DNA from: a virus
Reading direction: 5' to 3' (one strand)
Virus record (IMG/VR): IMGVR_UViG_3300042467_002158
Span: 1-64,000 of that record
Length of the DNA: 64,000 bases
The translations under genes were made by a program, and so were the position numbers. Of the stretch, positions 1-64,000 are shown piece after piece; the stretch's first letter is position 1, and each line of letters opens with the position of its first letter. The notes beneath the pieces are model-generated. The model did not search any database. It was given only the letters and a program-made list of their open reading frames with translations, and was not told where the DNA came from.

Positions 1-480
1 AGAAGCGTTGTTAGAAATTGCAGTTGACAACGATGCGTCAGCAGAAGTTCTTGTAGAAGCTTCAGTAGAAATTGCAGTTGATAAAGACGCATCACCTGAT
101 ACTCTTGAGGATGCTTCAGTAGAAATACCAGCATCAACGTAATCCTCCAATGAGTTATCCGCAGATGTTCTTGTAGAAGCTTCAGTAGACAATGCAGTAG
201 ACAATGACGCATCACCTGATACTCTTGAGGATGCTTCAGTAGAAATTTCTGTAGATAATGCAGTTGATAATGAATTATCAGCAGACAATCTTGTTGACTC
301 TTCTGTAGTTAAGTCAGTTTCTAATACCGTTAGAGCGCCATCAACCGCAGTAACTGTAGGAGGAAACGCAGGATTTGAAAACGCGATATTTCCTGCGGTA
401 ATTCCCGATGGGTTTGTAATTGTTGGACTTGTAAGTAACAAGTCCGACTGTAAGTCTAAGACTATTTTTGTTGTAGCCAT
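1..480 (-). CDS. Tail-fibre-like repeat protein (C-terminus beyond window)
   Basis: The gene starts at the CAT at 478-480 (MATTKIVLDLQSDLL) and runs open to the left edge, so its C-terminus is missing. After about 65 residues it becomes a degenerate repeat built on the unit STEASxRxSxDxSLSTA, at least four times (for example STEASSRVSGDASLSTA). Such Ser/Thr/Ala repeats are typical of trimeric fibre shafts in phage tail fibres. The repeat is visible in the DNA as recurring gcttcagtagaaat-type blocks. It is followed by other structural genes on the same strand. Fibre identity is inferred from composition only; receptor-binding domains, if present, lie outside the window. Confidence 0.7.
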   Translation of the reverse strand, partial: MATTKIVLDLQSDLLLTSPTITNPSGITAGNIAFSNPAFPPTVTAVDGALTVLETDLTTEESTRLSADNSLSTALSTEISTEASSRVSGDASLSTALSTEASTRTSADNSLEDYVDAGISTEASSRVSGDASLSTAISTEASTRTSADASLSTAISNNAS

Positions 481-714
481 TTGTAAAAATTAATTTTGAC
501 TATTAAATGATTTTTCTCACCATAAAAATCCAACTCAGATTTTACGTTTTTCTGACACATACAAATTTTTACCCAAACAATATAATTTAAATTGTTTGCT
601 TAATTTTTTTATTAATTTAAATAATTGGGATAAATAAAGATATTAATAATCGTCTTAAAAAAGACTTTGATTTACATATAAATATTTCATATTATCAAAA
701 AAGAAAAAAAATTA

Positions 715-948
715 TTATAAATTATATAATAAATTTTTTAAATTCTTAATTGAATTTGTATATAAAAGCGGTTCACAAGAACCACCTTCATTTAAATAAT
801 CATTAACTTCTTTTTGAATCTCTTCCGTTTTGTCAAAAACAAAAATAGCCTTGTTTCTTTGTTTTTCAACAACCATTTTAAACCCCTTTAATTTTAAATA
901 TGCCCCTAAATAAAGATCACTTGTTGTATATCTTGTTTCTTGTTCCAT
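715..948 (-). CDS. Small DUF5659-like protein
   Basis: A 77-residue protein. Its N-terminal half (TSDLYLGAYLKLKGFKMV) followed by a short strand with aromatic residues (AIFVFDKTEEI) and a C-terminal IKNLKNLLYN matches my memory of the DUF5659 family, small phage and bacterial proteins of unknown function. It is flanked by about 230 bp of non-coding AT-rich DNA on the right-hand gene's 3' side and has its own upstream TATTTAT motif, so it is probably transcribed alone. No catalytic residues are recognisable. The family assignment is from memory and needs a profile search. Confidence 0.65.
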   Translation of the reverse strand: MEQETRYTTSDLYLGAYLKLKGFKMVVEKQRNKAIFVFDKTEEIQKEVNDYLNEGGSCEPLLYTNSIKNLKNLLYNL

Positions 949-967
949 TACTGTTTTTTTTCTTTTT

Positions 968-974
968 ATAAATA
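968..974 (-). promoter_or_regulatory. TATTTAT motif before the DUF5659-like gene
   Basis: On the minus strand the sequence reads CATATTTATAAAAAG, 19 nt before the start at 948. It is one of the recurring gene-directed motifs proposed as late promoters. Confidence 0.45.
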
Positions 975-1016
975 TGTCTATTTTTTTTGTTTTCTAAAGT
1001 TTATTACATAAATTTT

Positions 1017-1742
1017 TTAATTATATCTATATGAACATAATAAAATACTTCCTGTTGGAGGAGGAGTGTTAAATGTTATAATTTTTCCTGTTATTCTGTA
1101 ATCAAACATATCACCTTCATCTTGTAATAAACCATTCAAATACAAGTGATCACTACCTTCCACAGGAGTTAATGATAATTCAAATACAGTATTGATTCCG
1201 TTAACAACACCCATCGGAACTTCATTATCGATAAAGTTAATTTCAGAGTAAGTTCTATATGATGCCAATAATCTACTGTTCGCAAATGGCGCAACATTAA
1301 ACTCTATAGTTCTTCCATAAATTAAATAATCAGCATTTATACCCTCTTTTTGTAAAAGACCGTTATAATAAATGCTTTCAGAATTAAATTCGGGTGTATA
1401 TCTTAATGTAAAAATCCTATTGACACCATCAACAGGATATAATACTTCTTTATCAACAAAATTTGGGTCACCACATTGAGCCGTACAATCAGACTTTAAA
1501 ACTAAATCAGAATCGGTGATTCCGGTATAATACCAATACTCAACAACACCTTCGGTTGAACTAATGTATCGTCCTCCTGAAAATACAGTATCACCTGATA
1601 AAATACCGACAGTAAGACCTACAACACGAAAAGAAAGATTAATTACCGAGTTGGCTTCAGTGGTCGAGGTATAGGGTCCATATCTATTATCTAAGATCTT
1701 GGGGGCTAGTGGATTTAAATTATCATTAATTTGAATTGCCAT
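1017..1742 (-). CDS. Structural protein with two tandem beta-rich repeats
   Basis: A 241-residue protein. Residues of about 100-170 and 172-241 are two copies of one domain: each has a VDGVNRIF/VNGINTVF opening, a YYNGLLQ/YLNGLLQ core with a following acidic turn, a TIEFN/IITFN strand and a closing SYR. This repeat is common in phage tail-fibre and neck appendage proteins. The N-terminal 95 residues are a separate beta-rich part. It lies 3 nt downstream of the 498-residue gene and is probably cotranscribed with it. A virion role is inferred from repeat type and neighbours; the exact position in the particle is unknown. Confidence 0.6.
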   Translation of the reverse strand: MAIQINDNLNPLAPKILDNRYGPYTSTTEANSVINLSFRVVGLTVGILSGDTVFSGGRYISSTEGVVEYWYYTGITDSDLVLKSDCTAQCGDPNFVDKEVLYPVDGVNRIFTLRYTPEFNSESIYYNGLLQKEGINADYLIYGRTIEFNVAPFANSRLLASYRTYSEINFIDNEVPMGVVNGINTVFELSLTPVEGSDHLYLNGLLQDEGDMFDYRITGKIITFNTPPPTGSILLCSYRYN

Positions 1743-1745
1743 GTC

Positions 1746-3242
1746 TTAGAATAATCCGTTTCCTAGTGTTATTGTGTTTAGTGTTGTTGCGTAATTTCCT
1801 AAATAAATATAAAAACTAGCATTTGACCAATATCCCGATTCACTACTTACCAAACCGATTACACCAGGATCAAATAAACTTGTGGTCGACATTAAACCTT
1901 TGTTATCCGCCGCCACATACCATTGTGATTTTGGACCATAGGTTGACAAATGAGCAAACCACAAAAATTCTGTAGTTGCGTTATATGTTATGTGTAAATT
2001 ATCTTGGGCGCTTAACAATACTTTATTTGCGGTTCCGTTTGATATTGAATCTATTACTGATTGGACCGTTGGTTCTATGTTCATTTTTCCATAGTAATAT
2101 GGAAATATCCCTGTTATTGTTCTTGAAGACGAATCAAAGGAAGATGAACTTGACTGAGGTGCATTTGTAGATCTAACTTGAAATGGTCGTGTATCATCAA
2201 CTCCTTTATTTGTTTTTTTTACCAAACCACTCGAGTAATTACCCCTACCTTTATATGTTGTTGTTGAACTTGTAATACCTGTTGGTATAACATAACTTTC
2301 ATTATAGGATACGCTAAAGGTATAATTTGGGTTATTTGGATCATTATATCCATATTGACTTGGTAAATTTGTTGTAGTTGCTGACGTTGGTGTTGTTGTT
2401 GAAGTTAAAGAAGTCGCGTTGTTTCTTATAATTTCTAAAAATGTAAAATTTCCTGCATCATTTTTTGTTGCCGTTACAATCAAATTACTCACATAAGTTG
2501 TCCCAACTTCTACAGTTGAGTTTGAGTTGTTGATAGATATTGTTGGAATTGTATATGTTGGTTGTTGAGTTGGAAAAAACATATCGTCAAATATTTCAAC
2601 TAATGTTTTTCCTGACAAACTTGAAACTGATGTTCCTGCCGGTAAACCCCCTATTGTCTGAGCCATTTGTAAAGAAGGGTCTAATAATGTGTTATATTCT
2701 GTAAAAAGAATGCCATTATCAACACCCAAACCTGTGTTAGCAGACACGCTTACAGAACTCGTAAATCCTGAGATCTCAACACTAGATCCATAATTGTTTA
2801 TTAATTCTAATGTTGATTCCCCTTGATTGTATGTTCCACCTGTAATATAAGTGTCCGTTAACCCCGTGATTGTAATTAGTTCTCCTGAACTTTTTGATAG
2901 AGTTAAAGTTTGAGATGAATAATCTACCGTCCCCCCTGTAATATTATTTATGGTAATTGCTGATTGAGGAATTGTGTATAAAAAAATCTCTTGCCAATCC
3001 GATATTGTAAAGTCCCAAACACAATCTTTTAATTTGAAATATCTACTTCCACCATCAACACCTACGATCATACCCGATCTTCGTCGATCAAACGATACGT
3101 AATTAAGATCTGTTATGGAACTAACATTTCTTATACCATCGATTCCATATAAAGGATCGATTACGGCATATGTGTCTCTTGTGTCCATCGGCGAGATGAA
3201 ACCCATAATTCCAACCCCACCGACACTACTAAAATCGGCCAT
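1746..3242 (-). CDS. Putative tail fibre or appendage protein
   Basis: A 498-residue Ser/Thr/Asn/Gly-rich protein with predicted beta structure. The first 110 residues (with DTRDTYAVIDPLYGIDGIRN) look like a particle-attachment region; the middle has repeated ITGGT/TGGTY strands; the C-terminal 260 residues contain long Thr/Ser runs and an aromatic-rich end. Such composition suits a fibre with a distal binding head. It is in a run of structural genes, 26 nt after the Pro-Thr gene and 3 nt before the repeat protein. I do not recognise a specific family. Confidence 0.5.
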   Translation of the reverse strand: MADFSSVGGVGIMGFISPMDTRDTYAVIDPLYGIDGIRNVSSITDLNYVSFDRRRSGMIVGVDGGSRYFKLKDCVWDFTISDWQEIFLYTIPQSAITINNITGGTVDYSSQTLTLSKSSGELITITGLTDTYITGGTYNQGESTLELINNYGSSVEISGFTSSVSVSANTGLGVDNGILFTEYNTLLDPSLQMAQTIGGLPAGTSVSSLSGKTLVEIFDDMFFPTQQPTYTIPTISINNSNSTVEVGTTYVSNLIVTATKNDAGNFTFLEIIRNNATSLTSTTTPTSATTTNLPSQYGYNDPNNPNYTFSVSYNESYVIPTGITSSTTTYKGRGNYSSGLVKKTNKGVDDTRPFQVRSTNAPQSSSSSFDSSSRTITGIFPYYYGKMNIEPTVQSVIDSISNGTANKVLLSAQDNLHITYNATTEFLWFAHLSTYGPKSQWYVAADNKGLMSTTSLFDPGVIGLVSSESGYWSNASFYIYLGNYATTLNTITLGNGLF

Positions 3243-3268
3243 TTAATTTAGTCTATATTCATAAAATA

Positions 3269-4744
3269 TTATACACATAACCACAAGTCAACCTCTGCGT
3301 GAGTTGAAACGTAGGTTCTATATACTTTATAAATAGTGGGATTACCAAAAATATCAGGGATAATTACGTCGGGTCTAGAAATAATTGGAACAACGAATCC
3401 TGCACATCCTTCAGAACTATTTCTAATGATAGATGGTTGATTCATAAATGAAGGTATCAACAAATATCCATAACCACTTCCACTTACAATTGGAATGTGG
3501 ATGTCAGTTGAATTAAAGGATTGAACGTTGTCTAATAAATTTTCTTGACCTTCAGTAAATGACGGAGTTTGAAGTTTTCCAAAATACAATGTTGGTGCAA
3601 TTGCTGGTGAAGCTGTTGGAGTCGGTGTTAATGTTGGGGTAAATGTTGGTGTTACAGATGGTGTGATAGAAGGTGTTGGTGTAATTGTTTGTGTTGGTGT
3701 AGTCGTTGGAGTTACGGTAGGTGTTATAGTTGGAGTTACAGTAGGTGTTGGTGTAGGTGTAAATGTTGGAGTTGCGGTAATTGTAACTGTTGGTGTTGTT
3801 GTTGGTGTAATAGTTACTGTTGGAGTTGGTGTTACCCCTATGGTTGGAGTTACGGTTGGTGTTACGGTTAAAGTCGGAGTTATAGATGGTGATGGTGTAT
3901 TAGTTGTTGTAATTGTCGGAGTTGGGGTTACAGACGAACCTGGTGTTGGTGTAGGTGTTGGCGTAGGTGTGGTAGTTGGTGTTGGTGTTACGTCTGTCAC
4001 AATTATCACATCAAACACGGCGCTTCCTGTATAACCTGATACTTCGGTATTTGTAACAATAACATCACCATCCAAATCGCTATAATTATGATCTATTATT
4101 GTTTCGCTATATCCGGTTGTTTGACCTGATTCTACTATTGTTGATTTTGGAACTGAAATATGTGTTCCATCTTGCATCATCAATATACATTCATAATCTA
4201 CACATGTTTCGTAAGGTAAAGTTATGTTGTAATTTACGATTGATTGAACTATGATTGAACCAGGAACCACATTTACATGAATTGTAACCACAAGATCTGT
4301 TGCGGATGGGCTTGGTGTCGGGAATGGAGTTATACATGGATTCCATGTTGGAGTCGGTGTTGGTGTTAAAGTTTTGGTCGGTGTTGGCGTCGGAGTCAGA
4401 GTCGATGTCGGTGTAGGACTAGGAATTTGACACGGATCAATTGTTGGTGTAGGAGTTGGTGTTGGCGTAGGTGTCTGTGTCGGAGTTTTTGTCGGAGTTA
4501 TTGTTGGTGTCGGTGTTGGGGTTGGTCTAACAACATTTAAAAAATAAGGACAATTGGACGAAACAGGTTTTATAGTATATGTTCCGTAGATTTCTCTTGC
4601 GGGTATTAGTAAATAAGGTTCGAATAAAAAAGGTAAAGTTATTTCACCAAAGTTTAAAACAACATTATCGTTGTCTGGTTTGAATAGGACTTCAGCCAAT
4701 TCACCATCATAAAAAACACTATTGATTACTATACTTTGACTCAT
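3269..4744 (-). CDS. Pro-Thr repeat structural protein (491 aa)
   Basis: Three globular segments are joined by long (PT)n/(xTPTxTPT) linkers: an N-terminal domain (residues 1-70), a central domain (about 155-250) and a C-terminal domain (about 380-491), with Pro-Thr tracts at about 73-150 and 255-380. Pro-Thr linkers are extended and often O-glycosylated when exported, and would act as flexible spacers between virion domains. It abuts the 727-residue gene, which also has a short PT tract, and a third PT protein lies at 42555-43475. The tract makes the plus strand read as a GTTGGTGTTGGT low-complexity array, which creates false opposite-strand reading frames. Function is inferred, probably an adhesive appendage. 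Confidence 0.6.
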   Translation of the reverse strand: MSQSIVINSVFYDGELAEVLFKPDNDNVVLNFGEITLPFLFEPYLLIPAREIYGTYTIKPVSSNCPYFLNVVRPTPTPTPTITPTKTPTQTPTPTPTPTPTIDPCQIPSPTPTSTLTPTPTPTKTLTPTPTPTWNPCITPFPTPSPSATDLVVTIHVNVVPGSIIVQSIVNYNITLPYETCVDYECILMMQDGTHISVPKSTIVESGQTTGYSETIIDHNYSDLDGDVIVTNTEVSGYTGSAVFDVIIVTDVTPTPTTTPTPTPTPTPGSSVTPTPTITTTNTPSPSITPTLTVTPTVTPTIGVTPTPTVTITPTTTPTVTITATPTFTPTPTPTVTPTITPTVTPTTTPTQTITPTPSITPSVTPTFTPTLTPTPTASPAIAPTLYFGKLQTPSFTEGQENLLDNVQSFNSTDIHIPIVSGSGYGYLLIPSFMNQPSIIRNSSEGCAGFVVPIISRPDVIIPDIFGNPTIYKVYRTYVSTHAEVDLWLCV

Positions 4745-6928
4745 CTACGTATTAATTATTGTGTATGTAAAATCATTAGGAATACATACCGATGTGTCAC
4801 ATACAGGACAATCGGGATCAAACATATTAAAATTTGTTTTCACGATTTGGAAATTATGTTTAACTTCGGGAGAAGACAACGGTTCGGTGTAAAATCTAAA
4901 CTGTGAAATCGCACCATCAAAAGTTCCTGCAAAATTTTGTTCTAACAAAATGTGAGTTTTTAACTTATTCAACGTGGTCGCACTTAAAACATTCTCAGGA
5001 AAACATTCCGGGTCTTGTATGTAGTCCCCAACATTAAGAGAGGTGCAAGCCGACAAAGTTAAATTTTCGTGAAGTCCTTGAGTTCCACCACCCCAAGACA
5101 TGTTAAAAGGAACTCCAACTTGTTTTTCTTTATCGGTATCTAAAGCTCGTGGAATGACTTCTTCAAAATTTTCCACAGTGTAAAAAATTCTACCGTTTAT
5201 ATAAATTTTCAAACGACCTAATCTAAATTTAGTTTCGTCCAACCAAGTTTGATTTAACTGAACAATCTCCACTTGACCAGGAATTTCATAACCATTTGTA
5301 TATGGTGGTTGTATTAAACTAATTGAATTGTTAGCCAAACTTTGTAATAACTCGACTCTCGTTATTTGATCCAAACCACCAAACCATCTTAAATCACAAA
5401 AATCTAAAAAAGTGTATCGTTCCCAAACCACATCAATTAAAAACCAATGTTCAAAGTCTAACCAAACAGGATTTACCTCTAAGCAATATGGGTAAATTGG
5501 TGGAGTGCAAATATCAACTATAGTATATCCTGTAACATAAGTTTGACCCGTTATACAAGACCCCGTTGTTTCACATTCACCGGTAATTTTAATTGCTCTA
5601 ATACCAATACCAGGATTTTTTGGGTCACCACATAATCTAAATGAAATGTTATTTGACAAGTCATCCATTTTGGGATCTTTTTCACAAGTATCTTCTATTG
5701 AGTAAAATGTTGATGATGGTGTAGATGGAGGACATCCACAAGTATCACAACCACAACTTGGGCAAGATGTGCAACAAGGTTTGGTTGGACAAGGTATAAC
5801 ATTTGATGGTGCATCGCATGGTGGTGTTGGACTTGGAGTTGGGGTAGGTGTTGGTGTTGGAATTGTTATTCCCGAACAAACATGAGGAAAACACATCCAT
5901 CCACATTTCAAACAAGGATCTAAATTACATCCACAACCACAAGTTAATTGTCTTTCCACACTTCCATTACACAAATTACAACCATAATTGACATGTGGGT
6001 CGTATTCCTCACCAATTGGTCTTGGTGGATATACATAGATACATCTACTGTTTTCTACAGAATAATCACAACAAGCACATGTTTCTTCACAAGTTAAACC
6101 TGAAGTTACTCTAACATAATCTTTATCACATTTTGGTGATCCGTCGGCATAATGGTAAAATTTATTTTCAGCCCGATTACCCATATAAAAAAATGTGTTT
6201 TTGTTATTTGGGTAAATTTGATTTAAAGTGGTATAACCTGGTGGAGGAACAAATTCGTCAGAAAATCTTGGTTTTAAAATCATTTCTACAGTCCACCCCT
6301 TATTCATTCTTTCGGGTAAAATGTCATAGTCATAACCAAACAACTTATAAAACCCTTGATAAAAACCACCATACAATTCAACATATCTACCTATCACAGG
6401 AGCAACTTTAGAAATCATTTGATATGTTGTATAATAAGGAACTCCTGAAAACTTATGATTTGAAGGGACATTTGTTGTTGTTTGAAAAAACTTCATTCGT
6501 CTATCAAAATAAAGTCTTTGGAATTTTAACTGATCGCTAAATAAACCATTTGTAAAAACTATACTATCTCCTTTAATTTTTGAAACTAAACCATTATCAA
6601 CACCTGTCAATCCAATATCACAAGAAGTGCTCGAGCTAAAACAACTTAAATTTAAATTTTCGGGTTGGTAATAAGTTTCTGAAACAATTATGTTATTGGG
6701 ATTATAAATTCCATATGTTAAATTTAAGTTTTGTGTTGTGAGGGGACTATTTAAATTAAGATTAATTGGTAATTTCCTTCCGTCATCCGCCCCAATAATA
6801 AAAGGAGAAAAAACAACTTCCTGATTGTAATCAACTTCATCAGACGCCAAAGACATGTCTTGCCCGTCATAAATAACTTGCAACTTTAACTTTGGGTAGT
6901 TATATTGATTTATATTTTGATACGACAT
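4745..6928 (-). CDS. Large Cys-rich adhesin-like structural protein with LamG-like region
   Basis: A 727-residue protein, first gene of the leftward structural run. The region of about residues 195-270 (GWTVEMILKPRF) and 470-700 (LGRLKIYINGRIFYTVENF, FDGAISQFRFYTEPLS) resembles laminin-G/concanavalin-like carbohydrate-binding folds, apparently split by an insertion. That insertion, about 275-440, is packed with cysteines in CxxC-type pairs (CEETCACCDYS, CGCGCNLDPCLKCGWMC) and holds a short PT linker. The cysteine clusters suggest metal binding or disulfides. A host-glycan adhesin at the tail is plausible but not shown. It diverges from the gene at 6982. Confidence 0.5.
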   Translation of the reverse strand: MSYQNINQYNYPKLKLQVIYDGQDMSLASDEVDYNQEVVFSPFIIGADDGRKLPINLNLNSPLTTQNLNLTYGIYNPNNIIVSETYYQPENLNLSCFSSSTSCDIGLTGVDNGLVSKIKGDSIVFTNGLFSDQLKFQRLYFDRRMKFFQTTTNVPSNHKFSGVPYYTTYQMISKVAPVIGRYVELYGGFYQGFYKLFGYDYDILPERMNKGWTVEMILKPRFSDEFVPPPGYTTLNQIYPNNKNTFFYMGNRAENKFYHYADGSPKCDKDYVRVTSGLTCEETCACCDYSVENSRCIYVYPPRPIGEEYDPHVNYGCNLCNGSVERQLTCGCGCNLDPCLKCGWMCFPHVCSGITIPTPTPTPTPSPTPPCDAPSNVIPCPTKPCCTSCPSCGCDTCGCPPSTPSSTFYSIEDTCEKDPKMDDLSNNISFRLCGDPKNPGIGIRAIKITGECETTGSCITGQTYVTGYTIVDICTPPIYPYCLEVNPVWLDFEHWFLIDVVWERYTFLDFCDLRWFGGLDQITRVELLQSLANNSISLIQPPYTNGYEIPGQVEIVQLNQTWLDETKFRLGRLKIYINGRIFYTVENFEEVIPRALDTDKEKQVGVPFNMSWGGGTQGLHENLTLSACTSLNVGDYIQDPECFPENVLSATTLNKLKTHILLEQNFAGTFDGAISQFRFYTEPLSSPEVKHNFQIVKTNFNMFDPDCPVCDTSVCIPNDFTYTIINT

Positions 6929-6939
6929 CTGTTTTCCTT

Positions 6940-6946
6940 ATAAATA
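6940..6946 (-). promoter_or_regulatory. TATTTAT motif before the 727-aa gene
   Basis: The minus strand reads GGTATTTATAAGG, 11 nt before the start at 6928. It forms a back-to-back pair with the plus-strand copy at 6960, each copy facing its own gene, which is the best single argument that the motif is directional. Confidence 0.55.
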
Positions 6947-6959
6947 CCGCAATTCGAAG

Positions 6960-6966
6960 TATTTAT
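6960..6966 (+). promoter_or_regulatory. TATTTAT motif before the 6982 gene
   Basis: The plus strand reads AAGTATTTATTAAG, 15 nt before the ATG at 6982; it is the divergent partner of the minus-strand copy at 6940. Confidence 0.55.
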
Positions 6967-6981
6967 TAAGAAAATTCTAAC

Positions 6982-7872
6982 ATGATTAAACTTAACGAAG
7001 AGTATTTTCAAAGTCCTTACTATTTTTATCTAAAAGAAAAGGGAAATAAAATCAATGTATATTTTGCTGTTGAGGAAACGATTACCGAATCAAGAAAAAA
7101 TGACGAGGTTGTTGTTGTTGATAAAGAAGTTTTTAATGACATTCAAAAAGTTATTTCTAGTATATTAAAATCAGGAAAAAAATTATCAAAAAAATACGTT
7201 CATAAATTATTGGACAATAAAGCAAAATCTAAACATGCACCCGACGGCGAAATAGGTGAACTTGTAAATCCAGATGGGTCTGTTATAGGGTCTAGTATTC
7301 CTATTTTAAATCAAAGAAATTTGGCGAAAAAAACTATGGACCAAACGGTTCGTATGACAAAAGCAAATCAATTTCCTTTCATTCGTGTGTATTACGGTGA
7401 AGGTGAAGAAGTTGATGGGAAAATTTTGGATGAGGTTGATCAGTCCGAATCTTTTGGGTTTGAGGAAACTGAAGACGCTTCAACATATGATCAGGCAAAT
7501 AAAATTATGAAAAAAATGGGTGTTGAAGATCCGTTTGAAAGAAATGAAAGATTAAAAAGATTAGGTTTTGATAGAAAATTGGATAAGGAGTTGAAAGGTG
7601 AGAAAAAAAGGGGCCAATGTAAAAATTGTTTTACCAAAAGAAGATTATCTGAATTAGAGATTGAAAAAATGAGTAAAATGATTGACGAAATTCTAATATC
7701 CAAAAAAACAAAAGACAAAGAGATCGTAAAGAAAGAAAAACCTGAAAAAAAAGAAAATGATAATGTGATGTCTAAATTGTTGATTAGAAACATAGAGGCA
7801 ATTAAAAAACTTGCCGAAAAAGAAAATATAGATATTAATAAGTTAATTAAACATTTGAAACAAGGTGAATAG
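6982..7872 (+). CDS. Hypothetical phage protein, 296 aa
   Basis: Not recognised. The N-terminal 60 residues look globular; the middle has a small loop with DGEIGELVNPDGS; the C-terminal half is highly charged and helical, with a CKNC pair (residues about 213-216) and long Lys/Glu runs suggesting a coiled or disordered tail. It is the first gene of the rightward unit 6982-9643 and its stop overlaps the GTG start of the next gene. The unit lies opposite the fibre genes, so a virion-assembly role is possible but only by position. Confidence 0.6.
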   Translation: MIKLNEEYFQSPYYFYLKEKGNKINVYFAVEETITESRKNDEVVVVDKEVFNDIQKVISSILKSGKKLSKKYVHKLLDNKAKSKHAPDGEIGELVNPDGSVIGSSIPILNQRNLAKKTMDQTVRMTKANQFPFIRVYYGEGEEVDGKILDEVDQSESFGFEETEDASTYDQANKIMKKMGVEDPFERNERLKRLGFDRKLDKELKGEKKRGQCKNCFTKRRLSELEIEKMSKMIDEILISKKTKDKEIVKKEKPEKKENDNVMSKLLIRNIEAIKKLAEKENIDINKLIKHLKQGE

Positions 7873-8332
7873 TCAGTTATACAATAAAACAATAGAATTA
7901 CCAAAAGAAGTCAAAGAATATCTTCAGACTTGCTTTGATCATATACCTAACTCCGATTCTAATATGGAAGGTCATAATAGAAACGAAGAGTTAAGAAATT
8001 CTGGTTATGTAACTTATCAACAACTTGGGAGAATAAAAAATTGGTTTGATAATTATGATGGTGACGGAACCGACGCTCCATATATTCTAAATGGTGCTGA
8101 TTACATGAGAAATTGGGTAGAGTCAACCATTCAAGATTTACGAAAACAAACAACAACACATCAATCGGTTGAAGAAATTAAACCCGAAGAGATTGACGTA
8201 AAATTTATAAAAGATTTAGGACCAATCGCTGATATGTTAAGACCATCAAAAGAACATAGCACTTTTACACAAGATGTTAGAATTAAAGAAGACCTAGAAA
8301 GGATAAACCAAATAATGAAACAAATAATTTAA
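7865..8332 (+). CDS. Hypothetical phage protein, 155 aa, GTG start
   Basis: The frame opens with GTG (GTG AAT AGT CAG) overlapping the previous stop by 8 nt; the first in-frame ATG is some 35 codons later and would drop the opening helix, so GTG is preferred. Residues 20-90 contain GHNRNEELRNSGYVTYQQLGR, IKNWFDNYDGDGTD and YILNGADYMRNWVES, a compact mixed domain. I do not recognise a family. Tight coupling on both sides (overlap before, 1 nt after) puts it in the same operon as its neighbours. Confidence 0.6.
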   Translation: MNSQLYNKTIELPKEVKEYLQTCFDHIPNSDSNMEGHNRNEELRNSGYVTYQQLGRIKNWFDNYDGDGTDAPYILNGADYMRNWVESTIQDLRKQTTTHQSVEEIKPEEIDVKFIKDLGPIADMLRPSKEHSTFTQDVRIKEDLERINQIMKQII

Positions 8333-8333
8333 A

Positions 8334-8618
8334 ATGCAAACAGAAAGATTAGATTTTAGTCAACCTGCAAATGACTTGACTGCAATTGCAGATTTGCAAA
8401 GAAAAAGTTTGATTGTGAAAAATGATTACAAAACACAAAATCCTTATTCATCAACAAACCCAGATGCTTTATCAGATGGAGATGAGTCAGGAAAAGGGAC
8501 AGGAATTTTTTTAGACACAATTAATGGAGGTTCGTCAATTGATATTGTTGAAAGAAAAAATGAGATCAAACAAAACGAATATCAACCAAACAAACCTTAT
8601 ACTACACCATCAGCATAA
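8334..8618 (+). CDS. Hypothetical phage protein, 94 aa
   Basis: Small polar protein. Two similar segments frame a Gly-rich centre: VKNDYKTQNPYSS near residue 35 and IKQNEYQPNKPYTT at the C-terminus. This suggests a short internal duplication of a KxxxYxxxxPY unit. No family recognised. Its TAA overlaps the ATG of the next gene (TAATG), which implies translational coupling. Confidence 0.55.
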   Translation: MQTERLDFSQPANDLTAIADLQRKSLIVKNDYKTQNPYSSTNPDALSDGDESGKGTGIFLDTINGGSSIDIVERKNEIKQNEYQPNKPYTTPSA

Positions 8619-9013
8619 TGAAACTTTACAATACCTTAAATACTCTTATTTTAGAAGTGGCATCTATTGATCAGATCACTGATGCCATTAGAAGAAGAAG
8701 AGTTTGCGTTATTTATTACAATGGTGATGAACCAGGTGGTAGAGGACTTAGGGTTATTGAGCCGGTATGTTTTGGTTATAGTAAAAAAGGAAACCCTGTG
8801 TTAAGGGCTTGGGATAGAGAGGGGGCGTCTCACAGAGCGTATTTAGGAAAAAAACCTTTACCAAGTTGGAGATTTTTTAGAGTCGATAAAATGGAATTTA
8901 TTAGACCGACACAAGAAACCTTTAACGAACCAAGACCCAACTATAACCCAAATGGTGACAAAAGCATGGAACGAGTTTTAATAAATGCAAAATTTGATAA
9001 TGAAACAATTTAA
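8618..9013 (+). CDS. WYL-like domain protein with short N-terminal leader
   Basis: After a 13-residue leader (MKLYNTLNTLILE) residues 18-95 resemble a WYL-type ligand-sensing domain: AIRRRRVCVIYYNGD, then RVIEPVCFGYSKKGNPVLRAWDREG and a WRFFRVDKM strand. In bacteria such domains sit in transcription regulators and bind nucleic acids or nucleotides; here there is no HTH, so it is a stand-alone domain. The leader ends in LILE, like the (I/L/V)xE leaders of several other proteins in this window. A role as a packaged regulator or sensor is speculation. Confidence 0.55.
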   Translation: MKLYNTLNTLILEVASIDQITDAIRRRRVCVIYYNGDEPGGRGLRVIEPVCFGYSKKGNPVLRAWDREGASHRAYLGKKPLPSWRFFRVDKMEFIRPTQETFNEPRPNYNPNGDKSMERVLINAKFDNETI

Positions 9014-9019
9014 ATATAT

Positions 9020-9643
9020 ATGAATTCAGAAGCAGAACTTTTAGAAAAATTGATGATTTCAAAAAAAATCATGGATAAACATAATCAAATTGGTAGAGGT
9101 GAAGTCAGAAATACGACAATGAACTCAGAAAGTTTTTCTGCGCCAATGGTAGAGGAATTTCAAGCGCCACCTGCGAGTTATAATATTCCCCAAGAATTTA
9201 TGTTAGAACAATCAAAACCAACACCACAAGTCAATTCAAACTTACCGTTTGAACAAAAAATTTCTAATTCTAAATTACCCGATGACATTAAAAGATTGAT
9301 GATGGAACACCCAATTCAACAACCAACTATGGGAATGTCTTCAGGTGCGGTGTTGAGTGACGAACTTGTAGAAAAAGCATCAAGGTTGATGAATTCAACC
9401 CCAAGTAAAAATGGCGTGAATGAATCAAAAAATATCGCTCAAACAAACAGACAACAACCAACATCACAATCTATTAATATGGAAGAAATTAAAGATGTCA
9501 TCAGAGAAACAGTTCAAGAAGTTCTTTATGAAAATGGTCTTTTAGTTGAGTCAACAAAAAACTCTTCTGATGTTTTTAAATTTAGAGTCGGTCAACATAT
9601 ATTTGAAGGTAAAGTCACTAAGATAAGAAAGATTAGTAAATAG
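9020..9643 (+). CDS. Hypothetical phage protein, 207 aa, likely disordered
   Basis: Gln/Asn/Pro/Ser-rich and probably mostly unstructured up to residue 150. The last 55 residues are more ordered (MEEIKDVIRETVQEVLYENG, then VFKFRVGQHIFEGKVTKIRKI), a helix followed by a small beta segment like that seen at the C-terminus of some phage scaffold-like proteins. It is the last gene of the unit and is followed by a strong intrinsic terminator. No family assigned. Confidence 0.55.
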   Translation: MNSEAELLEKLMISKKIMDKHNQIGRGEVRNTTMNSESFSAPMVEEFQAPPASYNIPQEFMLEQSKPTPQVNSNLPFEQKISNSKLPDDIKRLMMEHPIQQPTMGMSSGAVLSDELVEKASRLMNSTPSKNGVNESKNIAQTNRQQPTSQSINMEEIKDVIRETVQEVLYENGLLVESTKNSSDVFKFRVGQHIFEGKVTKIRKISK

Positions 9644-9665
9644 TTTTAAATTTAATAATGAATGC

Positions 9666-9693
9666 AACCCATCTTAAAAAGGTGGGTTTTTTG
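9666..9693 (+). terminator. Intrinsic terminator
   Basis: A 10-bp stem, AACCCATCTT with AAGGTGGGTT (one T-G pair), has an AAA loop and is followed by a T-rich run. It ends the 6982-9643 unit and isolates the homing-endonuclease gene behind it. Confidence 0.8.
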
Positions 9694-9726
9694 TTTTATA
9701 AAAATTACCTTTTGATAGGACAGGAC

Positions 9727-9733
9727 TATTTAT
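9727..9733 (+). promoter_or_regulatory. TATTTAT motif before the homing endonuclease gene
   Basis: The plus strand reads GACTATTTATAATAAAA, 14 nt before the ATG at 9748. It lets a mobile gene be expressed with the resident phage genes. Confidence 0.45.
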
Positions 9734-9747
9734 AATAAAATATTATT

Positions 9748-10653
9748 ATGGATAGTAAAATTGAAAAACAAATTATATCAGAATATAAAAATGGTAAAAG
9801 TAATATTGAAATTGTAAAAATTGTTGGTCTATCAAAACCAACAATTCTTAAAGTCCTAAATAAACATAATCTAATTAGAAAAAGAGATAGGTGTTTAAGT
9901 TTAAATATTAAAAAAGATGGGGACAGATATTATGTTTTAAGGAAATGCCCAATGTGTAAAAATGATGTGAAAACGTCCTCTAAAGATAAAACAATTGCCT
10001 GTAGAAATCATTTCAACATAATTAATAGCAATTCATTGTGTAGAATTTGCATGGGTAAAAATAATACAGGAGAAGGTAACCCGTTTTATGGTAAAAAACA
10101 CACAAAAAAAACAAAGAAACAAATATCAAAAAATAGGAAAGGTAAAGCAATTGGGGACAAAAATAGTATGTCTAATATAATATGGAGAAAAAAAGCCAAG
10201 GATAATCTAAAAAAAAAGTGGGATAGTGGTGAATTAGATCATCTAAAACCTTTCTTTTCAGATTTAATGAAAAAAACGATAAGTCAAAAAAAAATTAAAT
10301 CAGTAGTTAGGTCAAAAAAAGAAACAGAAATTATAGATCAAATTGAAAAAATGGGGTATTCTACTCAACATTCTTATATGGTTGAGTCAAAAATTTGTGA
10401 TATTTACATACCTTCTTTAAATTTGATAATAGAATACAACGGAGACTATTGGCATTGTAATCCAAAAAAATACGAAGCAAATTATTACAATCAAAAAAAA
10501 CAGAAATTTGCAAAAGAGTTATGGGAATATGATAAAAATAAAGTTGATTTAATATTAAAAAAGGGTTATAATTTAGAAGTGGTATGGGAATCAGATTTAA
10601 AAAATGACCATACTATAATAAATAAACTAATAAAAAAATATGACAAAAAATAA
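9748..10653 (+). CDS. Free-standing homing endonuclease (NUMOD3 + VSR/PD-(D/E)XK-like)
   Basis: A 301-residue protein with three parts. Residues 1-45 form a helix-turn-helix (IEIVKIVGLSKPTILKVLNKHN). Residues of about 70-130 hold paired cysteines and NUMOD3-type DNA-binding repeats (GEGNPFYGKKHTKKTKKQIS). Residues 190-295 look like a very-short-patch-repair type nuclease: SKKETEIIDQIEKMGY, CDIYIPSLNLIIEYNGDYWH with the acidic and His residues of that fold, and LEVVWESDL at the end. Such enzymes cut an unoccupied allele and spread their own gene. The stop overlaps the start of the glycosyltransferase gene by 14 nt, so it appears to have inserted directly upstream of it. Confidence 0.8.
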   Translation: MDSKIEKQIISEYKNGKSNIEIVKIVGLSKPTILKVLNKHNLIRKRDRCLSLNIKKDGDRYYVLRKCPMCKNDVKTSSKDKTIACRNHFNIINSNSLCRICMGKNNTGEGNPFYGKKHTKKTKKQISKNRKGKAIGDKNSMSNIIWRKKAKDNLKKKWDSGELDHLKPFFSDLMKKTISQKKIKSVVRSKKETEIIDQIEKMGYSTQHSYMVESKICDIYIPSLNLIIEYNGDYWHCNPKKYEANYYNQKKQKFAKELWEYDKNKVDLILKKGYNLEVVWESDLKNDHTIINKLIKKYDKK

Positions 10654-11884
10654 CCCCGTGAATGGTCGTGAGAGAATCAAAATATTGGTTCTCCCAAGTG
10701 ACAAGTCCGGGGTTGGCTGAGGTAAATTTCGTTCAGTCGACCCCCACATCAAACTTCAAAATCTTTATCCCAACGATTTTCATGTTGATATTGATTACGA
10801 ACCAAGAATCAATGACATCAATTATTGGAAAAATTATCAAATTGTTCATTTCCATAGAAGTTTTGGAAACATTGATCAATGTCCTCAAATTATTAAGAGT
10901 TTAAAAAGTCTTGGTCTTATTGTAATTGCCGATCTTGATGATTATTGGTTACCAACAAAAGAACACCCAATTCATCAATTAATAATTGAAAGTAAGTTAA
11001 ACACGAAAATTATCGAAAACTTAAAAGTTGCCGATTACGTGACAACAACAACCGAAATATTTGCAAATGAAATTAGAAAGTTTAATAAAAACGTAATTGT
11101 TCTTCCAAACGCAATCGATCCAAAAGAACCCCAATTTAATCAACCAACACCCCCATCAGATAAAATTAGAGTTGGGTGGTTAGGAGGATCTTCACACTTA
11201 CATGACTTGAAGTTATTGGATAACATGGTCAATAAATTAAGTTCTGTTCAAGACAAATTACAATACTATGTTTGTGGTTTTGATATTAGAGGAAGTGTTA
11301 CTGAAATTAACAAACAAACTGGCGAACAAACTCAAAGACCGATCAAACCGCAAGAAACAGTTTGGGTAAAATATGAACAAATTTTTACAAACAACTACAA
11401 TATAATTTCACCTGAATATAAAATCTTTTTAGATAAATTTGAAGATAAACCATTCGAAGGTGTTGAAAAAGAAAATTATGTTAGGGTTTGGACCCGTCCT
11501 GTAGATCAATACGCAAGAAACTACTCTAACTTTGATATTTCGTTGGCACCAATTAAAAACCATATCTTTAATAGAATGAAATCTCAATTAAAAGTTATTG
11601 AGGCAGGATTTTACAAAAAAGCTTTAATTGCATCAAATGTGGGCCCATATACTATAGATTTGAAACACGCAATTAAGAACGGTCAATTTACAGATGGAAA
11701 TGCTCTTTTGGTTGATGAAGTTAGAAATCATAGCGATTGGTCAAAATGGATTAAAAAATTAGTTGATAATCCAAACATGATTACCGATCTTGGTGAAAGA
11801 CTTTACGAAACCGTAAAAGATAAATATGACCTTAATGTGGTCACTAAAACAAGAGCAGACTTTTATAAATCTTTAATTAAATAA
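10640..11884 (+). CDS. Glycosyltransferase with an in-frame TGA near its start
   Basis: The reading frame from ATG 10640 (MTKNNPVNGRERIKILVLPS, DKSGVG) meets one TGA at 10718-10720 and then continues in the same frame without further interruption to 11884: GKFRSVDPHIKLQ, DIDYEPRIND, VHFHRSFGNI, IADLDDYWLPTKEHP, VGWLGGSSHLHDL and a C-terminal GT4-like donor region (IEAGFYKKALIASNVGPY). The conserved reading on both sides of the stop argues that the stop lies inside one gene. TGA is a normal stop elsewhere in this window. Options are readthrough, a one-codon hop from GGC to GGT, internal initiation downstream (for example the GTG at 11039, which would remove the N-terminal lobe), or a true mutation. 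The product is probably a glycosyltransferase acting on host or virion glycans. Confidence 0.65.
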
Positions 11885-11886
11885 AA

Positions 11887-12612
11887 ATGATCAATATCCC
11901 AATTACAAAAATTTTATTTTTAGACATCGAAACCGTCGGTGGATGTAAGGATTATCAAACATGTATAGAATCAAACCCTAAAGTCGCCGATCAGTTCGAC
12001 AAATATTTTGATTGGTTTTTAAAAAGATTCCCTGAAGATAAAGATTTTTCCAACGACAGATCGACGGAAGAATTTATGGATATTATTTTTAGAAAACGAG
12101 CAGCTCTTGTTCCTGAGTTTGCAAAAATAGTTTGTGTCTCAATGTCATTTGTTTTAGATAGTGGTGAAGTTAAACGACAAACTTTTTCTGGTGATAATGA
12201 ATATGAGTTATTGTTAGAGGTTAGAAATCTTTTAGACCGTTGTCATAAGTTAGATTTTTATTTATGCGGTCACAATCTCAAAAATTTTGATATACCAATG
12301 ATGGCTAAACGAATGATTATTAATGGAATAATGCCATCAAAAATACTTCCGTCTTATGATACTAAACCGTGGGAGGTAAGGGCGATTGATACAAAGGAAA
12401 TTTGGCAATATGGTGCATATACCGCAATTGGATCTTTGGATTTGATGTGTGCTTGTTTGAATATCCCAACACCAAAGGGAGGTGAAGTAAATGGTGGTAT
12501 GGTTCATGAGGCTTATTGGGGTCATAATAGGCTAGATGAAATTGCAAGATATTGTGAAAAAGATGTTGATGTATTGGTCGACGCAATAATGAAATTAAAA
12601 AGTTTAAAATAA
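11887..12612 (+). CDS. DnaQ-like 3'-5' exonuclease
   Basis: A 241-residue DEDD-type exonuclease related to the PolB exonuclease-like family. Motif ExoI is FLDIE (D13, E15), ExoII is HNLKNFDIP and ExoIII is YCEKDVD (Y222, D226), giving the DEDDy arrangement. These enzymes remove 3' nucleotides using two metal ions and usually serve proofreading or repair. No polymerase domain is attached. It is 2 nt after the glycosyltransferase gene and its stop overlaps the dUTPase ATG, so both nucleotide-metabolism genes ride in the glycan operon. Confidence 0.85.
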   Translation: MINIPITKILFLDIETVGGCKDYQTCIESNPKVADQFDKYFDWFLKRFPEDKDFSNDRSTEEFMDIIFRKRAALVPEFAKIVCVSMSFVLDSGEVKRQTFSGDNEYELLLEVRNLLDRCHKLDFYLCGHNLKNFDIPMMAKRMIINGIMPSKILPSYDTKPWEVRAIDTKEIWQYGAYTAIGSLDLMCACLNIPTPKGGEVNGGMVHEAYWGHNRLDEIARYCEKDVDVLVDAIMKLKSLK

Positions 12613-13211
12613 TGAAAGAATTTGATGATGATATTGACCCTAAGGAAATGGAAAGTCTTATGGAATTTATTAACACAATTGACGAAAGTAATGTTAATTA
12701 TGATAGTTTAATGCAAAATCTATCTTTAGATTTTGAAAACTTAGAAAAAGAAATGGAAAATTTTACTCCAAAACTTGACGTAAGTTATAAAAAAACAAAA
12801 GACAATACCGCAGACCCAAATTACGCATATGAATCAGATTCTGGATTTGATTTATATAGTGTTGAGGATAAATGGATTCATCCGTTCGGTAGAACTCTTA
12901 TTCCTACAGGTCTTCATATTGATATACCAGATGGGTATGAAATTCAAGTAAGATCTAAAAGTGGATTGGCTCTAAAACAAGGACTTATGGTTCTGAACTC
13001 ACCTGGAACCGTAGATCAAGGTTATTTAGGAGAAATACAAGTTATACTTTTCAACACAACTAATGAAAAAATAAAAATTGAAAGTGGTCAAAAAATTGCA
13101 CAAGCAGTTTTATGTCCTGTTGTTTCAGGTAAGTGGGTTAATTTTATACAAAAAGATAATTTAGAAAATAAAGACCGAAATGAAAATGGTTTCGGTTCAA
13201 CTGGCGTATGA
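12612..13211 (+). CDS. dut: dUTP diphosphatase with acidic N-terminal extension
   Basis: Hydrolyses dUTP to dUMP and pyrophosphate, keeping uracil out of phage DNA and feeding dTMP synthesis. All five trimeric dUTPase motifs are present: SGFDLYS (77-83), RSKSG (114-118), NSPGTVDQGYLGEI (129-142), GQKIAQ (159-164) and RNENGFGSTG (189-198). The catalytic Asp is in motif III. About 55 acidic residues precede the enzyme domain, which is unusual as the family typically starts near residue 60 here; the role of this tail is unknown. The TGA overlaps the next ATG (ATGA). Confidence 0.92.
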   Translation: MKEFDDDIDPKEMESLMEFINTIDESNVNYDSLMQNLSLDFENLEKEMENFTPKLDVSYKKTKDNTADPNYAYESDSGFDLYSVEDKWIHPFGRTLIPTGLHIDIPDGYEIQVRSKSGLALKQGLMVLNSPGTVDQGYLGEIQVILFNTTNEKIKIESGQKIAQAVLCPVVSGKWVNFIQKDNLENKDRNENGFGSTGV

Positions 13212-14719
13212 TCACAATAATTTACTCAACACATAAAGATCAAGATTATAATAAAAAATTTCAACAACATTTATTACAAACTGTTGGGTTAAAAGATGTT
13301 CAAATCTTAGAATTTGTAAATCATAATCAATATTCGTTATCAGAAGTCTATAATAGTGGTATTACTCAATCTAATTATGATATTGTCTGTTGTATTCATA
13401 ACGACATCAAGTTAGAAAAAAATTGGGGAAAAAAACTTTTACAAGATTTTTCTAATAACCCCGAATTCGGTGTAATTGGAAAGGCAGGATCTTGTTACTT
13501 TCCAAAATCAGGAGTGTATTGGGAACGAATGCACTACACGATGGTTGGTCAAGTATATCATCATCCTGAGGGTCAAAAAAAATGGGTTAATAAGTATTCG
13601 ACAAAATTACCTTTTTTAATTCCCGTAGTTACGATAGATGGATTATTCATTTCATTTGATAAAACAAAAATTAAACATAGGTTTGATGAGACCATCGGTA
13701 GATTTCATTTTTATGATCATTTATTTTGTTTGCCAAATTATTTGGATGGAATTAAAATTGGGGTAACCTCTTCATTTGAAATAACACACGAGTCTGTTGG
13801 CCAACCAAATCAAGAATTTTGGGAGAGTAAAGATAAATTTATTGAAAAATGGGGACACAAGTTACCGTTAGATCTCAAACCTGACCAAGTTTATATTCCA
13901 AAAATTAAAGAAAAACCAATAAAAAATTTTGGCAAAGTTGCCATCATTATACCAACCAAAGGTAAATTAGATCTTTTATTCAAGTGCATTAATTCTTTTT
14001 ATGAATTTTGTGATCCTAATATGTTTGAGATTTTCATTGCAGATACAGGATCATTATCAGAAGAAAAAAATTCGATAAAAGAAAAAATTAAAAATTATAA
14101 TAACATAAATCTTATTGAGTATGATTACTATAATTTTTCCAAAATAAATAATCACGTTGTAAAAAACCATATCAGTGATGATTTTGAGTTTTTATTATTT
14201 TGTAATAATGATATTGAGATCAAAAGTAATGTTGTTTATGGTATGTTAAAGACATTTAAAGAAAATCTAAAAACAGGAACGGTAGGGTGTAGGTTACACT
14301 TTTCTAACAACACAGTTCAACACGATGGAATTTCAGTTCTAATGAAAACCTCATCAAAAAGTTTTTTAGTTGATCATTTGATGAGAGAAACTTATTATAA
14401 ATATTCAATAGGAAATACAGAAGTTGGTGGAAATACTGCGGCGCTTATGATGGTTAGAAAATCTTTATTTTTAAAATTTGAAGGGTTTAATGAAAACTTA
14501 AGACACTGTTATGAAGACGCACTTTTTAATTTACAACTTCTAAAAAATGGCTATATTAATTACTGTAATTGTGATTATGTCGCATATCACCATGAATCAC
14601 AAACAAGAAATACAGAAGATACAAAAAAAGAAATGGCGGAAGACTTTAACCAAACTTTATATCCTTTTATAAAAGAAAACTTTGAAAAATTAAAAAAATA
14701 TATAATTGTAACAAATTAG
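13208..14719 (+). CDS. Two-domain family 2 glycosyltransferase
   Basis: A 503-residue protein. The first half (1-230) starts MITIIYSTHKDQDYNKKF and contains DIVCCIHNDIKLEKNWG; the second (about 240-500) starts VAIIIPTKGKLDLLFKCINS and has FLLFCNNDIEI and a GNTAALMMVRKSLF acceptor region, a clear GT2 GT-A fold with the DXD equivalent at NND. Both halves look like GT-A domains, so this may be a bifunctional enzyme or a catalytic plus a substrate-binding domain. It overlaps the dUTPase stop by 4 nt. The substrate cannot be told from sequence. Confidence 0.8.
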   Translation: MITIIYSTHKDQDYNKKFQQHLLQTVGLKDVQILEFVNHNQYSLSEVYNSGITQSNYDIVCCIHNDIKLEKNWGKKLLQDFSNNPEFGVIGKAGSCYFPKSGVYWERMHYTMVGQVYHHPEGQKKWVNKYSTKLPFLIPVVTIDGLFISFDKTKIKHRFDETIGRFHFYDHLFCLPNYLDGIKIGVTSSFEITHESVGQPNQEFWESKDKFIEKWGHKLPLDLKPDQVYIPKIKEKPIKNFGKVAIIIPTKGKLDLLFKCINSFYEFCDPNMFEIFIADTGSLSEEKNSIKEKIKNYNNINLIEYDYYNFSKINNHVVKNHISDDFEFLLFCNNDIEIKSNVVYGMLKTFKENLKTGTVGCRLHFSNNTVQHDGISVLMKTSSKSFLVDHLMRETYYKYSIGNTEVGGNTAALMMVRKSLFLKFEGFNENLRHCYEDALFNLQLLKNGYINYCNCDYVAYHHESQTRNTEDTKKEMAEDFNQTLYPFIKENFEKLKKYIIVTN

Positions 14720-14721
14720 AT

Positions 14722-15282
14722 ATGGAATCGATCATTACCTTTATTATCCCTTCGATCGCAAGATTAACTTTATTAACCACGATCGAGTCTTTAAAAAAAC
14801 AATCAAATCCAAATTGGAATGCAATTGTAATTTATGATGGTGTTGATGGACCTACTTTTGATGATGAAAGAATTAAAATTATCAAATCAGAAAAAGTTGG
14901 TTTAGAAGGCCCAATGAACGGTCAATCTGGTTTGGTTAGAAATATAGGAATTAAACAAACTGAAACCGAATGGATAGGTTTTTTAGATGATGACGATACA
15001 ATTCATCCTGAATATGTCTCAACTTTAGTTGAGAAGTATTTAGATAAAGATTTTGTGGTATGGAGAATGAAATATCAAAATGGTATTGTGTTACCACCAA
15101 TTAAACATAATGAATTAACTTTTTCTCGAGTTGGTATTTCTTTTTGTTATAAGAAATCCTTAGGTGAAATATTATTTGATAATAATAGAGATGGTGAAGA
15201 TTTTGATTTTTTAATGAAATTACAAAATCTAACAAATAAATGGGTGATTACACCTGAAGTATATTATAATGTAAGACACTAA
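14722..15282 (+). CDS. Small family 2 glycosyltransferase
   Basis: A 186-residue single GT-A domain: FIIPSIARLTLLTTIESLKKQ at the N-terminus (nucleotide-binding strand), GLVRNIGIKQTETEWIGFLDDDDTIHPEY with the DDD metal site, and DGEDFDFLMKLQN near the C-terminus. It is short for the GT2 family, ending just after the GT-A core. The stop overlaps the ATG of the next gene, consistent with coupled translation. Probably adds one sugar in a pathway with its neighbours. Confidence 0.8.
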   Translation: MESIITFIIPSIARLTLLTTIESLKKQSNPNWNAIVIYDGVDGPTFDDERIKIIKSEKVGLEGPMNGQSGLVRNIGIKQTETEWIGFLDDDDTIHPEYVSTLVEKYLDKDFVVWRMKYQNGIVLPPIKHNELTFSRVGISFCYKKSLGEILFDNNRDGEDFDFLMKLQNLTNKWVITPEVYYNVRH

Positions 15283-15908
15283 TGGATATAACTAATTTTT
15301 TTTCTAAAACATACTGTATTAACTTAGAACGTAGAAAAGACAGATGGAATGAATGTTTATTGGAATTTAAAAATAAAGAATTAAATAACATTGAAAGGGT
15401 TTCTGCAGTGGACGGAAAAGATTTGATGTTTTTTTCACAAAAAGTTAATTCTTCTGCATTGGCTCTTATTTTAACTAATGAAAAAATATTTGAAAGTGCG
15501 ATAGAAAATAATTATGAAACAATTTTAATTTTGGAAGATGATATAGAATTTACAGATCAAGTAAAAGATATTTCTTCTTTTGTTGAGAAATTACCTGAAA
15601 ATTGGGACATGATATATTTTGGTGGAAATCACAATACACATGTCGGGCATAAAGCTCCAGAATCAATCAATGAAAAGGTTGTTAAATTACACCACACTTT
15701 TAGCACACATTGTATAGGTATAAATAAAAAGGCTTACCAACCCATATTAGATAGAATTAGAAAAAGAGATCAACCGTTGGATGTGATTTATAGTGATTTA
15801 CAAAAAAAACTTAACGTATATTCCTTTGTTCCCGCAATGGCAACACAAAGAGTCAGTTTTAGTGATATAGAGAATAAAGTTACGGATTATAAATGGTTAA
15901 TAAAATAA
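15282..15908 (+). CDS. Family 25 glycosyltransferase
   Basis: A 208-residue GT25-type enzyme. Diagnostic parts are YCINLERRKDRW at the N-terminus, VSAVDGKDL, SSALALILTNEKIFESAIENN and ILILEDDIEF, which carries the metal-binding DD. In Gram-negative bacteria GT25 enzymes transfer galactose or related sugars to lipooligosaccharide. Its presence supports a target on host surface polysaccharide or a similar structure on the virion. It lies within a set of overlapping or closely spaced genes and has no promoter of its own that I can see. Confidence 0.85.
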   Translation: MDITNFFSKTYCINLERRKDRWNECLLEFKNKELNNIERVSAVDGKDLMFFSQKVNSSALALILTNEKIFESAIENNYETILILEDDIEFTDQVKDISSFVEKLPENWDMIYFGGNHNTHVGHKAPESINEKVVKLHHTFSTHCIGINKKAYQPILDRIRKRDQPLDVIYSDLQKKLNVYSFVPAMATQRVSFSDIENKVTDYKWLIK

Positions 15909-15911
15909 CAT

Positions 15912-16568
15912 ATGAATATAGAAAATAAAGTATTAGAGTTATCGAATAATAATAAGATTGATTATATTTTACATTTGGGGGCCCACACCGGTCATGAGAT
16001 AGATTTTTACGCAAAATTAAACCCAAAAATTATTTACTGGTTTGAGGCAAATCCAGAATTGATCGAACAACTAAAATCCAATATATCAAGATATCCTAAT
16101 ATCCAACAAGAAATTTTTCAATATGCGGTTTCATCTCAAAACGCAAAATTAAAATTCAACCTGATATATAGTATAGATGGATCGAATACAGGTTGTTCGT
16201 CCTTGAAAGAATTAAAACATCATTCTTTACAATACCCTCACATACAAAAAATCAAAGAAATCGAAGTTGTTTCAGTTAGAATAGATGACTTTTTGAAAGA
16301 AAATAATTTAATACAAGATTTCGATTTAATAAACATGGATATACAAGGATCTGAATACGATGTATTATCAACAACCAATTTTTTGTTTTCAGAAAAGTTA
16401 AAAAATCAAATTTTTATTCTCGAAACAACCAAGGATGAAATGTATGAAGGTCAAAAATTAGAATCGGACATAATAGATTTGATGAATTCAAAAGGGTTTG
16501 AAAAATACCACTATGATACCATGTCACATAATTGGGGGGATACTATGTTTATTAAAAATAGAATATAA
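15912..16568 (+). CDS. FkbM-family methyltransferase
   Basis: A 218-residue SAM-dependent methyltransferase. Residues 18-80 contain the SAM-binding start (YILHLGAHTGHEIDFYAKL, then YWFEANPELIEQL); RIDDFLKENN and DLINMDIQGSEYDVL are the FkbM hallmarks. These enzymes usually O-methylate sugars in polysaccharides or glycolipids. Position among glycosyltransferases fits capping or decoration of a glycan. A small AT-rich hairpin (CTTTATT with AATAAAG, 16572-16588) lies right after the stop and may lower readthrough into the next gene. Confidence 0.85.
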   Translation: MNIENKVLELSNNNKIDYILHLGAHTGHEIDFYAKLNPKIIYWFEANPELIEQLKSNISRYPNIQQEIFQYAVSSQNAKLKFNLIYSIDGSNTGCSSLKELKHHSLQYPHIQKIKEIEVVSVRIDDFLKENNLIQDFDLINMDIQGSEYDVLSTTNFLFSEKLKNQIFILETTKDEMYEGQKLESDIIDLMNSKGFEKYHYDTMSHNWGDTMFIKNRI

Positions 16569-16606
16569 GTTCTTTATTTTTAATAAAGTAAAATTATATT
16601 TAAAAT

Positions 16607-17434
16607 ATGGAAAAAATGATCTCATCAAACTTATTAGGAGGATTAGGTAATCAATTGTTTTCCGCGGCACATGCAATTTCTCAGGGATTAAAACATAATA
16701 GAAAAGTTGTTTTTATTCCCAAATCCTTTACACCTGGTCAAGGAAATGGTGCTGAAAATTATGTGGACAATGTTTTTAGAAATTTAACTTTTGTTGAAAA
16801 TATAGACGGGTTCACTAAAGTTACAGAAAAATCATTTAGTTATTATGGAGAATCTCCTTTGGATACAAATACAGTATTTGATGGGTATTATCAAAGCAGT
16901 AAAAATTGGTTTGGTTTTGAGGACAAAATAAGAGATAAGTTTCAACCACCGATGGAATTAGTGGATTATTTTTTAGGAAAATATCCACAATTGAACGATG
17001 AAAATACATTATCATTACACGTTAGAAGAAGTGAATATTTGTTGTTTCCTGAAATACATCCTACAATTACTAAGGAATATATTAATGAGGCTCTAAATAT
17101 AATTGGGGAATACACAACTATTTTTATTTTCAGTGATGATCATAAATGGATTAAAGAAAATTTGAATTTAAAATCGGCAATTTTTGTAAACGAATCAAAA
17201 GATTGGGAGGAATTGTATCTTATGAGTTTATGTAAAAATCATATTATATCAAACTCAACATTTTCTTGGTGGGGAGTATTTCTTAATAAAAATAAAAATA
17301 AAAAAATAGTTTCTCCTTCAGTATGGTTTGGGCCAAAAGGACCAAATCCGATTGACATATACGAGTCATATTGGATAAAAATACCATGTAAATGGGTTAT
17401 TGGAGGTAAAATATTACCAATAAAAAAAATATGA
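16607..17434 (+). CDS. Family 11 fucosyltransferase-like enzyme
   Basis: A 275-residue GT11 protein, the alpha-1,2-fucosyltransferase family, which uses GDP-fucose or close GDP-sugars. It shows the N-terminal GGLGNQLFSAAHA motif, LSLHVRRSEYL (the HxRRxDY site) and SNSTFSWWGVFLN near the C-terminus. The start is at 16607; a second ATG three codons on is possible. Just upstream is TATATTTA 4 nt before the ATG, similar to the spacing seen for other short-leader genes. With the GDP-mannose epimerase at 19064, the donor may be a GDP-linked sugar such as GDP-L-galactose. Confidence 0.88.
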   Translation: MEKMISSNLLGGLGNQLFSAAHAISQGLKHNRKVVFIPKSFTPGQGNGAENYVDNVFRNLTFVENIDGFTKVTEKSFSYYGESPLDTNTVFDGYYQSSKNWFGFEDKIRDKFQPPMELVDYFLGKYPQLNDENTLSLHVRRSEYLLFPEIHPTITKEYINEALNIIGEYTTIFIFSDDHKWIKENLNLKSAIFVNESKDWEELYLMSLCKNHIISNSTFSWWGVFLNKNKNKKIVSPSVWFGPKGPNPIDIYESYWIKIPCKWVIGGKILPIKKI

Positions 17435-18258
17435 ATAAAATTTTTATTAGAAAATTTTCTGACTTTTGGGGTGAATTTGATTGTTCCTCAAACAGAAACA
17501 TACCAAAAAACTTTAAATGGGTTCCACCTAACACTCAAGAAAAATATGAACATACAATTTATGTTGATAATTATATCTTAACCAAAGGTAATAATGACCC
17601 TTCTAAGAATAAACTTGGATGGTTATTAGAATCCCCTCAGATCAATGAGGGTGTAATTAGGAATATATTAAAAAATATAAAATATTATAGAGACAATTAT
17701 AAACATATTTTTACTTGTGTTGATAGTCTTGTTGAAATCGGACATCCTTTTACATATACAATATCAAATGCCGCTCCATGGATATTGATGGAAAACAGAA
17801 AAATACACCAAAAAACAAAATTAGTTAGTATGATTGCGTCTAACAAAAGTTGGCTTAGAGGTCATCAAGAAAGATTGTCTTGGGTTAGTAAATTAGAAAG
17901 TAAAGTTGACTTATTTGGAACAGGAAGACCAAATCAATTACAAAACAAGGAAGATGGGATAAAGGATTATATGTTCTCCGTATCAATCGAAAATGATATT
18001 TCTGACACATATTTTACAGAAAAATTAACAGATAATTTTGTTATGGGAACAATCCCAATATATTACGGATCAAAAAAAGTTGTTGAAAAATATTTTGACT
18101 CTAGAGGGGTTATTTTCCTTAATGACGACCCAACTTTGTCAACAATTTCGGAAGAACTTTATTACGATATGATGCCGTATATCGAAAAAAACTTTGAATT
18201 AGCAATGAATTTACCAATTGCTGAAGATTATATTTATGAAAATTATTTGAAAAAATGA
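17431..18258 (+). CDS. Family 10-like fucosyltransferase
   Basis: A 275-residue protein whose C-terminal part matches the GT10 alpha-1,3/1,4-fucosyltransferase pattern: YMFSVSIENDISDTYFTEKL followed by DNFVMGTIPIYYGS, the GDP-sugar binding segment, and VIFLNDD. The N-terminal half is more divergent (WGWLLESPQ-like region at about 65-75 and a FTCVDSL strand). It overlaps the GT11 gene by 4 nt (ATGA) and the next gene by 4 nt. Two GDP-sugar-using transferases next to a GDP-sugar epimerase form a coherent sub-pathway. Confidence 0.75.
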   Translation: MNKIFIRKFSDFWGEFDCSSNRNIPKNFKWVPPNTQEKYEHTIYVDNYILTKGNNDPSKNKLGWLLESPQINEGVIRNILKNIKYYRDNYKHIFTCVDSLVEIGHPFTYTISNAAPWILMENRKIHQKTKLVSMIASNKSWLRGHQERLSWVSKLESKVDLFGTGRPNQLQNKEDGIKDYMFSVSIENDISDTYFTEKLTDNFVMGTIPIYYGSKKVVEKYFDSRGVIFLNDDPTLSTISEELYYDMMPYIEKNFELAMNLPIAEDYIYENYLKK

Positions 18259-19067
18259 AATATTTAGTTTTAGGTTCATCAGGACAAATAGGTCTTGAGT
18301 TATGTAAATTTTTAAGAAAAGAAAATCATGATGTTATTGAATTTGACATTGCGTCAAATGATTCACAAGATTTAAGAATTCCAAATGTAATTGACAATCT
18401 AGTTGAGTCATCAGACTTTATAATGTTTTTGGCATTTGATGTTGGGGGATCTAGATATTTGAAAAAATACCAACATACTTATGAATTTATTGAAAATAAT
18501 ACAAAATTAACTTTATACACTTTTGAAAGTTTAAAAAAATTTAATAAACCATTTATTTTTGCTTCGTCTCAAATGGCAAATATGTCATATTCACCTTATG
18601 GTATCTGCAAATCATTAGGTGAAATATATACTAAATCATTAAATGGTTTGACGGTCAAATTCTGGAATGTTTATGGTTTAGAGCATGATTTAGAAAAATC
18701 TCATGTTATAACTGATTTCATTATAAAGGCCAAAGAAGGTAAAATTGATATGTTAACGGATGGGAAAGAAGAACGTCAATTTTTACACGCAGAGGATTGT
18801 TCGAGATGTTTAATGATTCTTTCAGAGAAATATAATGAAATTGATAGAGAATCAAGTTTACATATCACAAATTTTGAATGGACTACAATATTAGAAGTTG
18901 CGGAAATAATTAAAGAATCAATTCCTTGTGAAATAATTCCATCAAATGATATTGATTCAGTTCAATTAAATAAAAGAAACGAACCGGACCCATATATTTT
19001 AAATTTTTGGATTCCAAAAATAAAAATTAAGGAAGGGATTAATAAAATAATAAAAGAAATTCAATGA
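18255..19067 (+). CDS. NAD-dependent epimerase/dehydratase (short-chain type)
   Basis: A 270-residue extended SDR enzyme. It has the N-terminal Rossmann motif VLGSSGQIGLELC, SSQMANMSYSPYGICKSLGE containing the catalytic Ser and YxxxK, and VKFWNVYGLEHD. It likely modifies a nucleotide sugar. Compared with the next gene it is shorter and more divergent, and it lacks the GGxGxxG third glycine pattern of the best-characterised members (GSSGQIG). It overlaps both neighbours by 4 nt. The exact substrate is not predictable. Confidence 0.8.
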   Translation: MKYLVLGSSGQIGLELCKFLRKENHDVIEFDIASNDSQDLRIPNVIDNLVESSDFIMFLAFDVGGSRYLKKYQHTYEFIENNTKLTLYTFESLKKFNKPFIFASSQMANMSYSPYGICKSLGEIYTKSLNGLTVKFWNVYGLEHDLEKSHVITDFIIKAKEGKIDMLTDGKEERQFLHAEDCSRCLMILSEKYNEIDRESSLHITNFEWTTILEVAEIIKESIPCEIIPSNDIDSVQLNKRNEPDPYILNFWIPKIKIKEGINKIIKEIQ

Positions 19068-20098
19068 AAAAAATTTTAGTATTAGGTGGTGGTGGTTTTA
19101 TCGGAGGTCACTTATCAAAACGACTATTTAATGAAGGTAATTACGTTAGAGTTGTTGATATCAAACCAAAACATGAATATTTCGAAACTGAAGAGTTTTG
19201 TAGTGAATATATTTGTGGAGATTTGAGAGACCCTCAAATTGTGTCAAAAATTATGTTTGCACCAAATCAAATATCAATTGACAACAAACAAACATCTTTC
19301 GATGAGGTTTATCAACTAGCGGCAGACATGGGAGGTGCGGGATATATATTTACAGGTGAAAATGATGCAAATGTCATGCACAATTCAGCTTTAGTCAATT
19401 TAAATGTTGTGTATTACGCATCAAAATTTAATGTTAAAAAAATATTTTATTCGTCCTCTGCCTGTATGTATCCCGAACATAATCAATTAGATTCTGAAAA
19501 CCCAAATTGTGAAGAATCATCAGCATACCCTGCTAATCCAGATTCAGAATACGGATGGGAAAAATTATTCAGTGAAAGACTATTTTTTGCTTTTGGCAGA
19601 AATTATGGATTAAATATTAGAGTCGCAAGATTTCACAATATTTTTGGTCCTTATGGAACTTGGGATGGTGGAAAAGAAAAGGCTCCTGCTGCCATGTGCC
19701 GTAAAGCAGCTGAAACACCAGATGGTGGTGAAATAGAAGTTTGGGGTGATGGTAAACAAACAAGATCGTTTTTATATGTTGACGAATGTGTTGAGGCTGT
19801 TTTAAAGTTGATGGATAGTGATTTTGTTGGTCCTGTGAATATTGGGTCTGAAGAAATGGTAACAATAAATGAATTAGCACAAATGGCAATTGATATATCA
19901 AAAAAAGATATTACTATCAATAATATTGATGGTGAGAATTTTTTAGATAAATACGGTTTTAAATGCCCTGTAGGTGTGAGAGGTAGAAATTCCGATAATA
20001 AATTGTATAAATCTAAAGTTGGTTGGGTCGTTTCTGAACCACTAAGAGTCGGAATGGAAAAAACATTCAAATGGATAAATAAACAAGTAAATGGATAG
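19064..20098 (+). CDS. GDP-mannose 3,5-epimerase-like enzyme
   Basis: A 344-residue extended SDR. It carries GGGGFIGGHL (8-17), QLAADMGGAGYIF, SSSACMYPE (about 130-138, with the Cys used in plant GDP-mannose epimerase), the catalytic Y163xxxK167, RFHNIFGPYGTWDGGKEKAP, GDGKQTRSFLYVDECVE and a GVRGRNSDN end. This succession closely matches plant and bacterial GDP-mannose 3,5-epimerases, which make GDP-L-galactose. It would supply a donor for the GT10/GT11 enzymes. Overlaps the preceding gene by 4 nt and the following by 8 nt. Confidence 0.85.
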   Translation: MKKILVLGGGGFIGGHLSKRLFNEGNYVRVVDIKPKHEYFETEEFCSEYICGDLRDPQIVSKIMFAPNQISIDNKQTSFDEVYQLAADMGGAGYIFTGENDANVMHNSALVNLNVVYYASKFNVKKIFYSSSACMYPEHNQLDSENPNCEESSAYPANPDSEYGWEKLFSERLFFAFGRNYGLNIRVARFHNIFGPYGTWDGGKEKAPAAMCRKAAETPDGGEIEVWGDGKQTRSFLYVDECVEAVLKLMDSDFVGPVNIGSEEMVTINELAQMAIDISKKDITINNIDGENFLDKYGFKCPVGVRGRNSDNKLYKSKVGWVVSEPLRVGMEKTFKWINKQVNG

Positions 20099-20537
20099 AC
20101 AAAACAGAACTATCGGAATAACATGCTCAACATTTGATCTTTTACATGCAGGTCATATTATAATGTTAGAAGAATGTAAAAAATATTGTGACTATCTAAT
20201 ATGCGCACTGCAAGTAGACCCGACTATTGACAGACCAGAAAAAAACAAACCAATACAAACTTTGGTTGAAAGATACATTCAATTAGAGTCCGTTAAACAC
20301 GTAGATAAAATTATCCCATATAACACAGAAGAAGATCTTGAATCCATATTTTTATCTTTGGATTTAGATGTCCGAATAATAGGAGAAGAGTATAAAGACA
20401 AAGATTTTACCGCAAAAAACATTTGTCAAAAAAGAGGTATAAGATTCGCCTATAACAAAAGAGATCATAATTTTTCATCTTCTAATTTGAGAAAGTTGGT
20501 TTATGAGCAAGAATCTAATAAAAGGTTTGTTAAATAG
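20091..20537 (+). CDS. Cytidylyltransferase-like nucleotidyltransferase
   Basis: A 148-residue protein of the HxGH nucleotidylyltransferase superfamily: GITCSTFDLLHAGHIIMLEECK holds the HAGH site, followed by IIGEEYKDKDFTAK and the family's late SSSNLRK motif (ISSTxxR equivalent). Relatives include glycerol-3-phosphate cytidylyltransferase (TagD) and the ADP-heptose synthase domain. It probably activates a sugar phosphate or polyol phosphate for the glycan pathway. It begins inside the end of the epimerase gene, supporting a shared operon. Confidence 0.82.
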   Translation: MDRQNRTIGITCSTFDLLHAGHIIMLEECKKYCDYLICALQVDPTIDRPEKNKPIQTLVERYIQLESVKHVDKIIPYNTEEDLESIFLSLDLDVRIIGEEYKDKDFTAKNICQKRGIRFAYNKRDHNFSSSNLRKLVYEQESNKRFVK

Positions 20538-20540
20538 CAT

Positions 20541-21272
20541 ATGCAAAGAAAAAAAACACAACAATCAGAAGACAACTTCACAAAACCACAATCAAAAAAA
20601 GAATTTATTAATTCTGTAATAAAGAAAAAACAAAGGAGTAAGTTTCTTACTGAAAATCAAAAAGAATATTACGATAAATTAATTTCAAATCAGATCACAA
20701 TATGTTCTGGACCTGCCGGTGTTGGCAAAAGTTTTATTGCAATGAAGGCTGCGGTTGATCTATTACTAGATCCAAATAATGGTTATGAAAAAATTATTAT
20801 CGTAAGACCGGCAGTTGAGGCTGAAGAAAAATTGGGATCACTTCCTGGTAATTTGGAAGAAAAATTGGACCCATACATATTTCCGTCTTATTATTTGTTA
20901 AATAAAATTATTGGAAAAGACGCTCGAGAAAAGTTGAAGGATTCTGAAATTATCGAAGTTTTTGCTCTTGCATATATGAGGGGTATGAATATAGATAATT
21001 CAATATTAATTTTTGAAGAGGCTCAAAATTCAACTCCAAATCAAATGAAACTCCTTTTAACACGAATTGGTTTTTCTAGTAAGTTTTTTATTTCAGGCGA
21101 CTTAGAACAAACCGATAGATATAAAGATAAAAAACAATCAGGTCTTTACGATGCAATAACAAGGTTTAATTTTATTAATGACATTGCAACCTTCGAGTTT
21201 AACGATAAAGACGTGGTAAGAAACCCATTAATTTCAAAAATATTAAAAAAGTATGATGAAGATAGGAATTGA
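20541..21272 (+). CDS. phoH: PhoH-like ATPase
   Basis: A 243-residue P-loop ATPase. Walker A is GPAGVGKS (57-64) and Walker B ILIFEEAQN (155-163), followed by the sensor FISGDLEQTDR. PhoH-like genes are frequent in large environmental phages; the protein is an RNA-associated ATPase of uncertain role, in bacteria linked to phosphate stress and RNA turnover. The Lys/Gln-rich N-terminal 35 residues are an addition to the ATPase core. It overlaps the following HAD-like gene by 20 nt. Confidence 0.88.
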   Translation: MQRKKTQQSEDNFTKPQSKKEFINSVIKKKQRSKFLTENQKEYYDKLISNQITICSGPAGVGKSFIAMKAAVDLLLDPNNGYEKIIIVRPAVEAEEKLGSLPGNLEEKLDPYIFPSYYLLNKIIGKDAREKLKDSEIIEVFALAYMRGMNIDNSILIFEEAQNSTPNQMKLLLTRIGFSSKFFISGDLEQTDRYKDKKQSGLYDAITRFNFINDIATFEFNDKDVVRNPLISKILKKYDEDRN

Positions 21273-21915
21273 TGTGAATGGTGTTTTAAGGGACACAATT
21301 CTTAAATTTGATTTAGTTTATCAAAAAAATTTAATAGAAAAAAAAGATGAGGAGTTTTTAGGTCAAACTTTTGAATTAGATCTATCTGGAAATACGTCAT
21401 TAATTGAGTCGGAAGAAAGTAATTTTGAATATAAAAAAATTTCGGAGGTTACGTCTTTAAATCTACAAAACCACTACTCTTTTCAATCGGATGAAGAATT
21501 GTTTAGTTTTTTGTATGAAGACTTTGCCATGGAGATTTTTGGTCACTCACCATCAACAGAAATGACAACATTCAATGTTCTAAACGACATCTACTTTGAA
21601 TTTAGAGATGAATTTCAACTTACTATAGTATCAAACGAAATTGGAAAATCAAAACCATCAACCTTATTTTTTTTATCTAAGTTCGGTTGTTTATTGGAAA
21701 AAGTTATTTTTTACAGTGAATCAACAAAAAATAATATGTGGAATGAAGTTGATATTTTACTTACATCGAATCCTGAGTTATTATTAGATAAACCCGAAAA
21801 TAAAATTGTTGTAAAATACAACACAAATTACAATAAACAAATTGAATCAAAATATGAAATAAATTCTATTTCTGAATTCAGTGAAATGATTAAAAAAATA
21901 AAAAATGTTATTTAA
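21253..21915 (+). CDS. HAD-like protein with altered nucleophile motif
   Basis: A 220-residue protein. The opening MKIGIDVNGVLRDTI resembles HAD-superfamily motif I (DxDGVLxD, as in 5'(3')-deoxyribonucleotidases), but the second Asp, the general acid, is Asn here. LTIVSNEIGKSKPSTLFFL matches motif II/III spacing and DILLTSNPELLLDKP matches the late acidic motif. A phosphatase acting on nucleotides is a reasonable guess, possibly inactive or altered because of the Asn. It overlaps the PhoH stop and the next gene's start. Confidence 0.6.
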   Translation: MMKIGIDVNGVLRDTILKFDLVYQKNLIEKKDEEFLGQTFELDLSGNTSLIESEESNFEYKKISEVTSLNLQNHYSFQSDEELFSFLYEDFAMEIFGHSPSTEMTTFNVLNDIYFEFRDEFQLTIVSNEIGKSKPSTLFFLSKFGCLLEKVIFYSESTKNNMWNEVDILLTSNPELLLDKPENKIVVKYNTNYNKQIESKYEINSISEFSEMIKKIKNVI

Positions 21916-22162
21916 TACTTTTGGTGAAAATTATTATATCGATTTAGATAAATTAGAAAAAGAAATAGAACTAACAAATTCTACAGGAGAAACACAAGTT
22001 CATTTAGTGAAATACGAAATGATAAAGATGATGTTAGAGACCGTTATGACCGAAGCCGAGTCTGTTGATGAAAAATTAGGTCCTAATAATAGCGAATTAA
22101 CTATTCCATTTAAAATTTCTTTTAATACACTTAGAGTAAAGAACATAATAAATAAACTATAA
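21905..22162 (+). CDS. Hypothetical phage protein, 85 aa
   Basis: Small acidic protein with an N-terminal strand pair (FGENYYIDLDKLEKEIEL) and a long helix (VKYEMIKMMLETVMTEAESVDE). No family recognised. It starts inside the end of the HAD-like gene and is followed 6 nt later by a glycosyltransferase, so it is certainly in the same transcript. Function unknown. Confidence 0.55.
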   Translation: MLFNTFGENYYIDLDKLEKEIELTNSTGETQVHLVKYEMIKMMLETVMTEAESVDEKLGPNNSELTIPFKISFNTLRVKNIINKL

Positions 22163-22168
22163 TATATC

Positions 22169-23227
22169 ATGAGCACTGAAAATTACGAAAAATTGGAAAA
22201 ATCCATAAATAATATGAAAGAAAAACTTTCAAGAATTTATTTTGTGGTTCAAGACACTAAAGGAAACGCAAAAGCGTCTGTTAGATACATTTATCAAATG
22301 GCACTAACATTAAAAAGAGGTGGATATAATTCTATCATTTTACACGAAAAACCCGAATACTTTGGTGTTTCTTCTTGGTTAGGTGAAGAGTATATGTCAG
22401 AATTAGAACATAGAGCGATCGAAGGAACAAGTTTAGAAATTTCACCTGACGATTTAATTATCATTCCTGAAATCTACGGATTTGTAATGGATCAAATTAC
22501 AAAACTACCATGTGGTAAAATTGTATTATCACAAGCCTTCGACCATATTTTTGAAACTTTACAACCAGGTCAATCATGGTCTCAGTTAGGGTTTTACAAG
22601 TGTATTACAACATCAAATAAACAAAAAGAATTAATCGAATCGGTAATGAGAAATGTTTCAGTGGATGTTGTTGAACCATACATCTCTGAATGTTTTGAAA
22701 GAAATCCATTCCCACCAAAAACTGTAATTAATATTCACACAAGAGACCAAAGAGACACCGCAAATCTTATCAAAACTTTTTATGTTAAATTTCCACAATA
22801 TAGATGGATTAGTTTTAGAGATTTAAGAGGTTTGTCAGAAAAAGAATTTAGCCAAGGAATGAAAGATAGCTTCATTTCAATTTGGATCGATCAAACAAGT
22901 TCGTTCGGGACATTTCCACTTGAATCTATGAAAATGGGAATTCCTGTGTTAGGATTGGTTCCAGATGTAATTCCTTCTTGGATGAATGAAGATAATGGTC
23001 TATGGATAAACAACAAAACTATAATTGTTGATGTATTGGCTGACTATATCCAAAATTGGTTAGAGGATAATTTAAATCCTGAACTTTTTGAAAGAATGGA
23101 ACAAACTATCAATTCAATTTCAACAAAAGAACAATTTGAAACTAACACTTTAAACCTATTTAATGAACTATTCGAAAAAAGATTACAATCTTTCGAAGAT
23201 CAACTTTCTAAATTTGAAACAATATAA
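22169..23227 (+). CDS. GT4/GT-B type glycosyltransferase
   Basis: A 352-residue protein with a GT-B layout. The N-terminal domain opens RIYFVVQDTKGNAKASVRYIYQMALTL-like sequence (a Rossmann strand and helix, residues 18-45), and the C-terminal donor domain has SFISIWIDQTSSFGTFPLESMKMGIPVLG, the region where GT4 enzymes place the acidic ExxxxG nucleotide-sugar site (PLESMKMG). It is followed by a GT2 gene with a 2-nt gap. Acceptor and donor are unknown. Confidence 0.75.
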   Translation: MSTENYEKLEKSINNMKEKLSRIYFVVQDTKGNAKASVRYIYQMALTLKRGGYNSIILHEKPEYFGVSSWLGEEYMSELEHRAIEGTSLEISPDDLIIIPEIYGFVMDQITKLPCGKIVLSQAFDHIFETLQPGQSWSQLGFYKCITTSNKQKELIESVMRNVSVDVVEPYISECFERNPFPPKTVINIHTRDQRDTANLIKTFYVKFPQYRWISFRDLRGLSEKEFSQGMKDSFISIWIDQTSSFGTFPLESMKMGIPVLGLVPDVIPSWMNEDNGLWINNKTIIVDVLADYIQNWLEDNLNPELFERMEQTINSISTKEQFETNTLNLFNELFEKRLQSFEDQLSKFETI

Positions 23228-23229
23228 TT

Positions 23230-24036
23230 ATGACAACAAAAAACCAAATATCAGTAATTCTTCCTATCAAAACAGGAAAAACTTTAGCCTTCACAGACTT
23301 TTTTGAAAAATGCATTCAGTCTGTAAGATACCAAGACGAATATTTAAAAGAATTAATTATCGTCCATGGAAATGAAGATTATTTGAACTCGTATTTGTAT
23401 GAGTATGATTTCAGTGGTCTGACCGTGACCTTAGAACCATGGACAAGTAAACCCAACTTTTCAAAACAAGTAAACCATGGGGTTAGTATCGCAAACTCTA
23501 ATTGGTGTTCAATTTTAGAATTTGACGACGAATATTCAAACATTTGGTTCAAAAATGTTTCTAAATATATTGATATTTATAATGATGTAGATGCTTTTCT
23601 ACCTATTGTTGTAGATGTTGATGATAAGTTAGTTTTTGCGGGTTTTACAAATGAAGCGACTTTTGCTGCGAATGTCTCATCAGAGATGGGTATTTTAACA
23701 AATGAAACTTTGCAAGGATTTCAAAACTTTCAAATTTCGGGTATGGTATTCAATAAAGAAAAGTATCAAGAAGTTGGTGGTTTGAAATCAAATATGAAGT
23801 TGACTTTTGGTTATGAACTATTTTTAAGATTGACATATAACTCGGCAAAAATTATGACAATCCCTAAAATAGGTTATAAACATACAAATTTGAGAGAGGG
23901 GTCGATCTTTTGGAACTATAAAAATGGTGAAAACAAAATAACTCAAGATGAGGCTAAATTTTGGATTGATTCGGCTAAAAAAGAATATTTCTACACCAGC
24001 GAAAGAGAAATAAAATATGAACCCCAAGAAGTTTGA
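23230..24036 (+). CDS. Family 2 glycosyltransferase
   Basis: A 268-residue GT-A domain: ISVILPIKTGKTLAFTDFFE at the N-terminus, FSKQVNHGVSIANSNWCSILEFDDEYS containing the metal-binding EFDDE, and YELFLRLTYNSAKIMTIPKIGYKHTN-type C-terminal elements. It is the last glycosyltransferase of the island and overlaps the late sigma factor start by 4 nt, which couples glycan genes and late transcription control in one operon. Confidence 0.8.
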   Translation: MTTKNQISVILPIKTGKTLAFTDFFEKCIQSVRYQDEYLKELIIVHGNEDYLNSYLYEYDFSGLTVTLEPWTSKPNFSKQVNHGVSIANSNWCSILEFDDEYSNIWFKNVSKYIDIYNDVDAFLPIVVDVDDKLVFAGFTNEATFAANVSSEMGILTNETLQGFQNFQISGMVFNKEKYQEVGGLKSNMKLTFGYELFLRLTYNSAKIMTIPKIGYKHTNLREGSIFWNYKNGENKITQDEAKFWIDSAKKEYFYTSEREIKYEPQEV

Positions 24037-24776
24037 TGTTAGAAAATGAAACTGAGTTATTAGCAGAAAAGAAAAAGAAAGGAAGAAAACCTAAGTTAAA
24101 TAACTATTTTGATGAACGTGAGGAGACCGCTGTCAAACTTTTTTTGATAGCGGAAACCTTTGAAGAAAAAAATAAGATTTATAATGAGTTTTTAAGACAT
24201 CCTTTAGATAAGATGATTTCTTCTATAATTAGAAGATATAAGTTGTATAGAAAAGATATGAATTATGAAGAAGTTCATGTTGATACACATTCCTTTTTGA
24301 TGACCAAAATTGACAAATTTAAACCATCAAAAGAAAAAAAGGCTTATTCATATTTTGGAACAATTTGTAAGAATTATTTGATGGGTCAAATCATGAAAGA
24401 CCAAAAAGAAATTAATAGAAAAATTTCTTATGAAGACATTTCTTCTGACTTATGCAATCGTCCTGAAATGTCTTACTTAATTGATAAAGATGAAATTAGT
24501 TCAGAATATATTATAAAAAAGTTTTTAGAAAAACTTAGATTTGATTTAGAACAAGATGAACTTGATGAACAAGAAAAAAAATTAGGTTCGGCAATTCACG
24601 ATTTATTCGAAAACTACGGGACAATTTTTCCTGACACAAATAATAATAAATTCAATAAAAATATAATTCTTTTTGAACTTAGGGAAATGACTAATTTATC
24701 TACAAAAGAAATAAGAAACTCTATTAAAAAATACAAAAAAATGTATTACGAGTTAGTCCAAGAATTACTAAAATAA
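24033..24776 (+). CDS. Late-transcription sigma factor, T4 gp55-like
   Basis: A 247-residue protein resembling the T4 gp55 family, minimal sigma factors that direct host RNA polymerase to late promoters together with a sliding-clamp coactivator. The central part carries the family signature: ISSIIRRYKLYRKDMNYEEV, then FLMTKIDKFKPSKEKKAYSYFGTICKNYL (positions about 65-125). The N-terminal 25 residues are Lys-rich (KKKKGRKPK) and could contact DNA. A C-terminal helical region (NIILFELREMTNLSTKEIRNS) is longer than in T4. It is the natural partner of the TATTTAT motifs described here. Confidence 0.82.
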   Translation: MMLENETELLAEKKKKGRKPKLNNYFDEREETAVKLFLIAETFEEKNKIYNEFLRHPLDKMISSIIRRYKLYRKDMNYEEVHVDTHSFLMTKIDKFKPSKEKKAYSYFGTICKNYLMGQIMKDQKEINRKISYEDISSDLCNRPEMSYLIDKDEISSEYIIKKFLEKLRFDLEQDELDEQEKKLGSAIHDLFENYGTIFPDTNNNKFNKNIILFELREMTNLSTKEIRNSIKKYKKMYYELVQELLK

Positions 24777-24787
24777 AAAATATTGAC

Positions 24788-25159
24788 ATGCCAAGACCAC
24801 CAAAAAAAGAAATTAATTTAAGTAAGGATTCTATGTTGGCATTGATGCAAGAAATTTACAATGAACTTGTAGAACAAAGACAAACCGCAATTAGAATTCA
24901 AAACAAAATGCTAACAATGATGAAAGAACCCGAGGATATGACATTGATCGGGCCGGTGATTGAAAAACAACAAAAAATTATTAACGATTGTGTTGAAAAA
25001 AAACTTACTTTATCAAAATTGCAAGCACAAATGTGGCAAAAAAACACAGATAAAGAAGAAGACTTTACTCTAACCGATTTAGATATTGACGATGAAACTT
25101 TTCAAAATTTGTTAAAAAAAGATATTAGCAAAGACACTACTTATAAAATGAAGAAGTAA
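24788..25159 (+). CDS. Hypothetical phage protein, 123 aa
   Basis: Mostly helical, Lys/Gln/Glu-rich protein with a Met-rich helix (IRIQNKMLTMMKEPEDM) and an acidic segment near the end (DFTLTDLDIDDETFQNLLKK). It directly follows the gp55-like gene (11 nt) and precedes a baseplate-type gene by 6 nt. The position and small, acidic, helical nature are compatible with a late-transcription coactivator like T4 gp33 or with a tail assembly factor, but I see no specific motif for either. Confidence 0.55.
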   Translation: MPRPPKKEINLSKDSMLALMQEIYNELVEQRQTAIRIQNKMLTMMKEPEDMTLIGPVIEKQQKIINDCVEKKLTLSKLQAQMWQKNTDKEEDFTLTDLDIDDETFQNLLKKDISKDTTYKMKK

Positions 25160-25165
25160 TAAAAA

Positions 25166-27094
25166 ATGGCTGTTGATATAAATAACGAGTTAAGAAAGGC
25201 TACCGAAAAAACTAACGTTTATAAAACGTATAAGGACTTCAAGGAGGGTAGTGAAAAATTAAAGAAAAAAGCTGGAGACTCCCAAGAAATCGCCAATAAG
25301 GCTATTTCACAACCTCTTGACAAATTTGTGAGTTGGAGAAAAAAACATACCACAAGCACTCAAACTCTAACAGACGAATTAATTAAACAATTAAAACAAA
25401 TTCGTGGTGCAGGACTTGATACCGACACTTTAATTAAAAGAATATTTTTAAATTCTCTAAAAAAAATTAAACCACAAATCAAGGAACTATTAACTTCCGA
25501 AGTAAAAAAAGCATTGGCCTGTAGTGACGAACAATCATATCAGTTTAATTTCACTTATTACATTCCGGTAAAATCGGTTGATTTATTTGGTATTTTTGAA
25601 AACTCTCCTGACGATAAAATCGGAAAGTTTTTTTATGAAAAAACAAATGCACCTTTCAATCAGTTTCCTTACTCAATGAATAGACAACTTTATGAAAGAA
25701 TTCAAAACTTAAATCAACCGTATTCTGTAGTCGCTGGTTCTAACTATAATGGAACATCACAACAACAACTTTTTGATATAACATACGTTGACAATTATTT
25801 AGATCCAATAACATTACAAACCGTTCAAGGTAGTTTTTTTAAAGTTGATTTAAAACCTAGACAAACATATCCCACCGTTGATGAATTTTTAAATGATTAT
25901 TATAGCACAATTGATATTTTAGAATACAAAACATTTTTCACAAATTTAGTTGATTACACTACAGGTGCAATTTCTTTTGGTCGAGGTGATGGAAAATTAA
26001 AGTTGTCAGTAATACAAAAGAGTTTAATAATCATGCAACGAATTTTAGGTCTTTGTTCTGATAGAAATGAAGAAATCGAAGTTGGTGGGACTTCTAAACT
26101 CTCTGAGGTTGATAATGTTGATGAGTCTTTTTATGAGTTCAATGATATCGATTTAAGAGTTATCGACCAACTAACATCTAACATAAAAAAGGGAGTAATT
26201 GAATTTGAAGATTGTGATAATATACAAATCCCTTTGAATGTTGATGCGGTTGTAACGGCTTTAGACAATCTTAATTTTTTTGAAAATACATCTGATCTTA
26301 ATGAAATTAATGACGCTCTTGGAATAATTTATCCTGTTATAGACGAAGACCCGGCATTTAAACTATCTGTCGATACAAGCTTTTTCCAACAATTTATAAA
26401 GGCGGTTATGAACACGGTTTTATCCCCAAAAACGGTTTTACCTGTTATGATTGCCGCTGGCATGGTCAATCAACCAATATTCAAAGACATTAGCAATATA
26501 GAAGAATTTTTAAAAAAATTCAAAAACTTTTTCAACCAAGTTCTAACAAAAATATCTGCAATATTCACAAAGGCAGTTTTTGATGAATTAAAAAAAGAAA
26601 TTAAACTTTTGGTGTCTTTGATTTTGAAAGATATTGTCACAGAAAAACAAAGAAAAAAATACCTTATGATTTTGTCAATTGTTGCAATCGTTCCGGCACT
26701 TGTTCAGATAGTTAAAGATTTTAGAGAGTGTAGAAGCGTTTTAGATGAACTTTTACAACTTTTAAATATTGGAGTGACGAAGAAAATTAGCTCAATTGCC
26801 AATGCTGGCGGTGATGTTCCCTTACCACTTCTATTAACCTCAAGATTTTTGGATGGTTATTCACCCACCAGATCATTTTTAAATACGGTCCAAAACCTAC
26901 AAGAATTAGGAATACCAACAGGTCCGATGCCTGACGGTAGTCCAAATGAATTCTTGGCCGCAATTAAGGCCATGATTGACGGAAATTCCAAAGAAATTGC
27001 CGAAAACAGCAAAGTTGCAATCGGTATTGGTCCATTAACAATTACACCTGCGGGTATTACAATTCCAAAAGACGCATATGGAAAATTCATTTGA
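25166..27094 (+). CDS. Large baseplate/tail-associated protein, 642 aa
   Basis: Not matched to a named family. Residues 1-110 are helical and Lys-rich; about 125-300 are beta-rich (FNFTYYIPVKSVDLFGIF, YVDNYLDPITLQ); 380-560 contain two hydrophobic segments (VLPVMIAAGMVNQPIF and YLMILSIVAIVPALVQIV) that could be buried helices or membrane-active parts; the C-terminus is Pro/Gly-rich (IGPLTITPAGITIPKD). It lies just upstream of the gp5-like OB-fold gene in a tail gene run. A role in the baseplate hub or in membrane penetration is inference from position and hydrophobic segments. Confidence 0.5.
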   Translation: MAVDINNELRKATEKTNVYKTYKDFKEGSEKLKKKAGDSQEIANKAISQPLDKFVSWRKKHTTSTQTLTDELIKQLKQIRGAGLDTDTLIKRIFLNSLKKIKPQIKELLTSEVKKALACSDEQSYQFNFTYYIPVKSVDLFGIFENSPDDKIGKFFYEKTNAPFNQFPYSMNRQLYERIQNLNQPYSVVAGSNYNGTSQQQLFDITYVDNYLDPITLQTVQGSFFKVDLKPRQTYPTVDEFLNDYYSTIDILEYKTFFTNLVDYTTGAISFGRGDGKLKLSVIQKSLIIMQRILGLCSDRNEEIEVGGTSKLSEVDNVDESFYEFNDIDLRVIDQLTSNIKKGVIEFEDCDNIQIPLNVDAVVTALDNLNFFENTSDLNEINDALGIIYPVIDEDPAFKLSVDTSFFQQFIKAVMNTVLSPKTVLPVMIAAGMVNQPIFKDISNIEEFLKKFKNFFNQVLTKISAIFTKAVFDELKKEIKLLVSLILKDIVTEKQRKKYLMILSIVAIVPALVQIVKDFRECRSVLDELLQLLNIGVTKKISSIANAGGDVPLPLLLTSRFLDGYSPTRSFLNTVQNLQELGIPTGPMPDGSPNEFLAAIKAMIDGNSKEIAENSKVAIGIGPLTITPAGITIPKDAYGKFI

Positions 27095-27317
27095 TTTACA
27101 AGAAAAAAAAATTAAGTCTGGTGAAATTTTGATGATCATCAAAGAATATAAAGAAAGATCAAATAAAGATTTACAGTTAGCAATGGACTTTATACAAGAG
27201 GACTTTAAGTTCACAAAAGAAAATATCATCAAACTAACTCACCATTTAGATAAATTAGAAAACACTTATAATTTATTACATAAAGAACATAGTGAAAGAA
27301 ATAAAATAAATGGCTAA
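27078..27317 (+). CDS. Hypothetical phage protein, 79 aa
   Basis: Helical, charged protein (KIKSGEILMIIKEYKERSNK, then LTHHLDKLENTYNLLHKEHS), likely a short coiled coil. It starts within the end of the 642-residue gene and its end overlaps the gp5-like gene by 8 nt. Small helical proteins in such a place are often tail chaperones or baseplate linkers, but nothing in the sequence proves this. Confidence 0.5.
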   Translation: MENSFDLQEKKIKSGEILMIIKEYKERSNKDLQLAMDFIQEDFKFTKENIIKLTHHLDKLENTYNLLHKEHSERNKING

Positions 27318-28863
27318 TCCAAAGAAAATAATATTTCAGGGAATCGTTTTAAACAATCAAGATCCGTTAATGCTTGGTAGAATTAGAGCATTACCGATTG
27401 ATGTCGTTGAGTCCCAAGTTTTACCTGAAGATTGGAACCCAACTGTTGATCCTTGGACAAAAAAAGACCCTTTAATTTATTTACCGTTATTACCTTATTA
27501 TGTTAGTCAAGTTCCACAAGTGGACGAATACGTTCATATATTTCTATATAACTTAGACCAACAATTAGACAATAGTAAATTTTATGTTCAAGGACCAATA
27601 ACAAGACCCCAAAACAATTTATTTGAGTATTGGAGGAATAGCGAATCGTTACTTGCAAGTGGAGAGTTTTTGAAACAAGCAAATAACATTAAAGACCCAT
27701 TAACTTTTGAAAACAAGGACAATACTAAAGGTATTTACCCTGAACCTGGTGACAATTCTTTATTAGGTAGGGGAACTGCCGATGTTGTTGTTAAAAAAAG
27801 TGATGTATTAATAAGGGCAGGAAAAAATATACCGGTCCAAACGGCAGGATTTAATTTACCAAGCCCAAGACAAAATAGATCTTTTTTACAAATATCTTTG
27901 TTTGATTTAGAAAAAGAATTTGCAGATCCCGTTAAAAAAAGATTTTTAGAAAACAAAACACAATTAGTCAAAAAATTAGTGGAGTGGGAAGTAACCAACG
28001 AATTTACGATCACAGGTTTTACAAGCGGTGGTGGTGTTACTGGAACAACTGTGTATAATGGAAACATTAAATTATATTCTTTATTACCTAAAGACGGAAC
28101 TAAATCTAGTGAAATCAAAATGACAACACCTTTAGATACTTTCAAAAGTGGTGTTGAGTATTCATTAGATTTTACAGGAAAAACTTTGGATGAGGGGGTT
28201 AAAATTATAAATCAATTTATTGGGGGGATAAACCAAGGAAAAATAAATGTAGATGGATATCAACAATTTCCTTTTGAAAACTCAACAACATTAAAAAATC
28301 AATTTCCTTTTTATTTTAGACCCTCTAAAAATAATATAGATAAATTGTCGTCTTCCGCATCAACAGAATTCAATACGGTGAATAGTTTTTTTAGAAGAAT
28401 AAAATTATTACCTTCCGATAAACAATTTGGTAGCGTCCTTGTTTGGCAAAAAAACGTAGTTGGAGAACAATTGACACCAACCACAGAAACTTTAGAACAA
28501 CCAAGATATAAACCAAATCCTGTTTCTTATGGAACCGTTGGCGCAGACTTTGTTTATTTATTATCACACAAAACAGATATTCCATCCAAATCAAAAATTA
28601 ACCTTCAACCAAAAGAAACTCTATACGGAATAGACCAAGAATATTTCACAAATCAAATATTACCAAATACAGATCCGATGGTAAGAGGTGATGAACTTAT
28701 GAAGTTATTGAAATTGATTGTAGATTTCTTAGGGTCTCACGTTCATAACATAAATAAAGCTCCAATACCAATTGGAACCGACGGAACAAAGTTAGAAGAA
28801 ATAAGGAAAATTCTTCAAGACGCAGACAATTCAATTTTAAATCAAAATATTAGAATCAATTGA
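27310..28863 (+). CDS. Baseplate hub/spike protein with gp5-like OB fold
   Basis: A 517-residue protein. Residues 5-100 fit the OB-fold domain of T4 gp5/phage spike proteins: IFQGIVLNNQDPLMLGRIRA at the start, a Pro-rich central loop (LPLLPYYVSQVPQVDEYVHIF) and a closing YVQGPIT strand. In such proteins this domain crowns the central spike of the contractile tail. The middle (160-330) is not recognised and no lysozyme domain is evident; the C-terminus (LMKLLKLIVDFLGSHVHNI) has the helix-HVHN pattern seen in many baseplate spike proteins. It is followed at 13-20 nt by a TATTTAT motif and the next tail gene. Confidence 0.65.
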   Translation: MANPKKIIFQGIVLNNQDPLMLGRIRALPIDVVESQVLPEDWNPTVDPWTKKDPLIYLPLLPYYVSQVPQVDEYVHIFLYNLDQQLDNSKFYVQGPITRPQNNLFEYWRNSESLLASGEFLKQANNIKDPLTFENKDNTKGIYPEPGDNSLLGRGTADVVVKKSDVLIRAGKNIPVQTAGFNLPSPRQNRSFLQISLFDLEKEFADPVKKRFLENKTQLVKKLVEWEVTNEFTITGFTSGGGVTGTTVYNGNIKLYSLLPKDGTKSSEIKMTTPLDTFKSGVEYSLDFTGKTLDEGVKIINQFIGGINQGKINVDGYQQFPFENSTTLKNQFPFYFRPSKNNIDKLSSSASTEFNTVNSFFRRIKLLPSDKQFGSVLVWQKNVVGEQLTPTTETLEQPRYKPNPVSYGTVGADFVYLLSHKTDIPSKSKINLQPKETLYGIDQEYFTNQILPNTDPMVRGDELMKLLKLIVDFLGSHVHNINKAPIPIGTDGTKLEEIRKILQDADNSILNQNIRIN

Positions 28864-28870
28864 TATTTAT
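28864..28870 (+). promoter_or_regulatory. TATTTAT motif before the 488-aa tail gene
   Basis: The plus strand reads GATATTTATTATAAAAAG directly after the upstream stop codon, 13 nt before the ATG at 28884. Confidence 0.5.
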
Positions 28871-28883
28871 TATAAAAAGATAA

Positions 28884-30350
28884 ATGTCAATTAATAATTC
28901 CTATTTTAGTAGAAATAACACCATAGTTTTAAATAGTTATGTAAATACCGGAAGAAATCCTGTAATGCAACTATATTACGGTGACGGTGGAGTTCAAAAT
29001 CCAATTGGTTATTCAAGATTCATTTTTGACCTAGACTTAACTTTATTACGAGAAAAAATATTAACAGGAGTAATTTCTACAAGTTGTAATAATCAAATTA
29101 CCCATACTTTAAAAATGACAAATACCTCAGCATTTAACGCAGAGTTATTAAATACGTCTATGCCTGACGGTAGTATGAGGGCTACTTCATTTGATTTAAT
29201 TTTATTTAGAATACCCCCAATTGATTTTGATAATAACCAACCACAAACATGGGACGAAGGTGTTGGTTATGATTTTTATGACTACGGAGACCCAATAGGT
29301 CCAAACAGAGCATATTCTAACAGACCATCAAATTGGTATCAAAGATCGACAATTAAAAATTGGGAACAAGAAGGTATATATGATAATAGAAATTTGGGAC
29401 CAGTTCCTTTTTCTGCTCTTACGATTGTTGATATCCAACATTTTGAATTTGGTAATGAAGATATTGAATTTGACATGACATATGAAATCAATATGATTTT
29501 AAACAATACACTAACTGGATCCACAGGTTGGGGTATTGCTTATCTCCCTGAGGTAGAAAATTTAAGTGGAACTACAGGTAGTTATTCGGTTGGTTTTTTC
29601 ACCCGTCATACTCAAACATTTTACGAACCTTATTTATTAACCAATTATAATGATTTAATCGAAGACGATAGAAACAACTTTTCAATGGGAAAAGTTAATA
29701 AGTTATACTTATACATTTATGAAGATGGGGATTTCAAAAACTTAGACCAAACACCTCGAGTTTCAATTTCCGATTCTTCAGGAACACCGATTATTGGACT
29801 TCAAAACTTATCAACTTGTCTTAGAACAAAAGGGGTTTATGAAGTCACATTACCACCACTTACAGGATACAAAACACCATGTATGTTTACGGATACTTGG
29901 TCAAATATTAAATTAAACGGATTTTCTTTACCTAATCAGACTAATGAGTTTACGGTCTATCCAATACAAAAATCCATTCAAATTGGAGCATCAACAAATG
30001 ACCCATCTCAATATGGTTTTACCTATTATGGATTGAAACAAAATGAGAAAATCTTAAATACAGATGTTAGAAAAGTTGGGGTTATTATTAAACAAGCATA
30101 CACAACAAACAAACAACTACCAAATGTTGATGGTCAATACAGAGTTTATGTTAGAGAGGGTCAAACTGAAGTTATTGTTCAAGATTGGACTCCTTTGAAT
30201 AGAACACCAAATGAATATTATTTCATTTTTGATACAAGAGATAAAATACCAAATATGTATTTTGTCGATATTAAAGTTACGACTTCAGGTCAAATTAATG
30301 TTTATAAAGAACAAATTAATTTTCAAATCGTAAACGAGAAAACAGAATAA
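28884..30350 (+). CDS. Tail or baseplate structural protein, 488 aa
   Basis: A beta-rich protein with many aromatic and Asn/Gly residues. The N-terminal 200 residues (NNTIVLNSYVNTGRNPVMQL, SRFIFDLDLTLL) resemble a jelly-roll-like attachment domain; about 330-488 look like one or two Ig-like domains (VDGQYRVYVREGQTEVIVQD, YFVDIKVTTSGQINVYKEQ). No enzyme motifs are visible. It lies between the spike protein gene and a small Cys-rich gene. Structural role is inferred from composition and context. Confidence 0.5.
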   Translation: MSINNSYFSRNNTIVLNSYVNTGRNPVMQLYYGDGGVQNPIGYSRFIFDLDLTLLREKILTGVISTSCNNQITHTLKMTNTSAFNAELLNTSMPDGSMRATSFDLILFRIPPIDFDNNQPQTWDEGVGYDFYDYGDPIGPNRAYSNRPSNWYQRSTIKNWEQEGIYDNRNLGPVPFSALTIVDIQHFEFGNEDIEFDMTYEINMILNNTLTGSTGWGIAYLPEVENLSGTTGSYSVGFFTRHTQTFYEPYLLTNYNDLIEDDRNNFSMGKVNKLYLYIYEDGDFKNLDQTPRVSISDSSGTPIIGLQNLSTCLRTKGVYEVTLPPLTGYKTPCMFTDTWSNIKLNGFSLPNQTNEFTVYPIQKSIQIGASTNDPSQYGFTYYGLKQNEKILNTDVRKVGVIIKQAYTTNKQLPNVDGQYRVYVREGQTEVIVQDWTPLNRTPNEYYFIFDTRDKIPNMYFVDIKVTTSGQINVYKEQINFQIVNEKTE

Positions 30351-30355
30351 TTAGA

Positions 30356-30362
30356 TATTTAT
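30356..30362 (+). promoter_or_regulatory. TATTTAT motif before the 130-aa gene
   Basis: The plus strand reads AGATATTTATTAAGAAAAA, 16 nt before the ATG at 30379. Confidence 0.5.
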
Positions 30363-30378
30363 TAAGAAAAACAATATT

Positions 30379-30771
30379 ATGGCAATTCAAAGTTTTGAAT
30401 TATGTGATCAATCGGGAGTTTTTGTCAATGTAAATGACAATGGAACTCCTTTAGTTACAGGAGACACCTATTCCGTTATAAATGGACTTACTGGAGAAAT
30501 ATTATGTGCAACTTTTGTTAGTGGATCAACCATACCAGGACCCGTATATGAATTAGCAACATTATTTGATTCTTGTTTTGCTTGTAGTTCAAGTATTCCT
30601 TTTTCTGCAGGAACAGAATATAATGGTTGTGTTATTTGTTGTCCATGTGGTCCAGGAACAACTGTAAATGAAGTAACATTACCACATCCAGAGTGGACTG
30701 GGTTGTATGGAAATCCAATTACACAATTAGGATCAGTTCAACTTGGAGGAAGAAACGGTTTAAACTCTTAA
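30379..30771 (+). CDS. Small Cys-rich structural-type protein
   Basis: A 130-residue beta-rich protein with eight cysteines: C9, C43, C66, C69, C84, C87, C88 and C90. The cluster FDSCFACSS and GCVICCPCGPG could bind a metal or form disulfides, echoing the Cys-rich insert of the 727-residue protein at 4745. The C-terminus is Gly/Leu-rich without motif. Function unknown; a virion surface component is likely from the preceding TATTTAT motif and tail neighbours. Confidence 0.5.
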   Translation: MAIQSFELCDQSGVFVNVNDNGTPLVTGDTYSVINGLTGEILCATFVSGSTIPGPVYELATLFDSCFACSSSIPFSAGTEYNGCVICCPCGPGTTVNEVTLPHPEWTGLYGNPITQLGSVQLGGRNGLNS

Positions 30772-30778
30772 AAAGATT

Positions 30779-31237
30779 ATGAAAAATTTAAATTATATTA
30801 TTAGAAAAGTTTTATTAGAAACGCACGACGAACAACACTCTTCGAGATATATGTTTTTCTCTAATTTAGAACAAATTAGAAGACAATGTGATTTATTACT
30901 TGATTTAGACCAAAACATGATAGAAGAAATTTTAGAAGATGGTCATGATTGGGCTCAAGATCACATTGCTGAAGCAAAAAACAATATGGATCAAGTTTTT
31001 GATTTTTTAATGAATAGAACTAATTCTGAACATCATGAAAATGATATGGATGATAATATAATGATGGAAGGTAGAAAAAAAACAGGAACAAAATTATGTG
31101 CAAGAGGTATTGCATCCGCCAAAGCAAAATACGAGGTCTACCCCTCAGCCTATAGTAATGGTCACGCTGTCCAAGTCTGTAAAGGAAAAATTAAAGGACT
31201 TGACGGGAAAAAAAGATGTTCAGGGGCTTTCTGTTAA
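30779..31237 (+). CDS. Leader-bearing protein with C-terminal basic Cys motif
   Basis: A 152-residue protein. It opens with a basic leader ending in an (I/L/V)xE site (MKNLNYIIRKVLLE), then an acidic helical middle, and a C-terminal domain with LCARGIASAKAKYEVYPSAY and KGLDGKKRCSGAFC. I recall this C-terminal pattern in phage proteins from aquatic metagenomes, of unknown function. The leader makes it a candidate for packaging into the head and cleavage by the prohead protease. Confidence 0.55.
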   Translation: MKNLNYIIRKVLLETHDEQHSSRYMFFSNLEQIRRQCDLLLDLDQNMIEEILEDGHDWAQDHIAEAKNNMDQVFDFLMNRTNSEHHENDMDDNIMMEGRKKTGTKLCARGIASAKAKYEVYPSAYSNGHAVQVCKGKIKGLDGKKRCSGAFC

Positions 31238-31251
31238 TTAGTTAAATCCAA

Positions 31252-31283
31252 TTTGTCTTATTAAATTTTCTTTCCTATATTTG
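31252..31283 (+). promoter_or_regulatory. Host-type promoter TTTG-N20-TATATTTG
   Basis: The -33 element TTTG is at 31252-31255 and the -7 element TATATTTG at 31276-31283, separated by 20 nt. This is the Bacteroidota sigma-A consensus. The predicted start site near 31290 leaves a leader of about 20 nt before the ATG at 31309. Confidence 0.75.
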
Positions 31284-31308
31284 TAGAACAAACATAAACT
31301 ACAAATAA

Positions 31309-31743
31309 ATGAAAAAAGCGTTTTTAAGATTTTACAAAAGATTCAAAGTATATTTAGGAAAACTCAACCGTAGTTCCGCAATGAAAACTCATGAGGAAGT
31401 AGAACTACACGAAAAAACCGCCTTTAAAATTTGTGTTAAAGTTATATCTCACAAAGATTCGGATTTTATGATTGCACCTATGTCTAACAAAAGATATATT
31501 CTTAATGAGACACTAAATCTTTTCATTATAATTGACTATGGTAGAGTAGAAATAACAAACCACGTATTTCACTATGATGTGAAACTTACAGGTAGAGATT
31601 TTGACAGGGTCATTTATTTATACGATAATGAAACCGAAAGAAGAAGAAGTAATGCTGAAATGGAAGTCAAAGGAAATATAAAAAATTCTTTACAAAAAGT
31701 TTTAGAAAAGATTGAACAAAAAATTAATTCTAATCCGAGTTAG
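31309..31743 (+). CDS. Hypothetical protein, 144 aa, under host-type promoter
   Basis: Begins with a basic segment (MKKAFLRFYKRFKVYLGKLNR) followed by a compact mixed alpha/beta domain (AFKICVKVISHKDSDFMIAP, LNLFIIIDYGRVEITNHVF) and a helical C-terminus. I do not recognise a family. It has its own strong Bacteroidota promoter, which suggests early expression unlike the neighbouring tail genes. Its 3' end overlaps the convergent gene at 31740 by 4 nt. Confidence 0.6.
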   Translation: MKKAFLRFYKRFKVYLGKLNRSSAMKTHEEVELHEKTAFKICVKVISHKDSDFMIAPMSNKRYILNETLNLFIIIDYGRVEITNHVFHYDVKLTGRDFDRVIYLYDNETERRRSNAEMEVKGNIKNSLQKVLEKIEQKINSNPS

Positions 31744-32732
31744 ATTTTTAGATTTCGAATGATTGATAAAACTGTGGTGTCTTCTTTAATATTCTTTTTT
31801 GGTTTATAAGAAGTCATCACAGGTTTTTGTCCTTTACCTCGTTGTGGATCTTTTTTCTCGGCTCTTCTTTTTTGAGCACAAGCAGCCTTTTTTTGTGAGT
31901 CAGACATTTTACCAGCAACACCTGCTGCTCTACACTTAGGATATGAACCCTTACTTGTATCACTTCGACCACATGGGGGGTGTTTTCCGTCGACTTTACG
32001 ACAAATGTTTACCCAAGGACCTTTTGGTTGAGAAGATCCCTTAGGCTTCTTCTTTTTACCGAACCAAACGGCCAAGTCTTCATTAATTGTGTCGGGATAA
32101 TCGATGTCTCTTTTATATGAGCCCTTTTCGTCTTTTTCCCACACACCAACATTTCTTTTAACATTTTTTTTAAGTGTATTTAAAAGAGATTTTTTGTTGT
32201 AATATTTATTACCATCATAAATGAATGGGGATAGTTCTGAGTTTTTCCATTTGTATGACCCAATTTCTAAAGGAGCATTATATATACCCGAGGTAATTGA
32301 GGAATCCGCTTCTAACAAAAGATCATCCGTTAGCTCAACCCACTCGTTAAATTTCACTTTTTCTATGAATGGTGTCATTTTTTCTTTTATGTTTGGGTTG
32401 AATTTATCATTCATTTGTGGATTAATAACATTTCCATCTTCGTCACTAAATGTTGAAAATGGGTGGTGTTTGATATAGTCTTGAATTTTGGCTGCAGTCC
32501 TTTCTAATTCAATAATTTGGTTGTGTCTTAAGTCCCACTGTTTATCATAACTATCATATTGAACTAATGGGCTTTTATAGTCTGAAACCGCTTTAGTAAA
32601 TGGTTGTAATGATTCTCCTGAAAATGGTCTCAAACCAGGTTGCACAGGTGGAATATAACTTCCTCTACTTCCTGTCATATCGCCAGTTGCTTCACTTACG
32701 ACTTTTTTAATTATTTTACTTAGTCTATCCAT
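31740..32732 (-). CDS. Leader-bearing protein with C-terminal Cys/Lys-rich domain (DUF5872-like)
   Basis: A 330-residue protein. The leader MDRLSKIIKKVVSE ends in VxE followed by ATG-D, similar to other leaders in this window. Residues 215-310 carry WFGKKKKPKGSSQPKGPWVN, CRKVDGKHPPCGRSDTS, YPKCRAAGVAGKMSDSQKKAA and a KKDPQRGKGQKP tail, which I associate with DUF5872, a basic Cys domain found in large phages. The strongly basic end could bind DNA. A packaged DNA-binding protein is a reasonable hypothesis; no function is known. Confidence 0.55.
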   Translation of the reverse strand: MDRLSKIIKKVVSEATGDMTGSRGSYIPPVQPGLRPFSGESLQPFTKAVSDYKSPLVQYDSYDKQWDLRHNQIIELERTAAKIQDYIKHHPFSTFSDEDGNVINPQMNDKFNPNIKEKMTPFIEKVKFNEWVELTDDLLLEADSSITSGIYNAPLEIGSYKWKNSELSPFIYDGNKYYNKKSLLNTLKKNVKRNVGVWEKDEKGSYKRDIDYPDTINEDLAVWFGKKKKPKGSSQPKGPWVNICRKVDGKHPPCGRSDTSKGSYPKCRAAGVAGKMSDSQKKAACAQKRRAEKKDPQRGKGQKPVMTSYKPKKNIKEDTTVLSIIRNLKI

Positions 32733-32762
32733 TGAATTATAATTATAAATATCTTATATTTT
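32732..32762 (+). promoter_or_regulatory. Host-type promoter TTG-N20-TATATTTT, near-leaderless
   Basis: TTG at 32732-32734 and TATATTTT at 32755-32762 are 20 nt apart. The -7 box ends only 4 nt before the ATG at 32767, so the transcript would be leaderless or nearly so. The last base deviates from the TAnnTTTG consensus. Confidence 0.5.
32745..32751 (-). promoter_or_regulatory. TATTTAT motif before the 330-aa gene
   Basis: The minus strand reads AGATATTTATAATTATAA, 12 nt before the start at 32732. It lies inside the plus-strand promoter spacer, so the two divergent promoters overlap. Confidence 0.5.
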
Positions 32763-32766
32763 AAAT

Positions 32767-32991
32767 ATGGAAAATGAAAATGAAATTTTTGGTAATTTAT
32801 TTGGTTCTATAAATCTTATTAGCGAAGACCATTTAGAAATACTTTTGTCGACTATGGATAATAACACTGCAAATTATTACCTAATAGAGGCGATAAAATC
32901 GGCATATAAAAAGGGTGCCTTTTCTATTGGTGAATCAGAAGTTATTTCTAAGGCGATTAGAATTCTTCTAAAAAATACTGATGACAAATAA
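32767..32991 (+). CDS. Hypothetical protein, 74 aa
   Basis: Small acidic helical protein (MENENEIFGNLFGSINLISE at the start, then DNNTANYYLIEAIKSAYKKG and ISKAIRILLKNTDDK). No family recognised. It has an apparent host-type promoter with almost no leader, and a strong terminator right after its stop, so it is a single-gene unit, probably early. Confidence 0.55.
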   Translation: MENENEIFGNLFGSINLISEDHLEILLSTMDNNTANYYLIEAIKSAYKKGAFSIGESEVISKAIRILLKNTDDK

Positions 32992-32993
32992 AA

Positions 32994-33017
32994 AAAGGTC
33001 AGATTTCTCTGACCTTT
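32994..33017. terminator. Bidirectional intrinsic terminator
   Basis: A perfect 10-bp stem, AAAGGTCAGA with TCTGACCTTT and loop TTTC, lies between the converging 74-residue gene and the major capsid gene. On the minus strand the stem is followed by a run of Ts, making it the likely terminator of the abundant capsid transcript. Confidence 0.85.
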
Positions 33018-33039
33018 CTTCTTATAAACCTTTAATTGA

Positions 33040-34971
33040 TTATCTCAATTCTCTTAAATCGAATGATCTAACACCATCCACGGTAATTCTTCCGTAAAAG
33101 CGATTATTTACCATCTTCTTCGCGTATCTTGTCATAATACCTTTGATAGGCGTGAAGTTGAATGGGTTATACATTGTAGGTGTCAATTGTAGAGGAACAT
33201 ACGGTGCGTAAATGTAACCTGTGTCTAACAATGAAGTTCCTTTGTGCCCAATCAAAACTTGGTTTGGTGGGAAGTAAGGATCACGATAAACTTGGTAACG
33301 ACCAGATAGAGTTCCAACTCTTTCGATACCCATGTTGTATTGGTCTTGCTCAGGAGCCGCGTTAGATACGTGGAAGTATTCTAAATCGTCAAAGATAGCA
33401 GAAACCTCAGAAGATACAACAATCCAGTTAGCTCCACCTCTCAAAGTAGATTTGTGGATTTGTGCTGACAATTGGTTGATTGCTGTGATCAAAGTTTGGT
33501 TCCAGTCTTTCTGAGTGTAAGATGTTGTTTGAGAAATTCTTCTCCATCCGTTGTAGTCCCAACGTAATTGCCAAGCCGCTCCTTTTCTCAAGTCACGTAG
33601 AATTTCACGGTCGATCTCAGCCGCTATTTGTTCTGACAACAATGCTGTCAATTCAGCTTCAGCGTCGATGTTGTGGAATGCCGCAACGTCTTGAGCCAAT
33701 TCAGGTGACCATTGAGCTCTTAGTTTTCTTTCAGTTACAGATACAGTTACTGACTGTAAATCAAAAGAAACCTCACCAATTTGATCTTCAAATTCTAAGT
33801 CAGCATATCTTCTATACCAAGCCATGAATGAAGTTCCAGAAGTTCCTGAATAGATAGTTGTTCCTGTGTAACCGTCAAGTGATGTAGAATCACAATCAGC
33901 ACATACAGGACAAGAAAGGTCTACTTCAAGATAAATACAACCATCAGCATCACAAATATCATAATAGTTTGATCCGTTTCCTGTTGGTGGGTTGTAAGCT
34001 GGTGAACCAGGGTTATCACCCGCATTTCTAAATTGTGTGTTTTGGTTGTTACCATACTTAACAATTCCTTTACCGTAGATTTGTGTTACAACTCTAAATA
34101 ATAGAGGAACAAATACAGACTGTCCGTTGAAAGTTCCCCTAAGAACGTTACAAGGTGTAGTATCTGCAGAAATAACTGAAGTTCCGTAGATTCTTAAGTC
34201 AGACAAGAAAGCTTCTGTATCCATTTCGTTACCATCAGGTCCGATAAGTTTTCCAGCTCCTGAGTTAGCAAAACCACAAAGTTTCATGATAACTTTTCTT
34301 GTGTTTCCTGAGTAAGAGTTAAGTGAAGTATCTACTAAGTATCCACCTACCCAATGCTGAACAACGGTGTTTGCAGTTACTGCAGTCCACTTACCTTTAG
34401 AGTAGTCAAATAATCCTGGAGGATCTAAAGACGCTTCATTTCCTTCGTAGAACAAGTCATAAAGGTTTTTAGCGTAAGGATAACCACCAGCAGTTGCGTC
34501 ATAACCTACGTTAGGGTTAGTTGGTCCGTTTGGTGCCCCTACAGGTGCAAAGTGCTCACCACCTGCATTTCCGTTATTGTCAGGTGTAGAGTTAGGATAC
34601 AAGTTTGCAAATGTTGAACTTGCGTTTTCATATCCTTGGATTTTAGGCACAAAGTAGAACAATTTACCGATTGGTAAGTTCATAGCTTGCACTGATACGA
34701 TGTCATTAGCCAATAATTTAGAGAATACACGTCTTACGATTGGGAAAACAACTGTTTCAAATGCTCCGTTAGAAGTTCCATCTGAAGATGCTTCGTTAAT
34801 CAAGAAAGATGCTTGGTTCTCATACAATTGAGCTACGTTTTCTTTAAGGTGACCTCTTAGACCGTCAAGAAAGCCTAATTTGTCCCATTTGTTAATTGTG
34901 TCTTCTTTGATAACTTTAAGGTGCTTAAGACCGATGTTACCAACAAGACCTGATTCTAATAATGCTCCCAT
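33040..34971 (-). CDS. Major capsid protein, T4 gp23-like
   Basis: A 643-residue HK97-fold capsid protein of the T4 gp23 type. The N-terminal region shows SFLINE followed by ASSDG, with E60 fitting the (I/L)xE cleavage site of the prohead protease; mature protein would begin at A61 (T4 gp23 is cut after residue 65). Later landmarks are VFPIVRRVFSKLLANDIVSVQ, VQAMNLPIGKLFYF, the long helix region AELTALLSEQIAAEIDREIL and a C-terminal LLDTGYIYAPYVPLQLTPTM. It is about 120 residues longer than T4 gp23, with a Cys-containing insertion near residues 355-365 (CPVCADCDS). It is last in the head operon and ends at a strong terminator. G+C and codon use look higher than in neighbours, as for a highly expressed gene. 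Confidence 0.93.
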   Translation of the reverse strand: MGALLESGLVGNIGLKHLKVIKEDTINKWDKLGFLDGLRGHLKENVAQLYENQASFLINEASSDGTSNGAFETVVFPIVRRVFSKLLANDIVSVQAMNLPIGKLFYFVPKIQGYENASSTFANLYPNSTPDNNGNAGGEHFAPVGAPNGPTNPNVGYDATAGGYPYAKNLYDLFYEGNEASLDPPGLFDYSKGKWTAVTANTVVQHWVGGYLVDTSLNSYSGNTRKVIMKLCGFANSGAGKLIGPDGNEMDTEAFLSDLRIYGTSVISADTTPCNVLRGTFNGQSVFVPLLFRVVTQIYGKGIVKYGNNQNTQFRNAGDNPGSPAYNPPTGNGSNYYDICDADGCIYLEVDLSCPVCADCDSTSLDGYTGTTIYSGTSGTSFMAWYRRYADLEFEDQIGEVSFDLQSVTVSVTERKLRAQWSPELAQDVAAFHNIDAEAELTALLSEQIAAEIDREILRDLRKGAAWQLRWDYNGWRRISQTTSYTQKDWNQTLITAINQLSAQIHKSTLRGGANWIVVSSEVSAIFDDLEYFHVSNAAPEQDQYNMGIERVGTLSGRYQVYRDPYFPPNQVLIGHKGTSLLDTGYIYAPYVPLQLTPTMYNPFNFTPIKGIMTRYAKKMVNNRFYGRITVDGVRSFDLRELR

Positions 34972-35003
34972 TTTTTTTAAGGTTTTATTATTTTAGTTTA
35001 TGT

Positions 35004-36488
35004 TTATTTTAACTTTGTCATCAAATCCTTCATTCTCAAGAATTGAGGATTCTCATAAGTTTTTGATTCGATCAAATTGACAGAAGATCCAGACTCAACA
35101 GTTCTGCTAATTTTTCTATCAACTGATTCATTTAGTTTAGTTTCATGTGTAGAACCTGAACCTAATTCTGATTTAATGGTTCTATACAAGTTTTTAGATT
35201 CTTTCAACGTATCAACGTTGTCAAATCTTCTTAAGATATTTATTTTTTCTTGTTTTGTGGTTGAGTGTTCAGTAAACAAACGTGTGGCGTAAGCCAAATT
35301 TGAATTGAAGATCGCAACTTCGTTAAGTTTTGTTCTGAAAACATCAAGTGCTTTTTTATATTCGTTGTTTTTTTCTTTCATCAATTCTAATTCTTCATTG
35401 ATTGCCGTGTTAAAACTAGAATGTGCTCTTGGTTTAGGAAGACCACCTCTTCTGAAATTAGAACCACTACCTAGTGTTCTTGAAGCTTCTTTTGTTTCCA
35501 TTTTCTTCACAGTGGTGTTTTTTCCTTTTTTCATGTTTTCACCTTCTTTATATTCAAATTTCGCCTTTCCTGTTCCCATTGCTTTGATACCTTTACCAAA
35601 AGCTTCTTTTTTCTTCTCAGAAAAACCTCCACTCATATTTGGTTTTTTATCGTATCCAAACTTAGGTCCTCTACCGATTCCTACACCTTTTGGAGTTACA
35701 GATTTTTTGAACTTTTTGGACCTTTTAGATTCCATCATATAATCATCCATTTCCATCATTTCATCATCCGTTTCCATCATGTAATCATCCGTTTCCATCA
35801 TGTAATCATCCGTTTCCATCATGTAATCATCAGATTCCATCATTTCGTCATCCATTTCGTCCATTTCAGAACCCATACCACTCATTTCAATTTCATAAAT
35901 TGTTTCGTCAGAATCCATCATTTCGTTAGTTTCATCATCCATTTCGATTTCATACATATTTTCCATGTCTTCTTCATCTAATTCATTATAGGACTCTCCT
36001 AGTTGTATCATGTAATCATCATCTTCATCTGTAAGATGGATGTAATCACCTTCTTTTTTCACAACGATTCCATCGTCGTCTCCCATAGCTTTAAAAACCC
36101 TTAAAACTTCTTCATCGGAAGCATCTGTCATATCGATAGCGTCTTCTTCATCGTCCATTTCCATATCATCCTCAGGCTCCATTTCCATGTCTTCATCATC
36201 CATTTCCATGTCTTCATCATCCATTTCCATGTCATCTTCAGGTTCCATTTCCATGTCCTCATCGTCCATTTCTTCAGGACCCATGTCCATTTCATCATCG
36301 ACTTCGATTTCGTCATCGGTTGCGGGTTGTTCAATCTCATCTTGTTCTTTCAAAGATTCTTTTACCAATTGTCTGATTTCTTCACTCATTGTAGACTGAA
36401 GTATTCCTTTTGCATTTTCTTGTAGAGTCTCTTCCAAATTCTTAATTTGAAATAGAGCATCTTCTACTACATTTTTGTTGTAACTCAT
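35004..36488 (-). CDS. Prohead scaffold/core protein, T4 gp22-like
   Basis: A 494-residue protein immediately upstream of the capsid gene (32-nt gap), the position of T4 gene 22. The N-terminal helix (NKNVVEDALFQIKNLEETLQ) and C-terminal coiled-coil region (ELELMKEKNNEYKKALDVF, TKLNEVAIFNSNLAYATRLF) match gp22 cores. Between them, about residues 60-260, lies a strongly acidic Met/Asp/Glu repeat (units such as DDEDMEMEPEDDMEM and DDYMMET) and a short Lys-rich segment (KKFKKSVTPKGVG). The acidic insert makes it nearly twice the length of T4 gp22. It would form the inner core of the prohead and then be degraded by the protease. Confidence 0.82.
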   Translation of the reverse strand: MSYNKNVVEDALFQIKNLEETLQENAKGILQSTMSEEIRQLVKESLKEQDEIEQPATDDEIEVDDEMDMGPEEMDDEDMEMEPEDDMEMDDEDMEMDDEDMEMEPEDDMEMDDEEDAIDMTDASDEEVLRVFKAMGDDDGIVVKKEGDYIHLTDEDDDYMIQLGESYNELDEEDMENMYEIEMDDETNEMMDSDETIYEIEMSGMGSEMDEMDDEMMESDDYMMETDDYMMETDDYMMETDDEMMEMDDYMMESKRSKKFKKSVTPKGVGIGRGPKFGYDKKPNMSGGFSEKKKEAFGKGIKAMGTGKAKFEYKEGENMKKGKNTTVKKMETKEASRTLGSGSNFRRGGLPKPRAHSSFNTAINEELELMKEKNNEYKKALDVFRTKLNEVAIFNSNLAYATRLFTEHSTTKQEKINILRRFDNVDTLKESKNLYRTIKSELGSGSTHETKLNESVDRKISRTVESGSSVNLIESKTYENPQFLRMKDLMTKLK

Positions 36489-36510
36489 TTTTTTTTAAAT
36501 AGTTTTTCTA

Positions 36511-36517
36511 ATAAATA
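36511..36517 (-). promoter_or_regulatory. TATTTAT motif before the scaffold-capsid genes
   Basis: The minus strand reads GAATATTTATTAGAAAAAC, 22 nt before the scaffold start at 36488. As capsid protein must be made late and in bulk, this copy is a strong candidate late promoter. Confidence 0.6.
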
Positions 36518-36552
36518 TTCACATTTTTCAAAAAGTTCTGTATTTTACACGA

Positions 36553-36571
36553 TTGGGCATAAAAAAAGGGA
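36553..36571 (-). repeat. 19-bp terminator-tail repeat, copy 1
   Basis: The 19-nt string TTGGGCATAAAAAAAGGGA occurs identically here and at 58943-58961. In both places it is the distal end of a minus-strand terminator (CCCTTTTTTTATGCCCAA on that strand). Confidence 0.7.
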
Positions 36572-36598
36572 AAAAGATTTTTTTCCTTTTCCCTTTTT
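36563..36598 (-). terminator. Intrinsic terminator after the prohead protease unit
   Basis: Complementary A/G-rich and C/T-rich arms (GGGAAAA with TTTTCCC, extended by A-T pairs) are followed on the minus strand by a T7 run. It ends the transcript of the DUF4494-like gene and separates it from the scaffold-capsid genes. Confidence 0.7.
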
Positions 36599-36617
36599 AA
36601 TTAAAATTTTCTTGAGT

Positions 36618-36830
36618 TTACCCTTCGATTACCTCATCAATTTTTGATTCAACAATAGCGGTAATTCGCCAATCCATAGTATAATTTTCATATACCTTTG
36701 TAACTTTAGCCTCAACATCAGTCGGTGAATATCCTCTGACCAATTTTTCTTCTTTCATTTTCTTTACCTTTCCGGTGTTCTCATCAACAATATCAGTTGT
36801 GATTCTCGCAATAAAATACTTTTCGTCCAT
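36618..36830 (-). CDS. DUF4494-like small protein
   Basis: A 70-residue protein with YFIARITTDIVDENTGKVKK, a central EKLVRGYSPTDVEAKV and ITAIVESKIDEVI. This layout resembles DUF4494, a family known mainly from Bacteroidota and their phages, which agrees with the host suggested by promoters. Function unknown. It sits between the protease and scaffold genes, where T4 has no equivalent; it has 12 nt to the protease gene and is probably cotranscribed with it. Confidence 0.65.
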   Translation of the reverse strand: MDEKYFIARITTDIVDENTGKVKKMKEEKLVRGYSPTDVEAKVTKVYENYTMDWRITAIVESKIDEVIEG

Positions 36831-36842
36831 AATTATTTTTTT

Positions 36843-37565
36843 TTATTTATTCAAATAATCGGATAATCTATTCATTAAGTCAAGTGATTTTGATCCAGCT
36901 TCACCAACATGTCTTTCTGCGTGCATTTTTTTCTCTTCATCTAAGTTTTCTTCAAACCGAGATCTTTCATCTTTATCTCTAAAAAGATATGCCCCTGGTG
37001 TTGATGGTGATGAAACTAAATCGAAACAAATTAATTCAAAATCATCCTGAACTTCATTTTGTTCACCAACTTTTTTAAGGGAACCTACTCCACGAGAAGA
37101 AATCCCCAATGTAACACCCTGACGAAGATAGTTTGCTGCTAAGTCACCTTTTGTTGATACAATCCCTCTTTCGTGAAAACCAGGACTTGTAAGAAGTTTT
37201 AATTTACCTAACAATACAGGACCTTCCCACCATATATCAGTAATTGCATGTGATACACGATCAAGATCTATAAGTGAAGATTCAGGGTGATTTAACTCAG
37301 AAAGAGCCGTTCCCTTTTGAATCATTTTTTTATAATTCTCGGCTTCTCTTTTTAATATCTTTTCAGGATATATTCTTCCGTTTCTATTTGGTGTATTATA
37401 TTTTTGAAGAACCGCATAGAACTCAAATGGTTTGGAGTGATCCAACATATCTCGATTTTCTCTAATCATAGACAAGTTTCTTCTTTCGTTTGGATCAATA
37501 TATCCAGCGTCATATTCGACAAGGATCATTTTTTTATCTAATTCATTTGTTATATTGACTTTCAT
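36843..37565 (-). CDS. Prohead core protease, T4 gp21-like (S77)
   Basis: A 240-residue serine protease of the T4 gp21 family, which matures the prohead by cutting scaffold, capsid and internal proteins after (I/L)xE. Visible landmarks are RNGRIYPEKIL, the catalytic His in LNHPESS (H93), the Ser region GISSRGVG (S156/S157) and FDLVSSPSTPGAYLF. The N-terminal MILVE followed by YDAG may be a self-cleavage site. It is downstream of a homing endonuclease gene and 3 nt from it, in the usual order protease-scaffold-capsid. Confidence 0.9.
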   Translation of the reverse strand: MKVNITNELDKKMILVEYDAGYIDPNERRNLSMIRENRDMLDHSKPFEFYAVLQKYNTPNRNGRIYPEKILKREAENYKKMIQKGTALSELNHPESSLIDLDRVSHAITDIWWEGPVLLGKLKLLTSPGFHERGIVSTKGDLAANYLRQGVTLGISSRGVGSLKKVGEQNEVQDDFELICFDLVSSPSTPGAYLFRDKDERSRFEENLDEEKKMHAERHVGEAGSKSLDLMNRLSDYLNK

Positions 37566-37568
37566 TAT

Positions 37569-38246
37569 CTATTTAAATTTCCATTTATATCCTCCCGCAC
37601 TTCGTCTTTGGTTATTACAAACCATCCTAATTGTGTTTCGGTTAATTAATAAATATTCAGATACTTCTTTTAATGACTTCCATTCAGCAACAAATTCACC
37701 ATCTATTGTAAGTTGAATAACTGGTTTATATTTAGACTCAACACAAAATAATGATTGTTTTTTACCAAACATAGGATTTTTACCCCCTGTTCTACTTTTA
37801 GATAGTTTTTTTCTACCTTCTTCTGTTAATTTTCTTTTTTTCGCCGATTCCGACATCAATTTAATAGTTTCATCAGAAAATTTTCTATTTTTTAATTTCT
37901 CGGATATTTTTCTATTTGATTCAGGGCCATAATTACCCCCATCACCACCGTTAGTTAAATTATATAAATTAAATCCCCACGATTTAAATAACCCAATCCA
38001 ATATTTTTCCCAAAATGACCATTCTGAAAACGGAATAACATCTAATATTTCTAAAATTGGTTTTTTATCTATCGAAATTAATTTTTTAATCCAATTATTT
38101 TTTTTTGTAATAGTATGTTTGTGTTTTCTTATATGTTCAATATACCTTTTAGGTGGGTTATCCGATTTACCAATATATTTAATACTAAAGTTTATAGGAT
38201 CTTTCAAGCAATATATATAACTAATAATTGTTGATTGATCATTCAT
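37569..38246 (-). CDS. GIY-YIG homing endonuclease
   Basis: A 225-residue protein with an N-terminal GIY-YIG nuclease domain (SYIYCLKDPINFSIKYIGKS, with the catalytic Arg and Glu regions RYIEHIR and FWEKYWIGLF), NUMOD3-type DNA-binding helices (NRKISEKLKNRKFSDETIKL, GGKNPMFGKK) and a C-terminal helix-turn-helix (SLKEVSEYLLINRNTIRMV). It is a stand-alone mobile gene wedged between the gp68-position gene and the protease gene. Such enzymes often target conserved structural genes nearby, so the protease gene may be its recognition site. It has its own TATTTAT motif. Confidence 0.9.
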   Translation of the reverse strand: MNDQSTIISYIYCLKDPINFSIKYIGKSDNPPKRYIEHIRKHKHTITKKNNWIKKLISIDKKPILEILDVIPFSEWSFWEKYWIGLFKSWGFNLYNLTNGGDGGNYGPESNRKISEKLKNRKFSDETIKLMSESAKKRKLTEEGRKKLSKSRTGGKNPMFGKKQSLFCVESKYKPVIQLTIDGEFVAEWKSLKEVSEYLLINRNTIRMVCNNQRRSAGGYKWKFK

Positions 38247-38266
38247 ATTGACATGTATTTTTATAT

Positions 38267-38273
38267 ATAAATA
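38267..38273 (-). promoter_or_regulatory. TATTTAT motif before the GIY-YIG gene
   Basis: The minus strand reads TTAGTATTTATATATAA, 20 nt before the start at 38246 and directly at the stop of the upstream gene. Confidence 0.45.
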
Positions 38274-38741
38274 CTAAAGAGTTTCAGTTTCTTTTTTAAG
38301 GGGTTTTAGATTTCCGTTTTTAGTTAGATAAAATTTGAAATATTTGTTTTTATTCATCACGTCTGAATATATACATTTAACCAAATTTTTTACAAGTTTT
38401 TTAAGTTTTGGTGATTTGAAATCAATTTCTTCTATTAAGAATAGATTCATTTCTAAGTTTAAAAATGATTTCTTTTTTGTTTGTAGACCACTTGTTCTCA
38501 GATCAAAATCTACAATAAATTTTGTGTCAAAAAATTCTTTGTTTATATTTTCTAAAATTGTGTGTTTAACCGACCTTGTCATGTTTAAAATTATTCGGTT
38601 CCAATTTTCGAATTCATCTTTTGGTTCTACCCAAGTTTGAATATTAATAAAGATTGATTTTAAGTTTGTGGAATCAATCGTTCCAAATTGTGATTTAAAG
38701 GATTTATATCCAACCAATTTTACGGTCTTCCCTTTTTTCAT
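38274..38741 (-). CDS. Hypothetical protein in the position of T4 gp68
   Basis: A 155-residue basic protein with strands YKSFKSQFGTIDSTNLKSIF and FIVDFDLRTSGLQTKKKSFL and a Lys-rich C-terminal half. No family recognised. In T4 the order is portal (20), 67, 68, protease (21); here, setting aside the mobile GIY-YIG gene and bS21, this gene is next to the protease and of similar length to gp68 (141 residues). A prohead core role is therefore possible, by synteny only. Confidence 0.5.
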   Translation of the reverse strand: MKKGKTVKLVGYKSFKSQFGTIDSTNLKSIFINIQTWVEPKDEFENWNRIILNMTRSVKHTILENINKEFFDTKFIVDFDLRTSGLQTKKKSFLNLEMNLFLIEEIDFKSPKLKKLVKNLVKCIYSDVMNKNKYFKFYLTKNGNLKPLKKETETL

Positions 38742-38770
38742 AAAAATTTTTCATATTTGTGTTGTTTATT

Positions 38771-38800
38771 TTGTTAAATTATAAACAAATATTATATTTG
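38771..38800 (+). promoter_or_regulatory. Host-type promoter for bS21 (TTG-N19-TATATTTG)
   Basis: TTG at 38771-38773 and TATATTTG at 38793-38800 are 19 nt apart. With a start site near 38807 the leader before ATG 38819 is about 12 nt and has no Shine-Dalgarno sequence. Confidence 0.78.
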
Positions 38801-38818
38801 AATCAAATATTTAATTGT

Positions 38819-39004
38819 ATGTTGAAAGTTGAGGTAAAAAAAGGAAATGTTGAAAAGTCAATTAAAGACTTAAAATCAAAGGTAAATAAGACGAAACAAA
38901 ATCTGATTCTTTTTGAAAGGAAAGAATTTGTAAAAAAATCTATAAAAAAAAGATTAAAATTAAAACGGGCAATTTTTAATCAAAAATTAAAGACCTTCGT
39001 TTAA
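38819..39004 (+). CDS. rpsU: Ribosomal protein bS21 homologue
   Basis: A 61-residue protein that reads as a complete bS21: N-terminal strand LKVEVKKGNVEKSIKDLKSK, then KTKQNLILFERKEFVKKS and the basic helix KKRLKLKRAIFNQKLK. bS21 binds the 30S platform near the anti-Shine-Dalgarno end of 16S rRNA; in Bacteroidota it helps mask that end. A phage copy could replace the host protein and bias initiation toward phage mRNAs. The start is the ATG at 38819; an upstream in-frame ATG at 38759 precedes the promoter and is unlikely. It lies alone on the plus strand inside the minus-strand head operon and overlaps the converging gene by 18 nt. Confidence 0.85.
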   Translation: MLKVEVKKGNVEKSIKDLKSKVNKTKQNLILFERKEFVKKSIKKRLKLKRAIFNQKLKTFV

Positions 39005-39700
39005 ATTTTTTAATTTGTAATAATTAAGTTCTGAAAAAGATTCTGTTTGAATTTTACTTAACACTTGATCGATCGTGTTTATAGTTTCTTTATCTGTTTC
39101 ATTTTGTTTTTTGTTCGATAATTTTTCTAAAACTATTTTTTTCTCTTTGTTATAGTTTTCTATCAAAGTTTCTTTTGGCGTTGATAACAAAACCTTCAAT
39201 TCTTTTCTTTCATTTTCATTTAAAGAAGATAAAAAACTATCAATTGTTTTATTTGCAACATTCACCATAGATTTTAAAGGAACATTGATTATTTCTTTTT
39301 GGGTTTGTCCTTTTGATTTTAGACTTTCCAAGATTACTTTTTTACTTTTAATTTTGTTTTCTAAAGTTAGGACGTTCTTTGAGAAAAGATCATCAATATT
39401 TTTGTATTTGTTTTCACATTTAACATGACCAACCCAAGCTTTTATTTCTCTAATTTGTGTTGGTGTTACTTTGTTAATTAAATTTTCGTATGCCGTTATT
39501 GATTCAAAAATAAATTCGTTGGCTAATGACTCAGACAAACCCTTTGGTTGTTGTAGTTCATCATATAAATAAAATATTTTGGAAATATTTTTGTTTTTAA
39601 GGACTAATTCCTCAAAGACAAATAAATTATCTTTTAAATTATTTTTTTTATAAGATTCCGTTAAATATTTTTCTATTTTTGATTTTAATTCCCCAATCAT
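38987..39700 (-). CDS. Leader-bearing protein in the position of T4 gp67
   Basis: A 237-residue helical, Lys/Glu-rich protein. It starts MIGELKSKIEKYLTE, where YLTE is a candidate prohead-protease site. The body is nearly all helix (VLTLENKIKSKKVILESLKS, LSSLNENERKELKVLLS). Its location just after the portal gene corresponds to T4 gene 67, a prohead core protein, although it is much longer than gp67 (80 residues). A core or internal head protein is the best guess. Its 3' end overlaps the bS21 gene on the opposite strand. Confidence 0.5.
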   Translation of the reverse strand: MIGELKSKIEKYLTESYKKNNLKDNLFVFEELVLKNKNISKIFYLYDELQQPKGLSESLANEFIFESITAYENLINKVTPTQIREIKAWVGHVKCENKYKNIDDLFSKNVLTLENKIKSKKVILESLKSKGQTQKEIINVPLKSMVNVANKTIDSFLSSLNENERKELKVLLSTPKETLIENYNKEKKIVLEKLSNKKQNETDKETINTIDQVLSKIQTESFSELNYYKLKNLNEGL

Positions 39701-39716
39701 AATTTCTTTTTGTTAT

Positions 39717-39723
39717 ATAAATA
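39717..39723 (-). promoter_or_regulatory. TATTTAT motif before the gp67-position gene
   Basis: The minus strand reads AGATATTTATATAACAAAAAG, 16 nt before the start at 39700. Confidence 0.5.
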
Positions 39724-39736
39724 TCTAATAAAAAAA

Positions 39737-42505
39737 TTAATCACCTAAAAGTTTTGATAATTCATCGGTTACCTCACCTAAAGTGTTATTAACTTTTTGA
39801 AAATCTAAAAATTCGTCTTCATCAAAATCATCAATTTCTGATTCTAATATGAGTTTGTTTTTATCCTTTCTTATTGATTCAGGAATTGGGGGTGCTCCTC
39901 CTTCTTCTCCTCCCGCTGGTGGTGGAGGTGGTGCTCCTCCTTCTCCTCCCGCTGGTGGAGCGGCAGCTCCTCCTGCAGATGCAGTTCCTCCAGTTACGGT
40001 TTTGTATAATCTATCAACCGTATCAAAAATACCTGTTTTTGTAATAATAGTTGCCGTATTATCAAGTTCAGCGGCAACTGCTCGTTCCATTCTGATTTGG
40101 TTAAGTTCGACTTTGATTTCATCATCAGAAAAACCAAAAATATGTTTTTTCGCCCATGTTGCTGAAGTAGGCTGAATTGATTTAGCAATTTCAGACACCA
40201 TATCTTTATATAATATCACCTTTTCTTTCCAAACGTCAATCATTAATAAATCTGCTTGTTTAGATGGGTTTGTAAGTTGTAACGTAAAGTTTGATAACTC
40301 ATCCTCAAATCCCATAAGAAATAAGTGAATGATTGCAATTTTATTCATCTCAGCAATTGCCGATTTTTGAATTCTATTGATTGTTCTTGCAAAACGAATA
40401 TCCAATAGTGATAAGTTTTTACCATCACCTACAGGTTCCTCAAAACCTAAATACGCTTTAGGAATACGAAGTGCTGTAACCAATTTCTTTTGGATATACT
40501 CAATATCTGCGATTTCTGAAAGGTTAGTTGCTCCCGGTAATGTCTCAATTGGACTTGCTTGAGCGGCGTCTCTTACAGGAATAAAATAATCTTGATCCAC
40601 TGCCATTTGGTTAAATCTTAAATCCACATTTCCTGTTTTTCTATCAACAATTTGATCTCTTTTAAATTTGTTTGCAACTCTTTGAACATATGGCTCAACA
40701 TCTTTGTCATCCATGTTACCAACGAAAACTTTGAAAACTCTCCTTTCGGGTGCTCTTGATGTTCTATAGATTAACATCGCATCTTCAGACAATACTAATT
40801 GTTTCCAAATACGACGAGCCTTTTCTAACATTGATGTTCCATAAGGAAGTTTTCTATCATCACCCAACAATCTAAAGTGGGCAACCTCCCAAGTATTAAA
40901 TTCGGCTTCCCTTGCTTTCCACGCAAATTTCAAGGCCTTTCTATTAACATTAATTGTCGCGTTATATGTTCTTGAATCAATACCTCTTTCTAATCTTTCG
41001 ATTTCGATGTTTGGTAATTGAAGGCATCCTGTAACCCCTTTTTCAGGGTCTAATTTCAGATAAACAAAATTATCACCATATTTACACATGTTTCTAATCC
41101 ACATCGGTAAATTAGTGTTTATGTCTAATGTATTAACAAATAAATCAACTAAAATACTTTTGATTCTTTTTGATTCAGAATATACTTGTAAAATATAACC
41201 ATTTTGATCTGGGGTAGTTGATTCTTCAGCGTATATGTCAAGTGCGGTTGAGATTTCGGGAGTGTTATGTGAAAAAATTGAGTCTGTAGCAAAATTTTTA
41301 TATCCAGGAACAGTCAAATCATAAACAGGCACAACACCATGAGGTTCAATTGATACTATTTTATGGTTTAAGTTAATTATATCTTTTTTTGCTTTAGCTG
41401 TTGAGTATGGTGATTTCTGTATTCCGTATGCGGTTAAAAAAGTTCCCCAATCTTGATATCCATTTGAAACGATTTCTCTTTGTAACTTTCGGTAAGATAC
41501 ATTTAATTGTTTAGCGGTTCCCTTCAAGGTTTTTATTTTTCTTGCAGTTTCAATAATGTTATCCCAACCTATTTTTATGTAAGCTGGATTTTTATCACCA
41601 CTTCGTCTTCCACCCCAAACTAATTTACCCTTTCTTTTTGCGACTTCAGACATTTTGTTTCTATAATCAGGATTAGACCATAATTTTTCGTTATTTAGTC
41701 TTGCATGATATGCTCTGTGTTCAGATATCTTCATTATTTGTAGGTTTTCAGGTAAATTATTTTTACCATCAAAATCAATATGATGCACTTCCTCGTCTTC
41801 GTTTACTTTAACATCATAAAACCATTCAGCAACTAAATTGTGTTCTGAAACCCAACCATTATGACCCTCTACAGAATTACAAGTGTAAACCCAATTATAT
41901 TTCTTGTTATTATAAAAAGATTTACGATAAAATGGCATCATTGAATCTCCAGGCTTTAAATTCATAACCCGTTCAAATGAACCATCTCTTTTCATAAATT
42001 GGTGTTCCCATGTTGCAATAATATGACTACCGTCATCAAACGTGACTTTATATGTCATTTCATCTCTAGTATAATGGGCGTTTCTAGCTACTGCGGGAAC
42101 TACTTTTTTAAGGTTATGATCATATGCATAAGTAATAAATTCATAATCCCTACCTTTTTCCGATAACTCTTTAATTGTGATAAAACCGTTCGGGGTTGCA
42201 ATTTTAGTATCTCCCGCCAAACAATATTCCATTGATTCGTAATCGTAAAACGCCGCCAATCTTGTTGGTTCATAATAAACCGCTTGGGTATATAAATTGT
42301 TTTCAACTTTCGCCCAATTGGTGCTTAGATATAAAGATTGTTGATTTTGGAGTTTTGCCCTTTCATACTCAGCTTTATCTTGAGTTTTTAAAATTTCTTT
42401 TTTATCTAGTTTGTAGTCTGGTCTTCCTTGACCTAAGGTGCTATCAGGACCAAAAGTCTTGGAAAGTTTTTGCCAAACTGTTAGATTTTGATTGTTATTT
42501 TCCAT
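39737..42505 (-). CDS. Portal protein, T4 gp20-like, interrupted by an intein
   Basis: A 922-residue precursor. Residues 1-94 and 415-922 together make a 602-residue T4 gp20-type portal: the N-extein ends FYDYESMEY and the C-extein begins TPEISTALDIYAEES, which join into the conserved portal motif. Later landmarks are MLIYRTSRAPERRVFKVFVG, ATNLSEIADIEYIQKKL and LRIPKAYLGFE. The portal forms the dodecameric DNA gate at one head vertex. The C-terminal part has a Gly/Pro/Ala-rich stretch (about 860-890) before an acidic end. Residues 95-414 are an intein annotated separately. Splicing is needed for a working portal. Confidence 0.92.
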   Translation of the reverse strand: MENNNQNLTVWQKLSKTFGPDSTLGQGRPDYKLDKKEILKTQDKAEYERAKLQNQQSLYLSTNWAKVENNLYTQAVYYEPTRLAAFYDYESMEYCLAGDTKIATPNGFITIKELSEKGRDYEFITYAYDHNLKKVVPAVARNAHYTRDEMTYKVTFDDGSHIIATWEHQFMKRDGSFERVMNLKPGDSMMPFYRKSFYNNKKYNWVYTCNSVEGHNGWVSEHNLVAEWFYDVKVNEDEEVHHIDFDGKNNLPENLQIMKISEHRAYHARLNNEKLWSNPDYRNKMSEVAKRKGKLVWGGRRSGDKNPAYIKIGWDNIIETARKIKTLKGTAKQLNVSYRKLQREIVSNGYQDWGTFLTAYGIQKSPYSTAKAKKDIINLNHKIVSIEPHGVVPVYDLTVPGYKNFATDSIFSHNTPEISTALDIYAEESTTPDQNGYILQVYSESKRIKSILVDLFVNTLDINTNLPMWIRNMCKYGDNFVYLKLDPEKGVTGCLQLPNIEIERLERGIDSRTYNATINVNRKALKFAWKAREAEFNTWEVAHFRLLGDDRKLPYGTSMLEKARRIWKQLVLSEDAMLIYRTSRAPERRVFKVFVGNMDDKDVEPYVQRVANKFKRDQIVDRKTGNVDLRFNQMAVDQDYFIPVRDAAQASPIETLPGATNLSEIADIEYIQKKLVTALRIPKAYLGFEEPVGDGKNLSLLDIRFARTINRIQKSAIAEMNKIAIIHLFLMGFEDELSNFTLQLTNPSKQADLLMIDVWKEKVILYKDMVSEIAKSIQPTSATWAKKHIFGFSDDEIKVELNQIRMERAVAAELDNTATIITKTGIFDTVDRLYKTVTGGTASAGGAAAPPAGGEGGAPPPPPAGGEEGGAPPIPESIRKDKNKLILESEIDDFDEDEFLDFQKVNNTLGEVTDELSKLLGD
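41264..42223 (-). mobile_element. Intein with HNH homing endonuclease in the portal gene
   Basis: The 320-residue insertion starts CLAGDTKIATPNGFITIKEL (block A, Cys1 nucleophile), has a block B-like DGSHIIATWEHQFMK with the TxxH pattern, and ends VYDLTVPGYKNFATDSIFSHN (blocks F and G with terminal His-Asn), followed by Thr as the +1 residue. Between lies an HNH nuclease: SEHNLVAEWF, VHHIDFDGKNNLPENLQIM and HRAYHARLN, and a helix-turn-helix (GTAKQLNVSYRKLQREIV). All residues needed for protein splicing and homing appear intact. It sits in the most conserved part of the portal, as expected for inteins. Confidence 0.93.
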
Positions 42506-42526
42506 ATTAATAATTTAACTATAGAT

Positions 42527-42533
42527 ATAAATA
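42527..42533 (-). promoter_or_regulatory. TATTTAT motif before the portal gene
   Basis: The minus strand reads GAAATATTTATATCTATAG, 21 nt before the start at 42505. Confidence 0.5.
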
Positions 42534-42554
42534 TTTCAATAGTGTTTTATATAA

Positions 42555-43475
42555 TTATGGTGCGGGTGTTGTTGTTATTGGATTTGAAATTTTATATGTT
42601 TTACTACTCGAACTTGGGCTTCCCATAGAAAAACCGTCTGTATAAGGTGTAGTAAACGATGGGAATAAACATGGATTCGAACTCGTAAAGTTATTTGTTG
42701 TCAAATATATATTAGTTCCTGAACTATCTCTTACTTGGACATAAACAAACGAACCAACAGGAACCGTTATTGTTCCATATAAAGTGTTAGATGGACAAAA
42801 AGGTAAAGTTTGTGATAAGCCTAACTGTAACCATGTTTGTCCAAGTGGGAATGGTTGCGTTCCGTCATATGTTGCAGATATTGCATACCATACAGTCGCA
42901 TCTGTGGATGGAATAAATGAGTCCGCGGCAACTCGAACACTGAGATATCCTACAATAGGGCTTGGTGTTGGTGTGACTGTATTTGTTGGTGTGACTGTAT
43001 TTGTTGGTGTAATAGTTGGTGTAACTGTATTTGTTGGTGTAATAGTTGGTGTAACGGTTGGTGTATTTGTTGGTGTTAATGTAACGGTTGGTGTTGGTGT
43101 AAGGGTCGGGGTAGGTGTAAGGGTCGGTGAATTCGTTGGTGTTAATGTGACAGTTGGTGTTGGTGTAAGGGTTGGTGTGCTAGTTAGTGTGATTGAAGGT
43201 GTTACTGTTGGAGTTATAGTTGGGGTAGGAGTTATTGTTGATGTCACACTTGGTGTAGGTGTTGGGGTTTTAGTCGGTGTTATAGTTGGTGTTGGAGTTG
43301 GGTCTGGTGTTAAAAATGGTAATATTTGTTCTAATAAAACGATATCTCTTGGGGCAGATTTTTTGTATTGAAACGTAGGTTGAAATACCTTTTGTCCTGT
43401 AGTGATTTGTCCTGGCACAACAAGTTTTGACCCATTAGCAATTCGTCCTGAAGTTTTTCTAAAATCTAATCCCAT
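42555..43475 (-). CDS. Pro-Thr repeat virion protein between terminase and portal
   Basis: A 306-residue protein: an N-terminal part (1-55, [20 protein letters not shown]), a Pro-Thr tract of about 110 residues (56-170, xTPTxTPT units), and a C-terminal beta domain ([35 protein letters not shown]) ending in TTPAP. The C-terminal part looks like a small Ig- or carbohydrate-binding-like domain. In T4 this interval holds the tail sheath and tube genes; here it is this gene instead. A capsid-surface fibre or neck decoration on a PT stalk is a plausible role. Confidence 0.5.
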
Positions 43476-43479
43476 TTTT

Positions 43480-45258
43480 TTATCTTATTATACCACCAAA
43501 TAACCATCCGTATTTTTGATAGTCGTCCTTTGATGCACCATTATTGTTTATTGATGACCTTTCATTCAAAAAGTTTTGATTTGGAATCATGGGGTCAAAA
43601 TGTGTTTCCTTTTTAACTGATTCGTTATTTACAATTGCCCATGAATCGATCATAATTTTTGCTTGTTCAGTCGCCTTTTCTAATTTAGAAAAGGAAGATT
43701 CTGCAATATAAATTGCCATAGATATACCCATAATAAGGTCATCATGCTGTCCTTTTTGATGGTCTGGTCTTCCGTTGATATATACGAAAGTATTCATCTC
43801 GTTATACAAACGAATACTTCTTATTTTAAATTTGTGTCTAACCCACTCCTCAAAAGCGGCAATTATTTGAACTCGTTTATTATTAAAGTTTATGCCAGGA
43901 ATTTTTTCTGCAGAAGTTTTATTTACCGCCCACACATTAAACGGATCAATCCCATCAACATATAAACTTTTGTATCCAAGTTCTTGCATTTTTCTAACCG
44001 TTGTTATACCCATACCTCCGGTAATATCGACAACCACAAAGGCGTTATACATCATTCCCCACTTATAAGCAACCTCAGCCAAAGTATCAGGAGGTATTTT
44101 TCCAACATATTCTAAAACTTGTTCTCTCTCATCAAAATCGATAACTTGAATTGATGAAAAGTCTTCACTATCCCCACGAGAAACGTCGACCCCCATAATG
44201 TATTTATGACCTTCTATCGGTTCTTTCCATATCCATAAAGCGTTACCCATTAATTTAGAAGGGGCATCCATTAACGAGTTATTTTTAATATCTTCAAGTT
44301 GTTTGTTATCAAAAACATTATCTCCCGACCCAAGAAACTCACAATTTAACTCCTGATTAATTTTTCTTTTATCGTATTTAAGTTTTTTAACCATTTTTTC
44401 ATACCAAGATGAACATGGTTTATATCCTTGATTAAAAAACATTTGTAATTCTTGATAATCTCTCTCATATGGATCGACATGTGCAAAAGAAACATTTTTT
44501 GAATCATCAAATTCTTCTTTATTTAAAAGGTAATGTATCAAATCATCGGTGGGAACTAAATAAAGATCTTTTGCATATCTTGGGTCTCTATACCAAAACA
44601 TTTCAGAGATTTTGAAATTGTTCATTCCCTTTAATGACTGATCATATATTTCATAATAAATTGGGTCGTATCCGTTAGGAGTAGAAACCACGATTACCTT
44701 ACCACCCGTAGATAAGGACGCCATACAGGCAGCCCAGAAATCACTATCGGCCTCAATAAACGCCGCCTCATCGAATACAAGAATAGTTGGTGTAAATCCA
44801 CGAAGTGCATCTTTTGATGTTGCAACCGCCTTAACTTCGGACCCATTTGTTAGTTTGTAATGTCTTTGTGAATTTTTTTCGGCAGCAAAACCAGCGCCAA
44901 CCCAAGATGGCCATTGATCAACAAATGCTCTAATTTTATTTGCCATTTCCATTGACGTATCAAGTTTGTTGGCAATAATCAATATTTTTTCAGGTTGATT
45001 TTTCTTGGCAAATACCAATCTTTTTGAAATCCAAGCTGCGGTTACGGTAGAAACTCCAGCTTGTCTATATTTCAAGGCAATATTTTCTTCGTAATCCTCA
45101 TAGTCTTTTAGAAGTGAAATTTGATCTGGAAACAATTCCAAAGGAACGTATTTAGAAACCGTATTGTCGTATGTTTGTAAGTATGTTCGAAGAGCATATG
45201 GGGTATCTTGAAGACACTTCACATATTCGATCATTACTTGTTCTTTAGTTAAACCCAT
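43480..45258 (-). CDS. Terminase large subunit, T4 gp17-like
   Basis: A 592-residue DNA-packaging motor. The ATPase domain has the Walker A position [13 protein letters not shown] (64-76) and Walker [10 protein letters not shown] (159-167), then a coupling motif VVSTPNG. The C-terminal RNase H-like nuclease has [23 protein letters not shown] and DDLIMGIS with the expected acidic residues. Unusually, the usual P-loop Lys (GKS/T) is Val (GVST), a deviant Walker A; the ATP-contacting Lys may come from another position such as K63. It is the first gene of the head operon, 4 nt before the PT gene. Confidence 0.92.
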
Positions 45259-45263
45259 ATGAT

Positions 45264-45270
45264 ATAAATA
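45264..45270 (-). promoter_or_regulatory. TATTTAT motif before the terminase gene
   Basis: The minus strand reads TGATATTTATATCATATG, only 5 nt before the start at 45258. At this distance transcription would begin at or next to the start codon. Confidence 0.45.
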
Positions 45271-45296
45271 TCATTTCAGGACTTTTGTTGTAAAGA

Positions 45297-46151
45297 TTAC
45301 TTAAAACCAATAGAGAACATTTTACCTAATGGTAATTGCATTGGGGCTTCGTCGGAAAACATCGTTACTTTTTTTGGGTTTTTTAAAATCATATTTTCAG
45401 ATTTCTTTTTTTTCGTTTGTTTTCTTTTTTCTTCCTCCAACATTTTTAATATTTGATTTTCAAGAAATTTTTGTGTTTCCTCGTTTGTTTTTTTCTTTTT
45501 GTATTTTACCGTTTTTTCGGGGTGTTTTTTTTCCGGCATGGTCTTGTATTGTTTTTTTGACGTTGAGTCAGAAAATTCTTTTGCCATTTTACACCACTTA
45601 CAATCTTTTGAAGAACACTTATTACATCGTGCCCAAAATAAACCTTGTTGAGCCTTAGATTCGAACTTTTCGTTTAATGTAGATTCTGACATACCCATAT
45701 CAGATCTATCAGTATCTGAATCGTCATCCATACCATCGGGGGCCATATCACTTGCCATATGTGGGGCTTCTTGACCTGTATATTTTTGTAACTCAACATC
45801 ACCTTGAGCGTTTGCTGACGAAACATTATCAACATCACCTTCCGTTATTTCTTCTGTTTTTTCACCACCTTTTCTAATAACAACTTTACCACCTTGCATT
45901 GATATATTTGTCCCATCAACACTAATACCTGTTTTTTGAACGTCTGCTAAATCGGCAGTAATTTTTTCACCAGGAGGAATTGTGGTCTTGACAACCGCTT
46001 CTTTATTTTCCTGTTTTTTTAACTTTTTAAATCTTTCAACCATAAGGTTTATTTGATTTTCATTCATTTTTGAAATGGTGTTTTTGGACACCCCACTTTC
46101 AATAAGAAAATTAATTTTTTTATTATTTTTCATAAACAACTTCTTTTTCAA
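45297..46151 (-). CDS. Leader-bearing hypothetical protein, 284 aa
   Basis: Highly charged protein. A leader-like start (INFLIE followed by SGVS) suggests prohead-protease cleavage; if the internal Met at residue 7 is used, the leader is MKNNKKINFLIE and the overlap with the upstream gene shrinks from 29 to 11 nt. Residues 175-190 hold a CNKCSSKDCKWCKM cluster with four cysteines, a probable zinc site. The C-terminal third is Lys-rich and ends in QLPLGKMFSIGFK. Function unknown; possibly an internal DNA-binding virion protein. Confidence 0.5.
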   Translation of the reverse strand: MKKKLFMKNNKKINFLIESGVSKNTISKMNENQINLMVERFKKLKKQENKEAVVKTTIPPGEKITADLADVQKTGISVDGTNISMQGGKVVIRKGGEKTEEITEGDVDNVSSANAQGDVELQKYTGQEAPHMASDMAPDGMDDDSDTDRSDMGMSESTLNEKFESKAQQGLFWARCNKCSSKDCKWCKMAKEFSDSTSKKQYKTMPEKKHPEKTVKYKKKKTNEETQKFLENQILKMLEEEKRKQTKKKKSENMILKNPKKVTMFSDEAPMQLPLGKMFSIGFK

Positions 46152-46530
46152 ATTGTAATACTATATCTCTTTCATATAGTTTGTCTTTAACACTATTTTC
46201 GTTTTCTCCGAAATGAAAAACCAATCTTTTAATTATTGAAAAATCTTTTTCGTTGTCTTCTTTTTCCCACCCTAATGCAATTACTCCATCCATGGAATCG
46301 ATCACCGAAAATACATCAGAGTCTTGAACCAAGTCAAACTCAACTTTCTCATTAATTAAGGTTCCAACTTTTTTAATATATTCTAAATCGGGAGGTGATG
46401 GATAACCATTAGCAGGTTTTGATTCCCAATTTTCACCAAAAACTTCTAACGTATCAGAAAATATAAATTCATAAATATTATCACCCTTATAGTTGGGTCC
46501 AAGTCCATTTATATAAACTAAATAATTCAT
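46123..46530 (-). CDS. Hypothetical phage protein, 135 aa
   Basis: A compact mixed domain: MNYLVYINGLGPNYKGDNIY, EFIFSDTLEVFGENWESKP, then FDLVQDSDVFSVIDSMDG and a closing RDIVLQFEKEV. I recall similar small proteins near the terminase and portal genes of large phages but cannot name a family. Overlaps the preceding and following genes by a few nucleotides and belongs to the minus-strand unit starting at 47966. Confidence 0.55.
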   Translation of the reverse strand: MNYLVYINGLGPNYKGDNIYEFIFSDTLEVFGENWESKPANGYPSPPDLEYIKKVGTLINEKVEFDLVQDSDVFSVIDSMDGVIALGWEKEDNEKDFSIIKRLVFHFGENENSVKDKLYERDIVLQFEKEVVYEK

Positions 46531-47966
46531 ATCAATTTACCCGATTTAGTTATTTTTACTTCGTTGATACCTTCTTTAAAAATCAAATTACCTTTTGTTG
46601 ATAGACCCATAAGTTTCACTCTTGGGTTTTCTCTAATATAATCTAATGCGGTATTTAATTGTTCGGTAGATTCAGATAATCTTACAATATTTTGTTTGTT
46701 TAATTTGTAAGTCTCATTTGTTTTTCTTTCTTTTTTTAACCCATAATTTTTTACTTCGGATTCAGTAAATATAAAATACTTCGATAATAACTTATCCACC
46801 TTTGATTCTGCAAATGTTCCGTGTTCAAATCTATCGACGTTTGGATAATGTTTTCTTCCTTTTCTTCTTTCACGACCATATTCGTCATCATCAAATTCTG
46901 AAATATCCTCGTGTTGTAATTTTTTTGACATACCAGAAGCCAAGGCTCCACCCATATAATCATTAAACGCATCAACAAATTTTGGGTAACCTTCGGTCAT
47001 TTCAGGTTCTTGTGGTGGTTCAGGAGAGACGCCAGGTTCAACTTCAGTATCTTCTTCTTCAAATGAAACCTCTTCCTCACCTTCTTCTTCTGACCCTTCC
47101 AATTTAGAAATTATTTGCTCAACGTCATCTTCATCTAAGGCATCCACATCAATTGCCGATAATATAGAGTTGATAATATACTTGATTTCTTTGTTTGAGA
47201 GATCCTTTTCTTCCTCGTAGGATCTAATTTTTTGTGCCAATTTTCCAACCAAAATTTGAATTCGTTTTAAATCTGAAACTTTTTTTTCTTTTGGTTTTTC
47301 CTCAACATCAATTTCTTCTTCAGATTCTATTTCAGTTGGCATTTCAGTTGGCATTTCGGTTGGCATTTCACCACTTTCTTCACCACCCATATCAGTTGGC
47401 ATTTCACCACCCATTTCAGGAGGTGCTCCAGCACCCATGTCTGCCGGTGGAGGTGCTCCAGCACCCATGTCTGCCGGTGGAGGAGGTGTTGCTCCCATAT
47501 CGGCAGGTGGAGGAGGTGTTGCTCCCATATCGGCAGGTGGAGGAGGGGGTGTAGTGTCCCCACCTTCATCAGATTCTTTCTTTTTTTTAGTCTTTAGAAC
47601 GAACTTTTTTTTTTGCTCGCCAATTAGCGAGGTTCCTTCTTCATTTTCGTGTAGAACGTTGATTTCTTTGGTCATCAAGTTCAATCGTTTAAGAGCTTGT
47701 GAGTATGCGTTATAATATCTTCTTGCCTTCATAGGTTCAATATATTCAGACTCAGATTCATTAATCGCCAATTTGATTATATAACCTTGTCTTTCTTTTT
47801 CAATACGATAAACATTACCGTCAGCCAAGTTGATACTATATTCTGTGGATTTAGTTTCATTTACTTGTTGAGGGATATTTTCTTTATAACGAGCAATTTC
47901 CATGATTCGTCTAAGTTTATCCATCCCCTCAAGTCTTTCACTTCCAATAGGTTTTATTCCTCCCAT
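46527..47966 (-). CDS. Pro/Gly/acid-rich virion-type protein, 479 aa
   Basis: The N-terminal 120 residues form a mixed domain (STEYSINLADGNVYRIEKE, ARRYYNAYSQALKRLNLMTK). Residues 135-215 are a repeat of PPPPADMGATPPPP and PTEMPTE units, likely disordered, followed by an acidic helical region (EEEIDVEEKPKEKKVSDLKR) and a conserved-looking C-terminus (LNTALDYIRENPRVKLMGLS, KGNLIFKEGINEVKITKSGKLI). I know similar proteins from large environmental phages without a function. It is the first gene of its unit. Confidence 0.5.
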   Translation of the reverse strand: MGGIKPIGSERLEGMDKLRRIMEIARYKENIPQQVNETKSTEYSINLADGNVYRIEKERQGYIIKLAINESESEYIEPMKARRYYNAYSQALKRLNLMTKEINVLHENEEGTSLIGEQKKKFVLKTKKKKESDEGGDTTPPPPPADMGATPPPPADMGATPPPPADMGAGAPPPADMGAGAPPEMGGEMPTDMGGEESGEMPTEMPTEMPTEIESEEEIDVEEKPKEKKVSDLKRIQILVGKLAQKIRSYEEEKDLSNKEIKYIINSILSAIDVDALDEDDVEQIISKLEGSEEEGEEEVSFEEEDTEVEPGVSPEPPQEPEMTEGYPKFVDAFNDYMGGALASGMSKKLQHEDISEFDDDEYGRERRKGRKHYPNVDRFEHGTFAESKVDKLLSKYFIFTESEVKNYGLKKERKTNETYKLNKQNIVRLSESTEQLNTALDYIRENPRVKLMGLSTKGNLIFKEGINEVKITKSGKLI

Positions 47967-48000
47967 GTTTTTTTATTTTAATAGAAATTATTTTTTCTTA

Positions 48001-48007
48001 ATAAATA
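48001..48007 (-). promoter_or_regulatory. TATTTAT motif before the 479-aa gene
   Basis: The minus strand reads GATATATTTATTAAGAAAAAA, 34 nt before the start at 47966. Confidence 0.45.
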
Positions 48008-48042
48008 TATCAAAATATTAAATTATTTTGATTTAGATCTAT

Positions 48043-48777
48043 TTATTGTTTCATTGATAGTTTTTTATCTAAAATTTCGTTAGAAGAGTTTCGTAGTTTT
48101 TCTAAATAACCATTTCTTCTCAATATTTTAAATACCAAATTTTCCGAAGAATATTCTCCGTTTTTTTGAAGTCCACACGTTCTAAATTTCCTTAACTTCT
48201 CTTTATATTTTTCAATTAAAGATTTGGCAACATCCACATCTTCATCTTTGATGTTTTCTAATACACTATCAATTATTTCCATCCATTGTTTTGCCTTCCT
48301 TTCAACGGTAGGTTTGTCTATTTTGACATCTTCTTTTTTAGGTTTGTTTTGCCAATCATCATAAAGTAATGAATAGACTCCAGTAGAGAAATGGGCATCT
48401 TCCTCACCCTCAACATAAAGTTCGGTTTCATAACCAAAAAGAGTTATATCGTGATTATTGTTAAATAACACTTTTTTCAAGTTAAATAACTCTTTATATA
48501 ATTCCACATTTGAAGTGGGAAATTGATTATAATTTACTATAATGTGAATATCAAAGTCAGAATATTTTGACCAGTTGTAGTTTGCCAAAGAACCTGTTAA
48601 AACAATATCTGTCACCAAAATTTCAACACCAATAAAATCTAAAAATTGATTTGCAATTTCTAATAAACGTTCTCTAACCTCAGGTTTCATAGAATAAAAA
48701 GTTTTCTCTTTATTCCATATTTTGGGATTTAACTCGTCTTGTTGTTCGAAAGACTTTAGAATGTTTTTGTATTCCAT
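48043..48777 (-). CDS. Nucleotidyltransferase-fold protein
   Basis: A 244-residue protein with the DNA polymerase beta-like nucleotidyltransferase signature: DIVLTGSLANYNWSKYSDFD, where G62-S63 and D74/D76 supply the triphosphate and metal sites, then IHIIVNY. The third acidic residue may be in ITLFGYETELYVEGEED. The C-terminal half is helical (AKSLIEKYKEKLRKFRTCGL). Members transfer nucleotides to RNA, proteins or small molecules; such genes recur in large phages with unknown targets. Confidence 0.72.
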   Translation of the reverse strand: MEYKNILKSFEQQDELNPKIWNKEKTFYSMKPEVRERLLEIANQFLDFIGVEILVTDIVLTGSLANYNWSKYSDFDIHIIVNYNQFPTSNVELYKELFNLKKVLFNNNHDITLFGYETELYVEGEEDAHFSTGVYSLLYDDWQNKPKKEDVKIDKPTVERKAKQWMEIIDSVLENIKDEDVDVAKSLIEKYKEKLRKFRTCGLQKNGEYSSENLVFKILRRNGYLEKLRNSSNEILDKKLSMKQ

Positions 48778-48781
48778 ATAT

Positions 48782-48788
48782 ATAAATA
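48782..48788 (-). promoter_or_regulatory. TATTTAT motif before the nucleotidyltransferase gene
   Basis: The minus strand reads GGGTATTTATATATATG, 4 nt before the start codon at 48777. Confidence 0.45.
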
Positions 48789-48793
48789 CCCAA

Positions 48794-49039
48794 TCAGATT
48801 AGTTTTGTGTATTTATGTATCTTTGAAATGTTTAAATTGAAGTAATTTCCTTGTGATTGTGCCATTCTAAATTGAGTATATTTTTCATGTGGAATATCCA
48901 CATACTCATATCTTGCACCGTTTTTAAACTCTGCGATCATTTTTTTTGTTATTGTATCGTATTGTGTTCTAACAATATTTGAGGATTGGACTTCATTTAA
49001 AATTGTAGTCCCACTTATAATTTCACTAGTTATCGCCAT
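48794..49039 (-). CDS. KTSC-domain protein
   Basis: An 81-residue protein. SSNIVRTQYDTITKKMIAEF followed by NGARYEYVDIPHEKYTQF and GNYFNLNISK matches the KTSC domain, found in phage and bacterial proteins and sometimes fused to lysyl-tRNA synthetase-like or nuclease domains; its function is not established. The first 16 residues end in ILNE and could be another protease-cleavable leader. Overlaps the next gene's 3' end by 14 nt. Confidence 0.72.
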   Translation of the reverse strand: MAITSEIISGTTILNEVQSSNIVRTQYDTITKKMIAEFKNGARYEYVDIPHEKYTQFRMAQSQGNYFNLNISKIHKYTKLI

Positions 49040-49334
49040 CTGAATCTTTTAATGGGGTTATGTCATCTATATGACTGAGTTTATTTATAATATATTTATT
49101 AACCTCACTTTTATCAACATCAAAACCATAATCTCTAATTGTTTGTATAATCTCAGATACTTTAGGATCGAATTTAGAATGTAATTTTAATAAATCTCGT
49201 GGAAAGTATCTCGGACTATATAACTCCTCTTGTGTCCAACCTTCTCTTTGAAAAATTTTTCTCATTTCAAAATAAATTTCTTCTAAGTCCTTTGTCAATT
49301 CCAAACTATCCGCAAATTTTTTCCAAGCTTTCAT
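49026..49334 (-). CDS. Hypothetical phage protein, 102 aa
   Basis: A helical, charged protein (WKKFADSLELTKDLEEIYFE, REGWTQEELYSPRYFPRDLL, then VSEIIQTIRDYGFDVDKSEV). No family recognised. Its end overlaps the KTSC gene and it has a TATTTAT motif 4 nt before its start, so these two genes form a short unit. Confidence 0.55.
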   Translation of the reverse strand: MKAWKKFADSLELTKDLEEIYFEMRKIFQREGWTQEELYSPRYFPRDLLKLHSKFDPKVSEIIQTIRDYGFDVDKSEVNKYIINKLSHIDDITPLKDSDGDN

Positions 49335-49338
49335 AACT

Positions 49339-49345
49339 ATAAATA
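49339..49345 (-). promoter_or_regulatory. TATTTAT motif before the 102-aa gene
   Basis: The minus strand reads CGTATATTTATAGTTATG, 4 nt before the start at 49334. Confidence 0.45.
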
Positions 49346-49354
49346 TACGAAAAA

Positions 49355-49377
49355 AAATCCACCAAAGAGGTGGATTT
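49355..49377 (-). terminator. Intrinsic terminator after the 151-aa gene
   Basis: A perfect 9-bp stem, AAATCCACC with GGTGGATTT, loop of 5 nt, followed on the minus strand by a run of Ts. It ends the gene at 49398 and abuts the motif of the next unit. Confidence 0.82.
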
Positions 49378-49397
49378 CATAATTTGTGATTTTTGTT

Positions 49398-49853
49398 TTA
49401 TTTTTGAATTGGTCGCTCTTTAAACCTAACCGTTGCTGGTGCAGGAATGAGTCGATTTTGTGGTTGTATTGTTACTTTAATACCTGAAGTACCGGTCATA
49501 TCTTTTTTACCAACTAATCTTGATAATACTTTTAATCCCGATTCATCAGGCACAAAAGATCCAATAATGTTTCCCTTATCATCTTTTTTTGACACTGCTT
49601 TTGCAGTGCCACTATCCCAATGAACTTGCGAAACTGTGTCAAGGTCATCAGTCATACTCCCATCTGTCCCTTTTTGGTTGATAATTTGAAATGTTAATCT
49701 AGCATTTGGAATGGCTTTTAAAACACCCTCTTCGTCTTTTTGCGCTGGTATGTCTATGGTTATTGGTATAATAGTATAAGCTTGTTGCTCACTAATAACT
49801 CTTCTTACGATACGAGCTAAATCTGATTCTGTTAATTTTATAATTCTTTTCAT
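49398..49853 (-). CDS. Leader-bearing protein, 151 aa
   Basis: Begins MKRIIKLTESDLARIVRRVI then SE-QQA, a 22-residue basic leader ending in VISE. I recall LTESDLxRIVxxVI-type starts in many proteins of large aquatic phages. The rest is beta-rich (YTIIPITIDIPAQKDEEG, ARLTFQIINQ, IKVTIQPQNRLIP). Probably a head-internal protein after cleavage. It is a single-gene unit with its own TATTTAT motif and terminator. Confidence 0.55.
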   Translation of the reverse strand: MKRIIKLTESDLARIVRRVISEQQAYTIIPITIDIPAQKDEEGVLKAIPNARLTFQIINQKGTDGSMTDDLDTVSQVHWDSGTAKAVSKKDDKGNIIGSFVPDESGLKVLSRLVGKKDMTGTSGIKVTIQPQNRLIPAPATVRFKERPIQK

Positions 49854-49865
49854 ACTTTTTATTTA

Positions 49866-49872
49866 ATAAATA
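49866..49872 (-). promoter_or_regulatory. TATTTAT motif before the 151-aa gene
   Basis: The minus strand reads AGTATATTTATTAAATAAAAAG, 12 nt before the start at 49853. Confidence 0.5.
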
Positions 49873-49884
49873 TACTTAAAAAAA

Positions 49885-49910
49885 AAAATCACCGATTTCT
49901 CGGTGATTTT
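49885..49910 (-). terminator. Intrinsic terminator after dnaK
   Basis: An 11-bp stem, AAAATCACCGA with TCGGTGATTTT around a 4-nt loop, is followed on the minus strand by a long T run. It closes the dnaK transcript. Confidence 0.85.
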
Positions 49911-49924
49911 GGTAAAAATTACTT

Positions 49925-51778
49925 TTATTTTACTTCCTCAAACTCCACATTTGTCACTTCTTCATCGGAACTTGTTTCATTTGACATGCTGTATAATTTT
50001 TGACTAATTGATTGAAATTCAGAATTGAGTTCATCTGTAAATTTTTTCACGTCATCTATATTTTTATTACTATGTGCAACCTTTAACTTATCAATTTTGG
50101 AAGTTATGTTTTGTTTCTCATCTTCAGTAATTTTATCTTCCAAATCTGTTAAAGATTTTTCAACTTGGAAAATTAATGAATCCGCAGAATTTAATGTGTC
50201 AGCATCTTCTTTTAATTTTTTGTCGGCTTCAGCGTTCATTTCGGCTTCTTCTTTCATTCTTTGAATTTCTTCTTTTGATAAACCTGATGACGATTCGATT
50301 CTGATTGATTGTTGTTTGTTTGTTGCCTTATCTACGGCCGAAACATTAATAATACCATTAGCATCAATATCAAAAATAACCTCAATCTGTGGAGTTCCCC
50401 TTCTTGCCGGTGGAATACCATCCAAGTTAAACTTTCCAATTGTTTTATTATCCTTCGCCATTGATCTTTCACCCTGAAGAACATGAATTTCAACTGTAGG
50501 TTGATTGTCGGATGCGGTTGAAAATACTTCAGATTTTTTTGTTGGGATTGTTGTATTTGCACTAATTAGTTTGGTGAATACTCCCCCCATAGTTTCAATA
50601 CCTAAAGAAAGTGGTGTAACATCTAATAATAATACATCAGTAACATCACCACCCAAAACACCACCTTGAATTGCAGCACCTAAAGCAACTACTTCATCAG
50701 GATTCACCCCTTTTGACGGATCTTTACCGAAGAATTTTTTAACGGCCTCTTGAATGGCGGGAATTCGTGTTGATCCACCCACCAAAATAATCTCATCAAT
50801 ATCACTTGGTTTTAAACCAGCATTTTTTAAAGCAGATTCACACGGTTTAATTGTTCTTTTTACCAAGTCTTCTGTTAGTTGATCGAATTTTGATTTTGTA
50901 ATTGTCACAACAAGGTGTTTAGGACCTGATGAGTCTGCCGATAAATATGGAAGATTAACCTCTGTTTGTGGAGATGAAGATAATTCGATTTTGGCCTTTT
51001 CACCGGCTTCTTTAAGTCTTTGAAGAGCCATTGGATCTTTTGTTGCGTCAATTCCTGTATTTTGTTTAAATTCAGACGCTAAAAAATCAATAATCACTTG
51101 ATCGAAGTCATCACCACCTAAATGAGTATCACCATCTGTAGATAATACTTCAAATACACCATCACCAAGTTCCAATACAGATACGTCATGTGTTCCACCA
51201 CCGCAGTCAAATACCACAATTTTCATGTCTCTTGACATTTTATCCAAACCATACGCCAAAGCCGCTGCCGTTGGTTCATTAATAATTCTTTTAACATTTA
51301 GACCTGCAATTTCACCGGCCTCTTTTGTCGCTTGTCTTTGTGCGTCGTTAAAGTAAGCAGGAACCGTAATTACAGCATCAGTAACCTTTTCACCCAAGTA
51401 GTCTTCGGCGGTTTGTTTCATTTTTTGAAGAATTGCCGCTGAAATTTCTTGTGGAGAAAAACTTCTATCATCAATTTTAACTTTTGGTGTTTGATTTTCA
51501 TTTATAATTTCATAAGGAACTTTTGATATTTCACTTTTAGTTTCCTCAAACTTACTACCCATAAATCTTTTAATTGAGTAGATCGTTTTATTTGGATTTG
51601 TTACGGCCTGACGTTTTGCAGGATCTCCAATCTTTCTTTCCCCATCTTTAATAAATCCAACAACAGATGGTGTTGTCCTTTTACCTTCGCTGTTTGTGAT
51701 TACCACAGGTTCGCGACCTTCCATTACTGCCACGCAAGAATTAGTAGTTCCTAAATCTATCCCAATAATTTTTCCCAT
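49925..51778 (-). CDS. dnaK: Hsp70 chaperone DnaK
   Basis: A 617-residue full-length DnaK. ATPase landmarks are [19 protein letters not shown] at the start, [11 protein letters not shown], the phosphate loop [12 protein letters not shown] (most DnaK have DLGGGTFD) and [10 protein letters not shown]; the substrate-binding domain has [20 protein letters not shown]. It ends in an acidic tail ([12 protein letters not shown]). The start is the ATG at 51778 because the family's MGKIIGID begins there; an upstream in-frame ATG at 51829 would add 17 unrelated residues. No DnaJ or GrpE is in the window, so it may use host cochaperones. A TATTTAT motif lies about 73 nt upstream. Confidence 0.95.
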
Positions 51779-51851
51779 TTTTTTAATACATTTTGTTTTT
51801 AAGTTTATTTTTTCGCCATTGAACACCAATAGTGTGCCATTTTTAGAAAAA

Positions 51852-51858
51852 ATAAATA
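51852..51858 (-). promoter_or_regulatory. TATTTAT motif upstream of dnaK
   Basis: The minus strand reads CAGTATATTTATTTTTTC, 73 nt before the dnaK start, the longest distance in the set; the leader would be unusually long. Confidence 0.35.
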
Positions 51859-51861
51859 TAC

Positions 51862-51874
51862 TGACAATTTGTCA
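51862..51874. promoter_or_regulatory. Inverted repeat in the dnaK-clpC divergent region
   Basis: TGACAATTTGTCA is a near-perfect palindrome (TGACA, 3-nt centre, TGTCA), 35 nt before the clpC-like start and close to the dnaK-side motif. A second imperfect copy of the half-site, CTGACAAGTGTTCAG, follows near 51891. It could be an operator for coordinated control of both chaperone genes. Confidence 0.35.
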
Positions 51875-51908
51875 TATAACAAATAAAAAACCTGACAAGT
51901 GTTCAGTT

Positions 51909-53996
51909 ATGGACTTTATAAAAAGTTATTTCTATAATTTGAAAAAAAAAGTTATGTTAGAATTTATGGATGAAGGAAACGACAAATCAAAAAAGAAACC
52001 CGACAGCACAACACCTGTTTTGGATAATTTCAGTAAAGATTTAAATAAGTTAGCACAAGACGGGAAACTTGATCCTGTAATTGGAAGAAAGAAGGAAATA
52101 TTGAGAATTGCTCAGATTCTTTCTCGTAGGAAAAAAAATAACCCGATTATTATTGGAGAACCAGGAGCGGGTAAAACTGCGATCGTTGAGGGTCTTGCGA
52201 TGATGATTCACGATGGAGAATGTCCAAAAAACCTTATGGATAAAAGAATCGTATCTTTAGATATGAATTCTTTGGTTGCAGGAACAAAATACCGTGGTCA
52301 GTTTGAAGAAAGAATGAAAGTTATTATTGAGGAATTACAAAACTCACCAAATATTATTTTATTTATTGATGAAATTCACACAATAGTTGGAGCAGGGAAT
52401 AGTTCAGGATCGTTAGACGCTTCAAACATATTTAAACCGGCACTATCAAGAGGTGAAATCCAATGTATTGGAGCAACAACCTTAGACGAATATCGAACAA
52501 ACTTTGAAAAAGATGGAGCATTAGAAAGAAGGTTTCAAAAAGTCATCGTAGATCCTGCAACAAAAGAAGAAACGTTGGAGATTTTAAAGTTGAGTAAATT
52601 AAAATATGAGGATCACCATAAAGTTTCATACGACGATGAGACATTAAAAATATTTGTTGAGTTAGCAGACCGATATATCACAGATCGTGAGTTTCCTGAT
52701 AAGGCCTTTGATATTTTAGATGAAGTTGGAGCAAGAATGCAAATTGACATTAAATTACCAAAGGAAATTGAAGATTTGAAAGAACAAGCAAACCAAATCA
52801 AACAAGAAAAATTTAATGTAATTAAAAAACAAAACTACGAACAAGCGGCCGAATTACGAGATCGTGAAAGAAGTGTGTTGTCCAAATTAGAAGAAGAAAA
52901 AAAGAAATTTGAGGAACACTTAAGAAGTAGTAAAAGAAATATCCCTGAAGAATTGATTTATGAAGTCGTGTCAAATATGACTAAAATTCCAATCTCAAAT
53001 ATCAACGTCGATGAAAGAAATAGTTTGATTAGTTTGAATTCAAATTTGAATTCCAAAGTTATCGGTCAAGAAGAGGCGGTCAATAAAATTTCAAAGGCAA
53101 TCAGAAGAAATCGTATGGGGATCAAAGATCCAAATAAACCAATCGGATCATTTATTTTTCTTGGTTCCACCGGAGTTGGAAAAACTTATTTGGCAAAACA
53201 ATTGGCAAAAGAAATCTTTGGAAGTCCTGATAATATGATTAGAGTTGATATGAGTGAATATCAAGAAAAACATACAATATCTCGTCTTATTGGATCTCCT
53301 CCGGGATATGTTGGACATGATGAGGGTGGTCAATTGACAGAACAAGTTAAAAACAAACCATATTCGGTGGTATTATTTGATGAGATCGAAAAGGCACACA
53401 AAGACATATTTTCAACTCTTCTTCAATTATTGGATGATGGTCACATTACAGATTCTTTGGGTCGTAAAATCAACTTCAAAAATTGTTTGATTATTATGAC
53501 TTCTAACATTGGGGTTAAAAAACTTCAAGACTTCGGAACAGGTGTCGGGTTTAAAACCACAAAAAGTGATGTTGTTCTAGAAGAAGAAAAACAAGAAGTA
53601 TTAAAGAAAGAATTAAAGAAGTTTTTTGCTCCTGAATTTTTGAATAGAATTGATGATGTAATTATATTTAATAGTTTAGAAAAAAGTCATATTGATCAGA
53701 TCACAAAACTTGAGGTTGATAAATTGTTAAGTAGAGTTCTAGAAAAACATTATATCTTTTCATATAACCAAGATTTAATTGACTTTATATCAAAGGTCGG
53801 ATTTGATGAAACATTTGGGGCAAGACCTATAAAACGAGCGATTCAAGACAAAATTGAAGATTTGATTTCAGAAAAAATATTGATGTCTGAAATTGAGGAG
53901 AACGAGGAATATATGTTGGTTGTTGAAAACGACGAAATTATTGTGACAAATAAAGAAGAAAAACCAAAAAGAAGGGGAAGAAAAAAAACTGAATAA
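51909..53996 (+). CDS. ClpC-like AAA+ unfoldase lacking the N domain
   Basis: A 695-residue Hsp100 protein. AAA module 1 has GEPGAGKT (83-90), [13 protein letters not shown] and arginine-finger region GALERRF; a UVR-type segment (about 290-335, [20 protein letters not shown]) marks it as ClpC-type; module 2 has GSTGVGKT (about 420-427), [15 protein letters not shown] and [13 protein letters not shown] tripeptide near residues 546-548 is in the place of the ClpP-docking loop, so it could drive host ClpP. The family's N-terminal repeat domain is absent; about 38 charged residues replace it. The start is ATG 51909, since earlier in-frame codons overlap dnaK antisense and have no Clp similarity. 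Confidence 0.92.
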
Positions 53997-54034
53997 AAAT
54001 ATTGATTTAGTTTTTTTATTAGAGAAATTAATTT

Positions 54035-54042
54035 TACATTTG
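54035..54042 (+). promoter_or_regulatory. Possible host-type -7 element (TACATTTG)
   Basis: TACATTTG fits TAnnTTTG and lies 17 nt before the ATG at 54060. I find no TTG at 19-20 nt upstream, so the -33 element is weak or absent. Confidence 0.45.
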
Positions 54043-54059
54043 TAGTATAAATCTAACAA

Positions 54060-54572
54060 ATGAAAACAATATCAATTTTTATCTTCTTTATTTTCTTTAA
54101 CAGTTTTGGTCAGACCGTAAATGATCTAATCATTAAAAAAGTTAACCAATACCGAAAAGAATATGGTCTTACACCATTAAAGTATTCCCCTGAAGCAAAG
54201 TTGGCAAATACACAAATGCTTACTTACATGGTTGAGACATCGACGATGCCTTTCGATCACTCACAAAGGTTACAATCGTCCTTTGGTCAAACTTTTGATA
54301 ATTTTATAGATCGAATTACCTACCTATACGGTTATAACTATAATTACATTGGTGAAAATTTATGCACATTCGATGATAAAAAAACAGATGAAGAAAGAGC
54401 TAATCGAGTTTTAGAAATATGGAAAAATTCTCCATCACATAACGCGCTTTTACTTGATACAAAATACGATGGTGTTTGTGTTGGGTCTAAAGTATCAAAC
54501 ACAATTTATTATGGGGATGTGTTCTATCAAAATAATCCCACCTTTTACTGTGTTTTGACAATGTATAAATAA
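54060..54572 (+). CDS. Secreted CAP/SCP-domain protein
   Basis: A 170-residue protein with a signal peptide (MKTISIFIFFIFFNSFG, probable cleavage before QTV) and a CAP domain like bacterial YkwD: VNQYRKEYGLTPLKYSPEAK, MPFDHSQRL with the active-site-like His, IGENL and VLEIWKNSPSHNALLLD. Such proteins are extracellular in bacteria; function in phages is not known to me. A phage gene with a Sec signal suggests export from the infected cell, perhaps to alter the surface. It stands alone between a -7 element and a terminator. Confidence 0.85.
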   Translation: MKTISIFIFFIFFNSFGQTVNDLIIKKVNQYRKEYGLTPLKYSPEAKLANTQMLTYMVETSTMPFDHSQRLQSSFGQTFDNFIDRITYLYGYNYNYIGENLCTFDDKKTDEERANRVLEIWKNSPSHNALLLDTKYDGVCVGSKVSNTIYYGDVFYQNNPTFYCVLTMYK

Positions 54573-54576
54573 AAAG

Positions 54577-54606
54577 AAACCCCACCTTAAAGGATGGGGT
54601 TTTTTG
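54577..54606. terminator. Terminator between converging genes
   Basis: AAACCCCACC pairs with GGATGGGGTTT (one mismatch) around a short A-rich loop, with T runs on both sides. It serves the CAP gene and probably the converging gene at 54612. Confidence 0.8.
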
Positions 54607-54611
54607 TTTTT

Positions 54612-55115
54612 TTATTTTTGAGTAGGTTTATTAAAACCTTGAAAATTATTTAGGACTTTAAATATAGCACCAGTGACGTTATTTTGCCAATCAGTTTGAT
54701 TTCCTTTTGGAACCCCATTAGCTGCCAATTTATCTGATAAAAACGTATTTACACTAGGTTTAAACGACTTATAAATTTTCTTTTCAAATTCGGGCCAACC
54801 AGCGGGATATAAATTACCAATAGTGTATTTATCACTAACCTCACCAATCGACTGATTACTCATATTGAATGAATATAATAAAGAATTAATTTCACTAGGG
54901 TCATTTTGAGATGTAATTGTAACATTTGGAACTTTAGAATTATTAGCTCCATTATACGTGTTTATTGCAGTATTCGCAGCCGAAACTATATTGTTCATTA
55001 AACCTGAAAGTTTTGCAGCCACATCATCCTCCGTCAAATATTCTTTTCTAATTGCATTTTTGTGCATTCCCAAAATTCGTTGTTTTTCTGATTCTGATAT
55101 TAAAAATTTTTTCAT
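54612..55115 (-). CDS. Leader-bearing protein, 167 aa
   Basis: Starts MKKFLISESEKQRILGMHKN, AIRKEYLTE, a 29-residue leader ending in YLTE before DDVAAKL. The mature part is Asn/Ser-rich and mixed (NNIVSAANTAINTYNGANNS, then WPEFEKKIYKSFKPSVNTFL). The sequence is of the same general kind as the 165-residue protein at 55676, both having a leader, then an NxIxxxxN helix and a KxPxxT stretch. Function unknown; a packaged head protein is inferred from the leader. Confidence 0.5.
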   Translation of the reverse strand: MKKFLISESEKQRILGMHKNAIRKEYLTEDDVAAKLSGLMNNIVSAANTAINTYNGANNSKVPNVTITSQNDPSEINSLLYSFNMSNQSIGEVSDKYTIGNLYPAGWPEFEKKIYKSFKPSVNTFLSDKLAANGVPKGNQTDWQNNVTGAIFKVLNNFQGFNKPTQK

Positions 55116-55184
55116 ATGTTTTTTATTTAATTATATAATACACAAAAAAAAAGAAAAAGTTTTTTTTTTATTCAAACTTTTATA

Positions 55185-55192
55185 TATCTTTG
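55185..55192 (+). promoter_or_regulatory. Possible host-type -7 element (TATCTTTG)
   Basis: TATCTTTG matches TAnnTTTG 28 nt before the ATG at 55221; the -33 position is a T run rather than TTG. Confidence 0.45.
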
Positions 55193-55220
55193 TAGTAATA
55201 ACATCAAAAAAACAATATCT

Positions 55221-55643
55221 ATGAAAACTTACCTTTTATTAATTCTTTTATCATTTTCTTTTTTTTCTTTCTCTCAAAAGTTAATTGTTGAGTTATATGA
55301 AAAACAGGACTTTGTTTCTTATAGAAACACCACGGTTGATTCTGTGTTAATGAATCCCGATTATATATTTGAAATTGACAACTCTAAAACAAAATATGTT
55401 TTTGACTTAAATGAAAAAACCTCTTCATTTTATAGAGAAGACGAGATCGTAAGTGTGTTACCTATATCATTTGAAAAGATTTCTGAAGATCTCTTACAAG
55501 TTCAGATTTTACAAGAAGGTCTTAATTATGGTCTATTGATAAACATGGACCCAACCAATGAAAGTGTTACTTGGTATTGTTTTTTTGAATTCTCAACAAC
55601 AATTATGAAAGCAAACAGATTTAAAATTTTTAAATCTTGTTAA
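55221..55643 (+). CDS. Secreted protein of unknown function, 140 aa
   Basis: An N-terminal signal peptide (MKTYLLLILLSFSFFSFS, cleavage likely before QK) is followed by a small beta-rich domain (KLIVELYEKQDFVSYRNTTV, IFEIDNSKTKYVFDLNEKTS, LINMDPTNESVTWYCFFEFS). No lipobox Cys follows the signal, so it is probably soluble in the periplasm or secreted. No family recognised. Like the CAP gene it appears as a single gene with a host-like -7 box and its own terminator. Confidence 0.65.
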   Translation: MKTYLLLILLSFSFFSFSQKLIVELYEKQDFVSYRNTTVDSVLMNPDYIFEIDNSKTKYVFDLNEKTSSFYREDEIVSVLPISFEKISEDLLQVQILQEGLNYGLLINMDPTNESVTWYCFFEFSTTIMKANRFKIFKSC

Positions 55644-55648
55644 ACCTT

Positions 55649-55686
55649 AAACCCTGATCTGTTTTGGATTGGGGTTTATTTTTTTT
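55649..55686 (+). terminator. Intrinsic terminator after the secreted protein gene
   Basis: AAACCC pairs with GGGTTT, with additional ATC/GAT pairing inside, followed by ATTTTTTTT. It overlaps the end of the converging gene at 55676. Confidence 0.7.
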
Positions 55687-56173
55687 GTGTGAAATTAAGT
55701 TTAGTTGTGTCTATACCACTTCTAACCGCAGTCTTCAAATATGATTTAACAGTATTATCAATATTTTGAATTCCATCTATTTGACTTTGTAATCCAGTGC
55801 TAAATAACATCAATTTATCTAACACACCAATATCTGTTCCATATTCATCTTTAGTTCCTGTTGAAAATGGTGCGGTTACCGCAACTCCAAAATCTTTTAA
55901 AGACGTAAGTTGTAGTTTGCCGTCAGCATAAATACCAATTTTTCCTTTATAGTCATCAGTTTTTTCATATTTTGCTGTATAAGTTGGTATTTTGGCGTCT
56001 CCTTTTTTATATGCGGCCATAACTCTATTAAACTCATTCACAAACAAAGGTGCTATGTTGTTTGCGATAGTTTGTTCAGTCAAAAATGATCTATTATTTT
56101 CCACTAATCTTCTGTTTTCCAACATCAAGTTTGCTTCTTGGATGTGTCTAATTTTACTAAAACTTCTATTCAT
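55676..56173 (-). CDS. Leader-bearing protein, 165 aa
   Basis: The N-terminal 33 residues (MNRSFSKIRHIQEANLMLEN, RRLVENNRSFLTE) end in FLTE before QTIANNI, a likely prohead-protease site. The remainder is helical then beta (FVNEFNRVMAAYKKGDAKIP, YKGKIGIYADGKLQLTSLKD). It resembles the 167-residue protein at 54612 in layout, suggesting an old duplication. Probably a head-internal protein. A TATTTAT motif lies 14 nt before its start. Confidence 0.5.
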   Translation of the reverse strand: MNRSFSKIRHIQEANLMLENRRLVENNRSFLTEQTIANNIAPLFVNEFNRVMAAYKKGDAKIPTYTAKYEKTDDYKGKIGIYADGKLQLTSLKDFGVAVTAPFSTGTKDEYGTDIGVLDKLMLFSTGLQSQIDGIQNIDNTVKSYLKTAVRSGIDTTKLNFTQKK

Positions 56174-56187
56174 AACTAATTTATTTG

Positions 56188-56194
56188 ATAAATA
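56188..56194 (-). promoter_or_regulatory. TATTTAT motif before the 165-aa gene
   Basis: The minus strand reads AAGTATTTATCAAATAAATT, 14 nt before the start at 56173. It lies just before the plus-strand promoter of the peptidase gene. Confidence 0.5.
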
Positions 56195-56195
56195 C

Positions 56196-56227
56196 TTTGT
56201 TAAGTTGAAAAATTTTATTTATTTTTG
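56196..56227 (+). promoter_or_regulatory. Host-type promoter TTTG-N20-TATTTTTG, near-leaderless
   Basis: TTTG at 56196-56199 and TATTTTTG at 56220-56227 are 20 nt apart. The -7 box ends 5 nt before the ATG at 56233, so the mRNA would start at or beside the start codon. Confidence 0.7.
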
Positions 56228-56232
56228 TATAA

Positions 56233-57267
56233 ATGAATATGAACACAACAAAACTCAAAGAACTATTATCGGTTCCAACCAAAACTTATCAAGAAGATAA
56301 GATGGTAGATTATATATTAAATGAACTTTCACACATAGAAGGTATTGAAATTGCATGTGATGGTCATAAAAACATCTACGTAACAAAAGGAATATTAGAT
56401 GAAAGTGAATTTTATCCCATGTTTATTTCACACACCGACACGGTTCATAATCTTGTTGATGAGATTATCGTTGAAGAAGAATATCTTGTTAGACCATACA
56501 CATTTGGAAAAGATTTTGGATCCGATCAAGTTTTATGTTTAAAGGCATACACAAAAGAAAATAAACCAACAGGTATTGGTGGTGACGATAAGTGTGGAAT
56601 TTTTATTTGTTTAGAATTACTTAAACAATTAGATAAAGTAAAAGTTGCATTTTTTGTCTCCGAAGAAACAGGTTGTCATGGGTCAAGAAACTTAGATAAG
56701 GACTTTTTAAAAGATGTTGGATATTGCACCCAATATGATGCCCCTGGTGATCACTTGATTTCTTATAGTTGTTCAGGAACGGTATTATTTGATAAGAATG
56801 GTGAGTTTTTTCCATTGGCGTTACAAGCAATCTCAGAAGGATTCGAAAATGAAATGATGGTCCAATCCCACCCTTACACCGATATTATGATGGTTAAACA
56901 ATATGGTGATTTTTCTTGTATCAATATGTCATGTGGTTATTATAACATGCATACGTCAAATGAGTTTGTTTGTATTTCTGATGTAGAAAGAGCAATTGTT
57001 GCAGGAAAAAACATGGTTGATAAATTGGGTTTAAAAAAATATGAGTTCAAAGAAGAAATTAAACCCCAACCAAGCATTTTTGATTTTCAAGATGATAAAC
57101 CTTTTTATGATGAAGTTCATCAATTATCCACAGTTGATGTAATAGAAGAAAAGAATGGTATAATAATTTCAGATCTATACGACGAAAACCAACTTTATAT
57201 TGACAATGAAGATGGTTATAAATTATATGAGATTTTAAAAAACCGTTACTCTTTAGACGAATATTAA
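56233..57267 (+). CDS. M20/M28-type zinc metallopeptidase
   Basis: A 344-residue di-zinc aminopeptidase-like enzyme, similar to peptidase T. Metal and catalytic landmarks are MFISHTDTVHN (H67, D69), GIGGDDKCG (D118/D119 region), FFVSEETGCHG (E144, E145) and, near the C-terminal half, a YYNMHTSNE segment with the last His. It would hydrolyse peptides or remove a blocking group from an amino acid. Its target in infection is unknown; one idea is recycling peptides from degraded host protein, together with the Clp unfoldase. Its stop overlaps the converging gene at 57264. Confidence 0.82.
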   Translation: MNMNTTKLKELLSVPTKTYQEDKMVDYILNELSHIEGIEIACDGHKNIYVTKGILDESEFYPMFISHTDTVHNLVDEIIVEEEYLVRPYTFGKDFGSDQVLCLKAYTKENKPTGIGGDDKCGIFICLELLKQLDKVKVAFFVSEETGCHGSRNLDKDFLKDVGYCTQYDAPGDHLISYSCSGTVLFDKNGEFFPLALQAISEGFENEMMVQSHPYTDIMMVKQYGDFSCINMSCGYYNMHTSNEFVCISDVERAIVAGKNMVDKLGLKKYEFKEEIKPQPSIFDFQDDKPFYDEVHQLSTVDVIEEKNGIIISDLYDENQLYIDNEDGYKLYEILKNRYSLDEY

Positions 57268-58397
57268 CTAATTCTATACTCAGTCGGGTTAAATAAACCT
57301 GGCTGAGTTGCCATTGCAATCACACTATCAACATCAGAAACACCCATTTTAGAGTTCCAATTTTGTCGTGAGGTCCCAACTCTAAATGTCACTTTAAGGG
57401 TTTCAGGGTCAACTTTCTCAACTTTAAGGTAATGTTTTTTATCAGGTAATTGTTTGAATACAAATAATTTCAATTCTCCAAGTTTTCTCATTATCTCAAT
57501 ATAATCTGAGTTAATTTCTTCGTGAGCCTTTTCAATATACTCATCCATCAGATCCTCAAGTTTCTCACAAGTCTCACTTTCAAAAATTTCATTATCCCAA
57601 ACACTATATTCAATTTCATAATACTCAGGTGGATGATTATTAAAACCCCTTTCGATTGTGCTAAATAATAGATCCAATACATTCTCATCAAAGTCCCCTT
57701 TATCTATATACAACTGAACAAGATTACCCCAACTTATAAAGTAAGTTTTAAAACAATTTGTAAGTCTACTACTACCCCAATTTTCAATACCAAATTGTTT
57801 TAGACCATCACAATAAGTATTTTCTATCAATTCTTGAGCTCCACTAGAAACTGCACTATCTTTTCCTCTACAAACTATTTCATCAATTTTATCACCAAGA
57901 CCAGGAAAAAACTTATCCAATATCGTTGGTAGTTTACCTTCACCATCATATCTTATACCACGATTATTTGTTTTTACAAAATATTTACTTGTAGATGGGT
58001 CTAAAAACTCGGCAAGTTGTTTTAGTTTTAACATTGCAGAATCACAAAAATAATTTAATTGATATCCTTCATCCCAATCATCGTACGCCCTATCTTGACA
58101 CTCACTATAAAAGTCCCAATTTCCGTAATACATTCTATCGTAATTTCCAGCGTCCCACTCACCATCAGTACCTTCTTTATATGTTTCTTGAAAGAAAAAC
58201 TTTAAAAATTCTTCTAAATCATTAAAATGAAACAATAGACCATGGGGAGTTACTTCAATAATATCACTGAAATCTTTACCTTCAGAATTGTAAAAAACAA
58301 CATCATTATGGTCTAACTTTCTTTTATTTAAAAGTAGAATTTTTCTGAAATCTTCAAGTTCATCAATATCTTCTTCTATTAATAGTCTTTTTCTCAT
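57264..58397 (-). CDS. Hypothetical acidic protein, 377 aa
   Basis: Not recognised. Strongly acidic and aromatic-rich (DGEWDAGNYDRMYYGNWDFY, DRAYDDWDEGYQLNYF), with a hydrophobic start MRKRLLIEED that could be a short leader ending in LIE. The C-terminus (KVTFRVGTSRQNWNSKMGVS) looks like a small beta domain. It has a TATTTAT motif 6 nt upstream and is convergent with the peptidase. Acidic surface proteins of this kind are sometimes DNA mimics, but nothing here proves that. Confidence 0.5.
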   Translation of the reverse strand: MRKRLLIEEDIDELEDFRKILLLNKRKLDHNDVVFYNSEGKDFSDIIEVTPHGLLFHFNDLEEFLKFFFQETYKEGTDGEWDAGNYDRMYYGNWDFYSECQDRAYDDWDEGYQLNYFCDSAMLKLKQLAEFLDPSTSKYFVKTNNRGIRYDGEGKLPTILDKFFPGLGDKIDEIVCRGKDSAVSSGAQELIENTYCDGLKQFGIENWGSSRLTNCFKTYFISWGNLVQLYIDKGDFDENVLDLLFSTIERGFNNHPPEYYEIEYSVWDNEIFESETCEKLEDLMDEYIEKAHEEINSDYIEIMRKLGELKLFVFKQLPDKKHYLKVEKVDPETLKVTFRVGTSRQNWNSKMGVSDVDSVIAMATQPGLFNPTEYRIS

Positions 58398-58403
58398 GTA
58401 TTT

Positions 58404-58410
58404 ATAAATA
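58404..58410 (-). promoter_or_regulatory. TATTTAT motif before the 377-aa gene
   Basis: The minus strand reads CAATATATTTATAAATACATG, 6 nt before the start at 58397, and it is back-to-back with the tmRNA promoter. Confidence 0.45.
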
Positions 58411-58412
58411 TA

Positions 58413-58443
58413 TTGTCAAAGTGAAATCTTTGTATTATATTTG
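58413..58443 (+). promoter_or_regulatory. Host-type promoter for tmRNA (TTG-N20-TATATTTG)
   Basis: TTG at 58413-58415 and TATATTTG at 58436-58443 are 20 nt apart. The expected start near 58450 leaves about 30 nt before the mature tmRNA 5' end, which would be removed by RNase P. Confidence 0.78.
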
Positions 58444-58480
58444 TTCTATAGTTCTTTGAAAATAGTCATTAAAGATATAT

Positions 58481-58898
58481 GGGCCTATATCGGATTTGAC
58501 GGGCGTTGGTTGGATAAAAGAAGCATGTAGGGACTAAGTTAATCTCTTTAAAAACTGACTTAGAAAACAACTGGCAATGTGCTAAACAAAATGGAAACTC
58601 TTGGTTTACTAAGAGGTTCTGAAGTTACTGTAGCTTAATAAGATACGGAAACGGAGGGTCGGTCAGACAGATACCTAGTAACAGAAGTCGTAGATGAGTT
58701 GGTTTTCACTCTAAAAGGAAACAACGGTCTCGTTCAGAGGGCTACCGTAACAAAAGTGAACTCGACACAGTTTTTGGTGACAATGTCAAAATAGGAACCA
58801 AATATTTTGGAAGGTATGAAAAACCTTAACCTAAACATGTAGTTGTCTTTTTGACAAAACGAGCCGGACGAGGGAGTCGGAGCCCTCTAGGTCCACCA
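58481..58898 (+). ncRNA. ssrA: tmRNA (one-piece)
   Basis: A 418-nt transfer-messenger RNA. The 5' end GGGCCTA pairs with TAGGTCC at 58888-58894 to form a 7-bp acceptor stem (one G-U), followed by discriminator A and encoded CCA at 58896-58898. The D-arm consensus is present as CGGATTTGACGGG (58491-58503). A T-arm stem GAGGG/CCCTC is present but its loop (AGTCGGAG) lacks the usual TTC. The tag frame runs from codons after TAG 58561-58563 to tandem stops TAA TAA at 58636-58641; if it resumes at GGC 58573 the tag has 21 residues, starting GNVLNKMETL and ending SEVTVA. tmRNA with SmpB rescues stalled ribosomes. No smpB gene is in the window. Confidence 0.9.
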
Positions 58899-58903
58899 AT
58901 TGA

Positions 58904-58930
58904 AACCTCATCTTCGGATGGGGTTTTTTT
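58904..58930 (+). terminator. tmRNA terminator with TTCG loop
   Basis: AACCTCATC pairs with GATGGGGTT (one T-G pair) around a TTCG tetraloop, followed by seven Ts, starting 6 nt after the CCA end. Confidence 0.9.
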
Positions 58931-58942
58931 ATACTTAAATTT

Positions 58943-58961
58943 TTGGGCATAAAAAAAGGGA
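58943..58961 (-). repeat. 19-bp terminator-tail repeat, copy 2
   Basis: Identical to 36553-36571. It forms the T-run and following ATGCCCAA of the giant RNA's terminator on the minus strand. Confidence 0.7.
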
Positions 58962-58972
58962 CGATTCGTCCC
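58951..58972 (-). terminator. Terminator of the giant RNA
   Basis: On the minus strand GGGAC pairs with GTCCC (potentially extended by GA/TC) and is followed by seven Ts. It lies at the far end of the gene-free region, 960 nt from the promoter. Confidence 0.8.
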
Positions 58973-59927
58973 TAATGTTTTTTACCGGTGGCTCCATTTT
59001 AAAAAAAAGAAACGCTGAGATTACACGTTTGTGTGAGAACCTTTAGAGTCATTATTGTTTCTACTCTTATCCACTTCCTTTTGAGAAGTATTTCTCAGTG
59101 ACGGTCTTTTAGGTATACCATTCCTTGAGGTTTGAATTACTCTCATCCTAATCTACTCTTCTCGAGGATGCCTCCCCAACTCGTCCTTGCGGGACTAAAG
59201 GTTTTTCGGATAATTACACATCGACTTGGGATCTCTGTGTGCAATGAACGGCTCATTACTATGTAGTCACCTTTCATCCAAACCTGACGGACACTTTTCC
59301 TTAATTTATTCTTAATGGTTATTAATAATAATAAGTTTTGTGTCGTGGATTATCGAAGTAGTGGTCCGCCAACCGAGCCAACCCATCTTTTGAACGAGTC
59401 GATACTCAACTACTCCGTGAAATGTCCCCATCTCCATATTTCAAGACTACTTCGAAACTAACTCCTTGGTAGAAGTAAATTAAGGTTAGTAACGACACCA
59501 CTCGTACACTAACATACCTTTCGGCTTTAAGTATCCTTTTATATTGGAACACGCAATAATGAAATTGGATAATATCATGTTTTGCAAATATTCCTACGAG
59601 TTATTCCTATTGGTGTTCCCACCTCAATTTGACGACCCACATCGCCAAATCACCTAACCACTTTCCCTACAGCGTTGCCCTCGGTACTAAAGGTTAAACG
59701 GTATCCCGCTTGTGTACTCGAGCTCCCGAAGAAGCCGCAAATCATCTAACACAAATGACTCACTTTATCCTACTTTCGTAGATTATTTATGGACTATACA
59801 CGGCCCAATATCTTTATCAGTTAAAAGATGAAAATTTCATTCCAATTACTTGTCAAATAATCTGACAAAACTTTTACCTGAATGGATAATCTATTTTTTC
59901 AAAGAACGTATCGGACTTTTCCGATTT
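58973..59927 (-). ncRNA. Giant structured noncoding RNA of unknown class
   Basis: A gene-free stretch of about 955 nt (about 975 with its terminator) has a perfect Bacteroidota promoter at one end and a terminator at the other, both on the minus strand. It has visibly more G and C than neighbouring DNA and no reading frame of note. Many local hairpins are visible: 59910-59925 (ATCGGA/TCCGAT) at the 5' end, 59770-59781 (CTAC-GAAA-GTAG on the RNA strand), a GCC-GAAA-GGT hairpin at 59516-59526, 59396-59407, 59243-59257, 59216-59240 (ACACA/TGTGT) and 59082-59097 (TGAGAA/TTCTCA). A longer-range 10-bp pairing joins 59353-59362 and 59446-59455. Size, phage setting and neighbour tmRNA recall the large phage-associated RNAs GOLLD and ROOL, but I cannot match conserved sequences from memory. 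Confidence 0.75.
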
Positions 59928-59933
59928 GTTTTA

Positions 59934-59964
59934 CAAAGTTAAGACATTTATTTTAATCTGTCAA
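59934..59964 (-). promoter_or_regulatory. Host-type promoter of the giant RNA (TTG-N20-TAACTTTG)
   Basis: On the minus strand TTGACA begins at 59964 and TAACTTTG occupies 59941-59934, separated from TTG by 20 nt. Both boxes are full matches to the Bacteroidota consensus, the best promoter in the window. Confidence 0.82.
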
Positions 59965-59992
59965 GCACTTTGTGATTTTTTTTTTATTTTTT

Positions 59993-60139
59993 TTATTCCG
60001 CAATTTCTACGGTTTCAAAATATAATTTACTACCACATTGGACCGCTCTTATTTTAGCGAAAGTCTCATTTGATGTCCATACTTGAACTCCGTTGTTATA
60101 GTAGTAATAAATTTCAACTAATTTTGGTTCTTCACTCAT
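59993..60139 (-). CDS. Small hypothetical protein, 48 aa
   Basis: Reads MSEEPKLVEIYYYYNNGVQV, continues with WTSNETFAKIRAVQCGSKLY and ends ETVEIAE. It is a small beta-rich protein with a run of four tyrosines and one cysteine. No family recognised. A TATTTAT motif lies 30 nt upstream, and it lies just beyond the promoter of the giant RNA, which reads away in the same direction, so its stop is close to the -33 box of that promoter. Confidence 0.6.
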   Translation of the reverse strand: MSEEPKLVEIYYYYNNGVQVWTSNETFAKIRAVQCGSKLYFETVEIAE

Positions 60140-60169
60140 AATCTTTTTTATTTATAGTGAAATGATAAT

Positions 60170-60176
60170 ATAAATA
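60170..60176 (-). promoter_or_regulatory. TATTTAT motif before the 48-aa gene
   Basis: The minus strand reads GAAATATTTATATTATC, 30 nt before the start at 60139. Confidence 0.4.
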
Positions 60177-60195
60177 TTTCGTTGTGTCAACAAAG

Positions 60196-60930
60196 TTAAA
60201 GAATTTTTTTAAAAATATCGTGAATTCTATTTAATTCTTCATTCAAATTTTCATTTTCTTCAATCGACTCTTTCATCTCACCTACAATACCAAGAAAATT
60301 TAAAAAATCACCAATAGGTCCCAAAGCTGATGAAGATTGGTTAGATTTGGTTTTTTTGTCAGTTGTGGTTTCCTTTTCAATTGATCCTTCTTCTTCTTCG
60401 TCATCAATGGAAGTATCGGTTGATGATATTTCCATTTTACCCTTACAAAAACTATCACATCTTGATGATCTATTTGGTCCTGGTCCGCAGTAAGTAAAAT
60501 GCCATGGTTCCGATGTAACCTCACCCCAACACCAACCATACTTATATCCATTGTCTTTGATCCACTGTTGAGCCTTTCTTGACGACAAGTCTAATGCTCT
60601 ACCCCAACCATGATTTGACGTTCCAGGAGCCGCCACAGCAACATTAGAAGTCCCAATTTTAATTCTCTTTCCTGTTTCTTCATAAGTGTCAAAATTGAAA
60701 ATATTACATTGGATTTTTAATGGACGATAAGAATCTGAGATTTTTAAATCTTTTTGAACGTCTTCGGGCATGTCTTCATACATTATCTCGAGTGCGTCTG
60801 CAGCCTCAGAAGCCAATTCATATTTGCTTGAACCAACCTCACCTTTTTTTAAATTTTGAAGACACCCATTATCGGTGGATCCAAATTTTGAACATGGGTT
60901 TGAACTACTGCATTCTGATCTTGAAACCAT
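60196..60930 (-). CDS. M15 (VanY-like) peptidoglycan peptidase, likely endolysin
   Basis: A 244-residue protein. Residues 63-150 form a zinc DD-carboxypeptidase domain: ISDSYRPLKIQ, SNHGWGRALDLS (H107, D114) and EVTSEPWHFTYCGPG (E141, H144). This domain cuts peptide cross-links in the cell wall and is common in phage endolysins. Four cysteines in the first 25 residues (SECSSSNPCSKFGSTDNGC) may form disulfides. The C-terminal 90 residues are acidic, then hydrophobic and helical (LGPIGDFLNFLGIVGEMKES), possibly for membrane or virion contact. No signal peptide; a holin would be needed for export. Confidence 0.8.
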   Translation of the reverse strand: MVSRSECSSSNPCSKFGSTDNGCLQNLKKGEVGSSKYELASEAADALEIMYEDMPEDVQKDLKISDSYRPLKIQCNIFNFDTYEETGKRIKIGTSNVAVAAPGTSNHGWGRALDLSSRKAQQWIKDNGYKYGWCWGEVTSEPWHFTYCGPGPNRSSRCDSFCKGKMEISSTDTSIDDEEEEGSIEKETTTDKKTKSNQSSSALGPIGDFLNFLGIVGEMKESIEENENLNEELNRIHDIFKKIL

Positions 60931-60946
60931 TATAGAAAATATATTT

Positions 60947-61435
60947 CTATATAAATACTTCAGTATTTAAAAACCATTCAGGAACCTCTCTATTTTTCCA
61001 TTTACAAAAATCACGTTTGGCACCACGATAGTAATTTCGGTAGGACTCAATAACATCACCTGTTTTATATTCGTCAGGCATTGCCTTTGGTGGTGTGGTG
61101 AAGTTTTTATCAACGATGTTTGGCTTATTAATTAAACACCACTCAATAACATCTTGAGATTTGTGTCTCTTACCATAACGATAAGTATATTCTTTACATA
61201 ACTCTAAACCAAGATCACATAGATATAAGTAATTAGACAAACTCTCACGAGCCCAAATAGCACAAGGATGATTTTTGTGTGATAACTTGTAGGGAACTTG
61301 GGGGGTGACTTGGGGGGTAGTGTGGTGAACGCCACATAAAAGTTGCGCGGTTTCCAATATCATTTTAACTACGTGTTTATCACAATGATATTTCGCACAT
61401 TTGTTGGTGTCAAAATCTAAAAAGAAAATATTCAT
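60947..61435 (-). CDS. Conserved phage protein, 162 aa
   Basis: The start MNIFFLDFDTNKCAKYHCDK followed by HVVKMILETAQLLCGVHH is a pattern I have often seen in phage genomes, annotated only as a conserved hypothetical. Further parts are NHPCAIWARESLSNYLYLCD and YRNYYRGAKRDFCKWKNREV, a Lys/Arg-rich aromatic end. Several His, Cys and Asp residues are conserved-looking and could form an enzyme site, but none is established. It has a near-leaderless host-type promoter, suggesting early expression. Confidence 0.65.
   Translation of the reverse strand: MNIFFLDFDTNKCAKYHCDKHVVKMILETAQLLCGVHHTTPQVTPQVPYKLSHKNHPCAIWARESLSNYLYLCDLGLELCKEYTYRYGKRHKSQDVIEWCLINKPNIVDKNFTTPPKAMPDEYKTGDVIESYRNYYRGAKRDFCKWKNREVPEWFLNTEVFI
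60951..60957 (-). promoter_or_regulatory. TATTTAT motif before the endolysin gene
   Basis: The minus strand reads GAAGTATTTATATAGAAAT, 20 nt before the start at 60930; it overlaps the last codons of the upstream gene and is nearly identical to the copy at 6960. Confidence 0.5.
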
Positions 61436-61439
61436 ATCA

Positions 61440-61470
61440 CAAAGATATGAAAAAATCTTTACTGATTCAA
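61440..61470 (-). promoter_or_regulatory. Host-type promoter TTG-N20-TATCTTTG, near-leaderless
   Basis: On the minus strand TTG is at 61470-61468 and TATCTTTG at 61447-61440, 20 nt apart. Only 4 nt (TGAT) separate the -7 box from the ATG at 61435. Confidence 0.7.
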
Positions 61471-62061
61471 ATAACTCATTAAAACACCACCGATTGATGA
61501 TGCATGAACTTGAAGATGGATAATTTCTTCAGAAGTTAGACTTTTTTTATCTCTTGTGTAATCAACCGATAAAATCCCAATGAATCTATCCTCAATTGTT
61601 TTAATTGCAAATAAATAAGAAGACTTACATCCTGTTTCTTCGGCAACATACTTCAATCCAAAAGTTGGAATCTTTTCGTCCGTATAGTCGGGTATTTCAA
61701 TTGAATCATTATTTAATAATTCATTTATTGATTTAGAAAATAAATTAACAGGAATGTTTTTAAAATTAGTCTGAACTGATTGACCATATTGTCCAACTGT
61801 TTCATACATAATCGAAAACTTCGCCATAGATTTTCCAGTTGGATAAAAATTACCTCCATTGTGAAATTGTGAAACCCAAACTCTATCAGCATCAAATTCT
61901 TCTTTGATGTGCTCAATTTTGGAATTTATCAACTCACTAACCCTTAATGTATCCATTACCATATCAGGTTTTTTCTTCTTTTTATCCAAAAGATGTTTGA
62001 TGTAAATTAGTAAAATTGGTCCTAAAACCCCTGTGATGAATGCGATTACAATTTCAGACAT
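61459..62061 (-). CDS. Membrane-anchored GAF-like protein
   Basis: A 200-residue protein. Residues 3-24 (EIVIAFITGVLGPILLIYI) form a transmembrane helix followed by a basic stop (KHLLDKKKKK). Residues 40-198 resemble a GAF sensor domain: ADRVWVSQFHNGGNFYPTGK, FSIMYETVG, TGCKSSYLFAIKTIEDRFIG and ILSVDYTRDKKSL. GAF domains bind small ligands such as nucleotides. In a phage, an inner-membrane sensor could link cell state to lysis timing or exclusion; this is speculation. It is near the endolysin and small membrane proteins and has a TATTTAT motif. Confidence 0.65.
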   Translation of the reverse strand: MSEIVIAFITGVLGPILLIYIKHLLDKKKKKPDMVMDTLRVSELINSKIEHIKEEFDADRVWVSQFHNGGNFYPTGKSMAKFSIMYETVGQYGQSVQTNFKNIPVNLFSKSINELLNNDSIEIPDYTDEKIPTFGLKYVAEETGCKSSYLFAIKTIEDRFIGILSVDYTRDKKSLTSEEIIHLQVHASSIGGVLMSYLNQ

Positions 62062-62082
62062 ATATGAATTTTTTTATATATA

Positions 62083-62089
62083 ATAAATA
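62083..62089 (-). promoter_or_regulatory. TATTTAT motif before the GAF protein gene
   Basis: The minus strand reads GGGATATTTATTATATATA, 21 nt before the start at 62061. It overlaps the right arm of the adjacent hairpin. Confidence 0.45.
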
Positions 62090-62115
62090 TCCCCCAACAT
62101 AAAGAAGGGGGATAT
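62087..62115. terminator. Hairpin, possible terminator
   Basis: ATATCCCCC pairs perfectly with GGGGGATAT (9 bp, 11-nt loop). T runs on the minus side are interrupted (TTATTATAT), so termination after the 57-residue gene may be partial. Confidence 0.5.
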
Positions 62116-62128
62116 ATTTTTGTTAAGA

Positions 62129-62302
62129 TTAAGCTTGTTTTTTAACAATGATGGACCAAATTGTTCCTGTTAAAGTGATTACACCACCAACGATTTCAGT
62201 AACAGTTGTTTCGTCAACGAGACCTTTCATTACCAAAATACCACCAATAAACGTAAGCCCGTGTCTTGTAATTCCTAAAATTTGTTCTTTTGTTAATTTC
62301 AT
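62129..62302 (-). CDS. Small two-helix membrane protein, holin candidate
   Basis: A 57-residue protein: MKLTKEQILGITRHGLTFIG, then GILVMKGLVDETTVTEIVGG and VITLTGTIWSIIVKKQA. It has two hydrophobic helices (about 10-26 and 36-51) separated by a short acidic loop, with Lys residues at the end, like small holins. It is close to the M15 endolysin and another two small membrane proteins. No family assigned; holin activity is inferred from topology and place. Confidence 0.6.
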   Translation of the reverse strand: MKLTKEQILGITRHGLTFIGGILVMKGLVDETTVTEIVGGVITLTGTIWSIIVKKQA

Positions 62303-62336
62303 TTTTGTTCGAGTTTTAAATAGAATTATTTATTCT

Positions 62337-62343
62337 ATAAATA
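62337..62343 (-). promoter_or_regulatory. TATTTAT motif before the 57-aa gene
   Basis: The minus strand reads CAAGTATTTATAGAATAAAT, 34 nt before the start at 62302. Confidence 0.4.
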
Positions 62344-62387
62344 CTTGTCCGTTTACAAAACAAACAAAAAAAGTAAAGATTAGTTCC

Positions 62388-62477
62388 TTATTCTTTTTGT
62401 CCTTTAAGTGACATGATTACCAAAATCAACACCAGAGTAACTGGAACCGAAATTGCAACTAAAATTGATGGGTTCAT
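62388..62477 (-). CDS. Tiny single-helix membrane protein, 29 aa
   Basis: Reads MNPSILVAISVPVTLVLILV then IMSLKGQKE: one transmembrane helix with a positively charged end. It lies between the holin candidate and another small membrane protein gene. It may be a spanin-like or regulatory lysis peptide, or chance; short length limits confidence. Confidence 0.4.
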   Translation of the reverse strand: MNPSILVAISVPVTLVLILVIMSLKGQKE

Positions 62478-62533
62478 TTTTTTTATTTTAAAACGTTTTT
62501 TTTTACTAAAAGTAATGCTAAATTAGCATTTAC

Positions 62534-62734
62534 CTACTTTGATCTATTTTTTCGAAACTTTAAGGTTTCTTTCCATTTATCAACTGCGGGATACAGAATA
62601 AAAAACCCTAAAAGACCACAAAAGAGACTAACGATGCTAAATGGTTCTTTCATATAAAAAGTTACCAAAAAACAACCAATCATAACAAAAATGGTGGACA
62701 CAACACCTTTTAAAAAATTAATTATAATACTCAT
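62534..62734 (-). CDS. Small membrane protein, 66 aa
   Basis: Two hydrophobic segments, MSIIINFLKGVVSTIFVMIG with CFLVTF, and FSIVSLFCGLLGFFILYPAV, are followed by a basic tail (DKWKETLKFRKNRSK). Topology suits a holin or antiholin. It follows the 80-residue gene by 10 nt and is probably cotranscribed with it. No family assigned. Confidence 0.6.
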   Translation of the reverse strand: MSIIINFLKGVVSTIFVMIGCFLVTFYMKEPFSIVSLFCGLLGFFILYPAVDKWKETLKFRKNRSK

Positions 62735-62744
62735 ATTTTTTTAA

Positions 62745-62987
62745 TTAGGCGGAAACTTTATGTTTTGACATTAACTCAGAAGCTTTGGCTACGGCCAAAT
62801 CTTTTGTTTGGAATCCTTTATCCACAACTTTTTTAGAGTGATACAAAACATATTCGGTTGATTTTACTTCACCTTTAGTCCATTTGTATTTTGAAGTTTT
62901 AGCGGGCTTTAAAGTGTCTTTTGCATAAATGTCGAAATACCCCACTTTACAGACGTAACGTCCTTTGTTTCCTGATTTTGTTGCCAT
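62745..62987 (-). CDS. Hypothetical basic protein, 80 aa
   Basis: Lys-rich small protein (YVCKVGYFDIYAKDTLKPAK, WTKGEVKSTEYVLYHSKKVV, then DLAVAKASELMSKHKVSA). The end resembles a short helix that could bind nucleic acid. No family recognised. A TATTTAT motif lies 33 nt before its start. Confidence 0.55.
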   Translation of the reverse strand: MATKSGNKGRYVCKVGYFDIYAKDTLKPAKTSKYKWTKGEVKSTEYVLYHSKKVVDKGFQTKDLAVAKASELMSKHKVSA

Positions 62988-63020
62988 AGTTTTTTTTAGA
63001 TTTTTAAGTTAAACAATAAT

Positions 63021-63027
63021 ATAAATA
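63021..63027 (-). promoter_or_regulatory. TATTTAT motif before the 80-aa gene
   Basis: The minus strand reads CACTATATTTATATTATTG, 33 nt before the start at 62987. Confidence 0.4.
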
Positions 63028-63060
63028 TAGTGATTTTATTTTAAATAACCAAATTTTTTA

Positions 63061-63339
63061 TTAAAAAGTTTCATCCCATTCTGAAATAACAAACGATAAT
63101 GAAATAAAATCATCTTTTTTATCATAATGAACTCTAAATCCTCCGGTTCCAATACTAATTTTTTGATTAATAGCATCTTCCATTAATCTTCTTGCAGTTT
63201 CCCTTATTTCAGGTTCAGTTGGGATTCCATCTTCAGCAGACGCCCATTTCCAGTCTAACGCAACCATAGTTCGATGAACTTTAGAAAAGTCAAACCAATC
63301 CATAATCTTGTCAATTGCTTTTTGTTGTTTCTTTTTCAT
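63061..63339 (-). CDS. Conserved phage protein, 92 aa
   Basis: A small mixed alpha/beta protein: KKQQKAIDKIMDWFDFSKVH, then MVALDWKWASAEDGIPTEPE and GTGGFRVHYDKKDDFISLSF. I recall very similar small proteins (with the TGGF...Y strand and a C-terminal WD) in many tailed phages, none with a function. Its ATG overlaps the stop of the preceding 90-residue gene (CATTA on plus), so both are translated from one message. Confidence 0.6.
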   Translation of the reverse strand: MKKKQQKAIDKIMDWFDFSKVHRTMVALDWKWASAEDGIPTEPEIRETARRLMEDAINQKISIGTGGFRVHYDKKDDFISLSFVISEWDETF

Positions 63340-63611
63340 TACTTTAATTCTTGAACTTGTTTCATAACATCGGTTACATCTTCTTCACTCAAGTAACCAA
63401 TTACGTCATTTGTCACAGGAGTATCATAAGTAAGTTTATCGTCAGAATCCAATACCGCAATCTCATAAAGACCATCACGACCACCATATGAATGAGAGTG
63501 TGATACAACAGATACACCATATCCATTATCAAAATGCATACGGGTTTTTTTACCGACCATAAACGGTGCATCATTGATTTGCTCGAATTCTAAATCTTGG
63601 AAAGTTTTCAT
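63339..63611 (-). CDS. Conserved phage protein, 90 aa
   Basis: Opens MKTFQDLEFEQINDAPFMVG, then MHFDNGYGVSVVSHSHSYGG and a LYEIAVLDSDDKLTYDTPVT strand pair before a C-terminal helix. The FDNGYGVSVV...SYGG...YE core is a pattern I know from small conserved proteins in diverse phages, function unknown. It is first of a two-gene unit with the 92-residue protein. Confidence 0.62.
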   Translation of the reverse strand: MKTFQDLEFEQINDAPFMVGKKTRMHFDNGYGVSVVSHSHSYGGRDGLYEIAVLDSDDKLTYDTPVTNDVIGYLSEEDVTDVMKQVQELK

Positions 63612-63705
63612 AGTTTTTAATTTTAATAATTTACGCCATTAAAACGGCGGTTAACAGTTAGCAAGTGCAATTGAAACTGCACCTGCTTTTGTGTTATACA
63701 CAATA

Positions 63706-64000
63706 CTAATCCATATATTTTCGACCAATACCTAAAATTTCTTCTCGTGAAACAGCACTTAATGATGTTAATACCTCAAATAGAAATCTTTTGTTATGGA
63801 TAGTCCCATTAAAACAATTTTCTCCTTCATTATTAATCCAATTTGCAATCATTAGATGGTTTGTCTTAAAATAAAACTTACCACTAACTTCACAATTATT
63901 CATCCTTTTTTTGAATGTACACCAATCTTCGTCATAATGTTTAACTGTGAATCCCATTTGTTGAAAGTCTAAGTATGTTATTTCTTCGTTACCATACTTA
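63706..64000 (-). CDS. Hypothetical protein, N-terminus beyond window
   Basis: An internal Met at 63957 could start an 83-residue protein, but the same frame stays open to the right edge (KYGNEEITYLDFQQMGFTVK), so the true start is probably outside the window. The visible part is a small mixed domain (DEDWCTFKKRMNNCEVSGKF, MIANWINNEGENCFNGTIHN). No family recognised. Confidence 0.5.
   Translation of the reverse strand, partial: KYGNEEITYLDFQQMGFTVKHYDEDWCTFKKRMNNCEVSGKFYFKTNHLMIANWINNEGENCFNGTIHNKRFLFEVLTSLSAVSREEILGIGRKYMD

What the first reader, a model, noticed from the sequence alone, without database searches (positions are those of the whole stretch)
58951..59964. Giant structured RNA (about 975 nt) with its own perfect host-type promoter and terminator
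The only long gene-free stretch of the window is bounded on the minus strand by TTG-N20-TAACTTTG and by a GC hairpin with T7. The sequence has more G+C than its surroundings, no coding capacity, many local hairpins (two with GAAA loops) and a 10-bp long-range pairing (59353-59362 with 59446-59455). Known phage-linked RNAs of this size (GOLLD, ROOL) are structural and of unclear function. If it matches none, it is a new class of large RNA carried next to a tmRNA.
Basis: partly seen in the sequence, partly recalled or inferred. Interest (0 to 1): 0.9.

Follow-up and report, generated by a model that had tools for sequence, protein, structure and literature searches.

The report
Phage GOLLD RNA beside a tmRNA
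The gene-free stretch encodes a GOLLD RNA, a known giant phage RNA whose relative self-assembles into an RNA-only cage; what seems new is that it and the tmRNA next to it are started by a copy of the host's ribosomal-RNA control leader.

Summary
Window 59930-58957 (minus) is a GOLLD RNA: Rfam RF02032 scores 322.7 bits (cut-off 150) over the full 416-position model. The Rfam model covers only the 3' part. Fifty homologues extend the conserved fold through a ~400-nt 5' domain that lies outside it, with phylogeny-corrected covariation in both domains. A model of that 5' domain also finds it in an Acinetobacter phage. Contacts like those that hold the GOLLD nanocage together are kept (a covarying two-pair kissing contact, the L21a GC/CG loop, the L22 pseudoknot). 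Promoter and terminator are real; the promoter is conserved in 49/50 homologues.

What looks unreported: (i) a tmRNA lies within 3.7 kb of GOLLD in 25 of 26 phage records that have one, convergent in 19; (ii) GOLLD (50/50) and the tmRNA (31/32) carry a boxA-like GTTCTTTGA leader element just after a host-type promoter. The same element stands before 16S rRNA in 14 of 25 Bacteroidota loci; in the 140-kb genome 5 of its 9 occurrences precede RNA genes. I infer an rRNA-style antiterminated stable-RNA regulon. The function of the cage remains unknown.

The parts
59934..59964 (-). Bacteroidota-type promoter TTG-N20-TAACTTTG of the GOLLD gene
   Evidence: promoter in 49/50 homologues
59910..59925 (-). 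5' leader hairpin ATCGGAAAAGTCCGAT
   Evidence: 84.9% of cells paired, every pair with double changes
59897..59908 (-). boxA-like antitermination element CGTTCTTTGAAA
   Evidence: 50/50 homologous leaders; GTTCTTTGAAA occurs only twice in the window; same element upstream of Bacteroidota 16S
59436..59812 (-). GOLLD 5' domain (the cage 'cap' by analogy), not in the Rfam model
   Evidence: covarying helices; CM R1 of 59812-59650 finds it in Acinetobacter phage Ab15, E 2.5e-11
59012..59417 (-). Rfam RF02032 GOLLD match, model 1-416, 322.7 bits
59302..59339 (-). AT-rich variable linker between the domains (inferred to lie inside the cage)
   Evidence: variable stretch in the alignment; analogy with PMC12286853
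59299..59300 (-). GG forming a non-nested covarying contact with hairpin loop 59229-59228 (B7-like kissing contact)
   Evidence: 50/50 Watson-Crick at both pairs: GC33/CG17 and GC46/UA4; in the covariation list
59098..59102 (-). 3' strand of pseudoknot GUGAC/GUCAC with 59270-59266
   Evidence: 100% paired in 50 sequences, 43 double changes; top non-nested covarying pair
59187..59190 (-). loop L21a (GCAA, or UCGA in 8 relatives), self-complementary bridge B8 by analogy
   Evidence: GC/CG switch as reported in PMC12286853
58957..58973 (-). intrinsic terminator of GOLLD, U-runs on both strands
58413..58443 (+). promoter of the tmRNA gene TTG-N20-TATATTTG
58451..58461 (+). boxA-like element in the tmRNA leader
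   Evidence: a box of this type in 31/32 phage tmRNA leaders (read off)
58481..58898 (+). tmRNA (RF00023, 73.6 bits, cut-off 47), convergent with GOLLD
   Evidence: not called by ARAGORN
58573..58641 (+). tmRNA tag reading frame GNVLNKMETLGLLRGSEVTVA**
   Evidence: ARAGORN calls near-identical tags in relatives L020 and L113

Best explanation
A GOLLD RNA gene of a T4-like phage of Bacteroidota. Host RNA polymerase starts at the TTG-N20-TAACTTTG promoter, reads through a hairpin plus boxA-like leader, makes an RNA of about 970 nt and stops at the hairpin-T7 terminator. Shown here: family membership, both structured domains, promoter, boxA-like leader, tmRNA neighbour. Inferred: (1) the boxA element recruits host Nus factors, as in rRNA operons, so a long untranslated RNA escapes Rho and folds while it is made; (2) the RNA assembles into a GOLLD-type homo-oligomeric cage; (3) GOLLD, the tmRNA and the tRNA array form one stable-RNA regulon serving translation late in infection. 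What the cage holds or does is not known.
For: RF02032 at 322.7 bits, full model. 43 of 43 phage records tested carry GOLLD above the cut-off (chosen for a GOLLD motif or BLAST match). Covariation: 23-29 pairs above the maximum of phylogeny-preserving simulations, 22-26 of them in the predicted structure, 7-8 in the 5' domain. The cage-type contacts are kept. boxA-like leader: 50/50 GOLLD leaders; 31/32 distinct phage tmRNA leaders at about 0.02 expected per leader; 14 of 25 Bacteroidota 16S leaders with at least 400 nt upstream, 0 in 43.5 kb of 16S. A Hymenobacter 16S leader has the same promoter plus box. In the 140-kb genome 5 of 9 sites precede tmRNA, GOLLD or tRNAs. A divergent GOLLD (L080) has the proteobacterial form GTTCTTTAACA in the same place.
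Against: No transcript data. boxA function and host are inferred from sequence. One divergent GOLLD (L080) is not matched by the 5'-domain model, and the Acinetobacter GOLLD sits inside a tRNA array without an obvious box. Only 3 of 19 host tmRNA leaders examined have the box, so it is not a general host tmRNA feature. My loop names are assigned by analogy to PMC12286853, not by superposition.
Confidence: 0.9

Rival explanations
1. A new class of giant RNA, unrelated to known families.
For: The 5' ~500 nt lies outside every Rfam model.
Against: The 3' 406 nt match GOLLD over the full model at twice the cut-off; GOLLD is described as having a less conserved 5' region (PMC12286853); the 5' domain is shared by 50 homologues and an Acinetobacter phage GOLLD.
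Confidence: 0.01
2. The GTTCTTTGA element is not an antiterminator but a conserved part of the RNA fold (RNAalifold pairs it with 59127-59122) or of the promoter.
For: RNAalifold pairs 59905-59900 with 59127-59122 at 97% of cells.
Against: That pairing has only 2 double changes, and 59125-59123 already pair with L22 in 50/50. The same element stands before tmRNAs, tRNAs and host 16S, where no such partner exists.
Confidence: 0.2
3. The tmRNA-GOLLD neighbourhood reflects only the clustering of stable RNAs in one island, with no joint function.
For: A 25-tRNA array lies about 6 kb away on the GOLLD strand; 17 of the 43 GOLLD records have no tmRNA over the cut-off, though many records are fragments; 6 of 25 close pairs are on the same strand rather than convergent.
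Against: 25 of 26 records with a tmRNA have it within 3.7 kb, in records of up to 304 kb.
Confidence: 0.5

Closest known systems
GOLLD RNA (Rfam RF02032; cryo-EM of GOLLD env-38, PMC12286853)
   Same: Full-length match to the Rfam model; conserved 3' domain, separate 5' domain, AT-rich linker; contacts like B7, B8 and the L22 pseudoknot; phage gene near tRNAs.
   Different: Convergent neighbour is a tmRNA; boxA-like leader, not mentioned in the GOLLD papers read; the 5' domain could not be compared with env-38 directly.
ROOL RNA
   Same: Giant phage RNA near tRNA islands; also forms a nanocage (PMC12286853).
   Different: No Rfam ROOL match in the window.
rRNA operon leader with boxB/boxA antitermination (E. 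coli: PMC4807359)
   Same: Promoter, small hairpin, then a boxA-like sequence before a long untranslated stable RNA; motif identical to Bacteroidota 16S leaders.
   Different: Drives phage GOLLD and tmRNA; Nus-factor binding not tested.

Membership tests
GOLLD (RF02032) | Covariance-model score above the curated cut-off over the whole model | tested here: met
   322.7 against 150 bits, 1-416
GOLLD (RF02032) | Large RNA (over 800 nt) with conserved 3' region and separate, less conserved 5' region | tested here: met
   about 970 nt from promoter to terminator; both domains covary
GOLLD (RF02032) | Variable linker between the domains | tested here: met
   AT-rich, poorly aligned 59339-59302
GOLLD (RF02032) | Intermolecular kissing contact of L20 (B7) | tested here: inconclusive
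   Two covarying non-nested pairs between a loop that fits L20 and 59300-59299, 50/50; the paper's partner J13/15 could not be mapped, and inter- versus intramolecular cannot be told from sequence
GOLLD (RF02032) | L21a self-complementary dinucleotide switching GC/CG (B8) | tested here: met
   GCAA in 42, UCGA in 8
GOLLD (RF02032) | L22 pseudoknot with J17/22 | tested here: met
   three pairs, 50/50 each
GOLLD (RF02032) | Assembly into a 14-mer cage | not testable with these tools
   needs purified RNA
ROOL / OLE / HEARO / group I and II introns / RNase P | Rfam match | tested here: not met
   no hit up to E=1 in 58300-60200 other than GOLLD, tmRNA and a sub-threshold DapZ
tmRNA (RF00023) | CM score, acceptor with CCA, tag frame with stop | tested here: met
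   73.6 against 47 bits; ends in CCACCA; tag GNVLNKMETLGLLRGSEVTVA**; G3:U70 read from the sequence
rRNA-type boxA antitermination leader | Motif shared with host rRNA leaders, placed between promoter and RNA | tested here: met
rRNA-type boxA antitermination leader | NusB/S10 binding and Rho-resistant elongation | not testable with these tools
   needs biochemistry

The most novel reading that the evidence does not exclude
These phages run an rRNA-mimicking stable-RNA regulon: GOLLD, tmRNA and tRNA arrays share a host rRNA-type promoter plus boxA leader, so the phage recruits the host's rRNA antitermination and co-transcriptional folding machinery to mass-produce an RNA nanocage in step with tmRNA and tRNAs.
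Probability: 0.5. Interest if true: 0.6.

Novelty: new member of a known kind. Interest (0 to 1): 0.42.

Why it matters
The function of GOLLD is unknown. A boxA leader and a linked tmRNA give two concrete, testable handles: how such a long untranslated RNA is made and folded, and whether it works with ribosomes, tmRNA and tRNAs during infection. The alignment also supplies a covariance model for the part of the 5' domain that Rfam lacks.

Tried and rejected
Thirty pattern hits in bacterial and archaeal genomes gave no GOLLD in the 18 loci checked. A 'third RNA' before tRNA arrays in relatives matched no Rfam family and was left as a note. Pattern GGGTCGYGT...GATAAAG found only a coding sequence with no GOLLD. 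A boxA-anchored search for more proteobacterial GOLLDs found only L080 (scrambled-box control 0); BLAST with L080 found no phage record. My first register for the GUGAC pseudoknot was wrong and was corrected. Direct comparison with GOLLD env-38 was not possible (sequence not held). Literature searches for boxA with Bacteroidetes or Flavobacterium gave no description of this motif, and none for GOLLD beside a phage tmRNA, within the open-access library only.

Full report
WHAT IS THERE. The window is the first 64 kb of a 140,128-base virus record. It encodes a T4-type portal carrying an intein, a T4-type terminase, DnaK and a ClpC-like ATPase. On the minus strand a TTG-N20-TAACTTTG promoter (59964-59934), a small hairpin (59925-59910), CGTTCTTTGAAA (59908-59897), about 900 nt without coding capacity and a hairpin-T7 terminator (58973-58957) follow each other. 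On the plus strand a tmRNA (58481-58898) points towards it.

IDENTITY. cmscan gives RF02032 GOLLD at 59417-59012, 322.7 bits (cut-off 150), over the whole model, and no other family for this stretch. That settles the family. The Rfam model omits the 5' ~500 nt.

STRUCTURE. Of the 123 loci then held, 119 match the window's GOLLD by BLAST; 90 hold it full length and 60 are non-redundant. Fifty were aligned. RNAalifold gives 41 helices (248 pairs) across both domains, most with double compensatory changes. Against simulations that keep the tree and the substitution counts, 23-29 pairs exceed the largest of ten null alignments; 22-26 of them are in the predicted structure, 7-8 in the 5' domain. 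Two significant non-nested pairs point to a 5-bp pseudoknot GUGAC/GUCAC (100% paired, 43 double changes) and to a two-pair contact 59300-59299/59228-59229 (GC33/CG17 and GC46/UA4). The latter resembles the L20 kissing bridge B7; L21a (GCAA42/UCGA8) and the L22 pseudoknot fit the published description (PMC12286853). My assignment of loop names is by analogy. A covariance model of 59812-59650 (R1) finds the 5' domain in Acinetobacter phage Ab15, E=2.5e-11, upstream of its 3' domain, though that phage was not in the training set; it does not find it in the divergent L080.

NEIGHBOURHOOD. Among 43 GOLLD records 26 have a tmRNA over the cut-off. In 25 of these it lies within 3.7 kb; 19 convergent, 6 same strand, 0 divergent. 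Several records are near-duplicates, so the number of independent cases is smaller (by my count about 16). The own genome has 25 tRNA genes at 66-76 kb on the GOLLD strand.

LEADER. GTTCTTTGAAA occurs exactly twice in 64 kb, in the leaders of the tmRNA and of GOLLD (0.17 expected). Over the 140-kb genome GTTCTTTGA occurs 9 times: tmRNA, GOLLD, three before tRNAs, four elsewhere, by position inside genes. It is in 50/50 GOLLD leaders. A box GTT[AC][AT]TT[GA]A is in 31 of 32 distinct phage tmRNA leaders; this count was read off the printed sequences, whose own regular expression counted 13 exact and 15 under a narrower variant. In Bacteroidota genomes the exact motif precedes 16S in 14 of the 25 loci with at least 400 nt of upstream sequence, mostly 84-220 nt away, and is absent from 43.5 kb of 16S. 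A Hymenobacter 16S leader shows TTGACAAATGAAATAAAGCTTCTACCTTTG followed by CACGTTCTTTGAA. Host tmRNA leaders rarely have it (3 of 19). L080 has GTTCTTTAACA, the classical proteobacterial boxA form (from general knowledge), before its GOLLD. In E. coli rRNA boxA recruits NusB/NusE and prevents Rho termination of long noncoding RNA (PMC4807359). That the phage element does the same is inference.

MECHANISM AND CONFIDENCE. GOLLD identity: about 0.99. Expression from this promoter with an antiterminating leader: about 0.65. Cage assembly: about 0.8, from family and conserved contacts. A translation-linked role with tmRNA/tRNA/ribosomes: about 0.3; supported only by neighbourhood and by a ribosome pull-down cited in PMC12286853. 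The search of open-access papers found no description of GOLLD beside a phage tmRNA or of a boxA leader on GOLLD, but subscription papers, including the original GOLLD paper, could not be read.

Noticed in passing
L087:2042-2160, L118:10413-10530, L005 and L078 (minus), L052:1562, L120:195: A conserved ~100-nt RNA-like element (TTGTGRTTGTAAG...GGGAAACTCGTAAAGTG...GTTGACTCAAGATGGTGAAACGAGAGTGTGAGTCAA) right after promoter + boxA at the head of phage tRNA arrays; no Rfam match in L087.
   Followed up: partly
window 39737-42505 (-): T4-type portal protein interrupted by an intein (Pfam Intein_splicing, Portal_T4).
   Followed up: partly
window 49925-51829 (-) and 51696-53996 (+): Phage-encoded DnaK (Hsp70) and a ClpC-like AAA+ ATPase with a UVR motif, in a phage that also carries a tmRNA: possibly its own protein quality-control set.
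   Followed up: no
window 58481-58898 (+): The tmRNA is missed by ARAGORN but found by Rfam; long 21-residue tag GNVLNKMETLGLLRGSEVTVA.
   Followed up: partly
G000 66041-75940 (L190): Array of 25 tRNA genes on the same strand as GOLLD, with boxA-like sites at 75954, 73907 and 70840.
   Followed up: partly
L080:5866-5937 (-): A tRNA lies inside the GOLLD match 5582-6008 of a divergent phage, as reported for some GOLLD linkers.
   Followed up: no
G188 (record of L020) 19736-20149 and 36280-36673: Two GOLLD genes in one phage record.
   Followed up: no
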